Assembly (NCBI RefSeq): GCF_014779765.1 | Contig: NZ_JACXZA010000006.1 | Coordinates: 372,001 to 436,000, forward strand | Source of the DNA: Paenibacillus terricola | GTDB lineage: Bacteria; Bacillota; Bacilli; Paenibacillales; Paenibacillaceae | DNA length: 64,000 nt | Direction: 5' to 3' | In this document: piece by piece, positions 1 through 64,000 of the stretch | Position numbering within the stretch: position 1 is the first letter of the stretch | How the letters are laid out: every line of letters begins with the position of its first letter | The notes under the pieces: generated by a model | Seen by the model: only the letters and a program-made list of their open reading frames with translations | Told to the model about the DNA's origin: nothing | The model's database searches: none | Program-made: the position numbers and the translations under genes

Positions 1-554
1 AAACCTTTAACAAGATTCTGCTGTCTTTGTATCGAATGATTCTGACTCAACTTCCATTTACCTTCTAGCCTGTTCAATTTAATCTCAAAAGCAACCAATC
101 CGTTCATCAATCCATCAATAAACTTATCATCAAAGCTGACTAACCAAGGATTTGGCAGCGGCGATTCAAAAAAGTTAACGGTATTGCTTATTATTTTTTC
201 GACTTCATCTCTGTCATCAATTACCTTAAATTCCCCGTACGCATGAACAGCTACATAGTTCCACGTAGGTGCAATTCGGGGTTCCTCATACCATGATGGA
301 GAAATATAAGCATGCGGACCAGAAAAAACAACAAGGACTTCTTTATTGTCTAGATCCCTCCAATGAGGATTAGCTCTCGCCATATGGCTAATCAGAACAC
401 CTTTATCGTATTTTTTCTCATCAATTAAAAAAGGTAAATGTGTTGCAAAAGGATTGTTCTTATGATGAGAAAATAGAATCCCAAAACTATTATCCTTGAT
501 AAAATTCACAATTTTTGTTTTATCATCAACCTCAAAAGCTTTAGGAATGTACAT
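1..554 (-). CDS. PaiB-like FMN-binding negative transcriptional regulator, C-terminus cut by window edge
   Basis: The minus-strand frame opens at an ATG at 554-552, preceded by GGAGGAAAA, and runs off the left edge after about 184 codons. The protein begins MYIPKAFEVDD and contains NPFATHLPF, ISHMARANPHW, PHAYISPSWY and APTWNYVAVHAYG. These are hallmark segments of the PaiB/FMN-binding split-barrel family (Pfam FMN_bind_2). Family members are about 200-210 residues, so only a short C-terminal piece is missing. In Bacillus, PaiB acts with the acetyltransferase PaiA and affects sporulation and protease genes; that role is not shown here. The gene is invisible to a track that needs a stop codon inside the window. 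Confidence 0.85.
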   Translation of the reverse strand, partial: MYIPKAFEVDDKTKIVNFIKDNSFGILFSHHKNNPFATHLPFLIDEKKYDKGVLISHMARANPHWRDLDNKEVLVVFSGPHAYISPSWYEEPRIAPTWNYVAVHAYGEFKVIDDRDEVEKIISNTVNFFESPLPNPWLVSFDDKFIDGLMNGLVAFEIKLNRLEGKWKLSQNHSIQRQQNLVKG

Positions 555-715
555 GGATTTTCCTCCTCCGCTTTCTGCTAAACCCTCATTTTGCAAAACT
601 TCGTGATCAAGCATTTTTTTCGTGTCTTTTCGGTTTGTCATCCAGTGCCAGTTTTAGTTTATAGAAAAAATGAATGGGCAACATTCATTCCCTCCCTCGA
701 GATAATCGTTGTCAT

Positions 716-886
716 TCATCCATCCATATTTTCGACTCCACTTGTATCTGTGCGGCTAAGACGTATCCACGACTCTTGTACAGCATCATCCGCTTCACCC
801 AGAGATCCGAGCATCCGGTAAGCCACCGCTTGCAAGTGATTCCGATGCGTCTCAAATTGTTCCGCAAGCCAGTTTTGATTGTTCAT
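716..886 (-). pseudogene. N-terminal remnant of an ECF41-type (SigJ-like) sigma factor
   Basis: The minus strand from the ATG at 886 (GAGGAAGG upstream) encodes MNNQNWLAEQFETHRNHLQA, then VAYRMLGSLGEADDAVQESW and IRLSRTDTSGVEN. This is the region 2 signature of ECF41 sigma factors. The next conserved segment in relatives is G-W-L-T-T. Here the Trp codon is TGA (716-718), followed in frame by M-T-T-I-I, after which similarity ends. Regions 3 and 4 and the C-terminal SnoaL-like domain are absent, so about 57 of roughly 290 residues remain. It is non-functional. Its promoter appears to survive just upstream. Confidence 0.8.
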
Positions 887-920
887 GCGCTACATTCCTT
901 CCTCTATTTTTTACTTATAT

Positions 921-947
921 GTCGTACGAAACTAAGTAAATGTGACG
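921..947 (-). promoter_or_regulatory. Candidate ECF41-type promoter upstream of the sigma remnant
   Basis: On the minus strand the sequence reads CGTCACA, 16 bases, then CGAC. The consensus I know for ECF41 promoters is TGTCACA-N16-CGTC, so each box has one mismatch and the spacing is exact. It lies about 35 bases upstream of the decayed sigma start codon, where an autoregulated promoter would sit. Confidence 0.5.
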
Positions 948-1114
948 GGAATGTTCAACAATTTTTATCTTGAGTTCTCATCCCTAAAAAATTTTCATCG
1001 ATTTGGTCACGTTTCCGTGCGCACTTACGACATAGTTAGTGACAAGGGGAAACGGTCAATATGTATGGAGACCAAGTGTTCCCAAAAAAACTTTTAAACT
1101 AAGGAGCGATTATT

Positions 1115-1540
1115 ATGAGTACGAATTTGATCCCTTTTCTTGAAATGAACGGAAGCGCTAATGAGGCCATTGCTTTATATGAGAAAGCACTGGATGCAAA
1201 GGTTGTTTATAAGCTGAGACTTGGAGATGTGCCGAAAAATCCGGAATCCCCGTTGCCGCCAGAGAAAGAAGATTTGATTTCTTATGCTGTCTTGAAAATC
1301 GGAGATGCAGAGCTTCAAATTTCCGACCTTGTTACCGGTAGCAACTACCATAAGGGAACACAAATAACCCTAGTTGTTCAAACCCCCGATAAAGACAAAG
1401 CTGTACAATATTTCGAGGCACTAAAAGAAGGCGGTCAAGTAAACGAGCCGCTGCAAGCAAGTTTCTTCAGCCCCGCTTACGGCAATGTAACGGACAAATT
1501 CGGCGTTACGTTCCGGATTCTCACAAAAGGGCGCCAGTAA
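1115..1540 (+). CDS. PhnB-like VOC-superfamily protein
   Basis: A 141-residue protein starting at an ATG behind AAGGAGCG. It opens with LIPFLEMNGSANEAIALYEK, continues with DLISYAVLKIGDAELQISD, and ends with the FFSPAYGNVTDKFGVTFRI segment. This is the usual layout of PhnB / 3-demethylubiquinone methyltransferase-like proteins, two beta-alpha-beta-beta-beta modules of the vicinal-oxygen-chelate fold. The substrate cannot be predicted; most relatives are small cytoplasmic proteins of unknown role. It is the only intact gene among the decayed fragments between 0.7 and 2.5 kb. Length matches the family. Confidence 0.85.
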   Translation: MSTNLIPFLEMNGSANEAIALYEKALDAKVVYKLRLGDVPKNPESPLPPEKEDLISYAVLKIGDAELQISDLVTGSNYHKGTQITLVVQTPDKDKAVQYFEALKEGGQVNEPLQASFFSPAYGNVTDKFGVTFRILTKGRQ

Positions 1541-1551
1541 TTTTAAGCTGA

Positions 1552-1977
1552 TCTAGCGGCTCTCTATTCGCATTTAGCTGGGCAGGCAATGCTGCAAAAA
1601 CTGCAGCGAAAAAAGCTGAAATCACTGAAAACGGCAAGCTCGCCGAACTTCTCGCGCTCGCTGACGGGCAAGAATATCAAATCAATTACGTCCTCGACGG
1701 CAAGGCGTGGCGCGGCTTTGGCGTGATGGGTGCCTATGACGCGGAAGGCGCGCTCGTCCTCGACTTCCTCGCTGGGGACTACATCGTGGTGCCTGGTACA
1801 AGCGCTGACCAAGACTGCCTTGCTGACGAAATAACAGGGAAAGTGTTCGGTGGCCTGCTCCAAGAAATCTCAGACTATAAATACGTTGGACCTGGTAACT
1901 CCACCTTCGTCAAAGCAGCTGAATACGGTACATTCTACGGCGAAATGTGGCTTCGTGCGAAGAAAGTAGCAGGCTAA
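1552..1977 (+). pseudogene. 5'-truncated fragment resembling a GyrI-like effector-binding domain
   Basis: An open frame runs from just after the TGA at 1549 to TAA at 1977 but has no credible start codon or ribosome binding site. The only in-frame internal start is a GTG at 1723, in the middle of continuous coding-like sequence. The translation includes ENGKLAELLALADGQEYQIN, KAWRGFGVMGAYD, GDYIVVPGTSADQD and SDYKYVGPGNSTFV. That resembles the small-molecule-binding (GyrI-like/SOUL-type) domain found in AraC-type and related regulators. I infer a C-terminal remnant of a larger gene; the family assignment is tentative. Confidence 0.4.
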
Positions 1978-2049
1978 TCGCAGTCACAGTAGCACCCTCA
2001 TGGCAATTTACAGCATTGGACATAAAACGGTATATATAGGAGGAAATGT

Positions 2050-2163
2050 GGTCGGTCGGGTAGGGCACCCGATGATATTGCCAAGGCCATCGCCTATCTG
2101 GTCGACAATACCTTTGTAACCGGAACGGTTCTCGAAGCGGACGGCGGCTTGCGGCTGAAATAA
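2050..2163 (+). pseudogene. C-terminal remnant of a short-chain dehydrogenase/reductase
   Basis: The frame ending at TAA 2161-2163 reads GRAPDDIAKAIAYLVDN, then FVTGTVLEADGGLRLK. This matches the last 35 or so residues of SDR enzymes: the (P/H)-D-(D/E)-(I/V)-A motif followed by the V-T-G-x-x-x-x-x-D-G-G end. Nothing of the Rossmann cofactor site or the YxxxK catalytic motif is present. An AGGAGG followed by ATG at about 2040-2048 sits just in front but out of frame. An internal deletion may therefore have joined the original start region to the 3' end. Confidence 0.7.
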
Positions 2164-2429
2164 ATCGATCTGTGGATCGAAGAACATGAATGTCTTCCCT
2201 GCGTCATTTTCATAGAAGGATTTTTACGAAAGCCAGGCTCGCCCGCATACCAAATGCTGTCCTTATCTGGGTCGTTATCTGAGACAATTAGAATCTCTTG
2301 TTTATTCGGAAGCCTTAGCAGTACCGGTCCCAACCACCATACAATCTCACAATCGAGATACTTTACGTACCAGTCGACGGCTTGCTGCTGATCTGAAACA
2401 GGGATTGCGATGTCAAGCCGCGTTACCAT
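2164..2429 (-). pseudogene. Frameshifted VOC-family remnant, abutting the SDR remnant tail to tail
   Basis: From the ATG at 2429 the protein reads VTRLDIAIPVSDQQQAVDWY, then IVWWLGPVLLRLPNKQ, a VOC/glyoxalase-like N-terminus. Similarity breaks at a run of five A residues near 2225. Adding one A restores a family-like C-terminal segment, K-S-F-Y-E-N-D-A-G-K-T-F-M-F-F-D-P-Q. The frame then enters the opposite-strand SDR remnant, so the predicted 111-residue protein is a chimera of real sequence and antisense noise. I call it a pseudogene. Confidence 0.6.
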
Positions 2430-2498
2430 AGTTCCGGTTTTTCCATAGGAATCTTCCCCTTGGTATTTGGTATATGTTACAACCTCTCTTCAGTTAGT

Positions 2499-2533
2499 AA
2501 AAAAATCCCGCCTCATATATTAAGACGGGATTT
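2499..2533 (-). terminator. Rho-independent terminator of the kinase/regulator/lipoprotein operon
   Basis: AAATCCCG pairs with CGGGATTT around a 15-base loop. On the minus strand the hairpin is followed directly by TTTTTTTAC. It lies about 50 bases beyond the stop of the lipoprotein gene ending at 2586. Confidence 0.8.
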
Positions 2534-2585
2534 GCGCGGCTAACACGATGTCCTTCCATAAACTTCTGCGCGTTCTCACTATCTG

Positions 2586-3899
2586 TTACTGCTGTTTATC
2601 CAGCGCAGCCTGCAAATCTTGCATATACATCTGCGGTGTATAATCGCTGCTGGAGATGAGCAGCTGCGCATTGTTCCAAGCGACCGTCTGCGTCTCCGCA
2701 TCGAACAACGCTTCAAACCATAACGCGCCGTTGCGGACATGGTCGATCGTCTGCTGCGCCATCTGCGTCAGCATCGGAATATCGGATGGCATGTGCTGCA
2801 CATTAAAGCCGGTGATGACACCGTTCTCCGCCATTGCTTTGTCCCCATAGCCGGTGAATACCGCCTGTAGCCATTCCTTCATCGTATCGTCGTATGCAGC
2901 AGCCGATAGGGAAGTCGTCAAACCCGCATTCATAAGCCAATCGTCTCGAGTTCCTTTCCCTTCAGGAACAAGCGGTATGTTAAACAATCCAATCGCATCG
3001 GTGCCGATGTGGTTCTTGTCCGGATTATTGAAATCCCGAACACTCCAGCTGCCCGTGTAGAACATGGCTGCTTTCCCTTTCAGGAACAACGCCGACGCTT
3101 CATCCATCTCGATCCGGTTCACGTTCTTCCCGAAGTAGCCTTGCAGCGCCATCCGCTGTACAATCGCAGCCGCTTCAACAAAGCCTTGATCGGTCACTTT
3201 GATCTCCTTGCGATCGACCTTCTGCATGACATCGTAGCCGTATTTGCGGATGACATAACCGTTAATGAGACGGGTAATCGGCCATTTCTGCGCGCCTGAC
3301 AGCGCGAACGGCTGAATGCCATTGCTCTGGAACACTTCAGCGGCATGCATGAGATCGTCCCATGTCTCGGGCTCCGATAATCCGTACCGAGCGAACAGGT
3401 CCTTGTTGTACCAGAAGCCTTCAATATTAATCTCGAGCGGCAGCGCGTACAGCCCTTTGCCCCGCACCATCGACTTGAGCAGTTTAACGGCAGCCGGATT
3501 CAGTTCATTCTGAAGCCCGATCTCGTTGAACAGCTTCTCAATGTCGAGAATGAGATCATTATCGGCCAGCTGTTCGAGCGGTCTGCCCGATTCGTAGGAG
3601 AAGATTTCCGGGAGATCGTTGCTGGCGGCTAGCAGCTGTATCTTTTGCACAAGATCCGATGTATTCACGTTCTCGAACTCATACTTCACCGTTGGATGCT
3701 GCTTCTCGTAGGCGCGCGCCTGCACACTGATAATTCTCGGCTGCTGCTCCTCTAGATCCGATGACACATAATGAATCGTACGCTCCGGATTCGAAATCAT
3801 ATTCTGCTCGTCCGACATATAAGAGCTGCCGCCGCCGCAGGATGCGAGTAGCAGACAGCAAGCCATCGTCAGGCATAATGCCGCAGCGCGTCTCAGCAT
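2586..3899 (-). CDS. Orphan extracellular sugar-binding lipoprotein in a two-component operon
   Basis: A 437-residue family-1 solute-binding protein. The N-terminus is a lipoprotein signal with lipobox LLASC (Cys about 21) followed by Gly/Ser. Further motifs include QPRIISVQARAYEKQHPTVK, NDLPEIFSYESG, YALPLEINIEGFWYNKDLF and ALFLKGKAAMFYTGSW, typical of CUT1 carbohydrate receptors. It is the third gene of an operon, starting 13 bases after the YesN-type regulator. No permease gene is present on either side. It may therefore present sugar to the kinase as a sensory receptor, or serve permeases encoded elsewhere. Receptor class is firm; the sensory role is inference. Confidence 0.85.
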   Translation of the reverse strand: MLRRAAALCLTMACCLLLASCGGGSSYMSDEQNMISNPERTIHYVSSDLEEQQPRIISVQARAYEKQHPTVKYEFENVNTSDLVQKIQLLAASNDLPEIFSYESGRPLEQLADNDLILDIEKLFNEIGLQNELNPAAVKLLKSMVRGKGLYALPLEINIEGFWYNKDLFARYGLSEPETWDDLMHAAEVFQSNGIQPFALSGAQKWPITRLINGYVIRKYGYDVMQKVDRKEIKVTDQGFVEAAAIVQRMALQGYFGKNVNRIEMDEASALFLKGKAAMFYTGSWSVRDFNNPDKNHIGTDAIGLFNIPLVPEGKGTRDDWLMNAGLTTSLSAAAYDDTMKEWLQAVFTGYGDKAMAENGVITGFNVQHMPSDIPMLTQMAQQTIDHVRNGALWFEALFDAETQTVAWNNAQLLISSSDYTPQMYMQDLQAALDKQQ

Positions 3900-3912
3900 G
3901 GCGGATCACCTC

Positions 3913-5436
3913 CTATTGTTCGCTGCTTGATGGATCTTGGGTATCATGAAGCTTCGTCATGCCATGACCTTCACGGTATTGACTTGGTGTGACGCCCGTA
4001 TATTTCTTGAATTGCTCGGTAAAATGCCGATAGTTAAAATACCCGACCTTCTTGCTCACATCATTGACCAACATGCCCTTAAGCAGCAGCATCTTCGCTT
4101 GTTCCATGCGCAGCTTGGTCACGTATTTGATATAGGAGATGCCGACTCTTTCTTTGAAAAGAAGGCTTAGATAAGTGGCGTTCATGCCCACATGCTCCGC
4201 CACCTCCTGCAGCGTGCAGGACAGCGAATAGTTCTGATCGATGAAGGCGAGCGCCTTCTCCACCGCATTGTGGCTCGTGGCATGCTTCTCTTCCCGCATA
4301 AAATTGTGCAGCATCTCCATCTGCTCCTGCAGCCATTCAAACATCCGATCCCGCGACGACATCTCGCCAAGCTCGCGATACGAGACGTTCGCCTGCTGCT
4401 TCGCGTCCCAGCCGGATTCCTTCGCCACCTGATAGCCGATGTAAGCCAGCTTCAGCACTTCCTGCTCGACCTGTTCGGGGCTAAGCCGCTGAACCTCCAT
4501 CTCATGCTTGTACTGATCCAGCTGCCGCAGCAGCCCCTCCTTGTTCCCTGTCCGCATACAGAAAACAATCTCTTCTTCCTTGTCGGTCAGCCCGCTAGGC
4601 AGATGCTCTTCGACAGGCACGAACCTTGTCCAGCCTTTCTCCTCGAGGAAAACCGCATAACGCAGCGCACGAATCGCTTCCTTGTAGCTAAGCCCCGCTT
4701 CCGCGGCACTGGTATAGGTCTGCCCCGAACCAATTGTCAGATGTGTCTGCAAGGAGAAGAGCGTCAGATACTCCCACAGTTCATCGGCCGGCAGCTCGAA
4801 ATGCACAGCGAACGTGATCCATTCTTTGCCGTAAGGAAAGGAGATGATCCGGTACGATGGATGCTCATCCAGCCGTTCGCCGCGGCCCGTCGCTGCAAGT
4901 ACCGTCACACCGGCCAATCGGTCCGCATCGGCCTCCCCGAAAGCAGCCCGCCATGCGGGGACGGCATCCGCCCCAAGCAGCAGCAAATCAAGCGTCGCCT
5001 TCTCGAGCAGCGCATCCTTATTCGCTTCCAGCTGAGTCCGCATCTGGACATGCTCCTGCTGATGGCCGATCCGCGCGATCGTCCGCTGGAGCGCTTCGTC
5101 GATTTTCTCAAGCGTAATCGGCTTGTCCAAATAATCGATCACGCCCAGCTTCAGCGCCGTGCGGATATATTCGAATTCATTGAAGCCGCTGAATACGATG
5201 CATGCGGTATCCGGCTTCTCCTTCATGATCTGTTCAATCAGTTCCAGCCCGGTCAAACCAGGCATTCGAATGTCCGTCATGACGATATCCGGCTGCAGTT
5301 CGCGCACCATCTGTCTGGCCGTCAGGCCATCCGCGGCGGTGCCAACAAGCTGGATGCCGTACTTGGACCAATCCACCATCATTTGAAGACCTTGCGTCAC
5401 TATATATTCATCGTCGAATATAACGGCCTTTAGCAT
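3913..5436 (-). CDS. YesN-type response regulator with AraC DNA-binding domain
   Basis: A receiver domain occupies about residues 1-120, with the phospho-acceptor Asp in VMTDIRMPG (Asp55 from this start) and the acidic pair D-D near residue 8. A 250-residue linker follows, then an AraC double helix-turn-helix at the end (SCTLQEVAEHVGMNATYLSL ... KKVGYFNYRHFTEQFKKYTG). I choose the ATG at 5436, with GAGAGG upstream, over an in-frame TTG at 5445. The kinase stop (TGA 5444-5442) lies just before it, so the two are translationally linked. It probably activates sugar-uptake or glycosidase genes; target sites are not identified. Confidence 0.9.
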   Translation of the reverse strand: MLKAVIFDDEYIVTQGLQMMVDWSKYGIQLVGTAADGLTARQMVRELQPDIVMTDIRMPGLTGLELIEQIMKEKPDTACIVFSGFNEFEYIRTALKLGVIDYLDKPITLEKIDEALQRTIARIGHQQEHVQMRTQLEANKDALLEKATLDLLLLGADAVPAWRAAFGEADADRLAGVTVLAATGRGERLDEHPSYRIISFPYGKEWITFAVHFELPADELWEYLTLFSLQTHLTIGSGQTYTSAAEAGLSYKEAIRALRYAVFLEEKGWTRFVPVEEHLPSGLTDKEEEIVFCMRTGNKEGLLRQLDQYKHEMEVQRLSPEQVEQEVLKLAYIGYQVAKESGWDAKQQANVSYRELGEMSSRDRMFEWLQEQMEMLHNFMREEKHATSHNAVEKALAFIDQNYSLSCTLQEVAEHVGMNATYLSLLFKERVGISYIKYVTKLRMEQAKMLLLKGMLVNDVSKKVGYFNYRHFTEQFKKYTGVTPSQYREGHGMTKLHDTQDPSSSEQ

Positions 5437-5441
5437 GGCAC

Positions 5442-7214
5442 TCAAACCTCTCTGATTTCATTCGGCCGGAAACGTATCTCGACCGTTGTCCCTCTGCCCA
5501 GCCTACTACTTACGAGAAGCGAGCTTCGATGTCCGTAATAAAGCATGATACGGTCCTTCACATTCGTTAGGCCGTATCCCTTCTCCGTTACGCTTGTATC
5601 CGCCATGCCGACACCGTCATCTTCAACGGTGAAGATCGCGGTGCCGTCTTCCATTCTGCCCGTTAGTCGGATCGTGCCTTCGCCAAGCTTCGGCTCCAAG
5701 CCGTGGTAGATCGCGTTCTCTACCAGCGGCTGAAGAATGAGCTTCAAGATTTCAAGGCTCATCAGCTCCTGATCGACATCGACGATATAGCGGAACCGAG
5801 ACTTATAGCGCAGGTTCTGGATCGTCATATAATGCTCGATATGCTCCAGCTCTCGGAACACAGGAATCGTTTCCTTGCCTTTGTTCAGGCTGATTTTGAA
5901 GCTTTCGGATAAAGCGACGGTCATCTTCGCGATATCGGCGTTATTTTGCAAAATAGCCATCCAATAGATCGAATCCAATGTGTTGTATAGAAAATGCGGC
6001 TTAATCTGCGCCTGCAGCGTTCGAAGCTCCGCCTCCCGCTCCTTCAGCTGCGAGTGAATCAGCCGCTCGTTCAGCAGCTTATTCTCGGACGAGATTTTGC
6101 GGAAAGTCTCGCCAATCGCGCCAACCTCGTCTTCCTCGAACGAAGTCCCCTGCGTAGAGGTGCCGGAGCCTTTGGACCAGTCGACCATCATTTTCTTCAA
6201 TTGAAGAAGCGGCCTTGTAATACTGCCTGATACAAACAGCGACAACACGATTGCAACCAAAGCGATAAAAGCGGCAATAAGCATCGTAACCGTCGTAATC
6301 CGGTTGGAGTCCTGCAGCAGCACCTTCGCCTTGACGATATGAAGGAACGTCCAATCCGTCGTGGAATTACGATAACCGACCGTGAGATAGCCGTGCTCAT
6401 GAAGATTGTTAAGCACTGCCGCTTCGTTATCATCCCAATTGATCAGACTTGAGATCGATGTGTTCTGCGCATAGACGCTGCGCGTCACATTGCTTGTCGT
6501 ATCCAGCACAATAAACCCGCTGTCCTCTTCATCGTTCATCGCCTGCTTGAATATCGTGCTCTTGAGATTGATGACCAACAACCCGATCGGACGGAAATTC
6601 GTCGGATCGCGAAGCAGCTTCACGCTGGAGAAGGAGCCGCTCGGGTTACGAGATGAACCAGATTGAAGCACATTATAGCTGAAAAAGACCTCTCGGCCGT
6701 TCGCAGATGCGGCGCGCTTGTACCAGTCCGTCTGCCCGATCATCGATCGGCTGGGCTCATCCTCATAGATGCCGGCATTGGCATCTATGCTGCCGTAGCA
6801 GACCGAGTGATAGCCGCGATCGAACAAACAAATCGAGTCGATATGGCGCGTATCGATCAGATTGCGCACGACCAAATTCTGCAGACGATTCGCCGTCCGT
6901 AGATCCAGTACATGCCCGCCAGGCAGTGCGCTTGCCTTGAGTTCCTCGCGGAGTTGATCGTTCGCTAATATTAACCGATGCATATTAATGACATTGCGGA
7001 ATAACAGGTCGGCAACCTCGCTGGCCGTCTTCAAGTTATGCTCGTTGTTGTCCAGATGGTTGTGAACGATCGTATCCTTCGAAATATTGACCGAAATCGC
7101 GCCGAGAATAAGAAGCGGCGGGACAGACAACAGCACAACAGCGAGCAGGATTCTTGTACGAAGCCTGCGGGGACGAGCCTGCTTGAGAAGCGATAGTAAG
7201 GAAAATGGACGCAT
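5442..7214 (-). CDS. YesM-type sensor histidine kinase
   Basis: A 590-residue membrane kinase. The first transmembrane helix is near residues 22-42, an extracellular Cache-like sensor domain spans about 45-300, and a second helix lies near 308-330. A HAMP linker follows (SITRPLLQLKKMM). The His-kinase motif QIKPHFLYNTLDSIYW has its phosphorylatable His at 407. The ATPase motifs are LVENAIYHGL, VEDDGVGM and GYGLTNVKDRI. It is the first gene of the operon with the YesN-type regulator and the sugar-binding lipoprotein. Pairing with the lipoprotein suggests detection of an extracellular sugar, possibly through receptor-kinase contact. Confidence 0.9.
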   Translation of the reverse strand: MRPFSLLSLLKQARPRRLRTRILLAVVLLSVPPLLILGAISVNISKDTIVHNHLDNNEHNLKTASEVADLLFRNVINMHRLILANDQLREELKASALPGGHVLDLRTANRLQNLVVRNLIDTRHIDSICLFDRGYHSVCYGSIDANAGIYEDEPSRSMIGQTDWYKRAASANGREVFFSYNVLQSGSSRNPSGSFSSVKLLRDPTNFRPIGLLVINLKSTIFKQAMNDEEDSGFIVLDTTSNVTRSVYAQNTSISSLINWDDNEAAVLNNLHEHGYLTVGYRNSTTDWTFLHIVKAKVLLQDSNRITTVTMLIAAFIALVAIVLSLFVSGSITRPLLQLKKMMVDWSKGSGTSTQGTSFEEDEVGAIGETFRKISSENKLLNERLIHSQLKEREAELRTLQAQIKPHFLYNTLDSIYWMAILQNNADIAKMTVALSESFKISLNKGKETIPVFRELEHIEHYMTIQNLRYKSRFRYIVDVDQELMSLEILKLILQPLVENAIYHGLEPKLGEGTIRLTGRMEDGTAIFTVEDDGVGMADTSVTEKGYGLTNVKDRIMLYYGHRSSLLVSSRLGRGTTVEIRFRPNEIREV

Positions 7215-7265
7215 CCAACTTAAGCTCCTATGGCCGTTTAAGCCCGTAATAGGGTTGTTTCATCC

Positions 7266-7294
7266 ATTGTAAACGAATACATGAGGTTTATCAC
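7266..7294 (-). promoter_or_regulatory. Candidate sigma-A promoter for the kinase operon
   Basis: The minus strand carries GTGATA, 17 bases, then TACAAT, ending about 50 bases upstream of the kinase start codon. The -10 box is good and the -35 box partial. Confidence 0.4.
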
Positions 7295-7345
7295 GGCGCA
7301 CTTTTTTTGGGTAGGATGTCTGTTTTTTTTGGATCAAGGTGAATA

Positions 7346-7384
7346 TGAAAAATCAAAGACCATCTGCAGGAGATGATCTTTGAT
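7346..7384 (-). terminator. Rho-independent terminator after the GH3 gene
   Basis: ATCAAAGA-C-CATCT pairs with AGATG-A-TCTTTGAT around a five-base loop. On the minus strand it is followed by TTTTTC. It lies 16 bases beyond the GH3 stop codon. Confidence 0.85.
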
Positions 7385-7399
7385 CTGGATAGACGCATG

Positions 7400-9955
7400 C
7401 TATACGCGAAGTGCTGACGTGTTCGCTAAGCCGTGCAGTATGCTCTCGCATTGCTCGACCGCTGCAGTAAGTTCTCGGGATGGTACCACTGACGCTTCTA
7501 AGACGATTCGAGTTGACGATTCGCCTATAGCAACGGTGAACGCTCCTTCTGGCACCTCCCATCTGCTGCGAACCGTATTCCATATGCTGAATGACCGCGG
7601 CGTGAGCAGCATAACCGCTCTTATGGTGCTGCCAGCTGGGATTTCAAGCTTTGCATAGTTCTTCAATTGAAGCGGAGGCTCGCTGGCCGCACTCGGGTAA
7701 CTGATGTACAGCTGTGGAACCGCTTGGCCATCGCGTTCGCCGACATTGGTTATGTTGAATGAAACCTTGAAGCAAGGGAGTTCATCGTTTGTCACTTGTT
7801 CGGTCTCGACAGCATCATAACGGAATGCGGTATAGCTTAAACCGTGTCCGAATGGGAACAGTGGCTGTTCCTCATTAGCTGTGAACCAGCGATAGCCGAC
7901 TTGCAGCTTCTCGGAATAGACCGTATCGAGCCCGATGCCCGGGTATTGCCCCTTGCTGCTAAGTGGTCCTTGCTCTAGCGACTTCGGGAAAGTCATTGGC
8001 AAACGGCCAGACGGATTCGTATCGCCGAACAATACCTTAGCAATGGCTTCCCCGCCCCGCTGGCCGGGGTACCAAGCTTGGACTACTGCCGCGACTTGAT
8101 CCAGCCAAGGCATCGTAACAGGTCCGCCGGTGTTGAGCACGACGATCGTATTCGGATTCACTGCTGCAACAGCGGCAATGAGCTGATTTTGTACCCCTGG
8201 CAGGGACATATCCGGCTTGTCAAAGTTCTCCGTCATATAGTCGTTCACGAATACAATAGCGGTGTCGGCAGCACTTGCGGTCTGAACCGCCTCTTCTATT
8301 AGTTGAGCATCGGTTCCTGCATACCATTCCAACTCGATAGACGGCAGAGATGCGGCTTCCCCATTAACAGCCTTATAATGCACTTCGATGGGAACGCTTA
8401 TACCGGATTCCAGCCTCTTCCTTCCGATTGAATAGAGGGACTGAAACGCCCAGTTGTCGATAATCAGCTCGCCGTCCAGGTAGAGACGCGTTCCGCCAGA
8501 GGCCGGAAGATAGAATGTGTATTCCTCGCTTTCTGTAGGCGTAAGTGTACCCGTCCACTTCGCTGATGCGGTATGCGGTACACCGTCGAACTGCCAGTTC
8601 AAGCGGAGGTTTGGCATCGATTGCGTATGGACAGGATCCCCACTCAAGTCCGATGATGCATAGGACGACATGAGCAGCCCAGTTGGGAACGCTTCGGGCG
8701 GGATCGTTAGCCCTGCATTCGGCGATGGATAGATGAAGGAAGGCCCGACAGGGATTGGCGCCGTTCCTGGCGCATAGTTCACTTGCGCGTTCAGACCGCT
8801 GACGCGGTGCTCAATAGCCGCCAGCGGCGTGACGCCGCTAGCGTTCGGGACATGGGCGCTGCCGCCGCCGGATGCAATGAGGTTCTCGGCAGCTTGTCCG
8901 ATGACGGCGATTGAACCGCCTACTGGTGATAGAGGCAGAATATTGTTGTTATTTTGCAACAAGACGATGGTTTCCTCTGCAAGATGCAGCGATTCTTCAT
9001 CATGCTTGGTGTAGACGGTGTCGAGTTGGTCTCGACCAGTTGATGCTGGAGTAGATACTGATGCTAATGCCTCATGCTGCTCCCGGTCGAAGAGACCGAA
9101 GCTGAGCATTTGGCGAAGAATCCGCCCGGCACTGTCATCAATCATCACCATCGGCACTTGGCCATCTTCGACAGCTTGCTTCAGCGGCTCGCCGTAGAAC
9201 CGTTTGTGCGGAATCGTCAGTTCATAGTCGAGACCGGCGCAGATAGACGGAACTGTGCTTTGTGTCGCTAGAAAGTCCGAGACGACGAAGCCGTCGAACT
9301 GCCAATTGTCTTTCAGCACCTGACGCAGCAAAGAAGCATTCTCGGAGCCGTATGTCCCATTAATTCGATTGTAGGACGACATGATGGAGGCGACATCGCC
9401 CTCTCTTACAGCGGCCTCGAAAGCTGGCAGGTAAATTTCTCTCAGCGTCCGTTCATCGATGATGCTGTTCTGAGAGAGTCGGTCGATCTCCTGATTATTC
9501 GCTGCGTAATGCTTCACACATGCCATCACGCCTTGCTCCTGGATCCCTTGTATGACCGCCGTTCCCGTCGCTGCCGACAGCAGCGGATCTTCGCCATAAC
9601 CTTCGAAGGTCCGACCGTTCAGCGGCGTTCGGGCCATATTGACGGTTGGCCCGAGCAGCAGCGAGGTTCCCCTCTCCTGTGCGTCCTTGCCAATGACCTC
9701 CCCATATAGGTGGGCAGCTTCTCTATTGAATGAAGCACCCAGTGCGATTGGCGCCGGAAGCTGCGTGCCAACCTGCTCGTGCGGACCTGTAACGCCGCCT
9801 GGTCCATCGTTCAGCTTTAATGTTGGGATACCCAGCTTCTCGTCTGGCGTCCCGCCATTCATTAAGGCGAGCTTGTCATCGAGCGTCATCGCTGCAAGCA
9901 GCTCCTTCACCCGCTGTTCTGTCGTAAGCAATCGATTCATCCAAAGCTTCATCAT
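7400..9955 (-). CDS. Cytoplasmic GH3 glycosidase (beta-glucosidase/xylosidase type) with PA14 insert
   Basis: An 851-residue family 3 glycoside hydrolase. The N-terminal TIM barrel has RVKELLAAMTLDDKLAL, KHYAANNQE (148-156) and the nucleophile motif GFVVSDF with Asp227. The C-terminal alpha/beta domain is split by a PA14 module (ESEEYTFYLPASGGTRLYLD, about 460-560). An FnIII-like end domain follows (TNVGERDGQAVPQLYISYP). This is the layout of bacterial beta-glucosidases with PA14 inserts. There is no signal peptide, so it likely acts on imported oligosaccharides. The start is supported by GAGG eight bases upstream. It is divergent from an AraC regulator, the likely local activator. Glucoside versus xyloside specificity cannot be read. 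Confidence 0.9.
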   Translation of the reverse strand: MMKLWMNRLLTTEQRVKELLAAMTLDDKLALMNGGTPDEKLGIPTLKLNDGPGGVTGPHEQVGTQLPAPIALGASFNREAAHLYGEVIGKDAQERGTSLLLGPTVNMARTPLNGRTFEGYGEDPLLSAATGTAVIQGIQEQGVMACVKHYAANNQEIDRLSQNSIIDERTLREIYLPAFEAAVREGDVASIMSSYNRINGTYGSENASLLRQVLKDNWQFDGFVVSDFLATQSTVPSICAGLDYELTIPHKRFYGEPLKQAVEDGQVPMVMIDDSAGRILRQMLSFGLFDREQHEALASVSTPASTGRDQLDTVYTKHDEESLHLAEETIVLLQNNNNILPLSPVGGSIAVIGQAAENLIASGGGSAHVPNASGVTPLAAIEHRVSGLNAQVNYAPGTAPIPVGPSFIYPSPNAGLTIPPEAFPTGLLMSSYASSDLSGDPVHTQSMPNLRLNWQFDGVPHTASAKWTGTLTPTESEEYTFYLPASGGTRLYLDGELIIDNWAFQSLYSIGRKRLESGISVPIEVHYKAVNGEAASLPSIELEWYAGTDAQLIEEAVQTASAADTAIVFVNDYMTENFDKPDMSLPGVQNQLIAAVAAVNPNTIVVLNTGGPVTMPWLDQVAAVVQAWYPGQRGGEAIAKVLFGDTNPSGRLPMTFPKSLEQGPLSSKGQYPGIGLDTVYSEKLQVGYRWFTANEEQPLFPFGHGLSYTAFRYDAVETEQVTNDELPCFKVSFNITNVGERDGQAVPQLYISYPSAASEPPLQLKNYAKLEIPAGSTIRAVMLLTPRSFSIWNTVRSRWEVPEGAFTVAIGESSTRIVLEASVVPSRELTAAVEQCESILHGLANTSALRV

Positions 9956-10115
9956 CTGCTCATCCTCTCTGTGTTTCCTCTATTGGCCATTCTTCATTTG
10001 CATGAGCTGCCGGAATTGCGATATCCTTATTGTGACGCTTTCTACAAGACGTAACAATTCTGTATTTACGGGTATCATTCTCCGATTTACAGATGATGTG
10101 CAGAGGAGCATTACG

Positions 10116-11108
10116 ATGAATCACAGCGAGCTCGATCGCTATCTGAGAGCGATGAATGAGACCGAAGCGAAGCAGCTTATGCTGAAACACAATGTCAACG
10201 ATATTGCATCCGCCCCGCGCCGACATGAGGAAGGTCCCTTCCGCATGCCGGACTCGCCCTTCTTCACAGACGGGCCGATCCATATCCGCAAACATAATCG
10301 TTTCGCGCCGATGCCGCTCCACTATCATGATTTTATCGAGCTGAATTATATCTACTCGGGAACATGCAGGCAGACGATTAATGGCGAGGAGGTCGTGCTG
10401 CGGGAAGGTCAAGTGTGCCTGCTCGATTCGGATGTGGTACATGGCATAGTGGCCATGGGCGATAACGATATCTTAATCAACATCATTATGAAGAAAGAGA
10501 CGTTCACCTCTTCGTTCTTGAGCCGATTCAGCTCACAGGGGATCGTCTCGGATTTTCTCGCCAATGCGATTACCGAGAATACGAATCATAACCGCTATAT
10601 TGTGTTTGAATGCGGGGACCATGGAGAACTGCATTGGTTCATGAGGAGCCTCATGTGCGAAGCATTCGGGGATCGAGCTTATTCGAAGGAAATGATCTAC
10701 AACTACATCATGTTGATCTTCACCGAGTTGATGCGTGTGTATACGGTACGTACTAATAGTGCTGGAGACCATGCGGAGGCTCGGGCAGATCTCATTCAAG
10801 TGCTGGACTATATTGAGCGTAACTATCGGGATTGCACGCTGACTTCGTTGTCTCGGGCGTTCAATTTTAACGCCAACTATCTCGGGAATCTGCTGAAGAA
10901 ACGGACCGGCAAAACGTTCATCGAGCTGGTCAAGACGCAGCGTCTTATCCAAGCAGCGGGATTGCTCGCTAATACCAATCGTGCGATCGAGGATATTGCG
11001 GAGTCGGTCGGCTATAGCAGCCTCGGCTTCTTCTACCGCATCTTCGCCGAGCAGTATGGTGCGACACCGATGGCTTATCGGAATGAGAAACGAAGTGGGG
11101 TTCGTTAA
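10116..11108 (+). CDS. AraC-family regulator divergent from the GH3 gene
   Basis: The open frame begins far upstream, but the real start is the ATG at 10116 behind AGAGGAG; the extended part is antisense to the GH3 gene. The 330-residue product has an N-terminal cupin-like sugar-sensing domain (NRFAPMPLHYHDFIELNYIY, about residues 65-150). The C-terminal AraC double helix-turn-helix contains SLSRAFNFNANYLGNLLKKR and IAESVGYSSLGFFYRIFAEQ. The 160-base gap to the divergent GH3 start would hold both promoters. It most likely controls that glycosidase in response to a sugar. The next gene follows after 21 bases and may be cotranscribed. Confidence 0.88.
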   Translation: MNHSELDRYLRAMNETEAKQLMLKHNVNDIASAPRRHEEGPFRMPDSPFFTDGPIHIRKHNRFAPMPLHYHDFIELNYIYSGTCRQTINGEEVVLREGQVCLLDSDVVHGIVAMGDNDILINIIMKKETFTSSFLSRFSSQGIVSDFLANAITENTNHNRYIVFECGDHGELHWFMRSLMCEAFGDRAYSKEMIYNYIMLIFTELMRVYTVRTNSAGDHAEARADLIQVLDYIERNYRDCTLTSLSRAFNFNANYLGNLLKKRTGKTFIELVKTQRLIQAAGLLANTNRAIEDIAESVGYSSLGFFYRIFAEQYGATPMAYRNEKRSGVR

Positions 11109-11129
11109 ATAATAAGGAGGGATAATAAG

Positions 11130-11714
11130 ATGAAAGCAAAGGCGAGCGAATTGCCAATCGTATTGTTCGAGAACCAACAGGTGTTTGAAGAGTGGCTTGC
11201 GGAAAACCACGATAAGTCGCCGGGTGTTCGGATGCAGATTGCGAAGAAAAATTCGGGTATTTCCTCTGCGTCCTATGCTGAAGCACTTGATGTTGCATTA
11301 TGCTACGGCTGGATTGATAGCCAGAAAGAATCACTGGATGAAGGATCGTATCTTCAGCGATTTACGCCGCGCGGGCCGAAGAGCATCTGGTCGAAGGTAA
11401 ACGTGGACAAGGTCGAGCTGCTTATCGCGGATGGCAGAATGAAGCCGCCTGGCCTCGAGGCAATCGAGAAGGCCAAGCAGAACGGGCTGTGGGATAAAGC
11501 TTATGCGTCGCAAAGCAATGCCACGATGCCTGAGGATCTAGCGGCCGCATTGGAGCAGAATGCGAAGGCGAAAGCATTTTACGAGACGCTGAATAAACAG
11601 AACAAATTTGCGATCCTATTCCGCATTCATAATGTGAAGAAAGAAGAAACGCGCAAGAAGAAGATCGTGCAGTTCGTGGAGATGCTGGAGAAGGGCGAGA
11701 AGCTTATTCCTTAG
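11130..11714 (+). CDS. YdeI/OmpD-associated family protein
   Basis: A 194-residue protein behind AAGGAGGGATAATAAG. It opens with ELPIVLFENQQVFEEWLAEN and contains SYAEALDVALCYGWIDSQ, RFTPRGPKSIWSKVN and AKAFYETLNKQNKFAILFRI. It ends in a Lys/Arg-rich EETRKKKIVQFVEMLEKGEK stretch. These are standard landmarks of the YdeI/OmdA family, implicated in resistance to antimicrobial peptides and bacteriocins in some bacteria. The biochemical activity is not established. It follows the AraC gene by 21 bases. Length is normal for the family. Confidence 0.85.
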   Translation: MKAKASELPIVLFENQQVFEEWLAENHDKSPGVRMQIAKKNSGISSASYAEALDVALCYGWIDSQKESLDEGSYLQRFTPRGPKSIWSKVNVDKVELLIADGRMKPPGLEAIEKAKQNGLWDKAYASQSNATMPEDLAAALEQNAKAKAFYETLNKQNKFAILFRIHNVKKEETRKKKIVQFVEMLEKGEKLIP

Positions 11715-11796
11715 GAATGTCTATAAGATTCGCTTCTGCTGTGAGAAGTATCGTATAGTAGGAGTAGTTGAAAATATGTTCCAGGAGGCTAAAGCC

Positions 11797-12198
11797 ATGG
11801 CACAGGATATCTGGATTAACCTGCCAGTCACAGATGTTGAGAAGTCGACTTCCTTCTTCAATGCGATTGGATTCCAAGCGGCGAACGTTGGCAGCGAAAG
11901 AGCCAAGCTTACGATAGGTCAAACAACGATTCTGCTGTTCCCGGATGCGGCATTCGAGAAATTCACAGGTTCCAAGATCGCAGATACTTCCCGCAGCACA
12001 GAAGTCATTTTCTCCATTGGCGCCGACAGCAGAGAAGAAGTAGACGCCTTTATTCGCAAAGTAGAGTTAGCCGGAGGAAGCATCTTCGGCAAGCCGAGCG
12101 AAACGGACGGCTGGATGTACGGCGCAGGCTTTGCCGACTTGGATGGTTACCGCTGGAACCTGCTGTACATGGATGAGAGCAAAATGCCAAAACGGTAA
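11797..12198 (+). CDS. VOC-family (glyoxalase/dioxygenase-fold) protein
   Basis: A 133-residue protein. The start is set at the ATG at 11797 because AGGAGG lies nine bases upstream; an earlier in-frame ATG at 11776 precedes that site. It begins MAQDIWINLPVTDVEKSTSF, contains GQTTILLFPDAAFEKF, and ends with MYGAGFADLDGYRWNLLYMD. This is the typical pattern of small VOC proteins in which metal-binding residues may or may not be kept. No substrate can be named. A strong terminator follows. Confidence 0.85.
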   Translation: MAQDIWINLPVTDVEKSTSFFNAIGFQAANVGSERAKLTIGQTTILLFPDAAFEKFTGSKIADTSRSTEVIFSIGADSREEVDAFIRKVELAGGSIFGKPSETDGWMYGAGFADLDGYRWNLLYMDESKMPKR

Positions 12199-12207
12199 TA
12201 GAGATAC

Positions 12208-12239
12208 GCCGGTCACCTGTTTAAGGTTACCGGCTTTTG
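12208..12239 (+). terminator. Rho-independent terminator after the VOC gene
   Basis: GCCGGT-C-ACCT pairs with AGGT-T-ACCGGC around GTTTA and is followed by TTTTGTGT. Confidence 0.85.
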
Positions 12240-12274
12240 TGTACTTCTCCGTTAACGAACTCCACGGCAAAGAC

Positions 12275-12676
12275 TCAACCCTCGATTAAACCCAAGTATC
12301 TAACTTCTTTGCCATTTAGTTTTACGATTAATACTGGCCCGCTTTTCTTAATCGGCTCAAAAATTTCTACTCCTACAGGAAGTTTCGTCGCCATTTCGTC
12401 TTCAAATTTCGGACCATCTTTATATTGTTGTGTAATCATTCCAACCTTCTCTCCAGCTGTTAATTCTTCTTGTTGTACCCATCCAATGTTGCTTGCATTG
12501 TTGTAAATAACACCTTTGTATTGAAAAATGTCTGCATTCGGATCTTGAGCGATCATTTCCTGTGCTGTCGGATTATGGGTAGACTCCGTTATTGAATTCT
12601 CAGAATTAACGACTGTCGATTGATTACATCCCGTAAGCAGCAATAAAGTGATTAACAATGAAATAATAATCTTCAT
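12275..12676 (-). CDS. Small lipoprotein of unknown function
   Basis: About 133 residues, starting MKIIISLLITLLLLTGC, a lipoprotein signal with lipobox LLTGC. I prefer the ATG at 12676 over that at 12682 because the GGGGGAG site would sit too close to the earlier one. The mature part is hydrophilic and includes NADIFQYKGVIYNNASNIGW, VGMITQQYKDGPKFED and VGVEIFEPIKKSGPVLIVKL. I recognise no catalytic motif. It looks like a small envelope lipoprotein of the kind common in Bacilli. It stands alone between two plus-strand genes. Confidence 0.7.
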   Translation of the reverse strand: MKIIISLLITLLLLTGCNQSTVVNSENSITESTHNPTAQEMIAQDPNADIFQYKGVIYNNASNIGWVQQEELTAGEKVGMITQQYKDGPKFEDEMATKLPVGVEIFEPIKKSGPVLIVKLNGKEVRYLGLIEG

Positions 12677-12826
12677 CCACATACTCCCCCTTCATAAATA
12701 TACCAACGCTCAATCTGCTTGATTTGTTCCAGATTAAGCGTTACCAATTCATGCATGGCGCTCCCTAACCTACGTTTGCTACAATGTAAGGGTTGGAGAA
12801 TGATTGCTCAATAGGAGGAAACGCAT

Positions 12827-13810
12827 ATGAACAAACGTCCGCTCGGCAGAACGGGCCTGCAGGTCAGTGAAGTCAGCTTTGGCACATGGGCGATCGGGGG
12901 CTCATGGGGACAGACGAATGAAGCCGAATCGCTTCGAGCGTTGGACAAAGCGATGGATGAAGGCGTTAACTTTTTCGATACAGCCGACGTTTATGGCGAT
13001 GGCCGAAGCGAGCGGCTGCTTGCCCGCGCCACCAAAGGCAAGGAAGACCAAATTCACATCGCGACGAAGTTTTGCCGCCAAGGGGATATCTTCGCCCCGG
13101 AAACCTATTCGGAGCAGCGCGTCCGTCAGTGGTGCGAAGACAGCTTGAAACGGCTGGAGCGCGATACGATTGATATGTATCAGGTACACTGCGCGCCTTT
13201 TGAGATTTTGAAGCAGGGCGCTGTCTTCGAGGTGCTGGACAAGCTGAAGCAGGAAGGCAAAATCCGCGCCTACGGCGTCAGTGTAGAAACAGTCGAGGAA
13301 GGATTGTTCTGTCTGGAGCAGTCCGGTGTGGACGCATTGCAGATCATTTTCAACATCTTCCGGCAGAAGCCAATCGCGGAACTCCTTCCACGTGCGGCGG
13401 AGCGCAATGTCGGGCTGCTCGTTCGACTGCCGCTCGCAAGCGGCCTGTTGACGGGCAAGTTTACGACAGATTCGACATTCGAATCGGAAGATCACCGGAA
13501 CTTCAACCGCGATGGTGCTGCATTTAACGTGGGCGAGACATTCGCGGGACTTCCATTCGCCAAAGGCGTTGAGCTTGCTTCCCAGCTTGGCTGGATCGCG
13601 GAAGGCCGCGGCAATATGACGCGCGCCGCTCTCCGCTGGCTGCTGGATTTCAAGGAAATCACCTGCGTAATCCCAGGCTTCAAGAACGTTCGCCAGGTCG
13701 AGGACAACCTCGGCGTGCTAGACGCGAAGCCGTTCAGCGCGGAAGAACAAGATCGGCTGCGGAAGTTTTATGACGAGCAGATCCACGAACATATTCGCGG
13801 CGCTTATTAA
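12827..13810 (+). CDS. Aldo/keto reductase
   Basis: A 327-residue NADPH-dependent oxidoreductase with the full catalytic tetrad visible: Asp51 and Tyr56 in FFDTADVYGDGR, Lys81 in IHIATKF, and His121 in YQVHC. The N-terminus LGRTGLQVSEVSFGTWAIGG and the C-terminal IPGFKNVRQVEDNL are typical of YhdN/YqkF-like bacterial aldo/keto reductases. AGGAGG precedes the ATG and a clean terminator follows. It is a single-gene unit. The physiological carbonyl substrate cannot be deduced. Confidence 0.92.
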   Translation: MNKRPLGRTGLQVSEVSFGTWAIGGSWGQTNEAESLRALDKAMDEGVNFFDTADVYGDGRSERLLARATKGKEDQIHIATKFCRQGDIFAPETYSEQRVRQWCEDSLKRLERDTIDMYQVHCAPFEILKQGAVFEVLDKLKQEGKIRAYGVSVETVEEGLFCLEQSGVDALQIIFNIFRQKPIAELLPRAAERNVGLLVRLPLASGLLTGKFTTDSTFESEDHRNFNRDGAAFNVGETFAGLPFAKGVELASQLGWIAEGRGNMTRAALRWLLDFKEITCVIPGFKNVRQVEDNLGVLDAKPFSAEEQDRLRKFYDEQIHEHIRGAY

Positions 13811-13815
13811 ACGGG

Positions 13816-13841
13816 AAAGGGAGCCTTCGGGCTCCCTTTGT
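13816..13841 (+). terminator. Rho-independent terminator after the aldo/keto reductase
   Basis: AAAGGGAGCC and GGCTCCCTTT form a perfect 10-bp stem around a TTCG tetraloop, starting five bases after the stop codon. Confidence 0.85.
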
Positions 13842-13917
13842 TGATGCGTGTTACGGCTTATGCGCTGCATCGTAGTAGCCACTGTCTACGGTGTGCCTAT
13901 AGCTCCAACAGCTTTTT

Positions 13918-14430
13918 TCAGTCCTGCTTAAGTTCATCTATAATCTCTATGATTTGCTTAATATGTCTTTGCTCATGTAAGTAGAGGGATTCAAGCCATT
14001 CAATTAATAACATCTCTTTAAAGACGGGGTGTGTATAATGTCTTCTACTCAGCACTGAAGGGTCGACTATTGTATTTAGAAGTTCATGTAACTTCTGTCT
14101 CGAATCGTTTAGTTTATCTATAAGCGCTTGATATTCTACTAACTCATTAGTTGGTTTTGCAATTTCAGGAGCTTCTAACTTCCTGCTTCTATCGAGTAGA
14201 ACCTTCACTGGTTTATTAGCTGCAAATGAATCTTCTGTGCCCTTTAATCCCCTCCTTATGGCTATGACATATAACTCTTCTGTTATAGAGAGGTGCTGAC
14301 ATACCTGACTGATACTCCAACTTTCAAAGTCTTTCCGTTTGTTTATTTGATCCCCACTTAATCCATCAAGAATTCCGAGCAGTTCGACTCTGGTTTCTTC
14401 TAATTGTTGATTGATTTCTTGAAGTTCCAT
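13918..14430 (-). CDS. DinB-family four-helix protein
   Basis: A 170-residue mostly helical protein with the spaced histidines of the DinB/YfiT-like fold: His in SISQVCQHLSITEELY near residue 47, and the pair in YLHEQRHIKQI near 152-157. These normally bind a divalent metal. GGGGGG lies about eight bases upstream of the ATG. DinB-like proteins include damage-inducible proteins and thiol transferases such as bacillithiol transferases; which applies is unknown. It stands alone. Confidence 0.8.
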   Translation of the reverse strand: MELQEINQQLEETRVELLGILDGLSGDQINKRKDFESWSISQVCQHLSITEELYVIAIRRGLKGTEDSFAANKPVKVLLDRSRKLEAPEIAKPTNELVEYQALIDKLNDSRQKLHELLNTIVDPSVLSRRHYTHPVFKEMLLIEWLESLYLHEQRHIKQIIEIIDELKQD

Positions 14431-14602
14431 TGAAGATCCCCCCTGACTTTAATTTATGGACTTGCATGTTATAGATCAAATTGTGGTTTCTGGTAACGGA
14501 CCGCGGGCTGAAGACTTGATGCATGAATATGCTGTACGGCAAGGGATCATACTCCCTGATTGGTTATCAGAAAATCAACAACTTCTTTGGGTGGGATTTT
14601 TA

Positions 14603-14890
14603 CTATCTTCCTTCAAATTCACTTGTTAAAACCCCATCAATAAACACTTTATATTTTGTTTTTCTTAAACCGGCAAAAACGAGTTTCCGTATCTTATCAA
14701 TCTTAACATGATGTATCTCATCTTTACCTACTGTAAATTCATATGATTTGGTCAAACTTAACGAAAACATCCTAAAGTCACTAATCACTTGCTCCCCATC
14801 AGCACGAATACTCAAATTGCCCCAAAATTGGTTGAAACTAAAATCAACGATATGTCTCTCATTAACCCCAACCTCGAATGAAAATTTCAT
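14603..14890 (-). CDS. Conserved hypothetical protein, about 95 residues
   Basis: I place the start at the ATG at 14890 (TGAGGT upstream). The longer open frame to 15052 has a non-conserved-looking extension. The protein begins MKFSFEVGVNERHIVDFSFN and contains QFWGNLSIRADGEQVI, FSLSLTKSYEFTVGKDEIHH and VFIDGVLTSEFEG. I recall similar short beta-rich proteins in Bacillus and Paenibacillus annotated as hypothetical. No motif points to an activity. Confidence 0.65.
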   Translation of the reverse strand: MKFSFEVGVNERHIVDFSFNQFWGNLSIRADGEQVISDFRMFSLSLTKSYEFTVGKDEIHHVKIDKIRKLVFAGLRKTKYKVFIDGVLTSEFEGR

Positions 14891-15019
14891 CTCGCTAACC
14901 TCATTTATGAGCTTATTGGTCGTTCCAAATGGCATATTACCGATCATCACGATATCTATTTTGTTGTTGTACAACCATGGAGCAAATATGAACAAGCATC
15001 CTCTTAGGTTATTAGATAG

Positions 15020-15048
15020 TTCACTTCTATTTCCAATTATGTTATCAT
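15020..15048 (+). promoter_or_regulatory. Candidate promoter of the antisense (antitoxin) RNA
   Basis: TTCACT, 17 bases, TATCAT on the plus strand, predicting a start near 15055. The RNA would run toward and beneath the 3' end of the toxin message. Confidence 0.45.
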
Positions 15049-15060
15049 ACATGTAAAGAA

Positions 15061-15084
15061 GCCGAGTGCGGCTAACACTCGGCT
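15061..15084 (-). terminator. Probable terminator of the toxin message
   Basis: GCCGAGTG pairs with CACTCGGC around CGGCTAA. On the minus strand it is followed by TTCTTT. It would end a toxin message of roughly 260 nt that starts near 15319. Confidence 0.5.
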
Positions 15085-15134
15085 TAACAATTGGCTTGGA
15101 TGGGATTATTCCCTTCTAGTGTCACTAGACGAGT

Positions 15135-15174
15135 AAGAACCCACCTTCGGCGCTCAACCTTGGGGTGGGTTCTT
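15135..15174 (+). terminator. Terminator between toxin and antitoxin RNA
   Basis: AAGAACCCACC and GGTGGGTTCTT form an 11-bp perfect stem with an 18-base loop. The plus-strand flank ATTTCTTCTT is T-rich. The right arm overlaps the toxin stop codon (15173-15175). Confidence 0.7.
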
Positions 15175-15268
15175 ATTTCTTCTTGTAGTTATTCGAGATG
15201 TATGTGAGTAGTGCAAGGATAAACGATCCAAATAAGAACATAATCGTCAACGCTGCTTCTACTTTCAT
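15173..15268 (-). CDS. Holin-like type I toxin peptide (TxpA/BsrG-like), 31 residues
   Basis: The minus strand has AAAGGAGGTGAGGCC followed by ATG at 15268. It encodes a 31-residue peptide: a short polar start (MKVEAA), one hydrophobic helix (LTIMFLFGSFILALLTYI), and a basic tail (NNYKKK). This pattern of acidic start, F-G-x-F in the helix, L-L-T-Y-I exit and Lys tail matches the 'putative holin-like toxin' family of type I toxin-antitoxin systems. The gene has its own near-consensus promoter and a predicted antisense RNA over its 3' end. Such peptides insert into the membrane when antisense control is lost. Confidence 0.75.
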   Translation of the reverse strand: MKVEAALTIMFLFGSFILALLTYISNNYKKK

Positions 15269-15325
15269 GGCCTCACCTCCTTTCGAAGGGAAACCATGCC
15301 CACCCAAGATTCAATTGTCCTTCCT

Positions 15326-15354
15326 ATTATACTAGAATATACCAATATAATGAA
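15326..15354 (-). promoter_or_regulatory. Promoter of the holin-like toxin gene
   Basis: On the minus strand TTCATT, 17 bases, TATAAT. The predicted start lies near 15319, about 50 bases upstream of the ATG. Confidence 0.6.
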
Positions 15355-15362
15355 GAACAATT

Positions 15363-15748
15363 GTTCGGATTTACCAGCTTAGCGTTTCCTATACCAAGGC
15401 AATCTGCTCAGCGAAGGCTAAACGATTCATGATTGAGCATTATGCTGAGCCGCTAACATTAGATATGATCGCGGACCAATGTGGGGTTAACAAGCATTAT
15501 TTTTGCCGATTGTTCCAGAAGTCAGAGCATACCTCTCCCCTCGCCTACCTGCGGAATCGAAGGGTAGAAGCCGCCCTTAGCTTGCTTCGAACAACTAATT
15601 GTCCGTGCACGAGATCGGGCAGCAGTGCGGCTTCGACAGTCCCAGCTATTTCGGCAAAGTATTCCGAACGTACATGAACATGACGCCTAAGGAATATCGA
15701 ATGAAAGAGCTGGAGTTTCCGTTCGACGCAGTATTTTATGAGCGGTGA
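15363..15748 (+). pseudogene. AraC-family regulator remnant, 5'-truncated and frameshifted
   Basis: An open frame without a start reads EHYAEPLTLDMIADQCGVNK, HYFCRLFQKSEH and NRRVEAALSLLRTTNCP, the first AraC helix-turn-helix. Near 15603, TGTCCGTGCACGAG lacks one G. Restoring it gives C-P-V-H-E-I, and the second helix-turn-helix then continues in another frame (QQCGFDSPSYFGKVFRTYMN, MTPKEYRM) to TGA at 15748. The whole N-terminal sensor domain is missing. It is a broken gene, not a short regulator. Confidence 0.8.
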
Positions 15749-15757
15749 TTGGTGCAA

Positions 15758-15802
15758 GGGTAAAAAGCCGAACATCCTATGTGGAAGTCCGGCTTTTACC
15801 CA
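15758..15802. terminator. Hairpin terminator after the AraC remnant
   Basis: GGGTAAAAAGCCG pairs with CGGCTTTTACCC with one bulged A. It could serve both the plus-strand remnant and the minus-strand fusion gene ending at 15883. Confidence 0.55.
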
Positions 15803-15882
15803 TCTCGTTCAATCCGAGATGCGGCTTTTCCTTTCACCTGTCGGTACTGGCGGCGGCGCTTTCGCCCGCCGCAGGTGCAATT

Positions 15883-17697
15883 TCAAACCACAATTCCCGG
15901 AATCGGTTGATACTCCCCGCTGAATTGATAACGATAGCTGTCTGCTATGCGGATATATCCGAGAATACAATGAGCTCTATCCCTGTATAGAAGACTAGAG
16001 TAATTGAAATTATCTTTGTTACCTTCTGCCACCAGAAGCTTATCATCAACACAGGCTAATACGACACCGATATGATCGTGAGAATCATCAGATAGCAGCT
16101 TATCGTAAATGACAAGATCACCACGTTCCGGTGTGAATCCAGCCTGCCCATCAAGGTAGAAGAAGCCTGTTTCGGGTAATCGAGCCCAATCAAGCCAAGC
16201 GCCAACGCCAGCTAATCGGTATTCCCTGTTCGGATACCGAATGGGCAGTTCAATGCCAACCTGCATACAGCAGTAGTACACGAATGCCGCACACCATTTG
16301 CCCTCTAATACTTTATGGATATCATCCGAGTCCGGCCAATACTTGCAGATCGCTCGGTAACGCTCGTCCTCAGGAACACCCACAATATGCTGCCCTGCAA
16401 GCTTCTCTGCATAATCAGCCAGTTTAAGACGTCGATCTTCATCATTCTGGTGTTCCGTTCCCTTGTGGACGATGCAGCTCTCCGTTTCCGCATTGCCCGG
16501 TTTCTGACTGTGCCTCTGCAATACGATAGCATCCTTGATAATTTCCTCATAAGGCCCATGAACAAGATGCCTGTCATCTTGATAAAAGATAGCTCGAAGA
16601 ATGACAGACAACTCTTCGTTACTGAATAGTTGGGTTTGTCTTAATACTGGACGGGCAGCATCTGCGCTATTGGGACCTGGGAAACTAGTCATTCCGGTTT
16701 TAATCCAATAATAATTGTGCATTAATGCTGCGATCGCAGCGATTTCTGGATTTTGTCCCCTTGTCATAGCAAGCTTAGAAGCATAGTTTGAAACGCTAGA
16801 TAGATAAGCCATCCTATCTTGATTTGTCACCGAGTCCCCAGTTGTATGAAGGACTTTCTCCAGAAACTCTCGCACCTTTGCAACCCGATCGGTCTTCTTC
16901 TGCTCAAGCGTTTCAATTACCCCTACCATTGCACGAAAAACCTGTTCCCAGTCTCGATTCGCATTGTCAATTACATACGTTGGACAAGGCAACCGATCAA
17001 GCAAGTCCAATTCGATCCGCTTGCGGTTTTCCATAAAACGAATATTATCCTCCGTTGCAAAACTGGGCTTGGAACGGATTGAGGAAATCCAAACCTGCTG
17101 CTCTCGCACGCTTGGCTGAGTCAAATAGATTAACATCGGATTCATTGCAGCAATCTGTTCGACAATTCCTTGAATATGCTGCTCGATCTCGCCATCCGTC
17201 GCTTCATAATGTCTGAGCAGATCATGAATCTGATGCTGCAAGAACACCGCTTCAAACACATACACCGTCTCCGAGGTGCTGGCAAGCTCAGCGAAACGTG
17301 CCCATTGCCGTTGAATTGAAAAGGTGAACTCCTCCATGGAGGCGCTAGGCGATTGAGTCCAACAAAGCTCACGAGACCTTAACTCTGCGTAGAGCGCATT
17401 CAACTCGCTGTTCCCCTCCAAATCACGGTAAGGAATCAAAAAATGGCCGCCATCATGAATAGCTCGCGAACGGATTACTTCCGCTATATTCGGATATCGA
17501 TGGAGCAGATCGTCATACTCCTCTTCACGATAGAAAGCATGCCAATTCAAGCTCGCGGGATGCTCCTTGGCACCTTCATCATAAAATTGAGACAGTATGC
17601 CTTGCTCTACGAGGTGGCGCTGCAATCGTTCAGCCAACGTCGATTTCCCCGTACCGCACAGCCCTTCAACCAAGATTAATTTGCAATCGCTTCGCAT
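15883..17697 (-). CDS. P-loop kinase / degenerate HD / CHAP amidase-like fusion protein
   Basis: I choose the ATG at 17697 (GGGAG upstream) because the longer start at 17796 has no ribosome binding site and lies within the preceding gene. The 604-residue product has three parts. Residues 7-260 are a P-loop nucleotide-kinase-like domain (Walker A GLCGTGKST, 12-20). Residues about 275-405 are a helical region resembling a degenerate HD domain (AALMHNYYWIKTG; IIKDAIVLQRH). Residues about 430-585 resemble a CHAP/NlpC-P60-type papain-fold domain, with Cys469 in KWCAAFVYYC and His542 in DHIGVVLA. No signal peptide is present. I do not know this combination; the function is undetermined. Confidence 0.65.
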   Translation of the reverse strand: MRSDCKLILVEGLCGTGKSTLAERLQRHLVEQGILSQFYDEGAKEHPASLNWHAFYREEEYDDLLHRYPNIAEVIRSRAIHDGGHFLIPYRDLEGNSELNALYAELRSRELCWTQSPSASMEEFTFSIQRQWARFAELASTSETVYVFEAVFLQHQIHDLLRHYEATDGEIEQHIQGIVEQIAAMNPMLIYLTQPSVREQQVWISSIRSKPSFATEDNIRFMENRKRIELDLLDRLPCPTYVIDNANRDWEQVFRAMVGVIETLEQKKTDRVAKVREFLEKVLHTTGDSVTNQDRMAYLSSVSNYASKLAMTRGQNPEIAAIAALMHNYYWIKTGMTSFPGPNSADAARPVLRQTQLFSNEELSVILRAIFYQDDRHLVHGPYEEIIKDAIVLQRHSQKPGNAETESCIVHKGTEHQNDEDRRLKLADYAEKLAGQHIVGVPEDERYRAICKYWPDSDDIHKVLEGKWCAAFVYYCCMQVGIELPIRYPNREYRLAGVGAWLDWARLPETGFFYLDGQAGFTPERGDLVIYDKLLSDDSHDHIGVVLACVDDKLLVAEGNKDNFNYSSLLYRDRAHCILGYIRIADSYRYQFSGEYQPIPGIVV

Positions 17698-17779
17698 GAG
17701 CTTCTCCCTATCGTTTGGAACGTTGATTCCAATAGTTTCTCTTATTTGCCTAGTTATTTGTATTCTGAAACGTAACATC

Positions 17780-18064
17780 TTACAATTGAATCCCATTGTC
17801 TATTAACTCAAATTCAAATACCGCATTCGTATAGATCTGTATAGGAGTTCTTGCCCCTACTGATTCAATATGGCTTGTAATCCATATCTCCTCTACCCCA
17901 TCATCATCCTTATCTCTAAGGTCTACCTCAATCGGTTTACATAGAACCCCATCGGAAATGGAACTTATAAATTCATCATCAATTGTCACATTATTACTGG
18001 TGAGTTCCGACAATCTTTCTTCGGTTTGTACTCTTTCTTCCTTGGTCAATGGATACCGTTGCAC
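17780..18064 (-). CDS. Hypothetical protein, possibly a frameshifted remnant
   Basis: A 94-residue frame starting at GTG, with an in-frame TAA just upstream and no clear ribosome binding site. It reads RYPLTKEERVQTEERLSEL, VDLRDKDDDGVEEIWITSHI and PIQIYTNAVFEFELIDNG. The D-K-D-D-D-G-V-E-E-I-W segment resembles an FG-GAP or calcium-loop strand. Upstream, another frame gives a hydrophobic stretch (SLACAIKFSAT) that would make a plausible N-terminus if one base were gained. It ends 83 bases before the fusion gene's ATG. It may be a short intact gene or the tail of a broken exported protein. Confidence 0.4.
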   Translation of the reverse strand: MQRYPLTKEERVQTEERLSELTSNNVTIDDEFISSISDGVLCKPIEVDLRDKDDDGVEEIWITSHIESVGARTPIQIYTNAVFEFELIDNGIQL

Positions 18065-18149
18065 TGAATTTTATCGCACAGGCCAAAGAATAATCCTTTT
18101 TCCAATTATTATATATTGTAACAGTTAAAAACGTTAAGCACCCTAATCA

Positions 18150-18181
18150 AAACGAGGCACTTAAAGTAAAGTGCCCCGTCG
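18150..18181 (-). terminator. Terminator after the conserved gene ending at 18230
   Basis: Minus-strand ACGGGGCACTT and AAGTGCCTCGT pair with one mismatch and are followed by TTTGATT. Confidence 0.55.
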
Positions 18182-18229
18182 ATTATTCCATATATAATTA
18201 GCAGCCCTACTTCCAGAGAGGCCGTATTT

Positions 18230-18700
18230 TTAACCTACCTCATATTCTCCTTTAATGACGAAGAACGAACCCCGAATCGTTCCGGCAAGCTTAGACTTCT
18301 GTCTAGCAAATTTGAATTTCCCCAACTCCGCTGGAACTTCCATTCCCTCGGAAAGCTTAAAGCCGACCGCACGCTTCTTCGAATCATCGACCGTGTACAA
18401 GACGTTGATTCCAAGCCCATCCTCATAGAAGATGAAGGCCCATCTAATATTCTCTACTTGAAAAAGTGACGTTTCCAAAGGTTTGGCCGCAAACTCAATA
18501 TTACGTTCTTCTTTCAACACCCGGTTCACGTACTCCAGCGTCTCTTGGCTCTCGCTCGCCGGTACAACCGTAAATTCATGTTTGTATTTGTTCATAAAAT
18601 AACGGGCTTCATTAGCGCGCAGACCGGCAAGCGCTTCTGTTACTGGCGAAGTTTCCAAACCGACTGTGGACACATTCTTGAAATCAACGATATAGGACAT
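18230..18700 (-). CDS. Conserved protein of unknown function (often labelled phage tail-like)
   Basis: A 156-residue protein starting MSYIVDFKNVSTVGLETSPV and containing GLRANEARYFMNKYKHEFTV, FQVENIRWAFIFYEDGLGIN and GTIRGSFFVIKGEYE. I recall close relatives in Paenibacillus and Bacillus annotated as hypothetical or phage tail protein. There is no phage context here, so I would not adopt the phage label. It is the second gene behind the DoxX-like gene (20-base gap) and shares its palindrome-controlled promoter. It probably functions with DoxX in a stress or redox response, an inference from the operon only. Confidence 0.6.
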   Translation of the reverse strand: MSYIVDFKNVSTVGLETSPVTEALAGLRANEARYFMNKYKHEFTVVPASESQETLEYVNRVLKEERNIEFAAKPLETSLFQVENIRWAFIFYEDGLGINVLYTVDDSKKRAVGFKLSEGMEVPAELGKFKFARQKSKLAGTIRGSFFVIKGEYEVG

Positions 18701-18720
18701 TGTTTATCTCTCCTCTTAGT

Positions 18721-19143
18721 TTAAAGTTTACGATTGTTCGGGCGCAGCGCCCACGAGGCAATATTCAGAACGGCATAGAACAACGGCAGGATCATATTGA
18801 ACCCGTAATCACCATAATCGTCAGCGAGTGCATGGGAGAAAGCCGCGCCAGTCATTAGAAAGAAGATACCAGCGTGAGCCCATTCCTTGAGCCGCGGAAA
18901 GCCAGGTGCAATGATCGCTAGGACGCCAAGCAATTTCCAAGTCCCGAGAATGTTCGTGATGTATAACGGGAAACCGATATCCGTTACTAACTCGACATTG
19001 CCCCCATATCGCATCAGTTGACCAATGCCGCTCATCGTAATCGATACTGCGAGCAGTAAAGTGACGGTCCAATAGGTAATCGTTTGTATGCGTGACTGTG
19101 CCCCTGATCTTACGGTGTTTCCAGTAACGTTAATCGTACGCAT
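18721..19143 (-). CDS. DoxX-like membrane protein
   Basis: A 140-residue protein with four predicted membrane helices, at about residues 22-42, 55-80, 88-108 and 112-135. It contains MSGIGQLMRYGGNVELVTDI, GFPLYITNILGTWKLLGVLA and PRLKEWAHAGIFFLMTGAAF, the DoxX-family pattern. Upstream lies a strong promoter (TTGACT-18-TATAAT) overlapped by two palindromes, so expression is almost certainly repressed until an inducer appears. DoxX relatives are linked to quinone or thiosulfate redox chemistry and oxidative-stress complexes in other bacteria; this member's role is unknown. It is first in an operon with the conserved gene at 18230-18700. Confidence 0.85.
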   Translation of the reverse strand: MRTINVTGNTVRSGAQSRIQTITYWTVTLLLAVSITMSGIGQLMRYGGNVELVTDIGFPLYITNILGTWKLLGVLAIIAPGFPRLKEWAHAGIFFLMTGAAFSHALADDYGDYGFNMILPLFYAVLNIASWALRPNNRKL

Positions 19144-19204
19144 TCGTTTGTTCCTCCTCCAAGTTTCGGATTGTCATATTAGTGAAATAATTGCTTTCTT
19201 ATCG

Positions 19205-19256
19205 GACACCATTTGGTGTCTAATTGATTATAAGACACCAAATGGTGTCCAGTCAA
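19205..19256 (-). promoter_or_regulatory. DoxX promoter with duplicated palindromic operator
   Basis: The minus strand has TTGACT, 18 bases, TATAAT (19256 down to 19227). One palindrome, GACACCATTTGGTGTC, fills the spacer (19234-19249). A second, GACACCAAATGGTGTC, lies just downstream of the -10 box (19205-19220). The two are exact reverse complements of each other. Such placement implies repression by a dimeric regulator occupying both sites. No regulator gene is adjacent. Confidence 0.8.
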
Positions 19257-19287
19257 TAGTCCTTATTAAAAAATGTATAATCCATAC

Positions 19288-19323
19288 AAAAAAAAAGGAT
19301 GAAGGCTTCGCCTCATCCTTTAA
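19288..19323 (-). terminator. Terminator after the TMEM175-like gene
   Basis: AAAGGATGAGGC pairs with GCC-TTCATCCTTT (one bulge). The minus strand then has TTTTTTTT. Confidence 0.8.
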
Positions 19324-19336
19324 AACCACTTGTTAT

Positions 19337-19921
19337 TCAGCTTGCTTTATTGTGCAGAGCGTGCTCGATTCGCTTGTCTGGCACGAACCAGACCACGGCA
19401 ACAAGTACAAAGAAGAAGCCGGATATCCATGTACTCGCATATGCAGTCAAGACTGCGGTCAAGTAAAGCAATGGAGATAGTTTCCCCTTCCAGTCTTTCC
19501 CGATCAATCGAACGAAATTAGGATCGTGGGCATGCTGCTTAAAAATCCCGCGCTGAAGCAGCCAATACGCAGATGCCGCTAGCAGTAGAATAATACCGTA
19601 CAGCGCTGTTGGAGTGGCAGCAAAATGGCTGTCTCCCATCCAAGCTGTCGTGAACGGTATAAGGGACAACCAGAAAAGAAGCAGCAGGTTAAGCCACATC
19701 AACCCCCCGTTCATCGTTCGAACCATATGCAGGAGATGATGATGATTGTTCCAGTAGATGCCAACATAAACAAAACTGAAAATGTAGCTAAGTATTTTGG
19801 GGCCCAGTTCGATCAATGCGTTCCAGTCATGGCCTTCCGGCACTTTAAATTCTAACACCATGATCGTAATGATGATCGCCAACACACCATCGCTGAAGGC
19901 TTCCATCCGATTCGCTTTCAG
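19337..19921 (-). CDS. TMEM175-family potassium channel-like protein with probable CTG start
   Basis: The protein contains MEAFSDGVLAIIITIMVLEF and further helices (YIFSFVYVGIYWNNHHHLLH, LLLLFWLSLIPFTTAWM), the bacterial TMEM175 (DUF1211) pattern of six membrane helices. The family signature is R-x-x-x-F-S-D. With the ATG at 19906 that Arg would be lost. Reading upstream adds M-K-A-N-R from a CTG codon at 19921, with GAGGAAAAGGTG correctly spaced before it; a stop lies four codons further up. I therefore set a CTG start. Bacterial members form tetrameric potassium-permeable channels. Single-gene unit. Confidence 0.8.
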   Translation of the reverse strand: MKANRMEAFSDGVLAIIITIMVLEFKVPEGHDWNALIELGPKILSYIFSFVYVGIYWNNHHHLLHMVRTMNGGLMWLNLLLLFWLSLIPFTTAWMGDSHFAATPTALYGIILLLAASAYWLLQRGIFKQHAHDPNFVRLIGKDWKGKLSPLLYLTAVLTAYASTWISGFFFVLVAVVWFVPDKRIEHALHNKAS

Positions 19922-20011
19922 AGTGCTTCACCTTTTCCTCGCATCGCGACTTTTCCCCTACTATATCACAATCTCAGCTCTATCCTCTATTCGTTATTCT
20001 GATCAATCGCA

Positions 20012-22444
20012 CTAGAACGACACTTCGATGAAGCTTCCCGTATAATGCACATCTTTAATCGTCGGAGACTGAGGCGGCTGCGAGACCTGGGAATCGAACA
20101 GCATAATGATCAGCTTGCGTTGATTGATCATGCCGGGATAGGAGCCTTGCCTATCGCCGATCGCCAACACTCTTCGTTCCTCGTCCCAGTGCATGGACAT
20201 AATTGCGCAGCTGCCCGTCTCATAGCTGTAATTGTCGTTCTCATCCTCATAGTAGTCGAACGAGCCGTTCTGACCCGCATACACTCGGATGTACAAGTAC
20301 TCGTGGGAATGATCCTCAACATGCTGTAAGTCGTCGCCCATCGGCAGGATGGATCCGGAACGAACATAGAGAGGAATTCGCTCAAGAGGAGCATTCGCTG
20401 CAATGGTCTGGCCGCCCTGATGAACGCTATGCTCCCAATAGTCGTACCACGTGGAGCCTGCTGGCAAATATACGTTTCTCGTCTTATCCGCCCCTTCGAT
20501 CGGCGTCGACCCGATATCATAGTACATAGGCTTCGTAATCGGGCAGACCATCAGAGCCGAACCGAACATGAACTGATCGTCGATATCGAAGGTTCCGCTG
20601 TCATGACGGAAATCGAACGGCAGCGCACGCATTAGCGTATAGTCCTCCCGGAAGACGCGAGCCGCCAAGGAGTAAATATACGGAAGAAGCCGATAGCGAA
20701 GCCGGAGGAAAAAGACAAGCGTCTCGTAAAAAGGCTCGCCCGGCTCGCCGAACCGCCATATTTCGCGGGGAGTGTCCGTGCCATGAGACCGGAACATCGG
20801 CAGAAATGCACCATATTGGAACCATCGCACGTATAATTCGCGATAGCCCAAATCCTCGACGCCAGCATCGTAATCTCCGTTCCAGAACCACAGGTCGGGC
20901 TTGTTCTGAACGAAGAAGGCGCCTATATCCAACGTCCAATAAGGAGAGCCCGTTGCACAGAAATTCAATCCGTCCGGAATTTGTTTGCGCAGCGTCTCCC
21001 AATTGGCGGCAATATCCCCCGACCAAGTGATCGTGCCGTAACGATGCTGTCCCGCATAAGCGGATCGGGTCAAATTGACTACCCGTTTGCTGTCGCTCGC
21101 AGCACGCTGACCTTCGTAAATGCCGCGAGAGTGAAGCAGCGAATAGGCATTGATGTAAGCTGGATCCAGATAGAGCTTCGCTTCCTCCGTATTGATCCGC
21201 AGCCTCTCCTCCGGCTCGGGCTTCACGGCTCCCTTCCAATCGGCCTCGAACGGCTCCGTGCAATCGCACCACCATGCATCGATGCCATGAGCGAACAAAC
21301 CCTCGTATGCTTGTTTCCAGTAAAGGCTTCTCGCTTTCTCCGAGAACGCATCGTAATTGGCTCGATTGCCTAGCAATCCTCCGTGTTCAGCCATCTCTCT
21401 ATGATTGTCGCTGTTCGGATTCATGATCGGCCAGATGGATACCATCAAGCGCGCATCCAATTGGTGAAGCTCCTCCATCATCTTCTTCGGATCGGGAAAC
21501 CGCTCCGGATCAAGCGTCTTCTGTCCCCATAGCTCGCCTGTCCAAGATTTCCAGTCCAGAACGATGCAATCGATCGGCAGCTGTCGCGACCGAAATTCGC
21601 GAACGGTATCGATCAGCTCCTGCGAAGAGGTGTAACGCTCTTTGGATTGTACATAACCGAATGCCCACTTCGGCAGCATCGGCGCCTTGCCGGTCAAGAA
21701 CCTGACGCCTTGCACGACCCCATCCAATTCCGGACCGTAAATGAAATAGTAGTCCATCTCATCGTCCACGTCGGTCGATAGATAAGAGCCGAACGCGTCG
21801 TCATGAAAGGTCATAAGAGAATAGCTGTCGACCAGAATCCCATACCCGAGAGTCGAGACAAGGACGGGGACAACCGCCTTCATATTTTGCTGATAGAGAT
21901 ATTGATGCTGCCCCCGCAGGTTGAACATGCCTTCTTCATGCGATCCGAGCCCGTATAACGCCTCGTCATCCTGCCATTCGAACGCCAGCTTCGTACGGTA
22001 GGCTTGCCGGTCGACGACCTTCTTGATATTGCCCGCCCGGACCCTCAGCCCATCCGCTCCTTGTCCTGTTTCGAGCAGGGCGTCTTCGTCGAAGACCGAT
22101 TTGACGACGTCGACGGGCACAAGCGTTTTACCGCCTCGGTTCGGCTCTCTCGTCAGCAGTTTTCCTCCGGCATCGTAATAGGCCAAAGCGCATGTTCTTT
22201 TATCGATATGGATAGAAAGCTCGGTTGTACTTAATTTCACATAGTCATTCTCGTCTTGAATGACATAAGGGGAGGTGTTCGCCTCCCGCGGCACGATCAT
22301 CAGGCTTTCCTGCTCGCTGAACGAAGTCTCCACCGTATAACGAATACGTACGATGCGGCTTGCGCAAACCGTTAGCTGCAGCCTGCCCTCCGTCGTCTCC
22401 AGCACAAGTCCGTCCGGCACCGCATCATGCTTTAAGATTGGCAT
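20012..22444 (-). CDS. GH31 alpha-glycosidase (alpha-xylosidase/alpha-glucosidase type)
   Basis: An 810-residue enzyme with the GH31 layout: N-terminal beta-sandwich (ALYGLGSHEEGMFNLRGQHQ, 162-181), TIM barrel, and C-terminal sandwiches. The nucleophile is Asp394 in WWCDCTEPF and the acid/base is Asp477 in TITWSGDIAA. GSPYWTLDIGAFF and RSHGTDTPREIWRFGEPGEP are also typical. There is no signal peptide, so it acts on imported sugar. It is the last gene of the binding protein-permease-permease operon, starting 15 bases after the second permease stop. It should process the oligosaccharide taken up by that transporter. Alpha-xyloside versus alpha-glucoside preference is not resolved. Confidence 0.9.
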   Translation of the reverse strand: MPILKHDAVPDGLVLETTEGRLQLTVCASRIVRIRYTVETSFSEQESLMIVPREANTSPYVIQDENDYVKLSTTELSIHIDKRTCALAYYDAGGKLLTREPNRGGKTLVPVDVVKSVFDEDALLETGQGADGLRVRAGNIKKVVDRQAYRTKLAFEWQDDEALYGLGSHEEGMFNLRGQHQYLYQQNMKAVVPVLVSTLGYGILVDSYSLMTFHDDAFGSYLSTDVDDEMDYYFIYGPELDGVVQGVRFLTGKAPMLPKWAFGYVQSKERYTSSQELIDTVREFRSRQLPIDCIVLDWKSWTGELWGQKTLDPERFPDPKKMMEELHQLDARLMVSIWPIMNPNSDNHREMAEHGGLLGNRANYDAFSEKARSLYWKQAYEGLFAHGIDAWWCDCTEPFEADWKGAVKPEPEERLRINTEEAKLYLDPAYINAYSLLHSRGIYEGQRAASDSKRVVNLTRSAYAGQHRYGTITWSGDIAANWETLRKQIPDGLNFCATGSPYWTLDIGAFFVQNKPDLWFWNGDYDAGVEDLGYRELYVRWFQYGAFLPMFRSHGTDTPREIWRFGEPGEPFYETLVFFLRLRYRLLPYIYSLAARVFREDYTLMRALPFDFRHDSGTFDIDDQFMFGSALMVCPITKPMYYDIGSTPIEGADKTRNVYLPAGSTWYDYWEHSVHQGGQTIAANAPLERIPLYVRSGSILPMGDDLQHVEDHSHEYLYIRVYAGQNGSFDYYEDENDNYSYETGSCAIMSMHWDEERRVLAIGDRQGSYPGMINQRKLIIMLFDSQVSQPPQSPTIKDVHYTGSFIEVSF

Positions 22445-22459
22445 AGCTTCCTCCTTCTC

Positions 22460-23284
22460 TTACCCTTTCACGGATCCGCTCGTCATGCCGGCAATAATGA
22501 AGCGCTGACCGAGCAGGTAGATGATAATAACGGGCAAAATCGTCAAAATAATATCTGCGCTCACCAAATTCCACGACTGCTGAAACTGCCCGAAAAAGTT
22601 ATAAACAGCCAGCGTCATCGGCCACTTCTGAGCACTGTTCAAATAATACAACGGCATTAGAAACTCGTTCCACGTATTGAGGAAAGATAAGATGAAGACC
22701 GTCACCGCGGCCGGCTGAAGCATCGGAAAAATAACAGAGAAAAACAACCTAAGCGAACCGCATCCATCGATGACGCCCGCTTCGTCCAGCTCCTTCGGCA
22801 CGCCTCCGATAAACCCGTACAGGATGAACACGCTGAATGGAATTTGCGTGACCATGTACAGAACGATGATGCCCGCTTGGGTGTTCATCAGATGCGTCCA
22901 CTTCATCACATCGATCAATGTAAAATAGTTGAGCGGCAAGGCGATTCCCATGATCATAAACAAGTACAGAAAGCGATAGAACTTCGTCTTGTTTCGTCCA
23001 AGCACATAGGCCGCCATCGACGAGAAGAGTATGCAGAGCAGAGACGATACGGTCGAATACAGCAAGCTGTTCGCAAAGGAACGGCCCAGCTTGCCCTTCT
23101 CGATAACCGTCGCGAAATTCGAGAAATGCAGTTCGCGAGGAAGGCTGAAGCTCATGGAACTGGCTTCGGGCGCCGCCTTCAGCGCATTGACGACTATGAG
23201 CAAGATCGGGATGATCGCAATAAGACTTACCAAGCCGATCACGATATTCTGAATGGGGCCTCTTATCCATTGTTTGGTTATCAT
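22460..23284 (-). CDS. CUT1 sugar ABC transporter permease (MalG-like)
   Basis: A 274-residue inner-membrane protein with six predicted helices. The cytoplasmic coupling (EAA-type) loop is LDEAGVIDGCGSLRLFFSVI. The N-terminus IVIGLVSLIAIIPILLIVVN and the C-terminal RFIIAGMTSGSVKG end are typical of MalG-like subunits. It overlaps the upstream permease by four bases, indicating translational coupling. The ATPase partner is absent from the window, as usual for Bacilli that share an MsmX-type ATPase. Confidence 0.9.
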   Translation of the reverse strand: MITKQWIRGPIQNIVIGLVSLIAIIPILLIVVNALKAAPEASSMSFSLPRELHFSNFATVIEKGKLGRSFANSLLYSTVSSLLCILFSSMAAYVLGRNKTKFYRFLYLFMIMGIALPLNYFTLIDVMKWTHLMNTQAGIIVLYMVTQIPFSVFILYGFIGGVPKELDEAGVIDGCGSLRLFFSVIFPMLQPAAVTVFILSFLNTWNEFLMPLYYLNSAQKWPMTLAVYNFFGQFQQSWNLVSADIILTILPVIIIYLLGQRFIIAGMTSGSVKG

Positions 23285-24153
23285 CCGTTCTGTTCCTCTC
23301 TTGACATCAGCTTAATGGCGAAGTAGCCCAGTATGGTCATAATGACAAACAGCACGGTAATCAATGCTGTGCCGATGCCGTAGCTTCCGAGAGTAAACTG
23401 ATTGAATACCTGCGTGTATACGACCTCCGTGGCATACCCCGGGCCGCCATTGGTCAGAACGTACACCGTATCGAATATTTTCAGGCCATACAGTAGATTC
23501 AGCACGGTCGTAACCGTAAGAGCCGGCATAAGCAGCGGCAAGGTAATATATTTGAACTTCAGCCAAGGACCCGCTCCATCGATATCCGCAGCTTCGTAGT
23601 AGGAGTGCGAGATCGACTGAATGCCAGCCAACAGAATGACCATAATGTACCCTGCGCCTTTCCATACATCGACCGCAATAATGGACTTGAAAGCCCAATT
23701 TATGTCCGTCAACCAGTGCTGCGTCCACTGATTTAATCCAACTGCGCGCAGCACGCCGTTCACTAAACCGGTCTCCGGATTGAAGATGGACTTGAATATA
23801 ATACCCACCACCAGCATCGGGACGACGGAAGGCAAAAAGATGACGACGCGATGAACGTTTTTCAGCTTGATCCCTTTATTCACGAGGACCGCTATGAGCA
23901 GACCAACGATGGTTTTGAGAACGATCGTTGCAATTGTAAAAACGACTGTATTGCGAATGCCATGCATGAAGTTTTCATCCGACGAGAAAATCGTACGATA
24001 GTTGTCCAGCCCGACATAATGAATCGCTCTCGAATAGCTGTTCCAGTCCGTGAAGGACAGGTAAATCCCCATCAAGCTGGGAACAACCGCAAATACAATG
24101 TAGAAGAACAACGCGATAGCGATAAAATAAAACGGATATATGCGTCTAGTCAT
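23281..24153 (-). CDS. CUT1 sugar ABC transporter permease (MalF-like)
   Basis: A 290-residue membrane protein beginning MTRRIYPFYFIAIALFFYIV. The coupling loop YEAADIDGAGPWLKFKYITL and the segment LYGLKIFDTVYVLTNGGPGY are classic for MalF/UgpA-type subunits. It lies between the binding protein and the MalG-like permease. A 93-base gap with a GC-rich hairpin separates it from the binding protein gene. It forms the translocation pore with the following permease. Confidence 0.9.
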   Translation of the reverse strand: MTRRIYPFYFIAIALFFYIVFAVVPSLMGIYLSFTDWNSYSRAIHYVGLDNYRTIFSSDENFMHGIRNTVVFTIATIVLKTIVGLLIAVLVNKGIKLKNVHRVVIFLPSVVPMLVVGIIFKSIFNPETGLVNGVLRAVGLNQWTQHWLTDINWAFKSIIAVDVWKGAGYIMVILLAGIQSISHSYYEAADIDGAGPWLKFKYITLPLLMPALTVTTVLNLLYGLKIFDTVYVLTNGGPGYATEVVYTQVFNQFTLGSYGIGTALITVLFVIMTILGYFAIKLMSREEQNG

Positions 24154-24188
24154 GATCCACTCCCCGTCCCATCAAGCATTCGATCGAA

Positions 24189-24223
24189 CAGGGCCCGATA
24201 TCAACGTTCATCATCGAGCCCTG
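24189..24223 (-). other. Intercistronic hairpin between binding protein and permease genes
   Basis: CAGGGC-C-CGAT pairs with ATCG-A-GCCCTG, ten pairs with one mismatch. There is no T-run, so it is more likely a processing or stabilising structure than a full terminator. It could raise the level of the binding protein relative to the permeases. Confidence 0.4.
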
Positions 24224-24246
24224 CATCATCTCCTATGCGGCGTATC

Positions 24247-25602
24247 TTATTTCCAGTTCGGATCGTTTGCCGTTTTGGCTTGCTGCGCCCGCCTCTTGTC
24301 GATGTTCTTCAGCACATCCTTGGCCGACATTTGTTTGCCCATCATAGCCGCCATGTCCTTGCCGATATCCATCCATTGCGGATTCAAATAATTGATGGCC
24401 GTTTGATATACCGTACCCGACTTTTTGCCGTAGGCATCGAAGAACGTCTTCTGTTCTTCGGTGAACTTGGCATTCACACCCGAGAAGTTCAGCGTCGTGA
24501 ATTTCGGCTCGTTATCGAGCAAGTACTGGAGATTGTCCTGCTGCGCCAAGAATGCGAAATACTGCTTGGCTTCCTCGATATGCTTCGAGCTGCTTGAAAT
24601 AAACTTGCTCGGAGCGGCAGGGTTAACGTTAAGGTCTTGGTTATCGTTAAGCGGAATCGGGAAAAATCCGTAGTCCGAGGCTTTGCTGCCCGAGACGGCT
24701 TTCTCTATTTGAGCAGGCAGGCCGATGTTATAGACGGTCATTGCATATTTGCCGCTTGCCATGTTCTTCTCTGTATCCGCATACGTATTGGAGAAGGCGT
24801 TGTCGCCGAGATAGCCCTTTTGCACAAGTTCATTGAATTGCGTGAGCGATTGCTCTAGAACGGCCGCATTTTCAAATTTCTCCTCGTTGTTGATCAGCTT
24901 GTTCGCAAGCCCCGGATCCTGTTCCTCGTACCTGACGCCGAGTTCAGGGAACCATAACACATGATGCCATCCATCCGAGACCGGCTCATAGATCGGCGTG
25001 ACGCCGGAAGCCTTAATCGCTTCGCAGTCCTTGAGGAACTCGTCATAGCTCTTCGGAACGCTTAAGCCAAGCTTCTCGAATATCGGCTTGTTGTAGACGA
25101 TGATCCAGCTGGCGCTAGGATCCCAGATCGTCATCGCATAGACCTTGGATTTCCAAGTCGATTGCTCTATGAAGAGCGGATCTTCTCTTTTCACCCATTC
25201 TTCGTTCGTCAGGTCGACTGCGTTGTTCTCGACGTCATATAGCGAGCCCAGATCGAATTTGCCGCTTTGTCCGCCGAAAATATCAGGCGCTTCGCCGGCA
25301 GCCATCTTCGCCTTCAGCACGTTGGAATATTGATCCGACGGAACGATCTGATAATCAATATGAATGCCCGTCTGTTCTTCGAACTTCTCCGCAAGCTTCA
25401 TCTCCGGGTCTTTAATCCAATCCTGGCTTGCCAGGTAGGACAAGGTTACATTCTTCTTCTTCTCCGCGCTTGGTGCAGCGGGCTCCTTCGTCTCGGAGTT
25501 CGTGTCTTGGGATGCAGAGCCGCCGCTGTCGGAATTGCCGCATGCGCTGAGCATTCCGCCTACAAGACCAAGAACCAGAAACATGCTAAGTGCTTTCTTC
25601 AT
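24247..25602 (-). CDS. Extracellular sugar-binding lipoprotein of the GH31 operon
   Basis: A 451-residue family-1 receptor. The signal ends in lipobox MLSAC (Cys21), followed by a Ser/Glu/Pro-rich linker to about residue 50. The mature domain shows KLAEKFEEQTGIHIDYQIVP, KMAAGEAPDIFGGQSGKFD, IIVYNKPIFEKLGLSVPKSY and MASGKYAMTVYNIGLPAQIE, the usual periplasmic-binding-protein fold. It is the first gene of the transporter operon and divergent from a two-component pair. The leader carries a cre-like site and a promoter with a poor -35 box, suggesting CcpA repression and activator dependence. The exact sugar is unknown. Confidence 0.9.
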   Translation of the reverse strand: MKKALSMFLVLGLVGGMLSACGNSDSGGSASQDTNSETKEPAAPSAEKKKNVTLSYLASQDWIKDPEMKLAEKFEEQTGIHIDYQIVPSDQYSNVLKAKMAAGEAPDIFGGQSGKFDLGSLYDVENNAVDLTNEEWVKREDPLFIEQSTWKSKVYAMTIWDPSASWIIVYNKPIFEKLGLSVPKSYDEFLKDCEAIKASGVTPIYEPVSDGWHHVLWFPELGVRYEEQDPGLANKLINNEEKFENAAVLEQSLTQFNELVQKGYLGDNAFSNTYADTEKNMASGKYAMTVYNIGLPAQIEKAVSGSKASDYGFFPIPLNDNQDLNVNPAAPSKFISSSSKHIEEAKQYFAFLAQQDNLQYLLDNEPKFTTLNFSGVNAKFTEEQKTFFDAYGKKSGTVYQTAINYLNPQWMDIGKDMAAMMGKQMSAKDVLKNIDKRRAQQAKTANDPNWK

Positions 25603-25630
25603 AGAAACTCCCCTTTTCTATCGTTATTAT

Positions 25631-25644
25631 TGAAAACGCATTCA
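25631..25644. promoter_or_regulatory. Candidate CcpA cre site
   Basis: TGAAAACGCATTCA matches the cre consensus at all but one position, with perfect TGAA/TTCA arms. It lies between the predicted transcription start and the binding-protein ATG, where CcpA would block elongation. Confidence 0.55.
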
Positions 25645-25659
25645 TCATGCTGCACTATC

Positions 25660-25688
25660 ATTATATAAATGCGCTTACATCTTCTCCA
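25660..25688 (-). promoter_or_regulatory. Candidate activator-dependent promoter of the GH31 transporter operon
   Basis: A perfect TATAAT on the minus strand (25665-25660). The hexamer 17 bases upstream is TGGAGA, a poor -35 box, which fits activation by the divergent YesN-type regulator. Confidence 0.4.
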
Positions 25689-25800
25689 TGCAGAGGTTTG
25701 TGCGTTTCTTTGCACAATATTTCCGAGGGTTGACAACGATTTCATCTTGCATGCACAATGTAAAACACAACTACTCAAGATTATGGGAGACCGCTGCGAT

Positions 25801-27645
25801 ATGATAAGGAAGCCTCGCTCCATTCATATGACCTTATTCCTTACCTACTCGTCGATTATTGTGATCGGCATTTCCTTACTGTTCTCGCTTTTCCACTTAT
25901 GGTCTTCCAATCTATTGAAAACAAAAGCGTTCGACTCCATCTCGGAGCTCTCGTCATCGCTGCAGACGCAGCTTGATCTGGAGGTGCAGAAGCTGGATTC
26001 CGTTTCTGTCAGCATTTTATACTCCAATCTCATTTCAGACCGCATCTCGGCCTTCGATACGTCGAGCGGCAGCGAGATGTTGAATGCGCCGCCATTGAAT
26101 TCAGGCGATCGAATGAATAAACCGATTACGGACATTTATGATATTCTGGTTGCCTTGGTCGGTCCCTCCTACCCCGTTCAACAGGTCTATTTGCACTTAT
26201 TTTCCGGCACCTCGATCGGAGTCGGCTTCGATAACAGCCAGAAGAAGGTCGATGTCAAGAGCCAACCCTGGTATGCGGCGGTAGAAAAGAACAAGAAGAA
26301 GAAAGTGCTTGCCTTGTCCCAATCAGGCTACAGCTCCGTTAATTTAAAAAATAATGTATCGCTATCCTTGTACCGCTACTTCTCGGACAAATACGATGAA
26401 CCCAAAGGCATCGTGGAAGTGAAGCAGAGCTATAACAAGGTTTTCAGCAGCTTTATCCAGCTTGCGCAGAATGATCCGTCCCTCGAGCAGGTCATCATTT
26501 ATTCCGATGCCGGCGAAATCATATACCCTTACGATTCATCCCTGTCGGACCGTCAAATCGTCAATAGCATCATGCGCAATCCGGCCAATCTCTTCTCGTC
26601 CGATCAGCGCACCTATATTACCAACCCGGAGACGAAGGATAAAGTATTGCTTACAATCAAGCATTCGGACCTGACGAACTGGAATATCGCGGTCATGATC
26701 TCGAACCAGTCTCTGCTCTCTCCGCTTAATAAATTTACGCGATTGGCGGTCTTGGTTACGCTTCTCATCTTAGCTCTACTCATCATTATGTCGTACTTCG
26801 CATCCAAGAGAATGACAAGTCCATTAAGCAAGCTGAATCAAACAATTAAGGCAATGAGCCTCGAATCGCTTGTATCCGGTTCCGTTATAGAGCTTAACAG
26901 CGGCCTAAACGAATGGGATCGGCTGAATGCTTCTTTCGTGAAGATGAATGCCAGGCTCAAAGAGTCCTTCGATCAGTTGCTCCTTGCTCAATCGCAGGAG
27001 CTTCAAGCTCGAATGACCGCGCTCCAATCGCAGATGAATCCGCATTTCCTGTACAATTCGCTTGCGACGATTAGCGCCATGGCTTATGAACAAATGAACG
27101 AAGAGATCATTGTCATGTGCGATAACTTGTCCGACATGATGAGGTATATCGGCGCCGATGAATCGGCTCTGGTCGATATGCAGACGGAAATCCAATATAC
27201 CGACATGTACATCACTTGCATGAAGCTCCGTTATGGAGATATGCTGTCATGCGCCATTGACTTGGAATCGTCGATCAATCGCATTCAAATCCCGAAAATC
27301 ATGATTCAGCCGTTGGTTGAAAATGCATTGAAATACGGCACGAGAACAAGTCCTCCTTGGGCGATCACGGTCAGCGGCAGAATCGTCGATAATCGGTGGA
27401 TTATCGACGTAACGGATAACGGGCCGGGCTTCGATGAGAAGGAAATATCCCGCATCTATGAGCAAATTAACGAGATTGAACAGAACAATGTGCTTCCAGC
27501 CCTCCAATTGCATGGGATGGGATTGCTTAACGTATTCATCCGCTTGAAGCTGCACTATCGAAACCTTATGTATTTCGATATTCGGAACTTGCCTGAACGA
27601 GGCGCCGTCGTCTCGATCGGCGGTCCATTGCATATGAAGAGATAA
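25801..27645 (+). CDS. YesM-type sensor histidine kinase of the GH31 transporter locus
   Basis: The start is set at the ATG at 25801 (GGGAG upstream), giving 614 residues; the longer frame adds an unlikely Cys-rich leader. The kinase opens with a basic stretch and a membrane helix (LFLTYSSIIVIGISLLFSLF). An extracellular sensor domain and a second helix (LAVLVTLLILALLIIMSYFA) follow. The HAMP region is next, then the His motif QMNPHFLYNSLATISAMAYE and the ATPase boxes PLVENALKYG, VTDNGPGF and GMGLLNVFIRLKL. It is divergent from the transporter operon and 17 bases from its regulator. It probably senses the transported oligosaccharide. Confidence 0.9.
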   Translation: MIRKPRSIHMTLFLTYSSIIVIGISLLFSLFHLWSSNLLKTKAFDSISELSSSLQTQLDLEVQKLDSVSVSILYSNLISDRISAFDTSSGSEMLNAPPLNSGDRMNKPITDIYDILVALVGPSYPVQQVYLHLFSGTSIGVGFDNSQKKVDVKSQPWYAAVEKNKKKKVLALSQSGYSSVNLKNNVSLSLYRYFSDKYDEPKGIVEVKQSYNKVFSSFIQLAQNDPSLEQVIIYSDAGEIIYPYDSSLSDRQIVNSIMRNPANLFSSDQRTYITNPETKDKVLLTIKHSDLTNWNIAVMISNQSLLSPLNKFTRLAVLVTLLILALLIIMSYFASKRMTSPLSKLNQTIKAMSLESLVSGSVIELNSGLNEWDRLNASFVKMNARLKESFDQLLLAQSQELQARMTALQSQMNPHFLYNSLATISAMAYEQMNEEIIVMCDNLSDMMRYIGADESALVDMQTEIQYTDMYITCMKLRYGDMLSCAIDLESSINRIQIPKIMIQPLVENALKYGTRTSPPWAITVSGRIVDNRWIIDVTDNGPGFDEKEISRIYEQINEIEQNNVLPALQLHGMGLLNVFIRLKLHYRNLMYFDIRNLPERGAVVSIGGPLHMKR

Positions 27646-27662
27646 AGATAGGGGGAGAAACG

Positions 27663-28433
27663 ATGAAACCGATCTCCATCATCGTAGCCGAAGACGAGCC
27701 CTTGCTGCTTCGAACGCTAGTCCATCAAATCCAGCGGACCGACGCTTCCTTTCAGGTCATTCTGGCCGCAATCGACGGCGAGCGCGTTCTTCAATTTATG
27801 AAAGACACGCAAGTGCCCGATGTCATTATTACGGATATCCATATGCCCATGATGGACGGCATCGACTTAATCAAGACGGTAGACCGAGATTATCCGATTG
27901 TCAAAAAGATCATTATAAGCGGCTACAGCGAATTTGAATACGCGCAGCAGGCGCTCAAATTGAATGTCAGCGATTATTTGCTCAAGCCGGTTAAAAAGCA
28001 AGAGCTCGAGGATATGCTGGCGAAGCTGAAATTAACGATCGAAAACGAGCGCTCGGCTTTAAAATCCCCAAAGCTGCTAACCAGTCGTCAATACTCGCCG
28101 GAGGAGATCGTGAAAGCAGTGGCCGCCTTCATTAAGGCCAATTACACGCAAGAGCTTCTTCTTGAGGATATCGCTCGGCAATTCAACATCAATGCATCGC
28201 ATTTAAGCAAAATTTTTCTGAAATATACCGGCGAGCCGCCCTCCAAATATATCATGTCGCTGCGAATCAACGATGCCAAGCATTTGCTTTCCCTGCACAA
28301 CGAGTTTTCCGTGAAAGAGGTAGGCGAGGTCGTCGGCTATCCGGATCCGTTCTATTTTAGTCGCATATTTAAGCAGTGCACAGGAATGACGCCAACAGAC
28401 TATAAGAACCGACTTTCTAAGCAGGATAACTAG
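27663..28433 (+). CDS. Short YesN-type response regulator (receiver plus AraC domain)
   Basis: A 256-residue regulator behind GGGGGAGAAACG. The receiver domain (1-120) has Asp58 in PDVIITDIHMPMMDG. After a linker of only about 35 residues comes the AraC DNA-binding domain (LLEDIARQFNINASHLSKIF; VGEVVGYPDPFYFSRIFKQC). The other two regulators of this type in the window carry 200-250 residues between these domains, so this is a compact form. The partner kinase is directly upstream. Expected target: the divergent transporter/GH31 promoter. Confidence 0.9.
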   Translation: MKPISIIVAEDEPLLLRTLVHQIQRTDASFQVILAAIDGERVLQFMKDTQVPDVIITDIHMPMMDGIDLIKTVDRDYPIVKKIIISGYSEFEYAQQALKLNVSDYLLKPVKKQELEDMLAKLKLTIENERSALKSPKLLTSRQYSPEEIVKAVAAFIKANYTQELLLEDIARQFNINASHLSKIFLKYTGEPPSKYIMSLRINDAKHLLSLHNEFSVKEVGEVVGYPDPFYFSRIFKQCTGMTPTDYKNRLSKQDN

Positions 28434-28447
28434 CGATAAACAAACAA

Positions 28448-28492
28448 GGAGGGTATCCCCAGTCACCTATTGTAACTGATGGAGTACCCTCC
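28448..28492. terminator. Hairpin between convergent regulator and YcaO genes
   Basis: GGAGGGTA pairs with TACCCTCC, extended inward with interruptions (CCC-A-GT / ACTG-A-TGG). It sits between two converging genes and may end both transcripts, though no long T-run follows. Confidence 0.5.
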
Positions 28493-28512
28493 CTCGAATG
28501 ACTATCCTTATT

Positions 28513-30444
28513 CTATGGAAACGGATGCGGATAAGGGTTAAGCTCCTCAGGCGACAGCCGATGATCCGTATATCCCAGTTTCATCGGTACCTCTAATACT
28601 CTGTCGAGGCCGACTAATCGGGTAAACTGGTGTCCGAACGTCATCGGCAGCATTCCCGGTATCAGCACTTTGACGCAGTGAAGGCCGTTGCGGAGCGTCT
28701 CGCTCGATGACTGATCGATGACGATGACATCCAGTTTCAAGCTGCGAAACGTCTGTAGAACTTGAAGCAGATCATCTGTTAAATCATCATTCATCCAGAC
28801 TGAACTGAACTCTTCCTGGAACGTCCGCGTCGGCCGCTGTTCATCCAGTAGAAATCCAAGCCGCTCCTCCGATTGCGGCAAGCTGTATAGCAGGGCATGA
28901 TCCTCCATGCTCTGAACGAGGGAAGCGTCATGAAACATAGCCTCTGCCTCTTCCTGCCGCTCGTGCCAACGTCCCTCCATCCTTGTAATCGTGACAGCCA
29001 ACTCATGTATAGCACCCTTAGCAGCACGAATCGGATCCAGATGAGCCCCCGCAGCGCAGACAAGGTTCAATCGCTGATCCGCTCCTCCCTTCGCTGCTGC
29101 CCAGATGCTTGGAATCCCGTTCTCCATCGTCGTGTTATATAGCTGCACGTCGTATCCAGATACTGCTCTTAAACGCTCGATCATCAGCATGAGTTCCTTG
29201 TCTCCCGAGGAACGATAATCGAGCCGAGGTACAGGCAGTCTAGCGTACCAAGTCATCAAGAACGAATCTCGTTCAACGACCTCTAATAAGCCGTACAAGA
29301 TCGCTTCCTCCAGACTACCCCCAATCGCGCAACCGTTGGAGGTCTCATAAACAAAGCCCCCTTCAAAGCCGAAACTGTAATAGCCCAGCCGCTCAGGGAC
29401 TAGAATCGGACGTTCCTGTAGAAACGAATATCCCCAGACCCATGACATTGCAGCGGAAGGATCATAAGGGGCGAAGGGAAATTCCGGCTGCTCGAACTGC
29501 TCCTGTACATGAAACCCCACCTGTGACGGATCCATCGCTGTGTCTTTCAGGTTGGAATAGCTGTCGTATACAACCGTTCGTTTGCCCCGGGGAGCGAAGC
29601 CGCAATATCGTTCTAATCCTTCCAAGATGGCAGCTAACTCGCTATCTGCATAACAGTGGGAATGACCGCCTGTCACCTCGTTAAACATGCTTGTAGGAAG
29701 GTTTACAGCGCTGCTAGCAAAAGCAGATAGAAGGTCAAACTGCTTGCCGTTTAATAGTCCGGTTCGGTTATCCCAATAATCCTTAGCCAGTACCTTCTGC
29801 AGATCACTCATCGAACGGCTGCGATATTGATTCCGACTCAACTTCATGCTCGATCTTAGTATAATTTGGGCTGACTCCATCGAATCTTCCGGCAATTGGC
29901 TGCACACCGGACAATTGGACTCTGGCAAGACGCGATGGATTGTGGTGCTCATCGTATCAAGGTTAACGATATAAATGCCGCCCTCGGAATGCGCTTCTTC
30001 ACCTCGTAGTGCCCTCGCCACTTCTTCAGAGAGAATGCAGGCCAAATGTCGTAATCCCGAAGGGGACAGCTCTTCGAGAGGCGGCGGAGTAAGATCGGGA
30101 AAGACCAGATTCATTAGCTCATCCTCTATCTCCCCGCCGTCGCGTCCCGCTCTGGAACGCCTGATTTCCGCACATTGGGAACAACCGGGTTTCCCGGGAC
30201 GGGTTAGCGGTCCCACCACTCCTTCTCCTCTAGACACATAACAGCATATCCAAGGAATGCTAAGCGGCTGCAGTATCTCTCCTGCTTCAAGATGAATGGA
30301 GGCGCTCCCTCCCAACACCAATGCCAATCCAGCAGAGGGCGGAATATCACTGAAATCCGGTCTTCGCACGGTGTCGGTCCAAGTTAAATGTTTGCACACC
30401 GTATCCGCGAGCGGCCCTTCTCCAATAACCGCTACTGTATGCAT
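28513..30444 (-). CDS. Fused cyclodehydratase: E1-like leader-binding domain plus YcaO (SagD-type)
   Basis: A 643-residue TOMM (thiazole/oxazole-modified microcin) maturase. Residues 1-190 form the E1-like/ocin-ThiF-like part with two CxxC pairs (Cys88/Cys91 and Cys178/Cys181), typical of the zinc-binding SagC-like half. Residues about 200-640 are the YcaO half, with SELAAILEGLERYCGF (268-283), SNGCAIGGSLEEAILYGLLE (369-388) and VVERDSFLMTWY. It ends in PYPHPFP, the Pro-rich C-terminus typical of azoline-forming YcaO enzymes. It would convert Cys/Ser/Thr to azolines using ATP. It overlaps the upstream partner gene by 13 bases. No separate SagB-like oxidase is seen. Confidence 0.85.
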   Translation of the reverse strand: MHTVAVIGEGPLADTVCKHLTWTDTVRRPDFSDIPPSAGLALVLGGSASIHLEAGEILQPLSIPWICCYVSRGEGVVGPLTRPGKPGCSQCAEIRRSRAGRDGGEIEDELMNLVFPDLTPPPLEELSPSGLRHLACILSEEVARALRGEEAHSEGGIYIVNLDTMSTTIHRVLPESNCPVCSQLPEDSMESAQIILRSSMKLSRNQYRSRSMSDLQKVLAKDYWDNRTGLLNGKQFDLLSAFASSAVNLPTSMFNEVTGGHSHCYADSELAAILEGLERYCGFAPRGKRTVVYDSYSNLKDTAMDPSQVGFHVQEQFEQPEFPFAPYDPSAAMSWVWGYSFLQERPILVPERLGYYSFGFEGGFVYETSNGCAIGGSLEEAILYGLLEVVERDSFLMTWYARLPVPRLDYRSSGDKELMLMIERLRAVSGYDVQLYNTTMENGIPSIWAAAKGGADQRLNLVCAAGAHLDPIRAAKGAIHELAVTITRMEGRWHERQEEAEAMFHDASLVQSMEDHALLYSLPQSEERLGFLLDEQRPTRTFQEEFSSVWMNDDLTDDLLQVLQTFRSLKLDVIVIDQSSSETLRNGLHCVKVLIPGMLPMTFGHQFTRLVGLDRVLEVPMKLGYTDHRLSPEELNPYPHPFP

Positions 30445-31967
30445 GAGGAAACCTCCTCACATAGCATAATGCCAACCACCTTAATCGACCCGTCTCTCCA
30501 GATTGACTCACACCTTAGATCGAAGACCTCCAGGTCTATACGATGCTCATTCAAAGTCTGAACAGCAGATCGAACCCATAGTGCATTATCGATAAGACTA
30601 GCAGCGGAGATCGTAATGCTCTCGGGTCTCTGCTGGTGTTCATTCCATAACACAGAAGAAACGGGGGCAGCCTCCGTTTTCATCAAAGCTTTGTGCAGCG
30701 ATTGGCGAAGCGCAAGCGTTCGATTAAGGTTAACGCCGCCATACCAAGAATCACCCGAGTTAACCCATACGACCGGAAAACCGAGCAACGATTCGCCGGA
30801 TGCGATTACGGGTTCGCCCTCTAGGATACTTAAAGCCTCTTTATAAAACCGGCATTGGATATCTTCAATTCGGGCACATTCCATGGGCGTGAGAATCAGT
30901 TCTTGTTGAATAGTTCGTTTGCCCAACTCTTGAGATAAATAAGCACTCAGCCCGCGTCTAACGGCTTCGGCGAAGGTGAGCCCTGCTCCGATATGGATGT
31001 TTTCCTGCTGACGCGAGAGCGGCTCAGGAACTAGCAGCGGCACCATGCGAGCCGTGTAAGCTTCAAGCCCTGCAAGCGCTGACTCACGCCGAGCCTCTAC
31101 ATGTGTAAAACCACTGCATACGATAGCCGGAAGTCTCGAAGCTTCTTCAGATAGCGGGTCATCAGGATGGACGAGACACTGCGCCAACGGGAGCTGGTTC
31201 AATGCCCCTTCCCCCCAAACGTGGAAAATGCCCGACACCTCTGAGGTCATGCTGCCGAACCAAGTAAACCATTCCTCTGTATCAGGTTCATGATCAGCTC
31301 CGAGATTAAGCTCGAGATCCATAATCGAGCAGCCAAGCTTATGTCCGGATAGGAGCGGATGAAGATGAATCGGATGCCAGCTGCCTTCTAACGTGCGGGG
31401 ATTCAGGAGATAGCAATGATTTCTGCAATTTGGTTCACCGGCCATCCATTTATGCCATTCATTCACGATGAGATTCGATAATAAGGTTGAAGTCGCGGCC
31501 GAATAAGGCCGCCAGTCCGCCTTAACAATGGATCTTTGCACGCACCTCCAAGCGGACTCCCAGCAACCGTCTTCTTCCGGGTCTAACAGCGGTCCAGCCA
31601 ACCCTATTCCTTGCAAGCCCATAGCAGGGAGCAGCGGCTTCTTTTGTGCCAAACAAGCGGCCCGAAGCATCTGGAATTCCTCTAGGTCACCATGCTGAGC
31701 GGCATATAGGATAAAGGAGTACGGTCGAACCGCAGCCTCCCAATCCACCTTATTGCCTTCTGCTGCTTCTAGGATATTCAGCGCTGCCTCCGAATCGCTG
31801 AGCAGCGCCTGTTCCAATATGATCTTAAGCTCCCCTATGTCTGTAGGCTGCGTGTTCGTTACATGCACGGTGATATTGGATAAACCTGACTCATACCATC
31901 CCTGAACAAGCGCGATCAGGATTGCTCCGGAACCAACCGCAAGTACCCCTTCACCATGAGAAGACAT
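30432..31967 (-). CDS. Thiazole-containing bacteriocin maturation protein (ocin ThiF-like)
   Basis: A 511-residue protein behind GGAGGTAACAGA. The N-terminus GEGVLAVGSGAILIALVQGW looks like a ThiF/E1-type Rossmann start. Other segments include PYSFILYAAQHGDLEEFQML, LLPAMGLQGIGLAGPLLDPE, LIVNEWHKWMAG and IVCSGFTHVEARRESALAGL. This fits the family described as 'putative thiazole-containing bacteriocin maturation protein', found beside SagD-type genes in heterocycloanthracin-like loci of Bacilli. It is first in a two-gene operon with the fused YcaO enzyme. The likely role is substrate peptide recognition or modification. The family call is from memory of its motifs, moderately sure. Confidence 0.7.
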   Translation of the reverse strand: MSSHGEGVLAVGSGAILIALVQGWYESGLSNITVHVTNTQPTDIGELKIILEQALLSDSEAALNILEAAEGNKVDWEAAVRPYSFILYAAQHGDLEEFQMLRAACLAQKKPLLPAMGLQGIGLAGPLLDPEEDGCWESAWRCVQRSIVKADWRPYSAATSTLLSNLIVNEWHKWMAGEPNCRNHCYLLNPRTLEGSWHPIHLHPLLSGHKLGCSIMDLELNLGADHEPDTEEWFTWFGSMTSEVSGIFHVWGEGALNQLPLAQCLVHPDDPLSEEASRLPAIVCSGFTHVEARRESALAGLEAYTARMVPLLVPEPLSRQQENIHIGAGLTFAEAVRRGLSAYLSQELGKRTIQQELILTPMECARIEDIQCRFYKEALSILEGEPVIASGESLLGFPVVWVNSGDSWYGGVNLNRTLALRQSLHKALMKTEAAPVSSVLWNEHQQRPESITISAASLIDNALWVRSAVQTLNEHRIDLEVFDLRCESIWRDGSIKVVGIMLCEEVSSCIQ

Positions 31968-32220
31968 TCTGTTACCTCCGTCCCTGGCATGACAAGCTTA
32001 TGAAGTTCTTAAGATCATGCCGCTATCTCCGCACCATAAATCTATTGTTAAAACTATGACGTCCCACCTTTGTCTTACCACATAAGAATTGACTGGTATT
32101 CGAGTTACGTGAGTAAAGTGTTGCTCAACACTAGTCGTTAAACAGATAGCTTGTCACAACGAATGATCCCTTCCATTCGCCCATTTTGTTCATGTGCCCG
32201 CTCCACGATCAGCATGAACT

Positions 32221-32228
32221 CATACAAT
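32221..32228 (+). promoter_or_regulatory. Possible sporulation-type -10 box
   Basis: CATACAAT fits the CATANNNT -10 pattern of sigma-E/sigma-K promoters and lies 30 bases before the small peptide gene. No good -35 element is visible, so this is weak. Confidence 0.25.
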
Positions 32229-32257
32229 GCTTCTGAAGCAAGAAAGGAGGAAGACAA

Positions 32258-32392
32258 ATGGGATTTTTAGGTGGCGCAGGTGGCTATAGCTGTAGCTGTA
32301 GCTGCAGCTGTGCAGGTGGATTTTCTTCCATTGGTGTAATTCTTGTACTTTTCATACTGCTGGTTATTATTCTCCGTGCAGTTGTCTGCTAA
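32258..32392 (+). CDS. 44-residue YjcZ-like membrane peptide with Ser-Cys tract; candidate TOMM substrate
   Basis: A strong AAAGGAGG precedes the ATG at 32258 and an intrinsic terminator follows. The peptide has a Gly-rich start (MGFLGGAGGY), then SCSCSCSC, AGGF, and a hydrophobic helix SIGVILVLFILLVIILRA ending VVC. The Gly-rich start plus V-L-F-I-L-L-x-I-I helix is the mark of tiny YjcZ-type sporulation peptides in Bacilli. The four Ser-Cys repeats are unusual and are the residues a YcaO enzyme would cyclise. The gene is divergent from the two maturation genes, 290 bases away. Two readings are open: an ordinary spore peptide, or the azole-modified precursor. Confidence 0.6.
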   Translation: MGFLGGAGGYSCSCSCSCAGGFSSIGVILVLFILLVIILRAVVC

Positions 32393-32405
32393 TTGATCGC
32401 ACAAC

Positions 32406-32437
32406 GCCCGGCTGCTAATGCAGTCCGGGCTTTTTTT
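32406..32437 (+). terminator. Rho-independent terminator after the Ser-Cys peptide gene
   Basis: GCCCGG-CTGC pairs with GCAG-T-CCGGGC around TAAT and is followed by seven T residues. Confidence 0.9.
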
Positions 32438-32469
32438 AAGTGATAGATACAATACGCAAGTTTCCGTAA

Positions 32470-32505
32470 CAAATAAGCCGGCCATCCTCTAGCGGATGCC
32501 CGGCT
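32470..32505 (-). terminator. Terminator after the Gfo/Idh/MocA operon
   Basis: AGCCGG-G-CATCC pairs with GGATG-G-CCGGCT with one mismatch. The minus strand continues TATTTGTT. Confidence 0.65.
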
Positions 32506-32529
32506 GTTGTGCTGCTTAGTGCTTTGCTC

Positions 32530-33603
32530 TTATTGAATCTTCACCGCATCCACCTGCGCCCGGAGGCACAACTCCGCCGCCAAGAACGCATGCTCCTGGG
32601 TCATCGCATTCTCCGTCCGATTGAGGCAGTCCAGAATAAGCTCCCCGAAGAACGGATAGCCGACTTGACCGCTGACATGGAAATGGAATTCGCCTTCTTG
32701 GTTCGCTAGATACACGTGATTGCCTGTGCGTTCTCTCCCGATATCGTTGTACTTACGCAGCTCAATATAGCCTTCCGTTCCAAGAATGAGCGTACGTCCG
32801 TCTCCCCATACGCTAAGCCCATCCGGTGTAAACCAGTCCACGCGGAAGTAACCCGTTGCGCCATTATCGCCAAGCAGCGTTGCGTCGCCGAAATCATCGA
32901 GCTCGGGGTACTGCGGGTTGTTGTAGTTGGCGATTTTGCTGTGCAGCACCTCTGCCTTCTTGCAACCTGCATAGAACAGAAACTGCTCGATCTGGTGACT
33001 GCCAATATCGCAAATAATGCCGCCATAACGTTCCTTCTGGAAGAACCAATCAGGCCGTACCGGCGCATTCAGTCGGTGAGGACCGAAACCCGTGACTTGG
33101 ATAACACGTCCGATCGCACCCTGCTCAATAAGTTGGCCTGCGTAGACTGCCGACTCTACGTGCAGACGTTCACTATAGTACACCGCGTATTTCTTACCTG
33201 TCTCACGCACCTTGGCACGAGCGGATTCCAATTGTTCCAACGTCGTGAACGGCGCTTTATCTGTAAAATAGTCCTTGCCCGAGTCCATCACACGAAGTCC
33301 AAGCGCGCAGCGTTCGGACGTAATCGCCGCACCTGCTACGAGCTGCACTTCCGCATCCTGCAGCACTTCTTCCTCCGAGTCTGCGATTCGCACCTGCGGG
33401 TATTGCTTAGCGAACGCTTCCGCTCTCGCGCGATCTTGATCGTACACCCACTTGATCGTCGCACCCGCTTCCAGCAGTCCATTCACCATTCCATAGATGT
33501 GACCATGATCAAGCGCTACCGCTGCGATTACGAATTGTCCCGGCTCCACAACCGGATTGGGCTTGCCCTTCGGGGCATAATTCATTCCGTCGTTCGATGA
33601 CAT
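32530..33603 (-). CDS. Gfo/Idh/MocA-family oxidoreductase
   Basis: A 357-residue NAD(P)-dependent sugar or polyol dehydrogenase-like protein. The Rossmann start reads FVIAAVALDHGHIYGMVNGL and the dinucleotide region KWVYDQDRARAEAFAKQYPQ. The position normally held by E-K-P is D-K-A-P (YFTDKAPFTT), a known variant. The catalytic His is probably in ICDIGSHQIEQFLFYAG. Its predicted substrate is a sugar or inositol derivative. It is 37 bases downstream of a second family member on the same strand, so the two probably act in sequence. Confidence 0.88.
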   Translation of the reverse strand: MSSNDGMNYAPKGKPNPVVEPGQFVIAAVALDHGHIYGMVNGLLEAGATIKWVYDQDRARAEAFAKQYPQVRIADSEEEVLQDAEVQLVAGAAITSERCALGLRVMDSGKDYFTDKAPFTTLEQLESARAKVRETGKKYAVYYSERLHVESAVYAGQLIEQGAIGRVIQVTGFGPHRLNAPVRPDWFFQKERYGGIICDIGSHQIEQFLFYAGCKKAEVLHSKIANYNNPQYPELDDFGDATLLGDNGATGYFRVDWFTPDGLSVWGDGRTLILGTEGYIELRKYNDIGRERTGNHVYLANQEGEFHFHVSGQVGYPFFGELILDCLNRTENAMTQEHAFLAAELCLRAQVDAVKIQ

Positions 33604-33640
33604 AGCAATCGTCCTCCCTGTTATCGGTTATCCGTATATT

Positions 33641-34801
33641 TTATTTGGTTTCCAGGCTCGTTCCGATCGTAATCTGCTGAGTGGCGAAATTCTCGACGTG
33701 TCCGCTTTTCTCATAGAAATGCGTAACATGCTGCTTCAGGCCTTCCGCCGTATAGAAAGGATCGTCCTTCGCCAGCGGAAGCTGTACAAGCTCGCCAGTC
33801 GAAGCAGACTTGTAGATGCTCGTAATTAATTCCAGTGTACTGCGCCCGCTCACCCCGTCAATCAGGACAGGCCCGCCCGTCTCGATTGCGCGCAGCACGT
33901 TGTCGATTTGAGCCGCATGGCCCTTATAAGCGAGATCCGGCAGTTCGTTATACAGCTGGGTAATCTGCTGCTCCAGCTCTTCGTCCTTCTTCGGGAATCC
34001 ATTCTGCATGGAGCTGGATGCGGTTAGCTTCCAAGGAGCCGAAACCCGAGCCTTCTGACCTTGGAAAATCATTTGCTGCTCTTCGCCGTGATGAACAACC
34101 GAGCTCGTAATTTGGCCCAGCGCGCCATTCGGGAATTTGAGCATCGCAATCGACAAGTCTTCGACTTCCGCGTTATCATGCGCAACGTTGCTCATGAACG
34201 CTTGAACTTGCGTTGGCCGTCCCATCATCCATAGCAGCGCATCGATATGGTGAACCGCATGATTGAGCGTGCAGCCGCCGCCTTCCTTCTCCCAAGTGCC
34301 GCGCCACCACAGGTCATAGTAGCAGTGACCGCGCCACCAGAAGGAATCCACTTGAGCATGCAAAATGTTGCCCGCAAGCCCACTGTCCAGTACGCTCTTC
34401 AGCTTCATCAGCGGATTGGTGAACCGATTCTGCGCAACAACGGAGAGGATCTTCCCGTTCTTCACCGCTGCTTCAATCATCGCATCGCATTCTTCGAGCG
34501 ACGCTGCCATCGGCTTCTCCACGAGAACATGGCTGCCCGCGTTCATGAAATCGATCGAGACCGGTGCGTGGAAGTAAGGCGGCATGCACACCGATACGAT
34601 ATCGATACCGTCTTCAAGCAGCTCCTTATAGTCCTTAACAACCTTCGCACTATCAAGGCCGAACTGCTGTTTCTTCTCTTCTGCTTTCTCCGTATAGAGA
34701 TCGCATAGAGCAACAATCTGACACCGATCCTGGAACTGCAAGTAACTTTGAATATGAGCAGACGAGATTGCTCCTGCGCCGATGATCGCTATCTTCAACA
34801 T
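33641..34801 (-). CDS. Gfo/Idh/MocA-family oxidoreductase
   Basis: A 386-residue paralogue type. The dinucleotide motif IAIIGAGAISSAHIQSYLQF is at the N-terminus, E-K-P in SHVLVEKPMAAS, and the substrate-site region is CTLNHAVHHIDALLWMMGRP with the likely catalytic His. It heads a two-gene operon and is divergent from an AraC regulator across a 193-base gap. Such pairs commonly interconvert keto-inositols, uronates or other sugar derivatives. Here the neighbours suggest a plant-sugar side-chain pathway, but no substrate can be named. Confidence 0.9.
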   Translation of the reverse strand: MLKIAIIGAGAISSAHIQSYLQFQDRCQIVALCDLYTEKAEEKKQQFGLDSAKVVKDYKELLEDGIDIVSVCMPPYFHAPVSIDFMNAGSHVLVEKPMAASLEECDAMIEAAVKNGKILSVVAQNRFTNPLMKLKSVLDSGLAGNILHAQVDSFWWRGHCYYDLWWRGTWEKEGGGCTLNHAVHHIDALLWMMGRPTQVQAFMSNVAHDNAEVEDLSIAMLKFPNGALGQITSSVVHHGEEQQMIFQGQKARVSAPWKLTASSSMQNGFPKKDEELEQQITQLYNELPDLAYKGHAAQIDNVLRAIETGGPVLIDGVSGRSTLELITSIYKSASTGELVQLPLAKDDPFYTAEGLKQHVTHFYEKSGHVENFATQQITIGTSLETK

Positions 34802-34921
34802 GTTTCATGTCCCCTCCATTGCGCTGCTAGTTATACATTGATAATAGCCCGATCCGGCAGTTGATAGTGATCTTCCATAGCGGAGAAAATAACGCTCTGT
34901 TGCGGTTTTTCCTTGTACCGA

Positions 34922-34935
34922 TGTAAGCGTTTCGA
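34922..34935. promoter_or_regulatory. Weak cre-like site in the divergent regulator/oxidoreductase gap
   Basis: TGTAAGCGTTTCGA matches the cre core (AAGCGTTT) but has two deviations in the right arm. It lies 60 bases upstream of the AraC start. Confidence 0.3.
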
Positions 34936-34994
34936 TATAGTGAGAATAGATCCTGATAGAGTGAACGATTGGCTGACAGAGGGAGGACAAGTGG

Positions 34995-35864
34995 ATGTCG
35001 CTGCTTGCACATGGCCTGATACATACGCCATTGCATTTTGCCTATAAACGCAAGAGTGTCAATTACGAGCATAAGGAAACGTTCCATTCCCACCTCGGCA
35101 TCGAAATTCTGTACATTCATCAGGGCCGCGGGACGATGATCGTTAATAATAACAGCTATGCCATTAAGCCGGGGATGCTGTGTATTTTTCAGCCCTACCA
35201 GCTTCATCACCTTCAGTTGGAGTACGATGACAATCAATGTTTTGAACGCTCGCTCGCGATATTCGAACCAACGATGTTTGATGCGCATTTTGAACCATGG
35301 CCAGCTCTTCACGCGTTCTACAACTATATCAATGTGGGCAAACTGCCCTATCCATGCCTCTATGAACTCGATGACACGGGCATGCTGGATCAACTGTTCC
35401 GCAACATGCACGAGCTAATCCCGACGCTGTCAGAGTCCGACAAACGCGAGGAAATCTCGTTATTTCTCGTCGGTCTCTTCCGTGCGATCAAGCAGGCGTG
35501 GGGTAAACAGAGCGAACAGCCGACTGCCGATCACGGCCGCCGTCGCAACTATCAGGTGGAGCATATTCTTAGCTGGATCGAGGCGAATTACAAGCAGCCG
35601 TTCCGGCTCGATGATATGGCTGGAGCGCTGCATCTATCCTCTTATCACCTGTCACATTTGTTCAAAGAAGCGACAGGCGTCAGCATCACGGAGTATCTCA
35701 TCACTCGACGGATTCACCAAGCCGTCCTGCTGCTCACCACGACGAATAAGCCAATCTCCTGGATCGCCGAAGAGATTGGCTTAACGAATAACTCTTATTT
35801 CTGCAAGCTGTTCAAAACGCACATGGGCATCACGCCGCATCAGTATCGGAAGAAGTGGGCGTGA
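34995..35864 (+). CDS. AraC-family regulator divergent from the oxidoreductase operon
   Basis: A 289-residue regulator behind GGGAGGACAAGTGG. The N-terminal cupin domain reads KETFHSHLGIEILYIHQGRG and AIKPGMLCIFQPYQLHHL. The C-terminal AraC domain contains FRLDDMAGALHLSSYHLSHL, FKEATGVSITEYLITRRIHQ and IGLTNNSYFCKLFKTHMGIT. Placement suggests control of the two divergent oxidoreductase genes by a sugar ligand. It ends 12 bases from the convergent truncated glycosidase. Confidence 0.88.
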   Translation: MSLLAHGLIHTPLHFAYKRKSVNYEHKETFHSHLGIEILYIHQGRGTMIVNNNSYAIKPGMLCIFQPYQLHHLQLEYDDNQCFERSLAIFEPTMFDAHFEPWPALHAFYNYINVGKLPYPCLYELDDTGMLDQLFRNMHELIPTLSESDKREEISLFLVGLFRAIKQAWGKQSEQPTADHGRRRNYQVEHILSWIEANYKQPFRLDDMAGALHLSSYHLSHLFKEATGVSITEYLITRRIHQAVLLLTTTNKPISWIAEEIGLTNNSYFCKLFKTHMGITPHQYRKKWA

Positions 35865-35876
35865 CCTATCCCCAAT

Positions 35877-36395
35877 TTAATAGAAAATCGCAGGAATATA
35901 CTCGACCTTCTCCGAGATCGGCTTCTCGACTCCCTGTCGGAGCAAGTAGAGCCGTTTATTAGCTTCAGCCAGAGGTCCCGTGACCTCCACGTACTCACGG
36001 TTACAGACATCAACAAGACCGATGTTGTAATTCTCGCCGTCGAAACGACCGAGGTAAGGCTGGTCATTCAGCTGAAAATGATGGACGCCCAAGCAGTACG
36101 GCAGCGCCGCTGCTTGTTCCATGTAATGGCGTACAGCCTTGCCGCGGTTCTCTTGGTCTCTCGCCCCTCGAATACCAGTGGCTGGCAGCCCTCGATCTAT
36201 GGAACCGAAGTGGAACTCCCCAACCATAACCGGCATGCGCACATTGGCGTACACCTCTTCCACCGCAGCATTGCATTCTTTCTCATAACAGTTGATGGAG
36301 AAAATATCAAAGTACTCGCTTCCGCTATACAGTTCAGGACTTGAGATATAGGCATAGCGGATTCCCAGATTCAAATGATGCGGATCGGGATGCAT
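35877..36395 (-). pseudogene. C-terminal fragment of a GH50-like (clan A) glycosidase
   Basis: A 172-residue frame. It reads HHLNLGIRYAYISSPELYSG, MPVMVGEFHFGSIDRGLPAT, GVHHFQLNDQPYLGRFDGEN and YNIGLVDVCNREYVE. This matches the last third of large beta-agarase/GH50-like TIM-barrel enzymes, with the nucleophile Glu60 in GEFHFG. The rest of the barrel, including the acid/base, is missing, and a stop codon lies three codons before the first Met. It sits directly after the permease genes on the same strand, where an intact glycosidase would belong. I infer an N-terminal deletion. The exact GH family is uncertain. Confidence 0.55.
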
Positions 36396-36436
36396 TCTTC
36401 TAATCTATCATTGAAGTACGCCTGTTTCTAAAACCC

Positions 36437-37360
36437 CTACCCCTTAACCGACCCCAGCAGTACCCCTTTCACGAAGAACCGCTGTGCGAAAGGATACATG
36501 ATGATCATCGGCAGAGAAGCGATAACCATTGCAGCCAATTCAACCGTGCGGGCGGTTACCGAACCAACGCCGCCTGTTTGATTGACGAGGCTCTGAACCG
36601 CCAGGTTGACGCCGTTGGCGGATCCCATCATGTTCTCGACCGCACGGTTCGATTGGATGAGCCGAAGAATGACGTATTGCAGCGTCTGCAAATCAGGCGA
36701 CTGCGTAAAGTACAGCGTTGCGCCGTAATCGTTCCAGATGCCGACCGCCGTGAAGACGGACAATGCCGCAAGCACCGGCTTGGACAGCGGCGTGATGATC
36801 TGGAAGAAAATGCGAAACTCGCTCGCACCATCCATTTTGGCCGATTCGAACAACGCTTCTGGAATGCTCTTGAAGTTCGCATTGAAGATAATGACGTTCC
36901 AGAAGCCGCCGAACAGCGAAGGCAGAATATAGACCCAGAACGTATCGTAGATACCAAGCCAGGTCATCAGCATGTATGACGGGATCAAGCCCCCGCTGAA
37001 ATACATGCTGATGAAGCCGATCGTTGCATAGAACCCTTTGCGTTTCAAATAAGGTCGAGAGAACGCGTACGCGAACATCGCAGTGTACAATGTAGAGAAT
37101 AATGTGACGATGACCGTTCTTAAAGCTGTAATGCCCGCAGCCTTCAGAATGCCAGGATCATTCAGCACAGCCTTCCAGCTGGCAATCGTAAATTCGCGCG
37201 GCCATAGGAAGACAGGTGACCGAAGCAGGCCATCGCCCGTGTTTAATGAACTAATGACGGAGAACCAGAAGGGATACATGGTCATGATCATCAAGAGAAT
37301 CATGAGCGCCATCGTCGTACCATTAAATACGCGCTCTCCGAAGTGTTTGCCTCCAACCAT
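36437..37360 (-). CDS. CUT1 sugar ABC transporter permease (LplC/YtcP-like)
   Basis: A 307-residue membrane protein. It begins FGERVFNGTTMALMILLMIM and has the coupling loop FESAKMDGASEFRIFFQIIT. It ends AQRFFVKGVLLGSVKG, the standard C-terminus of LplC-type subunits for complex polysaccharide fragments. It follows the other permease by 12 bases. With the binding protein and the YesMN pair upstream it forms the second oligosaccharide uptake system of the window. Confidence 0.9.
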   Translation of the reverse strand: MVGGKHFGERVFNGTTMALMILLMIMTMYPFWFSVISSLNTGDGLLRSPVFLWPREFTIASWKAVLNDPGILKAAGITALRTVIVTLFSTLYTAMFAYAFSRPYLKRKGFYATIGFISMYFSGGLIPSYMLMTWLGIYDTFWVYILPSLFGGFWNVIIFNANFKSIPEALFESAKMDGASEFRIFFQIITPLSKPVLAALSVFTAVGIWNDYGATLYFTQSPDLQTLQYVILRLIQSNRAVENMMGSANGVNLAVQSLVNQTGGVGSVTARTVELAAMVIASLPMIIMYPFAQRFFVKGVLLGSVKG

Positions 37361-37372
37361 ATAATCTCACTC

Positions 37373-38350
37373 CTAGAATAAACCCGATTTCGTTATTTTC
37401 TTCGACGTCCAGTTTGCACCGAATAACAAGAGCAACGCGAATACGGATTTCATCAGACCAATCGCCGTTGCCGAGGAGAACTGGAAGTTAAGTAGACCGG
37501 TCTGGTATACATACGTATCGATAACCTGACTCGCCGGAAGGTTCAGCGAATTTTGCAGGACATAGATCTGGGTAAAGTTGTTGTTCAACATGCCGCTCAC
37601 CGCGAATATAACGAGTACCATCAGCGTTGGCAGGATGCCTGGAATCGTAATGTGCAGCATTCGCTTGAAGCGTCCCGCTCCATCGATCGAAGCTGCCTCA
37701 TGCAGGCTCTGATCGACACCGGCCATCGCAGCCAAGTAGAGAATCGCGCCCCAGCCGATATCCTTCAGCAGTCCCGTTCCGATGGCTACGCCCCAGAAGT
37801 AGCTAGGATCCGCAAGGAATTGTATCGGAGAGTCAATGAGATTGAGCTGCTGCAGCACATAGTTGACGATACCGTCAGAGTTGAGCAATGTAATGAACAG
37901 TCCGCCGAATATAACCCACGACAGGAAGTGCGGGAGATACGTAATCGTCTGAACGAAAGACTTGAATCTCGCATTCTGAATCTCATTGAGCAGCAAGGCA
38001 AACATGAGCGTACAAGGAATGCTGACGGCCGCGCCGATCAGGTTAATGCCGAGCGTGTTGCGCACCATTGGCCAGAATTGGAAGTTATCGAACACCCGCT
38101 TGAAGTGCGTGAAGTTGTTCCAATCCGCCGTGAAGATTCCCTTGACCCCCATGACAGGATCAAAGTTCTTGAATGCCATAATCAGCCCGAACAGCGGGGT
38201 GAAATCAAATAGAAATATGAACAAAACTGCTGGCAGCAGCATTAATTTCAATTCCAATTGGGTGCGGAAATCGAACCCAAGCTTAAAAGACTTCAGCTTC
38301 TTGGGAGCTTTCTGTTTCTCTGCACTCACCTTGTCTGCGGTCATCGCCAT
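37373..38350 (-). CDS. CUT1 sugar ABC transporter permease (LplB/YteP-like)
   Basis: I use the ATG at 38350 (GGAGGGAG upstream) rather than the longer frame, giving 325 residues. After a charged N-terminus come helices such as LKLMLLPAVLFIFLFDFTPL and GLIMAFKNFDPVMGVKGIF, typical of YteP/LplB subunits. The coupling loop is HEAASIDGAGRFKRMLHITI. It partners with the following LplC-like subunit. No ATPase gene is nearby. Confidence 0.9.
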   Translation of the reverse strand: MAMTADKVSAEKQKAPKKLKSFKLGFDFRTQLELKLMLLPAVLFIFLFDFTPLFGLIMAFKNFDPVMGVKGIFTADWNNFTHFKRVFDNFQFWPMVRNTLGINLIGAAVSIPCTLMFALLLNEIQNARFKSFVQTITYLPHFLSWVIFGGLFITLLNSDGIVNYVLQQLNLIDSPIQFLADPSYFWGVAIGTGLLKDIGWGAILYLAAMAGVDQSLHEAASIDGAGRFKRMLHITIPGILPTLMVLVIFAVSGMLNNNFTQIYVLQNSLNLPASQVIDTYVYQTGLLNFQFSSATAIGLMKSVFALLLLFGANWTSKKITKSGLF

Positions 38351-38436
38351 TACGGCTCCCTCCATTCCAGGAAGCAGTAGCAGCAGCAAGCTGTAACCCG
38401 GCCTGCCGCTGCCTGCTCTTCGTCTGTCAAAGTGAA

Positions 38437-40122
38437 TTAGGAATTGATACCTTTCACTTCAATACCGTATTCCTTGTTCTTCTCTTGCACGTACTTGTTC
38501 TTCTCCGCGTCCACTTTCTCGAGACCGAGCTTCTTGAGCTGCGCGACCATATCTTCATACAGCGAATTGAATTCCTCATCGCTCTTCGACATGATGATTT
38601 TAGCGATTTGCGCTTCTTTGTAGGCTTTAACCTGCGTTTCAATGTTTGAGTTCTCGCTGTCTGCAGCGAAATAGTCGGCCGGTAGGTTCAGTGAGTTATT
38701 AACATACTTCTGAGTGGCTGGGTCCTTGCCATAGGCAGATTGCGCTTGAACAGCAATTACAGCAGCTTTATCAGTTTCCATAGTTGGAGGTTGTTGAATC
38801 GAATAAGAGAATGTTGTGTGGGCAAATGGCCAGAATGCCCCGACACCAGTGTTCATATAATCTGTCGCGTTCTTCAACCCCTCTTCTGTTTTGACGAGCA
38901 GCCCCTTGTCGTCAAAGGTATAATCTCTACCCTCGAAGCCGTATGAACTCAACAGCATACCTTCTTTACTTGACATAAAGCTAATCCATTTTGCCAGCTT
39001 TTCTGGATACCTTGTATCTTTAGAAATAAACGTCTTCATCCAGCCACCACCGGCGAGAGTTGATTTTTCCATAGTAGGCTTCTTCCCGCTATCGGATAAA
39101 ATCGGTCCCGAGGATGTCCAGTAGTCATAATTGTTAAAGGACGTATTCGCCGTATTACCGATGAACGTAAATACACGTCCTGAAGCGATATCCGCCTTCA
39201 CTGCCGCGTTATCGACCGTCATTTGTCCTGGTTCGAAATAACCGCCCTTCATAGACTTATAGAGGAAGCCCAGCGCATCTTTTGTCTCTGGAGCGAGCAG
39301 CAAATCACGATAGTTGCCGTCCTTATCCACTCTCATTGCACCGAAAGTATATTGCAAGAACGGCAGCGTCGCGTCCTGATAACTTTTGCCGTCAACAAGC
39401 AGAGGGATGACTGGTGCTCCATTGACCTTCAAGCCCTTAGCCTTCTCATATGCTTGCAGCAACCCTTGCTCGGTTTTGATATCGTCCAAGGTCATGCCTA
39501 TTTCCTTAAGAATATTGGAGTTGACCAGAATTCCACCATTGGAGGCATAGTCCACTGTATCAATATAGAATTGGCCAGATGGCGGATAAACTTTGCGAGC
39601 GTCATCTGAACTAATATGACTCGGGAAAGCATAGAACCCACCATCACGCTTCTCGATAACCTCTTTGACGTCGGCAGGGAAATCTGTGAGGAGATGAGAT
39701 TCTGGATCGTATTTCTTCAGAAACTCTTCGAGTTCCCACACCTTGCCCGACTGAATCAGTTTCTTGACCATAACGTCGTTCGTAATCGTCAGTACGTCCG
39801 GGAAATCCTTGTTGGACAACAGCATCAGGTTGAGCTTCGTATCCCCGTCTTGCGCTGGAATGTTGAACTCGAATGTAAGGCCCGTCTTCGCTGTAATAGC
39901 TCCCTGAACCGAGTTCGGATCCGTATTCCATTTCGCTGGTGGATTCCAGAAATCGACGGACGAGAACCATACTGCCTTGTCCGTTTGTCCGCTAGTCGTT
40001 GAATCCGAAGGCTTTGTCGAATCAGAAGCGCTTTCATTACTGTTACCTGAACCTCCGCAAGCAGTCAATGCCATCGTCAGCGCCAGTGTAACGCCAAGTG
40101 CAAACCTTCTCTTTCTCTTCAT
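38437..40122 (-). CDS. Extracellular oligosaccharide-binding lipoprotein (LipO/YtcQ type)
   Basis: A 561-residue receptor from the ATG at 40122 (GGAGGG upstream). The signal MKRKRRFALGVTLALTMAL ends in lipobox ALTAC (Cys22), followed by a Ser/Thr-rich linker. The mature part includes NSVQGAITAKTGLTFEFNIP, NKDFPDVLTITNDVMVKKLI and SSKEGMLLSSYGFEGRDYTF. The large size fits the YtcQ/LipO class that binds pectin or hemicellulose fragments. Upstream there is a TACAAT -10 box (near 40170) but no good -35, suggesting activation by the adjacent YesN-type regulator. It heads the permease operon. Confidence 0.9.
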   Translation of the reverse strand: MKRKRRFALGVTLALTMALTACGGSGNSNESASDSTKPSDSTTSGQTDKAVWFSSVDFWNPPAKWNTDPNSVQGAITAKTGLTFEFNIPAQDGDTKLNLMLLSNKDFPDVLTITNDVMVKKLIQSGKVWELEEFLKKYDPESHLLTDFPADVKEVIEKRDGGFYAFPSHISSDDARKVYPPSGQFYIDTVDYASNGGILVNSNILKEIGMTLDDIKTEQGLLQAYEKAKGLKVNGAPVIPLLVDGKSYQDATLPFLQYTFGAMRVDKDGNYRDLLLAPETKDALGFLYKSMKGGYFEPGQMTVDNAAVKADIASGRVFTFIGNTANTSFNNYDYWTSSGPILSDSGKKPTMEKSTLAGGGWMKTFISKDTRYPEKLAKWISFMSSKEGMLLSSYGFEGRDYTFDDKGLLVKTEEGLKNATDYMNTGVGAFWPFAHTTFSYSIQQPPTMETDKAAVIAVQAQSAYGKDPATQKYVNNSLNLPADYFAADSENSNIETQVKAYKEAQIAKIIMSKSDEEFNSLYEDMVAQLKKLGLEKVDAEKNKYVQEKNKEYGIEVKGINS

Positions 40123-40242
40123 CTGTATTAACCCTCCTCGAATGAGTGCCTTGTTACACTTCAAATTGTAAACGCTCTATCGAGTCGTCCATATGGCCTC
40201 GTTTCACTGTTTTGGTGTTCTGTTCACGGATATCGGACGGGC

Positions 40243-41694
40243 CTACAATTTCCGATATTTGCTCGGCGTGATCCCGTAATGCTTCTTGAACAGCTTGTTG
40301 AAATGAAAATAATCCTTATACCCGATCCGCTGTACGATTTCTTGTACGGATAAACTCGAATCTGCAAGCAGACTGCGCGCCAGATTCAAACGCTTCTCCG
40401 CAATATAGTCGGTATACGTGCTTCCCGTCTCCCGCTTGATCAAGGAGCTCACATAGCCAAGACTGATCTTGAATTGGCGTGCGATATCGCTTAATAGAAT
40501 ATCCTGCGTGAAGCTCTCGTCGATGTAATCCAAGATTCGCTTCGTCAAGCCGCTCGGAATGCCGGAATCGCTGTCGGTCGCATTGACCAGCGCATCCTGC
40601 AGACTTGTGAATAATTGATCGGAGTTATGGTACAGACGTACCAGGCTATCATAGGATAACGGCTCAAGCACCGCTTCTGTTGAACGGCCGCCGTATTTGT
40701 ATTGCAGGGCTACAATTTGGTTATAGATGACGGCCACTTGATCGACGCTTATTTTGTTTTCTTTGCAGCCATCACCAAATTTGGCGATATAGGAAGCCAT
40801 CTCTTCCTGATCCCGCTCTTTAATGGCAACCTCCAGATGGAGAATATCTTTGCGCAGGTCGAAGGACATCTCCATTGGCTTATATCTGGCAATCCGTTCA
40901 TCTTCATAGAACTGTGCGCTGTACATGGCCATGTCCGCTTCCTGATATAGACGGGATAGCAGCGTATCCGGATCTCCCAGCCCGCTAATGCCAATGCTGT
41001 GTGCATCGGCCAGATTGCTGGAGATGTACGTGAGAAAATCAAGCGGATGCTTCTCTTCGTCATACATGAGAAGGATGGACAGCTTGTTCTGTCCGGTGCG
41101 GAACCGAATTTCTTGCAGCGTGTCGAAGGAGGCTTCTTCGATTCCCAGCCTCGTATTCGGCAATTCAGGGAACATGCAGTTCAGAAACCGATAATGAGGG
41201 TATTGCGTTGATAACCCTCTGTGCTCTAGGAACTTACCCACCGTCATTCGATTGTCCGGCTCCAGCAGATCGAATAAATCTTCCAAGAACATATCGAGCT
41301 CCCGCGAGGCTTGTCCACTGGATTGAAGATGATCAATCAACCGCTGCACAGTCTCTTCCAGCTGGTCTTTCTCGATTTGCTTCAGCAAATATTCGAATGC
41401 ACCGTAGCGAATCGCCTGCTGCGCATATACGAAATCGGCGTAGCCGCTAATCAGAATCACTTTGGTCGGCAGCCCGTTATCGTGAATTCGCTCCAGCAGC
41501 TTGATGCCGTCCAGACCCGGCATGCGAATATCCGAGACGACTAAATCCGGACGCTCCCCCTCGATCATCTCCCAAGCGTGTATTCCGTTATAAGCCTCGC
41601 CGATAATCTGGAATCCGAATGCATTCCAGTCAATTAAGTTGGCAATGCCGAAGGCGATCCAAGGCTCATCATCTACAATTAGTACGCTGTACAT
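40243..41694 (-). CDS. YesN-type response regulator of the second transporter locus
   Basis: A 483-residue regulator. The receiver has Asp55 in PDLVVSDIRMPGLDG. A long middle region (about 130-380) follows, and the AraC domain is at the end (ILLSDIARQFKISLGYVSSL; IVQRIGYKDYFHFNKLFKKH). It starts 15 bases after its kinase. The next gene downstream on the same strand, 120 bases away, is the binding lipoprotein, whose weak promoter it probably activates. Confidence 0.92.
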   Translation of the reverse strand: MYSVLIVDDEPWIAFGIANLIDWNAFGFQIIGEAYNGIHAWEMIEGERPDLVVSDIRMPGLDGIKLLERIHDNGLPTKVILISGYADFVYAQQAIRYGAFEYLLKQIEKDQLEETVQRLIDHLQSSGQASRELDMFLEDLFDLLEPDNRMTVGKFLEHRGLSTQYPHYRFLNCMFPELPNTRLGIEEASFDTLQEIRFRTGQNKLSILLMYDEEKHPLDFLTYISSNLADAHSIGISGLGDPDTLLSRLYQEADMAMYSAQFYEDERIARYKPMEMSFDLRKDILHLEVAIKERDQEEMASYIAKFGDGCKENKISVDQVAVIYNQIVALQYKYGGRSTEAVLEPLSYDSLVRLYHNSDQLFTSLQDALVNATDSDSGIPSGLTKRILDYIDESFTQDILLSDIARQFKISLGYVSSLIKRETGSTYTDYIAEKRLNLARSLLADSSLSVQEIVQRIGYKDYFHFNKLFKKHYGITPSKYRKL

Positions 41695-41709
41695 CTCGTC
41701 ATCCCCCTC

Positions 41710-43458
41710 TTATCGCGTCATGCTGCCTTCTTCACTTATTTGAATGTGCTTAGGAAAATCTAACGTAACGGTTGTTCCGCTGCCTGGACTGCTCACAATC
41801 GTGATCGTCGCTTCTTCCCCGTAGAACAGCTTCAATCTTCGGTAACTGTTCGCAAGACCGATGCCGTGGCCCGACATTGCGGAACGATATCCTGCTTCGT
41901 CCTCGCTTCGGAATGAATCCGTCAGTTTGCGAAGAACCGGTTCCTCCATCCCAACCCCGTTGTCGGATACGATCGCTCGTATTCGATCATCGCCGAGCCT
42001 ACGCAAACTGACATTCGCTTCTCCAGGTTCCAGTTTCGGTTCCAGCCCGTGGAATACCGCATTCTCAACGAGCGGCTGCAGCAGCAGCTTGACGGTCTGG
42101 ACCTCCAGAAGCTCTTCTTCCGCATCCAAACGGATGCCGATCTTGCCTCTGAATCGAAAATCGATAATGCGTCCATACTCATTCAGATGCGCGAGCTCTT
42201 CCCTGATCGTAACGAAATTATCGCCTTTCACCGAGTAGCGGAACAGCCGCGACAAGGAAGCAGTAATCTCGGCGATGTCGTTCGCCCGATGATACAGCGA
42301 CAACGCTCGAATGCTCTCCAGCGTGTTATATAGAAAATGCGGATTGATCTGATTGCGATACGCAGCAATCTCGAGCTGTTTGCGATCAAGCTCTGCCTCA
42401 TACATACGGCGCTGGGCGCTCTGCACTTCATCGCTCAATTGCTCGATCGAATCAAGCATATGGTTCAAGCTGGTACCAAGGACGCCGATCTCGTTACGAT
42501 AAACACTGCTAAACCGTGTTTGTCCGCCACTTCTTGCATACGTGTTGACGAATTCGTTCATCGCTCGGACCGGCCGCAGCAGCTGCGAATAGAATAGCAG
42601 CAGGAACAGCAGGAAGATCAGGAAGATCACGGCATAAGAAATGATATTCATCTGCTTAATCCAGTTCATGTCGCTGAACAATTCGGAACGCATAATATCA
42701 CTAACGATGACCCATCCGTTCGTAGAAATCGTCGTTCGCAGCACGATATGGTTCTTGTCGGTCACATGCTTCTCCGCTTCAGACAACGTCTGGGTATTCA
42801 CTCCATCGGAGCCGGTAATAATTTTGTTCTCGGAATCGGTCAAGAACAGCTGAGAATGCTCCGTCAGCTTCGACTTGCTTAGAATGGCCGAGAAATTATT
42901 GACATCCATGAAGAACACGCACATCCCGCGATAATCCTTCAACTGCAGGTTATTCTGCAGATTATAGACGGGAACCGCGATCGTATAATACGTATCTCCT
43001 GTCTGCCCGGGAGTGCCGAGCTTATATTCGATCTCATCGACGGTCCGCTTCTCCACAGGAGAGAATGGCTTGCCCACACTAGCTGTAAGCGCACCTTCCT
43101 TGTCGTACAGCTGGATGCCCATCATATTTTCTTTGAGCGCCAGCGTGCTTGTGAATTCAGCAACAATCTCCGGATTCATCAATATCTTCGTCAGTGGATC
43201 CTCCGTGCTCAGATAATCTTGAAGGATCGGGCTGTAGAGAAGGGAGTAAGAGATGCCGTCCATATCCGCGAAGAAACTGTTCAGCGTTTCCTCGACCTGC
43301 AGGACGATTTTGTTCGCCGAACCCGACACCTTCTTCTCTACCGTACGCTGCGCGACTGCGTTGGACACCGTGAACGATACGAGCACGACAATCAACGTGA
43401 ACACAATCAGGTACAGCAACTTCTTGATCAAGCTGATGTTGTTGAGTAAGTTCCGCAT
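41710..43458 (-). CDS. YesM-type sensor histidine kinase of the second transporter locus
   Basis: Start set at the ATG at 43458 behind CGGAGGAAATT (582 residues); the longer frame runs into the terminator of the GH43 operon. Features are a membrane helix near the N-terminus (LLYLIVFTLIVVLVSFTVSN), an extracellular Cache-like sensor, and a second helix (IISYAVIFLIFLLFLLLFYS). HAMP follows, with the His motif NQINPHFLYNTLESIRALSL and ATPase boxes LLQPLVENAVFHGLEP, VSDNGVGM and GHGIGLANSYRRL. It pairs with the regulator directly downstream. Confidence 0.92.
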   Translation of the reverse strand: MRNLLNNISLIKKLLYLIVFTLIVVLVSFTVSNAVAQRTVEKKVSGSANKIVLQVEETLNSFFADMDGISYSLLYSPILQDYLSTEDPLTKILMNPEIVAEFTSTLALKENMMGIQLYDKEGALTASVGKPFSPVEKRTVDEIEYKLGTPGQTGDTYYTIAVPVYNLQNNLQLKDYRGMCVFFMDVNNFSAILSKSKLTEHSQLFLTDSENKIITGSDGVNTQTLSEAEKHVTDKNHIVLRTTISTNGWVIVSDIMRSELFSDMNWIKQMNIISYAVIFLIFLLFLLLFYSQLLRPVRAMNEFVNTYARSGGQTRFSSVYRNEIGVLGTSLNHMLDSIEQLSDEVQSAQRRMYEAELDRKQLEIAAYRNQINPHFLYNTLESIRALSLYHRANDIAEITASLSRLFRYSVKGDNFVTIREELAHLNEYGRIIDFRFRGKIGIRLDAEEELLEVQTVKLLLQPLVENAVFHGLEPKLEPGEANVSLRRLGDDRIRAIVSDNGVGMEEPVLRKLTDSFRSEDEAGYRSAMSGHGIGLANSYRRLKLFYGEEATITIVSSPGSGTTVTLDFPKHIQISEEGSMTR

Positions 43459-43523
43459 AATTTCCTCCGATAAGGACAGTATTTCCTTATAATAGCCGAC
43501 GAACTTGAAGCTGCACGCTATTG

Positions 43524-43563
43524 AAAAAAGCACATTGGAATCAAATACATTGATCCAATGTGC
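43524..43563 (-). terminator. Rho-independent terminator after the GH43 operon
   Basis: A perfect 10-bp stem of GCACATTGGA and TCCAATGTGC, followed on the minus strand by TTTTTTC. It lies six bases after the GH43 stop and separates that operon from the kinase gene. Confidence 0.9.
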
Positions 43564-43568
43564 ACCTG

Positions 43569-45671
43569 TTACTGGACTTTAATTGTTAAGGTTATCGTCT
43601 CAAGCTCCGGCAGCAAATCTTCTTCATCCCGCATATCTAGAATGGGCGAGCCGTCGAAACGCCAATGCAGCGGCCGAATGCTGGCATTGCGGCGTCCACC
43701 ATCAATGCCGCATGCGTGATAAACGTTGTACCAATCCCCATGCTCATCTTGCACGAACATGTTATGACCCGGTCCATACTGTCCTGGCAAGCTCAGGGAA
43801 TGCATGAGCGGATAATTCGATTTGCGCCAAGCATTCGGCTCAAGCGGATCCCCTTCGGCAATTAATTCCAGTATGCCCACCGTATAGTTCGGACCTACAT
43901 TCGATCCGGAGAAAACCATGAATAGACGGTCATCCCGCTTCAATATATAAGCGCCTTCCGATACGCCGGAAGCCGCTCCGCCGTTACGGTCCCAGCCATA
44001 CTCGTTGCGACAGATGCGAACCGGGTCACTGGTCAGCCGCCAAGGCTCGTCCGGATGAATCGTTGCAATGTATAGCGACGCTAATTCCCGATCATCCCCG
44101 AACCATACGGGCTGCGACCAGCATACATACGATTGGCCCTTATGCTCGAAATAAGTCATGTCCAGCGAAATGCTGTGCTCACGATCAGCCAGGTCCGCAA
44201 TAAATTTGCCGTGACGGTTCAACACACGCCTTGGCGTATCCCAGTGAGCTGGATTCATCGGATCAGTGCCCGTAAGCTCTACTACGTGTGCCTGTACGCC
44301 GCGCCAATCATTATTGACGCTGATCGCCAAGAAACAGTAAAGCTTGCCGTTGATGACATGCAGCTCCGGTGCCCAATGCTGCCCGTGCCGTTCGCCACTT
44401 GGTAAGTTCCCATCCCATAACAGCGTTTCTGCTGCTCGACCGTCCTCTAGTCCCTCAAGCGTCTCCGCAGACCGGATATAGATTCTCCGCTGGCCATCGT
44501 CATCCGTCGCAATGAAGTAGTAACGACCTTGGTACAGCAGTACGAACGGATCCGGCCTCGTTCTCATCATTGGGTAAGGGAAATTCGTTCGTACTACTCG
44601 AGCATTAAGTTTATATTCGCCTGGCTTGGACAAATCCAGCGCAGCAAGCTCATCTTCGCTGACCGTCATTCGCTTATAGCTTATGCTACCGTCCGAGTAA
44701 TGAGCGGCCGCTCGGATCGAGTCGATCGGAGGGGATGTCGTTCCCTGCCTGATCATGATCGTCGGCGCCTGAACCGATACATTGCGAACACGCCCCAGCT
44801 TCTTATACAAATATTCCGCTTCAGAAGTCGTTAATGCCAGCAGCTGTGCCATATTGGCATCGCTTATGGATACATCTGCTTGCGTTATAGGGAACTCGTG
44901 CCCTTCCTTAGCAGGAGCGAAATGAATAAAGTCCTCTGTTGTGACCCAATACGTGCGCCCGCCTTGCTCGCTCCAACCAATTCGATAAGCCTGAACTGCT
45001 GCGTCCCGTTCACAGCTGAAGTCCTCGATCTCGGCGTCCGTTAGTTTAATCATGCCCTTCTCTTCGTAATGAACAAGATCCTCCGTCTCGAAGTACAGCA
45101 GTTCACCGGCGTGGAGTGCCTCCCCCGCGTAATTCAACGGTTTCGCCAGAACGCCGAACCCTTGCGGATGTCGCCGGAATAGTCTTGGCTCTGTCAGGAG
45201 TCTCGTTTCTCCTGCTGTCGATGCGCTGTAGTCCGCCTTCGGGAACAGCACGCCATAGCCGCTGTTCAACGGTTCGAATTCATTATCTCTTGTGTTTAAT
45301 GCCAGATGAAGACTGCTTGCGACGAACCGGCTGTATACATTGGGGTTGCTGTCCGGCTGGCGGGTATAACCCGCCAGCCATACATGGTCCGCGCCTATGA
45401 CACGAACGGCGAAGTTATACTGTTCGTTGGAAGTCGATGCCGTTAATAGAAACTCCGCGCTCATTTCATAGCTTGGTGCAAGAAGGATGGCATCGTCGTT
45501 CAGCATACCTGACAATGATACTTGCCAAGTGACAGCTTCACCTCGAATGACGGAAGGGAGTATTGTGCCTGGCGTTAGGTAATATGGCACCTGCCATTCT
45601 TCTCCGTCAGAGGGATCGTTACTTAATGTTCGTTGATACGAATCCAACATCGTTATGTCCGCCTTACGCAT
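43569..45671 (-). CDS. Large GH43-type glycosidase with Big_4 domain
   Basis: A 700-residue protein starting at the ATG at 45671, three bases after the stop of the upstream GH43 gene; a GTG at 45683 is less likely. The N-terminal half is beta-rich, with LVHYEEKGMIKLTDAEIEDF. Near 300-360 is a Big_4 Ig-like segment (APTIMIRQGTTSPPIDSIRA; LDLSKPGEYKLNARVV). The C-terminal half is a five-bladed GH43 propeller, with base Asp in TRPDPFVLLYQGRYYFIATD, then QHWAPELHVINGKLYCFLA and PGQYGPGHNMFVQDEHGDWY. No signal peptide, so it acts inside the cell. Likely arabinofuranosidase or xylosidase activity; exact specificity unknown. Confidence 0.82.
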   Translation of the reverse strand: MRKADITMLDSYQRTLSNDPSDGEEWQVPYYLTPGTILPSVIRGEAVTWQVSLSGMLNDDAILLAPSYEMSAEFLLTASTSNEQYNFAVRVIGADHVWLAGYTRQPDSNPNVYSRFVASSLHLALNTRDNEFEPLNSGYGVLFPKADYSASTAGETRLLTEPRLFRRHPQGFGVLAKPLNYAGEALHAGELLYFETEDLVHYEEKGMIKLTDAEIEDFSCERDAAVQAYRIGWSEQGGRTYWVTTEDFIHFAPAKEGHEFPITQADVSISDANMAQLLALTTSEAEYLYKKLGRVRNVSVQAPTIMIRQGTTSPPIDSIRAAAHYSDGSISYKRMTVSEDELAALDLSKPGEYKLNARVVRTNFPYPMMRTRPDPFVLLYQGRYYFIATDDDGQRRIYIRSAETLEGLEDGRAAETLLWDGNLPSGERHGQHWAPELHVINGKLYCFLAISVNNDWRGVQAHVVELTGTDPMNPAHWDTPRRVLNRHGKFIADLADREHSISLDMTYFEHKGQSYVCWSQPVWFGDDRELASLYIATIHPDEPWRLTSDPVRICRNEYGWDRNGGAASGVSEGAYILKRDDRLFMVFSGSNVGPNYTVGILELIAEGDPLEPNAWRKSNYPLMHSLSLPGQYGPGHNMFVQDEHGDWYNVYHACGIDGGRRNASIRPLHWRFDGSPILDMRDEEDLLPELETITLTIKVQ

Positions 45672-45673
45672 GC

Positions 45674-46615
45674 TTAACCCCACTTCTCCAGCATGGCCTC
45701 ATATTCGCTCTTCGTAATCGGCAGGACGGAGCCATGCCGCTTCTTCAAGCTGTCGAACGAATATTCATCGCGATCCGGCTTGCGCCAGCTCTGCCCTGTC
45801 GTATCTCCGATATCGGTCGTGATGATCGGCAGGTATCCTCCGCTGGTTGCGTATTGATCAACCAGAAGACCCCACTTCTCTTCTCTGTTAAATTTGAAGA
45901 ACTGCGGTCCTTCTACATCTTTTCCCGTCAGCCCGAGACCAAGAGAATCAAGCGTCGCGATGATCTCCCATTCGCCGAGAAGGCGGTCGGCTGCCTCGAT
46001 CGTAATCTCGCCGTCGCCGGATGCACGGTAATATTTGCTGCCCGCCTTAATAATAGTCGTATCGATAATGGTGCGGCGTTCGCCCCGCGTAATGTATTGT
46101 TCTGCTGGCGTGAACGTACGGAAGTCAGTCGTTTTGCTGCAATAGATATGCAGTCCGCGGCCATCGCCATCCTGTGCATCGCGGCTGGATGCCCAGAAGA
46201 CGAGATAATCGCCTGCTTCCTCGTCGTAGATCGCCTCTGGCGCCCAAGCGCAGCCCGCTTCCGCAGGTGCGATTTCAACCATACGCGGCTCAGACCAATT
46301 GATCAGATCGCTGGATTCCCAGATGATGAGCGACCGGCTGCCCGTCGTTGTTGCTTCCGCATTGCCCCATCCGCCGCGGCGATGGATGCAGAGGTCTGTC
46401 GCCACGATATAGAACCGGCTGCCATCTGCGCTCCGAAGTAAATAAGGATCTCTTATGCCTTGTTCACCCACAGAGGACAACAGAATCGGTTGTTTGTTGT
46501 TAAGATCCTGCCAATGCATGCCGTCACGGCTGAGCGCCATATAAATTTGCTCGCCGTTCTCCTGCTCGCCGATGAAATGAACGAATACGTACCCGTATAA
46601 AGCGTCGTTATTCAT
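45674..46615 (-). CDS. GH43-type glycosidase, 313 residues
   Basis: A single-domain GH43-like propeller behind GGAGGTTAAT. Motifs are YMALSRDGMHWQDLNNKQPI, GIRDPYLLRSADGSRFYIVA (Asp = probable catalytic base), IIWESSDLINWSEPRMVEIA and CAWAPEAIYDEEAGDYLVFW. No secretion signal. It is the middle gene of a three-gene GH43 operon and similar in plan to its upstream neighbour. Probably removes arabinose or xylose from imported oligosaccharides. Confidence 0.82.
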   Translation of the reverse strand: MNNDALYGYVFVHFIGEQENGEQIYMALSRDGMHWQDLNNKQPILLSSVGEQGIRDPYLLRSADGSRFYIVATDLCIHRRGGWGNAEATTTGSRSLIIWESSDLINWSEPRMVEIAPAEAGCAWAPEAIYDEEAGDYLVFWASSRDAQDGDGRGLHIYCSKTTDFRTFTPAEQYITRGERRTIIDTTIIKAGSKYYRASGDGEITIEAADRLLGEWEIIATLDSLGLGLTGKDVEGPQFFKFNREEKWGLLVDQYATSGGYLPIITTDIGDTTGQSWRKPDRDEYSFDSLKKRHGSVLPITKSEYEAMLEKWG

Positions 46616-46686
46616 ATTAACCTCCGTATTTGCATGATAAGGTGACGATTCTACAGATTTATCTAGAATAATAGATACTTCCTCTA

Positions 46687-47619
46687 CTACGCATAATGCT
46701 TAACGATACGGTCATACTCTTCATCCGTAATCGCCAGAACAGTGCCGTGCTTGAACCGATAAGGGAAGCTGAACTGCCCCTCGCTGCGGATAAAACGTCC
46801 GCTATTGAGATCGTCCGCAACGAATGGCACATAGCCTTGTCCATCTCCCTTGACGCCGAAGAAGTCCAGCATCAGGCACCATTGCCCATTGGCAAGTTTG
46901 AAGGCCGTAGGCCCTTCATAAGCGCTGCTGCCGAGCTTCGCCATCTCTTCGTCGAATGCTTCGATCCGCTCGTGTGTACCGGTCAACGTATTGCCGGCCT
47001 GCAGAATAATGCCGGCAGGGTCGCCCTCGCTCTTCAAGAAGCGGTAGAACGTTCCGTTCTCCTCATAGATAGCCGGATCAATAATGCCGCTGCCATCCTT
47101 CCTGCACAGCAGCTGCGGCCTGTCGAATCGAACGAAATCCTTCGTTCGCGTATAGAAAATCGCCTTGTGCCCGTAATTGTTCGAAGCATGGGCGGACGAC
47201 CAGTGAATGACATAGTCGTCGCGGTCCCGGTCATACAGCACGTCCGGCGCCCACAGGCAGCCAAAGTCTTCGTCACCGAGCTCGACCATCCGCTGCTCCG
47301 ACCAATTCACCAGATCACCCGACTCCCATAAGGACAAGCATCTGCTGCCTTTGCGCGAGATGTTCTCCCAGCTGCTCTCATATTTCGTATGGAAACCGTT
47401 CGCCAGACTAAGATCGGTAGCCAGAATATAGAATCGGCCGTCCCTCGTCCGCACAATCGTATGATCGCGAACGCCTTGATCGCCTTGCTTGCTCCACAGC
47501 ACCGGCTGTCCGCCGTTCACTTGCTCCCAGTTAAATCCATCCTTGCTGACGCCAAAATAAACCTGTTCACCTTCCGGCGTCGTCTTCTCTCTGAAATGAA
47601 CGAATAAATAAGCGCTCAT
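46687..47619 (-). CDS. GH43-type glycosidase, 310 residues
   Basis: Start set at MSAYLFVHFREKT (ATG at 47619, AGGGGGA upstream) rather than the longer frame. It shares plan and many motifs with the neighbouring 313-residue enzyme: VYFGVSKDGFNWEQVNGGQP, GVRDHTIVRTRDGRFYILAT, LSLWESGDLVNWSEQRMVEL and CLWAPDVLYDRDRDDYVIHW. The R-D-P motif is R-D-H here; Asp is kept. Cytoplasmic. First gene of the operon, under a promoter with a cre-like site, divergent from a fourth GH43 gene. Confidence 0.82.
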   Translation of the reverse strand: MSAYLFVHFREKTTPEGEQVYFGVSKDGFNWEQVNGGQPVLWSKQGDQGVRDHTIVRTRDGRFYILATDLSLANGFHTKYESSWENISRKGSRCLSLWESGDLVNWSEQRMVELGDEDFGCLWAPDVLYDRDRDDYVIHWSSAHASNNYGHKAIFYTRTKDFVRFDRPQLLCRKDGSGIIDPAIYEENGTFYRFLKSEGDPAGIILQAGNTLTGTHERIEAFDEEMAKLGSSAYEGPTAFKLANGQWCLMLDFFGVKGDGQGYVPFVADDLNSGRFIRSEGQFSFPYRFKHGTVLAITDEEYDRIVKHYA

Positions 47620-47655
47620 CTGCTGTCCCCCTAATTTAGAAACGTTTAAACGAGT

Positions 47656-47692
47656 TTTATAACTTAGCATATAAGAAAGTAAACCGTTTTCA
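47656..47692 (-). promoter_or_regulatory. GH43 operon promoter with overlapping cre-like site
   Basis: The minus strand has TTTACT, 16 bases, TATAAA. TGAAAACGGTTTAC (47692-47679) overlaps the -35 box and matches cre except at its last two bases. A palindrome AACGTTTAAACG lies at about 47639-47652. CcpA repression is likely. Confidence 0.45.
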
Positions 47693-47882
47693 TATGGTTG
47701 AGGTTTTGCATTTTGGTGTTTTGTTCGCTTATGCGCAATCGCTCGATTCAGCCAAGTTCATTTGTGTGAAATTTTATAGAAATTAGCATAAATCGCTAGT
47801 AGTCTAGCAGTTGAACTGCATGTATAACCAATTAGGAAGCATAGAGCTCAAGGATTCTGCAATGAAAAGCGAGGTTCGTATG

Positions 47883-49781
47883 ATGAAAACAATTGGCGGA
47901 ACCATACTGACGTATGTAAGTAAGGGAGACGGCGGCTACCTGACGCCTGCAGACTCCAGACGATCGGATGCGCTATACATCGCGGCCAAGCGCGCCGATG
48001 AACAAGACTTCACCATGCTGAACAAAGGCAAACCGATCCTGTATATCAAATGGACCGATTCGGTCGAGGATGCTCCTCATGCGCAAATGGGCTCTCCCTC
48101 CCTATTCCGCAAGCCTGACGGCACTTATGGCCTGATCGCATCGGAGAACAACGCAGGGAACGGCATCTATCTATGGGACTCAGAAGATCTGCTATTTTAT
48201 CGCAATCAACGAAGGGTGGAGGTAAACGCGGATGGGGCGGCGGTCGAGCGTCCGACCATCGTCTATGACGAGACCGAAGCTTCCTATAAGCTCTATTGGA
48301 CAAGCGGCGACGGCAGCGTCTCTTATGTTTCGACCTCCTGCGACGGGCTCCAATCCTTCCAGGCTCCCGTGAAGCAAGTCTATCCTGCGAAGGCCTTGAG
48401 CGGTTCTCTTCCGGATAACGCCGTCGCAAGTGAGAGTGCCGAATTCGAAGTGACCGAGCAGGAACTGGAGCGCGTAATCCGCAAGTATGCGCCTATTACG
48501 AATAAGGGCATCGAACCGATCGAAGCTTTGACGCTTCAAGCGGGAGACAAGCTCCCTGCCCTGCAAGACCGTGTTCGGTTAACCTACAGCGATGGTTCCA
48601 GCAAGCAATTGCGGATCGAATGGGACGCAGAAGATATTCAAAGCATGGATACGACGAAACGAGGGGCCTATGAGGTCAAAGGACGTGTCGTCCAATCCAT
48701 GTTCGACTATCCCTACATTCCGGAGAGAGCAGATCCGTTCATCATGTACAATCATGATGATGGCTATTATTACGCCACAGGCTCTTATTACCCGGAGTCG
48801 GATCCGGCTGCTTGGACAGAGAAAGAGATGGGCAAAGTCGACTATGACCGCGTCACGCTGCGGCGGGCAAGAACGCTTGCGGAGCTGCGAAATGCCGAGG
48901 AAAGCGATGTTTGGGTGCCGCGGGGCGAGGACGGCTTCGTCCCATTCTTATGGGCGCCGGAGGTTCATAAGATCAATGGCAAGTGGTACATTCTTGTCGG
49001 GGCAAGACAAGCGACAAGCGGTAGAAGTTGGTGCAGTACGATGGTGCTGGTCGAGTATATCGGATCGCACGATGAGATGCTCCAAGGCGGCATGCTGAAG
49101 CAGTACAATTGGAAGCCGAGAGCGATCGAGCAATCGCCATGCAGCTTCGATATGACCTTTGCCGAGATCAATGGCGTCGGTTACTACATCTGGCCGAACC
49201 ATGCACGCATCCATATCCAACAAGTCGACCCAACCGACCCAGCCAAGCTCATAGGACAAGCGGTGCAAATCAAGAGCATCGAATGGCCGTTTGAATATGG
49301 CAAGCATAATGTCCATTTAACCGATCAAGGCATTGTTGAGGGGGCCGCTGTTCTGCAGTATAACGGCAAGATTTACTTGAGCTATGCAGGAGCTACCGTG
49401 GACAAATACTATTGCACGGCGATCATGATTGCTGATGCGGGAGCGGATGTCATGGACCCTGCCAGTTGGTCGCATCCGTCCTTTGCGGCACTGAGTACGG
49501 AGGACGTGGCGAATACGGATGGCATTGCGCCGCACTGCGGCCCTGGTCATAACTCCTTCTCCATTGACGAGGCAGGCAATCCAATCAATATTTATCACGC
49601 AAGGCCCGTTCCAGAACCCCACACAGGACCTGGAGCCGGGGGGTTGCATGACCCATGTCGTCATACGATGGTCAGCCCGGCACATGTCGCCTATGATGGC
49701 ACCTTGATTCTGAATATGACGGCCGAGGAAGAGCTATCTCCCGCTTATCGCAATATCGTTCTAACCGTTAATGTCGTTTAA
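47883..49781 (+). CDS. Large GH43-type glycosidase with Big_4 domain, divergent from the GH43 operon
   Basis: The start is uncertain among ATGs at 47862, 47880 and 47883; GAGG lies eight bases before the last (about 632 residues). The N-terminal propeller-like half contains MGSPSLFRKPDGTYGLIASE. A Big_4 Ig-like segment follows (IEALTLQAGDKLPALQDRVR; MDTTKRGAYEVKGRVVQ). The C-terminal GH43 propeller has base Asp in PERADPFIMYNHDDGYYYAT, then VPFLWAPEVHKINGKWYILV and CSFDMTFAEINGVGYYIWP. Domain order matches the gene at 43569-45671, though sequences differ. No signal peptide. Likely intracellular debranching of xylan- or arabinan-derived oligosaccharides. Confidence 0.82.
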   Translation: MKTIGGTILTYVSKGDGGYLTPADSRRSDALYIAAKRADEQDFTMLNKGKPILYIKWTDSVEDAPHAQMGSPSLFRKPDGTYGLIASENNAGNGIYLWDSEDLLFYRNQRRVEVNADGAAVERPTIVYDETEASYKLYWTSGDGSVSYVSTSCDGLQSFQAPVKQVYPAKALSGSLPDNAVASESAEFEVTEQELERVIRKYAPITNKGIEPIEALTLQAGDKLPALQDRVRLTYSDGSSKQLRIEWDAEDIQSMDTTKRGAYEVKGRVVQSMFDYPYIPERADPFIMYNHDDGYYYATGSYYPESDPAAWTEKEMGKVDYDRVTLRRARTLAELRNAEESDVWVPRGEDGFVPFLWAPEVHKINGKWYILVGARQATSGRSWCSTMVLVEYIGSHDEMLQGGMLKQYNWKPRAIEQSPCSFDMTFAEINGVGYYIWPNHARIHIQQVDPTDPAKLIGQAVQIKSIEWPFEYGKHNVHLTDQGIVEGAAVLQYNGKIYLSYAGATVDKYYCTAIMIADAGADVMDPASWSHPSFAALSTEDVANTDGIAPHCGPGHNSFSIDEAGNPINIYHARPVPEPHTGPGAGGLHDPCRHTMVSPAHVAYDGTLILNMTAEEELSPAYRNIVLTVNVV

Positions 49782-49798
49782 AGCAGACTCTTAAAACT

Positions 49799-49838
49799 AA
49801 TAAGCTGAGCCAATTACGGCATCAGCTTATTTGTGTTT
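49799..49838. terminator. Bidirectional terminator between GH43 and GH120 genes
   Basis: AATAAGCTGA pairs with TCAGCTTATT. T-rich sequence follows on the plus strand (TGTGTTTC) and on the minus strand (AGTTTTAAG). Confidence 0.7.
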
Positions 49839-49883
49839 CATTATATTCCGTAGTTACCCTATAACTAACGGCTCTCTACCAAA

Positions 49884-51788
49884 CTACCAAATTCTAATGT
49901 AGTTTTTACCCCTCTTCAAATGAGCGATCGGTCCAAGTACACTGCGCTCGGTCCTTCGTTCACCTAGCAAGTCGGTGTCCAAGATTACTTCGCTGCCATC
50001 TGGGTTCTCAAACTCGGCATCCACAATGCGCACCCGCGGCAGTGTCGTTGTTGAATGGATCTCGCCGGCAATATGCTCGAAGCTTTCGGGCAATTCTATG
50101 GCAAGAAACCCTACTTCTCCTTGATCGATAATGCTGAAGCGAGGATCGTAGCCTCTCTCAATCATATTTTCCGTTTCTCTTTCGAACGGATCCGCACCGT
50201 TGAAATAGGCGTTGTTGCGAATATAAACCGGTTGTTTAACCCGTTCGAATTCCTCTACGTCGCCATGTATCTCATGCACTTGCTCCATATATTCCTCTAA
50301 CGATGTGGTGTAGTCGTTGAAGTGGTAGGTCCCCACCTCTTCTCCAATAAAGATGTTGTTGTAGAATCGATCATCTCCACCATATGTCAGCGCAAAACCG
50401 GCAACTTGCGTGCTATGCGGCAGGTGATATTGTGTGGAACGATTCATTACCCTGCGACGGCTCATCTTGCCTCCGATCAAATTGTTAATGTACGCACCGC
50501 CCTGGGCCACATTTTCCAGCGCATATTCAGAGTTCAAGATATTATGGTCCACCATATAAGGACCGTGACTTACTTCCAAGAACAAATCCCGATGGTTCTG
50601 ATATAGGATGTTCTTGCTGATTCTCGTCCCTTGAATCTGCCAATCCAGCCAGATGCCAAGCGTACAATCATGAATTCGGTTATGGTGGATTTGGGTATCG
50701 ATCGGCGCATGAAGCTTAATGCCGGCAATTTCATGACCCCAGAATTCACGCTTGACCGCAATGTTGTATATGTGATTATGGTGAACTTCGCTAAAAATGC
50801 AACCCAAGTGACCGACAATCGCATTCTGCCCGCAATCGTAAATCGTATTATTACGGATGATATGAGAACCGATTGTATCCTTGCTCCAACCTTGACGCTC
50901 TGCGGTAAAGACCGATTCGAGCTGATATTGATATCCCGGCTTATCTCGACGGACCGAACGATAGTTATGACCTGTGGAGGCTTCTTTACCGATGCTGATT
51001 GCGCTGCATTTGGCATCATGAATAATGTTGTTCTCAATAATCCAGCCTTTGCTCCAATTCGGACCGATCAGACCGGGCTGATCAGCAGTCGGCGGCGCCC
51101 ACGGTGTTGCTGCATGTGCCATCTCGAACCCGCTAACGGTAATATAGTCGATTCCTGTCTCAACCGGATAGAAGCAAGAACGACGAACATTGATTTCGAC
51201 AAGCTCTTGATTCGGATCTACACCTTGGAAATTTGCGTAGATCGTCGTATGATTCTCATTCACCTCTGCATACCAAACATAAGTCGTCTGCCGAGGATTG
51301 TGTTGTGGGATCGTTCTTTGTGTCCATAAGTCCTTAACTTCCGTTCTTGCTACTGGATTATGTAAGAGATCAAACCGACTTACTTCATAGAAGGACATAT
51401 CGTTCAGGTAGACGTCGCCCAGATGTTTCTTCTCGTCAATCGTAACAAGCCAATCGCCGAATACTTCTTCTGCATATGGATTGTAATCGCCGAATAATGT
51501 GTTCGGCACGACTACTTTCCACACGTGACCTTCAACGGGCTGCCAATCCCGAATGCGCTCAGAGCCCTTGATGACTACCTTCTCGCCTTCTGCTGCTCGA
51601 TAGGTAATTCTTCTCTTGTCACTTAGTCCTTTGTATTTGGGCTTAACCCATTCACGATAAACGCCCTCATGAACGATAACCGTGTCCCCAGCCACAGCAA
51701 CAGATGCCGCTTTGTTGATAGTGAGGAATGGATCCTGTTTCGTTCCCCGTCCTTGATCGGAGCCTTTCTTCGCTACATAATATTCCAT
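49884..51788 (-). CDS. GH120 beta-xylosidase (right-handed beta-helix)
   Basis: A 634-residue protein very close in layout to the GH120 beta-xylosidase XylC of Thermoanaerobacterium as I recall it. The start has the DUF1565-like DPFLTINKAASVAVAGDTVI. Many beta-helix rungs follow (IIENNIIHDAKCSAISIGKE; SHIIRNNTIYDCGQNAIVGH; QIHHNRIHDCTLGIWLDW). Counting places Asp382 in GIWLDWQ and Glu405 in DLFLEVSHG, the same numbers I know for the catalytic Asp382/Glu405 pair of that enzyme. No signal peptide: it would cleave xylo-oligosaccharides in the cytoplasm. TTAGGAGGATATATC precedes the ATG. An AraC gene lies upstream on the same strand. Confidence 0.88.
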   Translation of the reverse strand: MEYYVAKKGSDQGRGTKQDPFLTINKAASVAVAGDTVIVHEGVYREWVKPKYKGLSDKRRITYRAAEGEKVVIKGSERIRDWQPVEGHVWKVVVPNTLFGDYNPYAEEVFGDWLVTIDEKKHLGDVYLNDMSFYEVSRFDLLHNPVARTEVKDLWTQRTIPQHNPRQTTYVWYAEVNENHTTIYANFQGVDPNQELVEINVRRSCFYPVETGIDYITVSGFEMAHAATPWAPPTADQPGLIGPNWSKGWIIENNIIHDAKCSAISIGKEASTGHNYRSVRRDKPGYQYQLESVFTAERQGWSKDTIGSHIIRNNTIYDCGQNAIVGHLGCIFSEVHHNHIYNIAVKREFWGHEIAGIKLHAPIDTQIHHNRIHDCTLGIWLDWQIQGTRISKNILYQNHRDLFLEVSHGPYMVDHNILNSEYALENVAQGGAYINNLIGGKMSRRRVMNRSTQYHLPHSTQVAGFALTYGGDDRFYNNIFIGEEVGTYHFNDYTTSLEEYMEQVHEIHGDVEEFERVKQPVYIRNNAYFNGADPFERETENMIERGYDPRFSIIDQGEVGFLAIELPESFEHIAGEIHSTTTLPRVRIVDAEFENPDGSEVILDTDLLGERRTERSVLGPIAHLKRGKNYIRIW

Positions 51789-51986
51789 CTTGATATATCC
51801 TCCTAAGGTTCAACTTGCTTGCACCTAATAATAAAATTTAATAATTAAGCACAATGCCATCTTCATTCCTTCAGCTCAGTTGCGATAGACCGTAAGAACT
51901 ATATAAGTCTATGATGACAACAATCCTTAACATAGGTTTGTATTTTTTTATTTTTGTGTTTTATTTGATTGTTTCCATTGTTTCCC

Positions 51987-52922
51987 TCACTTGCGAGCAG
52001 AGAGGTTGTGCCCTGTGGAATCGTGTAGAGAATGGTTGCATTCGTTCTCATTCGTACCTGGAATACGTGCTGCCCTTTGTCTTTTACGATATTGCATGGG
52101 AGAGGAACCTTTATATCGACTGAAGCAATTGGAGAAGTACGGCGCATACTTGAAGCCCACGCGCTCAGCAACCTCAGCCACCGATAATTCCGTATTGGAC
52201 AGCAGGTGCATCGCTTGCTCAAGTCGATATTGAATCAAATATTCCAAAGGCGTGCAACCGTAGACTTCCTTCATGCATCGAACGATATAATTCGAATGAA
52301 AATGCAAGGCCTCTGCCAGCACTTCGTTCGTCAGTTCCTGCTCATAGCACCGACGCAAATAGCTCTCGGTCAGCTCCGCAAGCCTTCTTACCGATGTCAA
52401 AGTGCAGTGCTGATCCTTCTGCTCCTCATCAAGCAAATGAAGCAGTTCCATGAACCGCTGCTGCCCTCTCCAATATTCAGAAGGTCCTTCTTCTGCTGTA
52501 AGCCCCATCTTACGTTTGAGAAGCCGTTCGATTCTGGCGCAATGCTGTAGCGCCCCATATTGCGAAATGATTAGAGGGTACACAGTAGTAGACGCGAGCC
52601 GATCAGGAGGCGAACACGCTAAATTATCATCTTCCCTATACGGCCCTAGATAATCGAATCGGACTTCATAGAAGATTGTCTCATTATGACAGGAGGCAGT
52701 TGAAATGTAATGGCGGTCGGGAAGCAGCAGAATAGACTGTCCCTTCTCCACTTGCCACAGACTCTTCCCTTCTCCAATAGACAATGCTCCTCGAATGACA
52801 AACAACCAACCGTAGACTCCGGTGCAGTTCTGCTCTGCATACTGCTCACCTTCTCTATAATGCGTACGTTTGACCGATATGAAATTCGGCGTCGGCGGCA
52901 GATCCAGGATAATGCGTTTCAT
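51987..52922 (-). CDS. AraC-family regulator upstream of the GH120 gene
   Basis: Start set at the ATG at 52922, six bases after AAGGAGG; the ATG at 52928 would abut that site. The 311-residue protein has a cupin-like N-terminal half (VYGWLFVIRGALSIGEGKSL; KGQSILLLPDRHYISTA). The AraC domain contains LTNEVLAEALHFHSNYIVRC, MKEVYGCTPLEYLIQYRLEQ and VAERVGFKYAPYFSNCFSRY. The gene 198 bases downstream on the same strand is the beta-xylosidase, a plausible target. Confidence 0.88.
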   Translation of the reverse strand: MKRIILDLPPTPNFISVKRTHYREGEQYAEQNCTGVYGWLFVIRGALSIGEGKSLWQVEKGQSILLLPDRHYISTASCHNETIFYEVRFDYLGPYREDDNLACSPPDRLASTTVYPLIISQYGALQHCARIERLLKRKMGLTAEEGPSEYWRGQQRFMELLHLLDEEQKDQHCTLTSVRRLAELTESYLRRCYEQELTNEVLAEALHFHSNYIVRCMKEVYGCTPLEYLIQYRLEQAMHLLSNTELSVAEVAERVGFKYAPYFSNCFSRYKGSSPMQYRKRQRAARIPGTNENECNHSLHDSTGHNLSARK

Positions 52923-52946
52923 TACCATCCTCCTTGCATAAATTAA

Positions 52947-52974
52947 CGAAAGGAGGCTGAGCGACCTCCTTTCG
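52947..52974 (-). terminator. Rho-independent terminator after the dockerin-bearing lyase
   Basis: CGAAAGGAGG and CCTCCTTTCG form a perfect 10-bp stem with an eight-base loop. The minus strand then has TTAATTTATG. Confidence 0.75.
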
Positions 52975-53012
52975 TGATCCTACCTGCTAGATTAGTATTG
53001 TTCTGCTAGCAT

Positions 53013-56000
53013 CTATGGCGTGTTCAAAATGCCCAATGCCACAATAACAAGATCATCCAGATCAATGACATTGTCATGGTCGAGATCATATTTGCTATAC
53101 TTCGCGCCCCACTGCGGATCGGCGGAAGTTAAACCATATGCCGCCGCGACAATGCCGAGGTCACCAATGGAGTATTCGCCATCTTCGTTCGTGTCGCCAG
53201 GCTGCGCGACAATGACAGTTGCTGCGAATGCATGTATAGCCGCTGTCAGTTCTTCTACCGCTTTCTCGACTTGCGCAGCTGTAGCCAGCTCGTCCTCTGC
53301 AACGACAGATGCTTGGGCTATTGCGGCGCCGAACCGATCTTTCGACTGCTGCGAATATTGACCTGGCTTGGTACCTACGATCCCCAAGTCGAATTGCTCT
53401 TGCGCGCTTGCAAGCAGCGAGATAAGCGCTGTTTTGTCCGCTGTAGACTGAATGACTACGCCTGTCGACGCGGCAGCAACCGACTTTTCCACTCCTTCAC
53501 CAGTGGCTGTTCGGTTCGTGATTGCGATCACAGTGGAAACCGACTCGTCCAGTACTTTCGCCTTCCAATTCATCTTGAAGAGCGTCGTATCTGCGTCAAT
53601 GGCATTGGTTTCACCTTCGGAAATCGCAATAATATGGATACGGCCAGGCGCAGCATCAGTGCTTATCAGTTGGAATCCCTCCACTAGTGATTCCGCTCCA
53701 AGGAATTCGATCGCCGCCGAATCATAGGTTACGATTATATCCTGTGCGAGAATGCTTTCATTAACATTATGAATTTTATAATTAGTTGTAAATTCGGAGC
53801 CTCCAACAACGCTCGCAGGATTACCGGAAATCGAAGCATACAACTCGTCGTCGCCATATACATGAATCGTAACGCTGTGGGTTGTCGACAATCCCGCCTT
53901 GTTCACTGCCGTTGCTGTCAGCGTGTAATCACCTCTCAAGCCTGTAAGAGGCATTTCCTGACCATTCTTAACAGGCCAGCCGTCGAAAGTGATAACCAGC
54001 GATTCAATGTCCGATTCCGAATCGGTCGCCGTCACCTCGATTGCGAGTACATCGCTCTCCTTCAGTTGCTGATCGGCTAGTCCGCTTAGCAGCGGCGCTG
54101 TTGTGTCTTCTTCAGCAACAGGTCCGCCTACGATGTTGAGGAGCGGAGCCGGAGGTTCTTCCATGCCCGTTCCCAAGTAAAAACTCGTATGCGGCGGCTG
54201 GTTATAAGCAACGTTCTGCCAAGCTACGCCCAGTCGATAGATCGGATCATGCATCAGCGTTCGAAGACGCGTATCGGTTAGATCGGTCGTCGTATAGATT
54301 CGTAGCTCGGTGCTGTCGACGCTGCGCCAGATCGCTTCCTCGCGCCAGTCACCGAACAAGTCTGCCTGCAATCCCGGATTGCCCTTCGTTCCGTTATTGG
54401 ACTGGGTACCTTGCGCCGTCACTAGATTGACCGTCGTTTCGGTTATTGGATCCCATTTGTCAATCGTGCCCGTTCCATTGCTGGCCACATGGTTGAGAAG
54501 CTCACGGCTCAGGTCTCCATCCCACCAGATCGCGAAGTTAGTAGATGAAGGAGCATTCGTCGTAATAAGTTCACCTCTTGCGCTATACAGTCCCGTAACC
54601 GACTTATTACTTCCGTCCACGATGGTGGAAGCCCACACCTCCTCGCCCAGATAGTTCGGGTCGACGTCAGCCGACAATCCTCGACCTGTATCAATGCCTG
54701 TCTTAACGCCAAAGATGGTTTCGCCAGTTTCAGCATCACGGAATTCCAAGCCATACGGTACCGCATTATTCTCATGCACATCTAACACCTCAAGGCCTGG
54801 ACGGCTTGGATCAAGATCGCCCAAATGCATCGCATCGCCATGGCCGAGTCGTGTGTTGTAGAGCGGCGTTCCATCGTCGTCGATCGCCATTGCGCCGAAC
54901 GTGATCTCGTCCTTGCCATCGCCGTCGACATCGCCGACGGATAGGTTGTGGTTGCCTTGGCCTTCGTACGCTTTGCCGATGTCCTCGTTATTCGTATCGA
55001 AAACCCAACGTTTCACCAGTCCGCCTTCCTTGAAGTCATAGGAGGCGATTACCGTTCTTGTATAGTAACCGCGGCTGAAAACCAAGCTCGGATGCTCGCC
55101 GTCCAAATAAGCGACAGCCGCAAGGAATCGGTCGACCCGATTGCCATATGCATCCCCCCATGCGGCTACATTGCCTCGGGGCGGGTCATAATTAACGGTC
55201 GAAACGGCCTTGCCCGTAACCCCTTCAAAAACAGTCAAGTATTCATTGCCTTCCAGTATAAATCCGGCTTCATTACGATAATCGGCATTCGGATCTCCAA
55301 TAACAACACCGGTGCCATCCACTGTACCGTCAGCCGTTTTAAAGGCCACCTCCGATTTACCATCTCCATCAAAGTCGTAAACCAGGAATTGGGTGTAGTG
55401 GGCGCCTGCACGAATGTTTACACCAAGATCAATCCTCCACATCCGCGTCCCGTCCAGCTTATAAGCATCGATATAAGCTTTGCCCGTGTAACCGAATTGA
55501 GAGTTGTCATAAGGGTGACCATCCCACTTGACTATTAGCTCATAAGTACCGTCACCATCTAGATCACCAACGCTTGTATCCGTCGCATAGTAAGAGAATT
55601 GCTCTCCGTTAGGCAGAAGGTCATCGGCGGGCTTCTGCAGCGGTACAGACAAATAATTCCGATTCCATACGCTCGCTTCCTTGCCAGCCATCGCTTCCGT
55701 CCCGTCGGCTGCTACGGTTTTCAATTCGTACACCGACGTTTCAATGCCGTCTGCGTCCAACAGGTTGGTCGCTCCTGTTATCGGCTCCGCATTGACTTTC
55801 TCGCCGTCACGATAGAGGTTAAAGGCAATATCGGAAGGGTCATTGCCGAGCATCTTCCAGCCTACGTAAATACCCGCATCCGTCTTGACCGCCACAAGGG
55901 CGCGATCCAGAAACTCTGCTTGACGGTACAATACGGTCACCGCAGGAGTAGCCAGCGTCTCGGTCTGCGCAGATATGCCGCCTTCATTGACTGCCGCAAC

Positions 56001-58283
56001 TTTGTAATAATAGGGAATCGTGGTCAGTACCGCCGTATCGGTATAGCTTGCATCGCTCGTCTTGCCGATTATCTCGAACGTGCCGTTTGCTTTATCTGCA
56101 CGGTAAACGTAATAGATGAGCGCATTTGCGCTTACGTCCCAAGCAATGGACAAATCGTTCTTGTTCACCTTGCCAGTCCGAAGATGAAGCGGCGCGTCGG
56201 GAATTGCGGCGTTCGAATCGGCCACCGTTACTGTTATCGGCCCTGCCGCTCTCGATTCAGCACTCGCTGCATCGACGGCAGAAACCTGATACCGATAGGA
56301 GAAGCCCAGTTCCACCTGTTCATCCGCATATTCAGTTGTCGTCGAGCTTCCAAGCAGAACGAATTTACTCGATCCCACGCTCTGACGGTATACGTTATAC
56401 TTGCTCGCATTCTTGGCACCTGTCCATGAAAGCGAAACAGAAGGATGATCCGGGTCCGCATGGATCGCGTCGGCCTTCAGATCCTGAGGTGCGCGAAGCT
56501 TGGCATCTTCATCTGATATGACTTTAATTTCGTCAGCGTTCAGGGCACGGTCGTAAACGCGGAAGGTCGATACCGCTCCTTCGAATAACGGATCATTGAA
56601 TGGCGCGCGTCCGATCGTGTTCCGCGACTGATCCGCTAATTGCGCGAGCGACAGGTCGCTGTCCTGGTTTTCTCCTGTTTTGACCCCATCTACATAGAAG
56701 GAGATCTTCTTCGCATCCGCATCAATGACGGACGTAAGGCTGTACCAACGATTCCCCGAAAGAGACATGGCAGAGGCTGCGGTTTTCTCCGTACCGCTGT
56801 ACTTGATGGTCGTGCGAGGGTCACGCGCATTCGCGAACCAATACGTATTGGTTCCCGTATTGCCGATGCTCCATAGGAAGTGGTACTTGCTGATCATCGC
56901 TGCGCTCGGCTTGACTTCTATGCTGACCGTAGCCGACGTCTTGCCGCTAAGCAGATCGTTCGGAAGGGACACCCACGTTCCCGTCGGGCTGCTCACGGAA
57001 CTCCCCTCGCCCGAGAAAACAAGGGATTGGTCCTCCCACTTGGCTGTTGAAGGATTCTGCACGATTGCATTGCCGATGTAATCGACGCCCGTCTCTCTGG
57101 GCGCTGTATTGACGATGGTTCTTCCGTCCAAAGGGGCGTCGATGAACGAATAGTTTGCGATCAAGCCGTCCTGAGGAACATTCGTTGCCGTCGGAACTTC
57201 CGGCAATACAGGAAGCACCTTGACCGTTATGTCCTTCGATAGAGTGATACCGCGTATCGACATCGTGGCGGTCAACGTACCGATCGCAGGCTCGCTGCCT
57301 TCCATCGGCTGAATGGCAGTAGCGGTTATGCCGTTGGCTGCGATCGTCACTAACGGTGTGTTCGAAGTCCACGTCACGGTATCGTTATAGCTCGGAAGGT
57401 CTGCGGGCGAGTATCCGATTACCAGGTCTGAAACCTTCGCGATGGCTTCTTGCAACCTCTGTTCGAAGACGTCCGCGTGCAAATTAGAGTCCGCATCGGA
57501 TATCGTTTTGACCTCGTTCGCGTCCAGCGCGCGGTCGTATACGCGGAAGGTCGATACCGCCCCTTCGAACATCGGATCATTATATGGAGCGCGTCCGATC
57601 GTATTCCGTGATTGATCCGTTAACTGCGCAAGCGACATGCTGCTGTCTGTCGCTTCGCCAACCTTTACGCCGTCGACATAATATTTAATTGAATTCGTAT
57701 CCGCATCGATGACGGACGTGATGTTGTACCACCGATTAGCCGTAAGCGGCGTAACGGATGATGCCGTCTTCTCCGTGCCGCCGTACTTGAAAGACGTACG
57801 AGGCGCCAGCGTGTTCGCGAACCAGTAGTTCGCAGTTTCGGTATTGCCGATGCTCCACATGAAATGGTTCTTCGTAATGATTGCCGCGCTTGGCTTGACC
57901 TCAATGCTGACTGTCGCGGAGGTTTTGCCGCTTAGAATATCGTTAGGCAAAGACACCCACGTTCCCATCGGGTTGCTTACGGAAGTACCTGCTCCAGAGA
58001 ACACAAGCGCATTGTCTGTCCACATGGCTGTCGATTCATTCTGCACGACTGCATCTCCGACCGCCTCGGCGTCTGCCGAGTTGTTCGCAATGGTCTTGCC
58101 GTCCTGCGGCGCCTCTGCGAACGAGTAATCCGCAATCAAGCCATTGGTTGGAATCGCTGATTCGTTTGAAGCATAGACCATGCTTCCCGCACCTGCCGAG
58201 ATGCTGCCTGCAACGACGGAGACCGACAATAAGACGGACATTAGTTTCTTGCCCCGGAAAATTCCGCTTGTTCGTTGTGTCAC
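53013..58283 (-). CDS. Exported rhamnogalacturonan lyase (PL11) with LamG, FnIII, cohesin-like and dockerin modules
   Basis: A 1756-residue secreted protein starting at GTG (GGAGGTACAAGAA upstream). Order: signal peptide 1-39; LamG-like domain 45-270; bacterial Ig-like segment 272-360; second LamG 370-597 nearly repeating the first; two FnIII domains 600-780. The PL11 catalytic propeller spans about 785-1405 ([74 protein letters not shown]). Then come an Ig-like domain to 1480, a cohesin-like module 1482-1613, a FIVAR-like helical region 1614-1695 and a dockerin 1696-1756. The dockerin has two calcium loops (DTNEDGEYSIGD and DLDHDNVIDLDD). It should cut rhamnogalacturonan I and may attach to cohesins. 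Confidence 0.9.
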   Translation of the reverse strand: MTQRTSGIFRGKKLMSVLLSVSVVAGSISAGAGSMVYASNESAIPTNGLIADYSFAEAPQDGKTIANNSADAEAVGDAVVQNESTAMWTDNALVFSGAGTSVSNPMGTWVSLPNDILSGKTSATVSIEVKPSAAIITKNHFMWSIGNTETANYWFANTLAPRTSFKYGGTEKTASSVTPLTANRWYNITSVIDADTNSIKYYVDGVKVGEATDSSMSLAQLTDQSRNTIGRAPYNDPMFEGAVSTFRVYDRALDANEVKTISDADSNLHADVFEQRLQEAIAKVSDLVIGYSPADLPSYNDTVTWTSNTPLVTIAANGITATAIQPMEGSEPAIGTLTATMSIRGITLSKDITVKVLPVLPEVPTATNVPQDGLIANYSFIDAPLDGRTIVNTAPRETGVDYIGNAIVQNPSTAKWEDQSLVFSGEGSSVSSPTGTWVSLPNDLLSGKTSATVSIEVKPSAAMISKYHFLWSIGNTGTNTYWFANARDPRTTIKYSGTEKTAASAMSLSGNRWYSLTSVIDADAKKISFYVDGVKTGENQDSDLSLAQLADQSRNTIGRAPFNDPLFEGAVSTFRVYDRALNADEIKVISDEDAKLRAPQDLKADAIHADPDHPSVSLSWTGAKNASKYNVYRQSVGSSKFVLLGSSTTTEYADEQVELGFSYRYQVSAVDAASAESRAAGPITVTVADSNAAIPDAPLHLRTGKVNKNDLSIAWDVSANALIYYVYRADKANGTFEIIGKTSDASYTDTAVLTTIPYYYKVAAVNEGGISAQTETLATPAVTVLYRQAEFLDRALVAVKTDAGIYVGWKMLGNDPSDIAFNLYRDGEKVNAEPITGATNLLDADGIETSVYELKTVAADGTEAMAGKEASVWNRNYLSVPLQKPADDLLPNGEQFSYYATDTSVGDLDGDGTYELIVKWDGHPYDNSQFGYTGKAYIDAYKLDGTRMWRIDLGVNIRAGAHYTQFLVYDFDGDGKSEVAFKTADGTVDGTGVVIGDPNADYRNEAGFILEGNEYLTVFEGVTGKAVSTVNYDPPRGNVAAWGDAYGNRVDRFLAAVAYLDGEHPSLVFSRGYYTRTVIASYDFKEGGLVKRWVFDTNNEDIGKAYEGQGNHNLSVGDVDGDGKDEITFGAMAIDDDGTPLYNTRLGHGDAMHLGDLDPSRPGLEVLDVHENNAVPYGLEFRDAETGETIFGVKTGIDTGRGLSADVDPNYLGEEVWASTIVDGSNKSVTGLYSARGELITTNAPSSTNFAIWWDGDLSRELLNHVASNGTGTIDKWDPITETTVNLVTAQGTQSNNGTKGNPGLQADLFGDWREEAIWRSVDSTELRIYTTTDLTDTRLRTLMHDPIYRLGVAWQNVAYNQPPHTSFYLGTGMEEPPAPLLNIVGGPVAEEDTTAPLLSGLADQQLKESDVLAIEVTATDSESDIESLVITFDGWPVKNGQEMPLTGLRGDYTLTATAVNKAGLSTTHSVTIHVYGDDELYASISGNPASVVGGSEFTTNYKIHNVNESILAQDIIVTYDSAAIEFLGAESLVEGFQLISTDAAPGRIHIIAISEGETNAIDADTTLFKMNWKAKVLDESVSTVIAITNRTATGEGVEKSVAAASTGVVIQSTADKTALISLLASAQEQFDLGIVGTKPGQYSQQSKDRFGAAIAQASVVAEDELATAAQVEKAVEELTAAIHAFAATVIVAQPGDTNEDGEYSIGDLGIVAAAYGLTSADPQWGAKYSKYDLDHDNVIDLDDLVIVALGILNTP
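54140..55940 (-). repeat. Duplicated PL11 catalytic segment (copy in the dockerin gene)
   Basis: The DNA from about 54140 to 55940 is highly similar, with scattered third-position changes, to about 60315-62100 in the second lyase gene. Long identical stretches are visible by eye, for example around the GTCGACCCG and CACATGGTTGAG motifs. This points to a recent tandem duplication or gene conversion of the catalytic core. Confidence 0.75.
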
Positions 58284-58393
58284 TTCTTGTACCTCCTGAT
58301 CAAAATGGATTTGGGAGTATGAAATTCATGTACGATGTGCCAACAAACGAGTTCCCTCAATATCTCTACCTTATTCCTCCCTTTGCTAATGCT

Positions 58394-58447
58394 TTATGCT
58401 TGGCTCTGGATGAATACCGAACGCGAAGACAAATCACCTCCTTTCAT
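58394..58447 (-). CDS. Possible 17-residue leader ORF in front of the dockerin lyase
   Basis: The minus strand has AGGAGGGGATGTT, ATG, then AAAGGAGGTGAT, which is a perfect 12-base complement of the 16S 3' end and lies inside the ORF. The frame encodes MKGGDLSSRSVFIQSQA and stops about 110 bases before the lyase start. It may be a translated leader or just a ribosome-binding element in the untranslated region. No homologue is recognised. The rest of 58284-58504 shows no other feature. Confidence 0.25.
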   Translation of the reverse strand: MKGGDLSSRSVFIQSQA

Positions 58448-58504
58448 AACATCCCCTCCTAATTCAGGTGTCGTCGCTCATGCATCTGCTGTCGTATTCG
58501 GACG

Positions 58505-59569
58505 TTACTGTACTGCTGCAAGATAATCCAAGCCCGCAGCGATGACGGTTACGGCTTCGGCACGGCTTGCATTGCCTTTCGGCAGGAATTGGTTGCCGCT
58601 GCTGCCCTTGATGATCCCCGCTTCCACTGCCACCGCAATGGAAGGGCGTGCCCATGCCGGAATGCTGTCAGAATCCGCGAAGGTTGGCTTTCCGCTGGCA
58701 TCTTGCGGGAGTTCGAGAACGCGTACAATAATAACCGCCATCTCGGTCCGCGTAATGAGCTGATTCGGCCGGAACGTATGATCCGAATAGCCCGTTATAA
58801 TACCAGCTGCGGATGCTTCGGCAATTGCCGTTCGCGCCCAGCCTGGCAGTTGAGCCGCATCAGCGAATTCAGGCGTTACACCGACTGTTATTGCTTTCAA
58901 TTCGAATGCACGAGTGATCATCGCCGTGAATTCAGCGCGAGTTATCTTATTATCAGGACGGAAGGTTCCATCCGCATAGCCATTCACGATACCCATCGTT
59001 GCTGCACGTACAATCGCATTGTTCGCCCAATGACCATTGAGGTCCGTGAACCTGATCGGCATTGCTTCTTCAACTGCTTGAATTGGGATGATGGTCGATA
59101 CATTCACTGCCGCCTCCGTTGATTTCAAGTCGCTATTGACCAGTTTGACGTTGTCCAGTGTAACGACCGCAAGCTCGGCAGTCTTGTCCAATGCTGTAAA
59201 CGTGAATATCGCGAGCTCAACGGTTCCGCTCTCGCCAGCGGATTTGCCAATCTTCGTATGCGCGTATAAGAGCTTGTCGCCTGACGCGTCTTTGGGAGGA
59301 ACCGAGAAGCCAGCTATTGCACTTGCTGACTTTTCATATCTCAGGAGCTTATCGTCGAAGCTCATCTGAAGTTCGAACCCATACACATCCGTAAGGTTGG
59401 AGCCGATTACACTCACATTCACCTGCTGCCCTTCAGTCGTTGTCTGTGGGCTTATCGTCAAGGCAAAAGACGGTTCCTTCGCTGCCATCGCCATGAAGGG
59501 AACCATGGTGAACTGCATCAGGAGCACAATCACGATTACTGTCAATTTGACGCTTATGCCTTTGACCAT
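58505..59569 (-). CDS. Cohesin-like plus triple S-layer-homology anchor protein
   Basis: A 354-residue exported protein. The start is set at the ATG at 59569; that at 59578 is only two bases from AAAGGGGGA. Signal peptide about 1-30. A cohesin-like beta-sandwich follows at 34-158 (FALTISPQTTTEGQQVNVSV, DVYGFELQMSFDDKLLRYEK, VELAIFTFTALDK). Three SLH domains span about 172-345, with motifs ITRAEFTAM, ITRTEMAVI and ASRAEAVTV. SLH domains bind pyruvylated secondary cell-wall polymer, so the protein should sit on the cell surface displaying one cohesin. It lies between two rhamnogalacturonan lyase genes, one of which ends in a dockerin. Confidence 0.85.
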   Translation of the reverse strand: MVKGISVKLTVIVIVLLMQFTMVPFMAMAAKEPSFALTISPQTTTEGQQVNVSVIGSNLTDVYGFELQMSFDDKLLRYEKSASAIAGFSVPPKDASGDKLLYAHTKIGKSAGESGTVELAIFTFTALDKTAELAVVTLDNVKLVNSDLKSTEAAVNVSTIIPIQAVEEAMPIRFTDLNGHWANNAIVRAATMGIVNGYADGTFRPDNKITRAEFTAMITRAFELKAITVGVTPEFADAAQLPGWARTAIAEASAAGIITGYSDHTFRPNQLITRTEMAVIIVRVLELPQDASGKPTFADSDSIPAWARPSIAVAVEAGIIKGSSGNQFLPKGNASRAEAVTVIAAGLDYLAAVQ

Positions 59570-59627
59570 ATGTAACATGTCCCCCTTTCTCTTTGCCGAT
59601 CGGATACAAGACTCGGTCTAAATGAAA

Positions 59628-59658
59628 CAAAGCAGCCACTAGTGACATGACTGCTTTG
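59628..59658 (-). terminator. Terminator after the second rhamnogalacturonan lyase
   Basis: CAAAGCAG pairs with CTGCTTTG around a 15-base loop. The minus strand continues TTTCATTT. It separates the lyase gene from the cohesin-SLH gene, which probably has its own promoter. Confidence 0.6.
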
Positions 59659-59691
59659 CTTCTGTTGTTTGATCCTAGTTCGGTGCGCGCA

Positions 59692-62600
59692 TTAATTCTT
59701 AACGGTGACGGTTATAGTTGAGGTAGCCGTCTCTCCGGCGTCATTGATTAGTTTTGCTTGGTACGTATAAGTACCCGGAGCTTTACCGCTAATGATGGAT
59801 ACCGCGGATTGAGCACCTGGCGTGCTGGCCACCAGCGATTGCGTGTCGACTAGAGTGCCATTCTCGTAAAGCTCGTATCGGGCAGCATTCGTGCCCCACC
59901 ATAAATTCATCGTCACCTTGTAGTTGCCGTCTTTATCCCAGTTATCGTGGGATAGTGACGCCTTCGCCGGTAATGCATCCGTTACCGTTACAGTATAAGG
60001 ATCGCATTGGGTTGTGCCGAACGAATTCGTTAATTCACAAGTGTACACATAAGTACCGTTCTTCTTGCCGCTCAGATCGGTTTTCACAGACTGCGCATTA
60101 GGAGATGCGTCTGCCAGTTTCACAGAACTTACGAGTACACCATTCTCATAAAGCTTAAATTGGTTACCGTTATTGCCCCACCACAGGTTCATGGTAACGG
60201 AATAATCCCCATCTTTAAGCCCGCTATCGTGACCATTGTTATCCGAAAGAACAGGTTTGCCTGGTTTCCCCTCTGCCAATGGCTGCGCATGATCACCCAC
60301 AATGATGATTTTCGGAGCCGGAGGCTCTTCCATACCCGTTCCGAGGTAGAAACTCGTATGCGGCGGTTGGTTGTATCCAACATTCTGCCAAGCGATGCCC
60401 AGTCGATAGATCGGGTCGTGCATCAACGTACGAAGACGCGTATCGGTCAGATCAGTCGTCGTATAGATTCGCAGCTCGGTGCTGTCGATGCTGCGCCAGA
60501 TCGCTTCCTCGCGCCAGTCGCCGAACAAGTCTGCCTGCAGGCTCGGATTACCCTTCGTTCCGTTATTGGACTGGGTTCCTGCTGCCGTCAACAGATTGAA
60601 CGTTGTTTGCGTTGCAGGATCCCATTTATCAATCGTGCCGGTTCCATCACTAGTTACATGGTTGAGCAGTTCGCGGCTCAGGTCGCCGTCCCACCAGATC
60701 GCGAAGTTCGTGGAAGACGGAGCCTTGGTCGAAATAAGCTCGCCCTTGACGCTATACAGACCCTGAATTGGTTCAGCACCATTATTCACGATTGCTGCAC
60801 CCCATGCTTCTTCACCGAGATAATTCGGATCAATGTCAGCCGTTAATCCTCGTCCAACATCAAAATCGGTCTTAATGCCCCACAGAATCTCTCCTGTCAA
60901 CGGGTCACGCATCTCTGCACGATATTCAACTGGATGTTCGTGGATATCGAACAATTCAAGCCCCGGACGTGTCGGATCGAGATCGCCCAGATGCATGGCG
61001 TCACCATGCTCCAGACGCGTGTTGTAGAGTGGTTGTCCATCGTCGTCGATCCCCATCGCGCCGAACGTGATCTCGTCCTTGCCATCGCCGTCTACATCTC
61101 CGATGGAAATGTTATGATTGCCTTGGCCTTCGTATTCCGAACCAGCTTCGTTCGTATCGAACACCCAACGTTTAACGAGCTGTCCGTCTTTGTAGTCATA
61201 TGCAGCAATAACCGATCTCGTATAATAGCCGCGGCTGAAAATCAGACTCGGATGCTCGCCGTCCAGATAAGCCACGGCTGCCAGGAAGCGGTCGACCCGG
61301 TTGCCGTATCCATCTCCCCAATCCTGTACATTGCCGCGCTCAGGAATATAGTCTGTCGTCGTAAGCGCTTTACCCGTTAAACCATCGAATATGGTCAAAT
61401 ATTCCGGCCCATCCAGAATGAAGCCGGCTGTGTTCCGATAGTCCGCATTCGGATCGCCAATTACAGCGCCGGTACCATCCACTGTTCCATCTGCTGTCTT
61501 GAAGGCTACCTCTGATTTGCCGTCTCCGTCAAAGTCATATACCAGGAACTGCGTATAGTGAGCGCCATTCCGGATGTTCTTGCCAAGATTGATGCGCCAC
61601 AGCAGTGTGCCGTCCAGCTTATAAGCATCGAGGTATACGATACCCGTATAGCCGAATTGCGAATTATCAGCACCGCGTCCATCCCATTTCACAATCAATT
61701 CGTAGGTGCCGTCTCCATCGAGATCGCCTACGCTGGTATCATTAGCATAGTAAGTATAAGACTCGCCGGTAGGGATAACGTCATCTGCTGGCTTCTGCAG
61801 AGGAACGGACAAGTAATTCTTATTCCATACGCTGGCTTCTTTCGAAGCTATTTTCTCGCTTCCATTAGCTGCAACGGTTTTCAATACGTACACAGAGGTC
61901 TCCGTGCCGTCCTCGTCCAGCAGATTAGTCGCTCCCGTTACCGGTTGTGCATTGACTTTCACGCCATCACGATAGAGATTGAAGGCAATATCGGAAGGAT
62001 CTGTACCTAGCATCTTCCATCCAACATATATGCCATCGTCCGTTTTAACCGCAACGAGCGCACGATCAAGGAACTCCGCTTGACGGTACAACGTCGTTAC
62101 AACAGGCGTCACCAGCACATCGGATAGCTCCGATATCCCGCCAGCGTTCAGCGCTGCAACTTTGTAGTAATAAGGAGCCGATGTCAGTACCGTCGTGTCC
62201 GTGAAAGAAGTTTCCAAACTTCTGCCTACCCGTTCATAGGCTCCAGTTGCATTCTTCGCACGGTAGATATAGTAGACATTAGCTTCAGCGCTTGCGTCCC
62301 ATGTGAATGTCAAGTCATTCTTGTTTACGGCTCCGATTTGCAAATCAACGGGAACCGAAGGGATCGAAACCGACTCATCCTTCAGATTGACGCTCAGGGG
62401 AGCAGTTGGCGATGATTCCACGCCTGCAGCATCAACAGCCGTCACCCGATAGTCATACTCTAATCCGGCATCTACCGTATGGTCGACATAAGCGCTCGTC
62501 ACCGTGCTTCCTACCAGCACGAACTTGCTCTCATTGTCGGTCTTGCGGTAAACATTGTATTTGAGCTTGATTGTCTCCATGGAAGGTGTCCATGAAAGCG

Positions 62601-64000
62601 ATACATACGGATTGATTGGATCGTTATTCTGCGCATCCTTCTGCAGAGCTGTCGGCGATAACAGGATTTGAGTAATCTCGATGCCGTTAACCACTCCAGC
62701 GAAGTCGAACGTCATTTGCCCGTCTGAAACAAGGACGTTCTCAATCAAGCGGTCGGCAACAGCATTCTTTGCCCTGCCCATAAAGCCATAGCCTTTGCCT
62801 TCTATGATGATGTCGACGCCTTGTGTGCCTGCGAGGTCGCCTGAATAAAGCTTCACCGCATATACACCATTCGGCAGATCGACATTGAATTGACCAGCGA
62901 GACTGATCCAATCGCGCGTCATGTCTCGCAGCGGCTCCGCCGATGGGTTAGCCGCTGGCCCGCGATCGCGAGACCACGCACTGGTTCCTGCAGCAAGTCC
63001 ATAACCGACTTGCGGATCATAAATTGTATTAACGTTCACCGCATTATAGCCTGCTTGTACAGGAGTACCGACATCGCCGAAGTCGAATTTCAACGCCTTC
63101 TTCGTACGGAAAGCTGCTGTCTCCGACGGATCGGACTCCCCTTTGAAGTTGAAAGCTGTCACGTTGACATCGTAAGCGGTATCTTCCGTCAGCCCTTGAA
63201 GGGGATACGTGGTTGCCGATGCCGTTCCGACATATGCATACTGCTCCTCAGCAGCGAGCTTGTAATAGATGTTGTACGTTTCTGCGTTCTGCACAGCATC
63301 CCATTTTACGACAACCGTCTTATTACTCACTTTGCCTACATTAACGCCTGTAGGGCGTGTTGGCGGCGCGAAAGGAACACTTGCAGCGACATTCGAGCTT
63401 TGTGAGAATCCCGCGTAATTTAATGTTTTTACGATATAGTAGTACACGTTAGACGTGTCAGCCGTACTATCCATATACATCGTCTCCGCTGTACGGCCAA
63501 CCTCGCTATACGTTCCGTTCGCGGAATCCGCCCGGAAAATCGCGTATAGAACGCCATCGCCTACGCGTGTCCATTTCAATCCGATGTTCGTCTTCGTTAT
63601 GCCTGTAATAGCGAGTCCCGTTGGCGCCGCGGGCGGCTCGGTCGGAAGCTGCACTTCGACTGTCACAGACGTACTCGGATCGGATTCAATCTCCCTACTC
63701 GTTACGACTGTCACTCGGTATTCATAATTCGTGGAGATCTCAACCGTCCCGTCCGTGGAGGACGTTCCTGTCACTTGCTGTAGGAAACTGAAGTCATCTT
63801 GGCCTGCAACCGATCGATATACGTTATACTTGGCTGCGCCTTTCACTGCTTCCCACTGCAGCAGTACCGATGCCGAGTCTCCTGCAGGCGACACGATGAC
63901 CTTGTTTACGACAAGGCCGGTCGGCGCTAATGGTCCCGCATGAAGCTTTACGTCCTCAGCGGATATGGCTTTAATCTCATCGGCCTCCAAAGCGCGATCA
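59692..64000 (-). CDS. Exported rhamnogalacturonan lyase (PL11) with FnIII and CBM-like modules, N-terminus beyond window
   Basis: The frame runs to the right edge; a TTG at 63990 is internal, because R-A-L-E-A-D-E-I-K continues a LamG end like that in the neighbouring lyase. Visible order in about 1435 residues: three FnIII domains (20-293); a galactose-binding-like module near 295-450 ([40 protein letters not shown]); two more FnIII. The PL11 catalytic core lies at about 645-1250 ([34 protein letters not shown]). Two C-terminal modules of the chitinase-N-terminal type each carry V-T-M-N-L-W-W-G. It has no dockerin, unlike its paralogue. Secreted pectin degradation is the likely role. Confidence 0.9.

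Follow-up and report, generated by a model that had tools for sequence, protein, structure and literature searches.

A rhamnogalacturonan lyase and its neighbouring cohesin-SLH protein as a probable surface-display cassette of Paenibacillus terricola

A gene for a large lyase with a dockerin end adjoins a gene for a protein with one cohesin and SLH domains in the window, the stretch of 64,000 nucleotides of Paenibacillus terricola DNA that was analysed. Is the lyase held on the cell surface by the product of the neighbouring gene? We regard it as likely, with a probability of about three in four, that both genes form a surface-display cassette in which the lyase is docked via its dockerin on the cohesin of the anchor. 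The initial annotation had arrived at the same docking on the surface, and the two proteins are most likely a docking pair in view of recurrent adjacency, co-occurrence, co-variation within genomes and an AlphaFold model of a homologous pair with the other dockerin class. On the minus strand, the gene order in the window is lyase A, anchor S1, lyase B.

Lyase B (E1; 53013..58283, minus strand; Shine-Dalgarno sequence AGGAGGT at about 58291-58297 on the same strand) has 1756 amino acids and comprises a signal peptide, two LamG-like domains, an fn3-like domain, the PL11 part, a Big-like domain, a cohesin, a FIVAR domain and a dockerin; the fn3, Big_7 and FIVAR matches all lie under the Pfam cut-offs. 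The catalytic part (54144..55925, minus strand) consists of an RGI_lyase beta-sheet domain (aa 787-873) and an RGL11_C domain (aa 877-1380). The RGL11 domain is full-length, with 490/490 profile positions and an E-value of 3.5e-246 (Pfam), and by this match lyase B is a predicted rhamnogalacturonan lyase of family 11 (PL11). The nearest PDB chains are YesX (2zuy, E 2.2e-222) and YesW (2z8r, E 1.7e-214). A loop difference between YesX and YesW is the determinant of the exo mode, and this loop has a YesX-like length in lyase B.

The tail of lyase B carries an own cohesin of the enzyme type (53448..53852, minus strand, aa 1478-1612), a FIVAR spacer (53214..53438, minus strand, aa 1616-1690; PF07554 at E 5.8e-4, three helices in the model) and the dockerin (53016..53201, minus strand) with two intact calcium loops at 53160-53195 and 53052-53087. 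The calcium-ligand positions read DNDD and DDDD in two loop-helix repeats, as in type I dockerins, and the helices are located at 229-237, 248-255 and 265-277 of the tail model, while the Pfam dockerin model gave no match at E<=0.01. Thus, the dockerin with two intact calcium loops that had been read from the sequence was confirmed by the ligand positions and the tail model. The cohesin and the FIVAR domain of the lyase had been overlooked. Having an own cohesin, lyase B is a potential receptor as well as a ligand; with one cohesin, one dockerin and a catalytic domain it fits the monovalent Coh-Doc adaptor enzymes described in extracts of PMC11557425.

Anchor S1 (58505..59578, minus strand, 357 aa) consists of a signal peptide, one cohesin (59099..59473, minus strand, aa 36-160) with the anchor-type signature AHTK and three SLH domains (58544..59053, minus strand, about aa 176-345; PF00395 at E 5e-41 in three stretches). 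The SLH region matched the S-layer protein Sap (6bt4) at E 5e-17, and the cohesin match lies under the Pfam cut-off. This is the build of an OlpA-like SLH-anchoring scaffoldin, the export being predicted from the sequence only. The Pfam matches agree with the earlier description of one cohesin-like domain followed by three SLH domains.

Upstream of S1 and in the same orientation lies lyase A, a PL11 lyase of 2322 aa whose C-terminal part covers 59692..64000 (minus strand) and whose start is outside the window; a Pfam scan of the 1432 aa inside the window and further profile searches found neither a cohesin nor a dockerin in it. Between lyase A and S1, a 16-bp hairpin with a U-rich tail (59624..59662, minus strand; z -2.1, 4/200 shuffles equally stable) may be an attenuator or a terminator, and a joint expression of S1 with lyase A is unsure since this hairpin precedes the S1 gene. 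Its loop is too large for the terminator scan. The gap between S1 and lyase B (58284..58504, minus strand) holds a promoter-like site at 58343-58316 (9/12) and no called terminator-like site, and a terminator-like hairpin with a 12 bp stem follows lyase B (52946..52975, minus strand); the numbers of promoter- and terminator-like sites in the region are at chance level. Rfam at gathering scores found nothing in positions 50000-64000. Neighbours in the region are a GH88/105-type hydrolase, a PL4 rhamnogalacturonan lyase, a GDSL protein, a protein with an arabinofuranosidase domain, GH43 proteins and a histidine kinase. Because of the GH88/105-type, PL4, GDSL, arabinofuranosidase and GH43 neighbours, the region is read, by its gene content, as a locus for rhamnogalacturonan I (RG-I).

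The pair is not unique. A cohesin search in the own genome and inspection of neighbouring stretches revealed two further pairs on the same contig, S3/E3 and S2/E2, so that three cassettes lie within about 65 kb. E3 combines RGL11, GDSL-type domains, cohesin, FIVAR and dockerin; E2 combines DUF5695, cohesin, three FIVAR domains and a dockerin without calcium ligands. On another contig (C12), a phosphatase with a cohesin-like domain and a dockerin adjoins a long SLH protein. The latter two form a probable fourth pair, graded no higher because the cohesin match of the SLH protein is weak. The search for further dockerins, suggested at the outset, thus yielded E2, E3 and the phosphatase beside E1. 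PF00963 had eight matches in the genome at E<=0.1, each in a separate reading frame; a frame with several cohesins, i.e., a scaffoldin, was not found at this threshold. A full cellulosome was therefore rejected, and the term minimal cellulosome in the initial annotation could not be maintained. The anchors S2 and S3 share 92% identity in the SLH domains and 40% in the cohesins, S1 and S3 70% and 63%; the dockerins of E1 and E3 are 66% identical, those of E2 and E3 31%.

The pair had been thought notable for Paenibacillus. This view was not sustained: among 394 Paenibacillaceae genomes, 140 had a match to the anchor cohesin profile (E<=1e-3), and extracts of PMC11557425 report a set of GH-Coh-Doc and Coh-SLH proteins in P. 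guangzhouensis. Co-occurrence in the 394 genomes amounted to 129 with anchor and dockerin, 11 with the anchor only, 28 with the dockerin only and 226 with neither. In a phylum-wide sample, the anchor-cohesin profile matched 13/299 genomes, 11 of them outside the Paenibacillaceae. For the gene neighbourhood, the locus of the best anchor match was taken from 80 of 81 listed genomes besides the own, one being dropped at a contig edge; these loci are the stronger matches, leaving out 58 other matching genomes. A profile scan of genome contigs returned one locus, L048. A Coh-SLH frame, with one cohesin each, was present in 79/80 loci, and a dockerin frame lay beside it on the same strand in 71/79, a rate that holds for close relatives of the P. 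terricola anchors because the loci were chosen by the match to the profile of these anchors. The remaining eight comprise three anchors bordering sequence outside that examined, one of which has a dockerin 4.9 kb off, and five without a dockerin in the examined stretch. One of these five is near a contig end. A rough estimate of the adjacency expected by chance is about 2%, taking a genome of 6-7 Mb with no more than 15 scored dockerins. In 12 genomes with several cassettes, 53/55 anchors stood beside a dockerin gene; this set overlaps the 80 loci.

Together with the three own pairs, 74 cassettes were available. The median gap between the genes was 75 bp, with <=250 bp in 72/74. The anchor was located downstream of the enzyme in 59 cassettes and upstream in 15, the window pair among the latter. 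The dockerin formed the C-terminus of the enzyme in 70/74, and 73/74 enzymes had an own cohesin. The signature AH[TS][KRQN] was observed in 71/74 anchor cohesins and 0/73 enzyme cohesins. Pfam scans of 22 of the 71 foreign enzymes showed GH10, GH43, GH127, GH3, GH101, rhamnosidase, sialidase-like, RGL11 and GDSL domains, and several enzymes were without a clear catalytic family. In view of this variety, the cassette is general and not, as had initially been assumed, specialised for pectin.

The cassette dockerins fell into two classes. In 35 of the 74, three or all four ligands are retained in each calcium loop, whereas 39, among them E2 as the only one from the own genome, lack the ligands of loop 1. 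There, mostly L, P, A/Q/E and D are found, with the last ligand alone kept, which sets the class apart from calcium-binding type I dockerins; in 23 of the 39, loop 2 is defective as well when its ligands are counted leniently. With a mean column identity of 68%, the calcium-less class is conserved. Its homology to the calcium class is evident from hhalign (99.3%, E 2.4e-20), and PDB profiles find the calcium-less class only weakly (best 0.017). E3 and the enzyme of locus L118 have a common RGL11-GDSL build and tails of opposite dockerin class. At a best E <=1e-20, a cut which we placed at a gap in the score list, the calcium-less class occurred in 61/394 genomes of the family; an anchor match was present in 61/61 of these and the class in 0/254 genomes without one; the anchor profile has S2 among its members, and S2 is itself paired with a calcium-less dockerin. 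Of the 299 genomes sampled across the phylum, two had the class at E<=1e-3, namely the own genome and a second one. Standard models undercount dockerins, since 11 of the 22 genomes with an anchor and without a match to the calcium-type dockerin profile have a calcium-less dockerin. From the ligand positions, docking of the window pair S1/E1 should need calcium, and E2/S2, likewise from P. terricola, probably has no such need.

Is the neighbouring dockerin the partner of the anchor cohesin? Across 73 cassettes, the anchor cohesin followed the enzyme cohesin (0.78) more than the dockerin (0.66), and the partial correlation of dockerin and anchor cohesin, with enzyme cohesin and SLH both held constant, was -0.11. 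Because co-variation across species alone is not decisive, cassettes were compared within genomes, which removes the species history (12 genomes, 51 cassettes, 92 pairs). The dockerin correlated with the anchor cohesin at r 0.575 versus 0.326 with the anchor SLH domains (permutation p 2e-4 and 4e-4, difference p 0.015). Partial correlations were 0.50 for dockerin and anchor cohesin given SLH, 0.03 for dockerin and SLH given the cohesin, and 0.76 for enzyme cohesin and anchor cohesin given SLH. Within genomes, the anchor cohesins thus co-vary with the Coh-Doc tail of the neighbouring enzyme, not with their own SLH domains. On trees of the 74 anchors, the dockerin class changed three times on the cohesin tree (one forced) and five times on the SLH tree (four forced); shuffled labels gave about 25 changes on either tree, which shows clustering of the class in each case.

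The strongest co-variation was that of dockerin and enzyme cohesin (r 0.89 across cassettes, 0.80 within genomes). We read the pattern as one dockerin fitting both cohesins; a true pair of dockerin and enzyme cohesin is also compatible with it. The dockerin might mainly bind cohesins on further lyase copies or on other enzymes. Soluble oligomers like those of C. perfringens would result; the anchor cohesin would have another ligand, and the adjacency would be incidental. The resemblance of the lyase tail to the cohesin and FIVAR-dockerin of C. perfringens and the division of anchor and enzyme cohesins into two subfamilies by the signature also speak for this explanation. However, a cohesin and a dockerin on one polypeptide would co-vary by linkage alone, and neither the adjacency in 71/79 loci nor the 61/61 link between calcium-less dockerins and anchors would be expected of an anchor with a different ligand; we consider soluble oligomers unlikely.

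A structure model favours docking for a homologous pair. In locus L062, the end of a calcium-less enzyme runs in frame into its anchor, and this Doc-Coh stretch was folded as one chain with AlphaFold (glycine in place of stops, 51 rows). The model reached a pTM of 0.73, with dockerin blocks up to pLDDT 95, the cohesin up to 98 and 56 residues under 50, nearly all in the linker. The predicted fold favours a docked state because, by our own estimate and judged on pTM alone, about 0.50 is expected undocked and about 0.70 docked. All 50 of the PDB matches listed for the model were cohesins or cohesin-containing chains. This bears on an explanation in which SLH proteins and enzymes merely travel as an operon and the anchor cohesin is a plain adhesion or carbohydrate-binding domain. 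The sub-threshold Pfam match of the S1 cohesin and the tight gene linkage would suit it, but the cohesin matches listed for the homologous model and an anchor cohesin that tracks the partner tail instead of its own SLH domains render it improbable. A dockerin folding back on the lyase's own cohesin into a closed tail without surface docking, conceivable with both domains on one chain and only about 11 residues apart in some relatives, is very improbable: AlphaFold predicted no docking in cis for the window tail, with three confident domains, a mean pLDDT of 92, no residue under 50 and a pTM of 0.63, which without disorder indicates that the cohesin does not pack against the dockerin.

For the two-gene cassette, we infer the following course from the observed domains, folds, adjacency, co-occurrence and co-variation. 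The anchor would be exported and its SLH domains would hold the secondary cell-wall polymer, leaving the single cohesin exposed. The exported rhamnogalacturonan lyase would choose this partner and bind by its C-terminal dockerin, so RG-I may be cut at the cell surface. The own cohesin of lyase B would remain free on the FIVAR spacer and could take the dockerin of a second enzyme, either another copy or E3 of the region, so that each anchor could carry a short chain of enzymes.

As a rule, the assembly of cohesins with dockerins depends on calcium and on shared scaffoldins. In the Paenibacillaceae, a decentralised alternative to the cellulosome is conceivable, in which each large extracellular enzyme has a private one-cohesin wall anchor and an own cohesin for chaining, about half of them docking via a new conserved calcium-free dockerin class with co-diverged partner cohesins, so that docking would be orthogonal between pairs in one cell and calcium-independent; to this generalisation we give slightly less than even odds. 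If true, widespread gene pairs with own anchors would mean that soil bacteria display surface enzymes one by one. From a natural calcium-free dockerin class, protein engineering would gain orthogonal docking modules, and it could be tested directly whether the dockerin fold needs calcium or only its regulation does.

Coh-Doc enzymes and SLH anchors were already known in silico. As far as our searches show, the rule of paired genes, the dockerin class without calcium ligands and the co-divergence are additions; neither the gene-pair cassette nor the calcium-less class was found in the literature searched, with most subscription journals outside it. The nearest case is P. guangzhouensis, for which extracts of a 2024 survey (PMC11557425) list the same parts: 28 Coh-Doc proteins, each combining a single cohesin with a single dockerin and in many cases also carrying a glycoside hydrolase, and five SLH anchors as possible docking sites. 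The accessible parts of this survey show no pairing of both genes, and the words 'adjacent' and 'calcium' are absent from its main text; the survey raises the question whether dockerins were missed, for which the calcium-less class could be an explanation. The C. perfringens proteins (2jnk, 2ozn, 2vo8, 2jh2) are the best matches of the lyase B cohesin in structure and of its FIVAR-dockerin in sequence and structure, and both folds are present in lyase B, but the FIVAR-Doc arrangement differs from our model (rmsd 12). We know of no SLH anchor for the C. perfringens complexes. The cellulosome enzymes of C. thermocellum, to our knowledge, bring no cohesin of their own, and OlpA and OlpC of this organism differ from S1 in belonging to a full cellulosome with CipA. 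They are likewise anchors for dockerin enzymes that combine a cohesin with SLH domains (3ul4, 4dh2; extracts of PMC4045903). An SLH protein of P. curdlanolyticus is without cohesin, according to parts of PMC6823336. The amylosome of Ruminococcus bromii, in the excerpts of PMC5814915, has sortase-anchored scaffoldins, starch enzymes and a calcium-dependent dockerin, but resembles the cassette in the enzyme Amy4, which carries a cohesin as well as a dockerin, in surface docking and in possible self-aggregation.

The signature AH[TS][KRQN] was found in 71 of the 74 anchor cohesins and in none of the 73 enzyme cohesins of the cassettes, i.e., adjacent pairs of a cohesin-SLH anchor gene and a dockerin gene; the anchor cohesin of the window (59099-59473) is an example from this set. 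A hairpin of 16 bp with a U-rich tail (window 59624-59662) lies between the anchor and lyase A, a PL11 lyase in which neither cohesin nor dockerin was found. Lyase A and the PL11 lyase B, which ends in a cohesin-FIVAR-dockerin tail, look like paralogs, with the docking tail present in one and absent in the other.

Elsewhere in the genome, the DUF5695 protein E2 (L013:3044-9682) carries a cohesin, three FIVAR domains and a dockerin without calcium ligands, and adjoins its own cohesin-SLH anchor S2 (L013:1942-3012). On contig C12, a purple-acid-phosphatase-like protein with a cohesin-like domain and a dockerin (L014:3490-5775) adjoins an SLH protein of 572 aa (L014:1672-3390), its cohesin barely detectable; together they are probably a fourth pair.

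Two enzymes, L118:10191-16202 and L013:11196-17093, share the RGL11-GDSL build and have dockerins of opposite classes; the docking tail seems to have been exchanged independently of the catalytic part. In the sample of 299 genomes, a single dockerin-like match of the calcium-less kind fell outside the Paenibacillaceae: G476:C1:429079-429234 (L140), its reading frame containing one TGA. Anchors in L079 and L131 are adjoined by short proteins (425 and 549 aa), possibly branching adaptors; both proteins match cohesin twice and contain one or more internal dockerins. A GH10 xylanase (L012:15226-19785) has SLH domains of its own; as a directly anchored enzyme it contrasts with the putatively docked ones of the same region.
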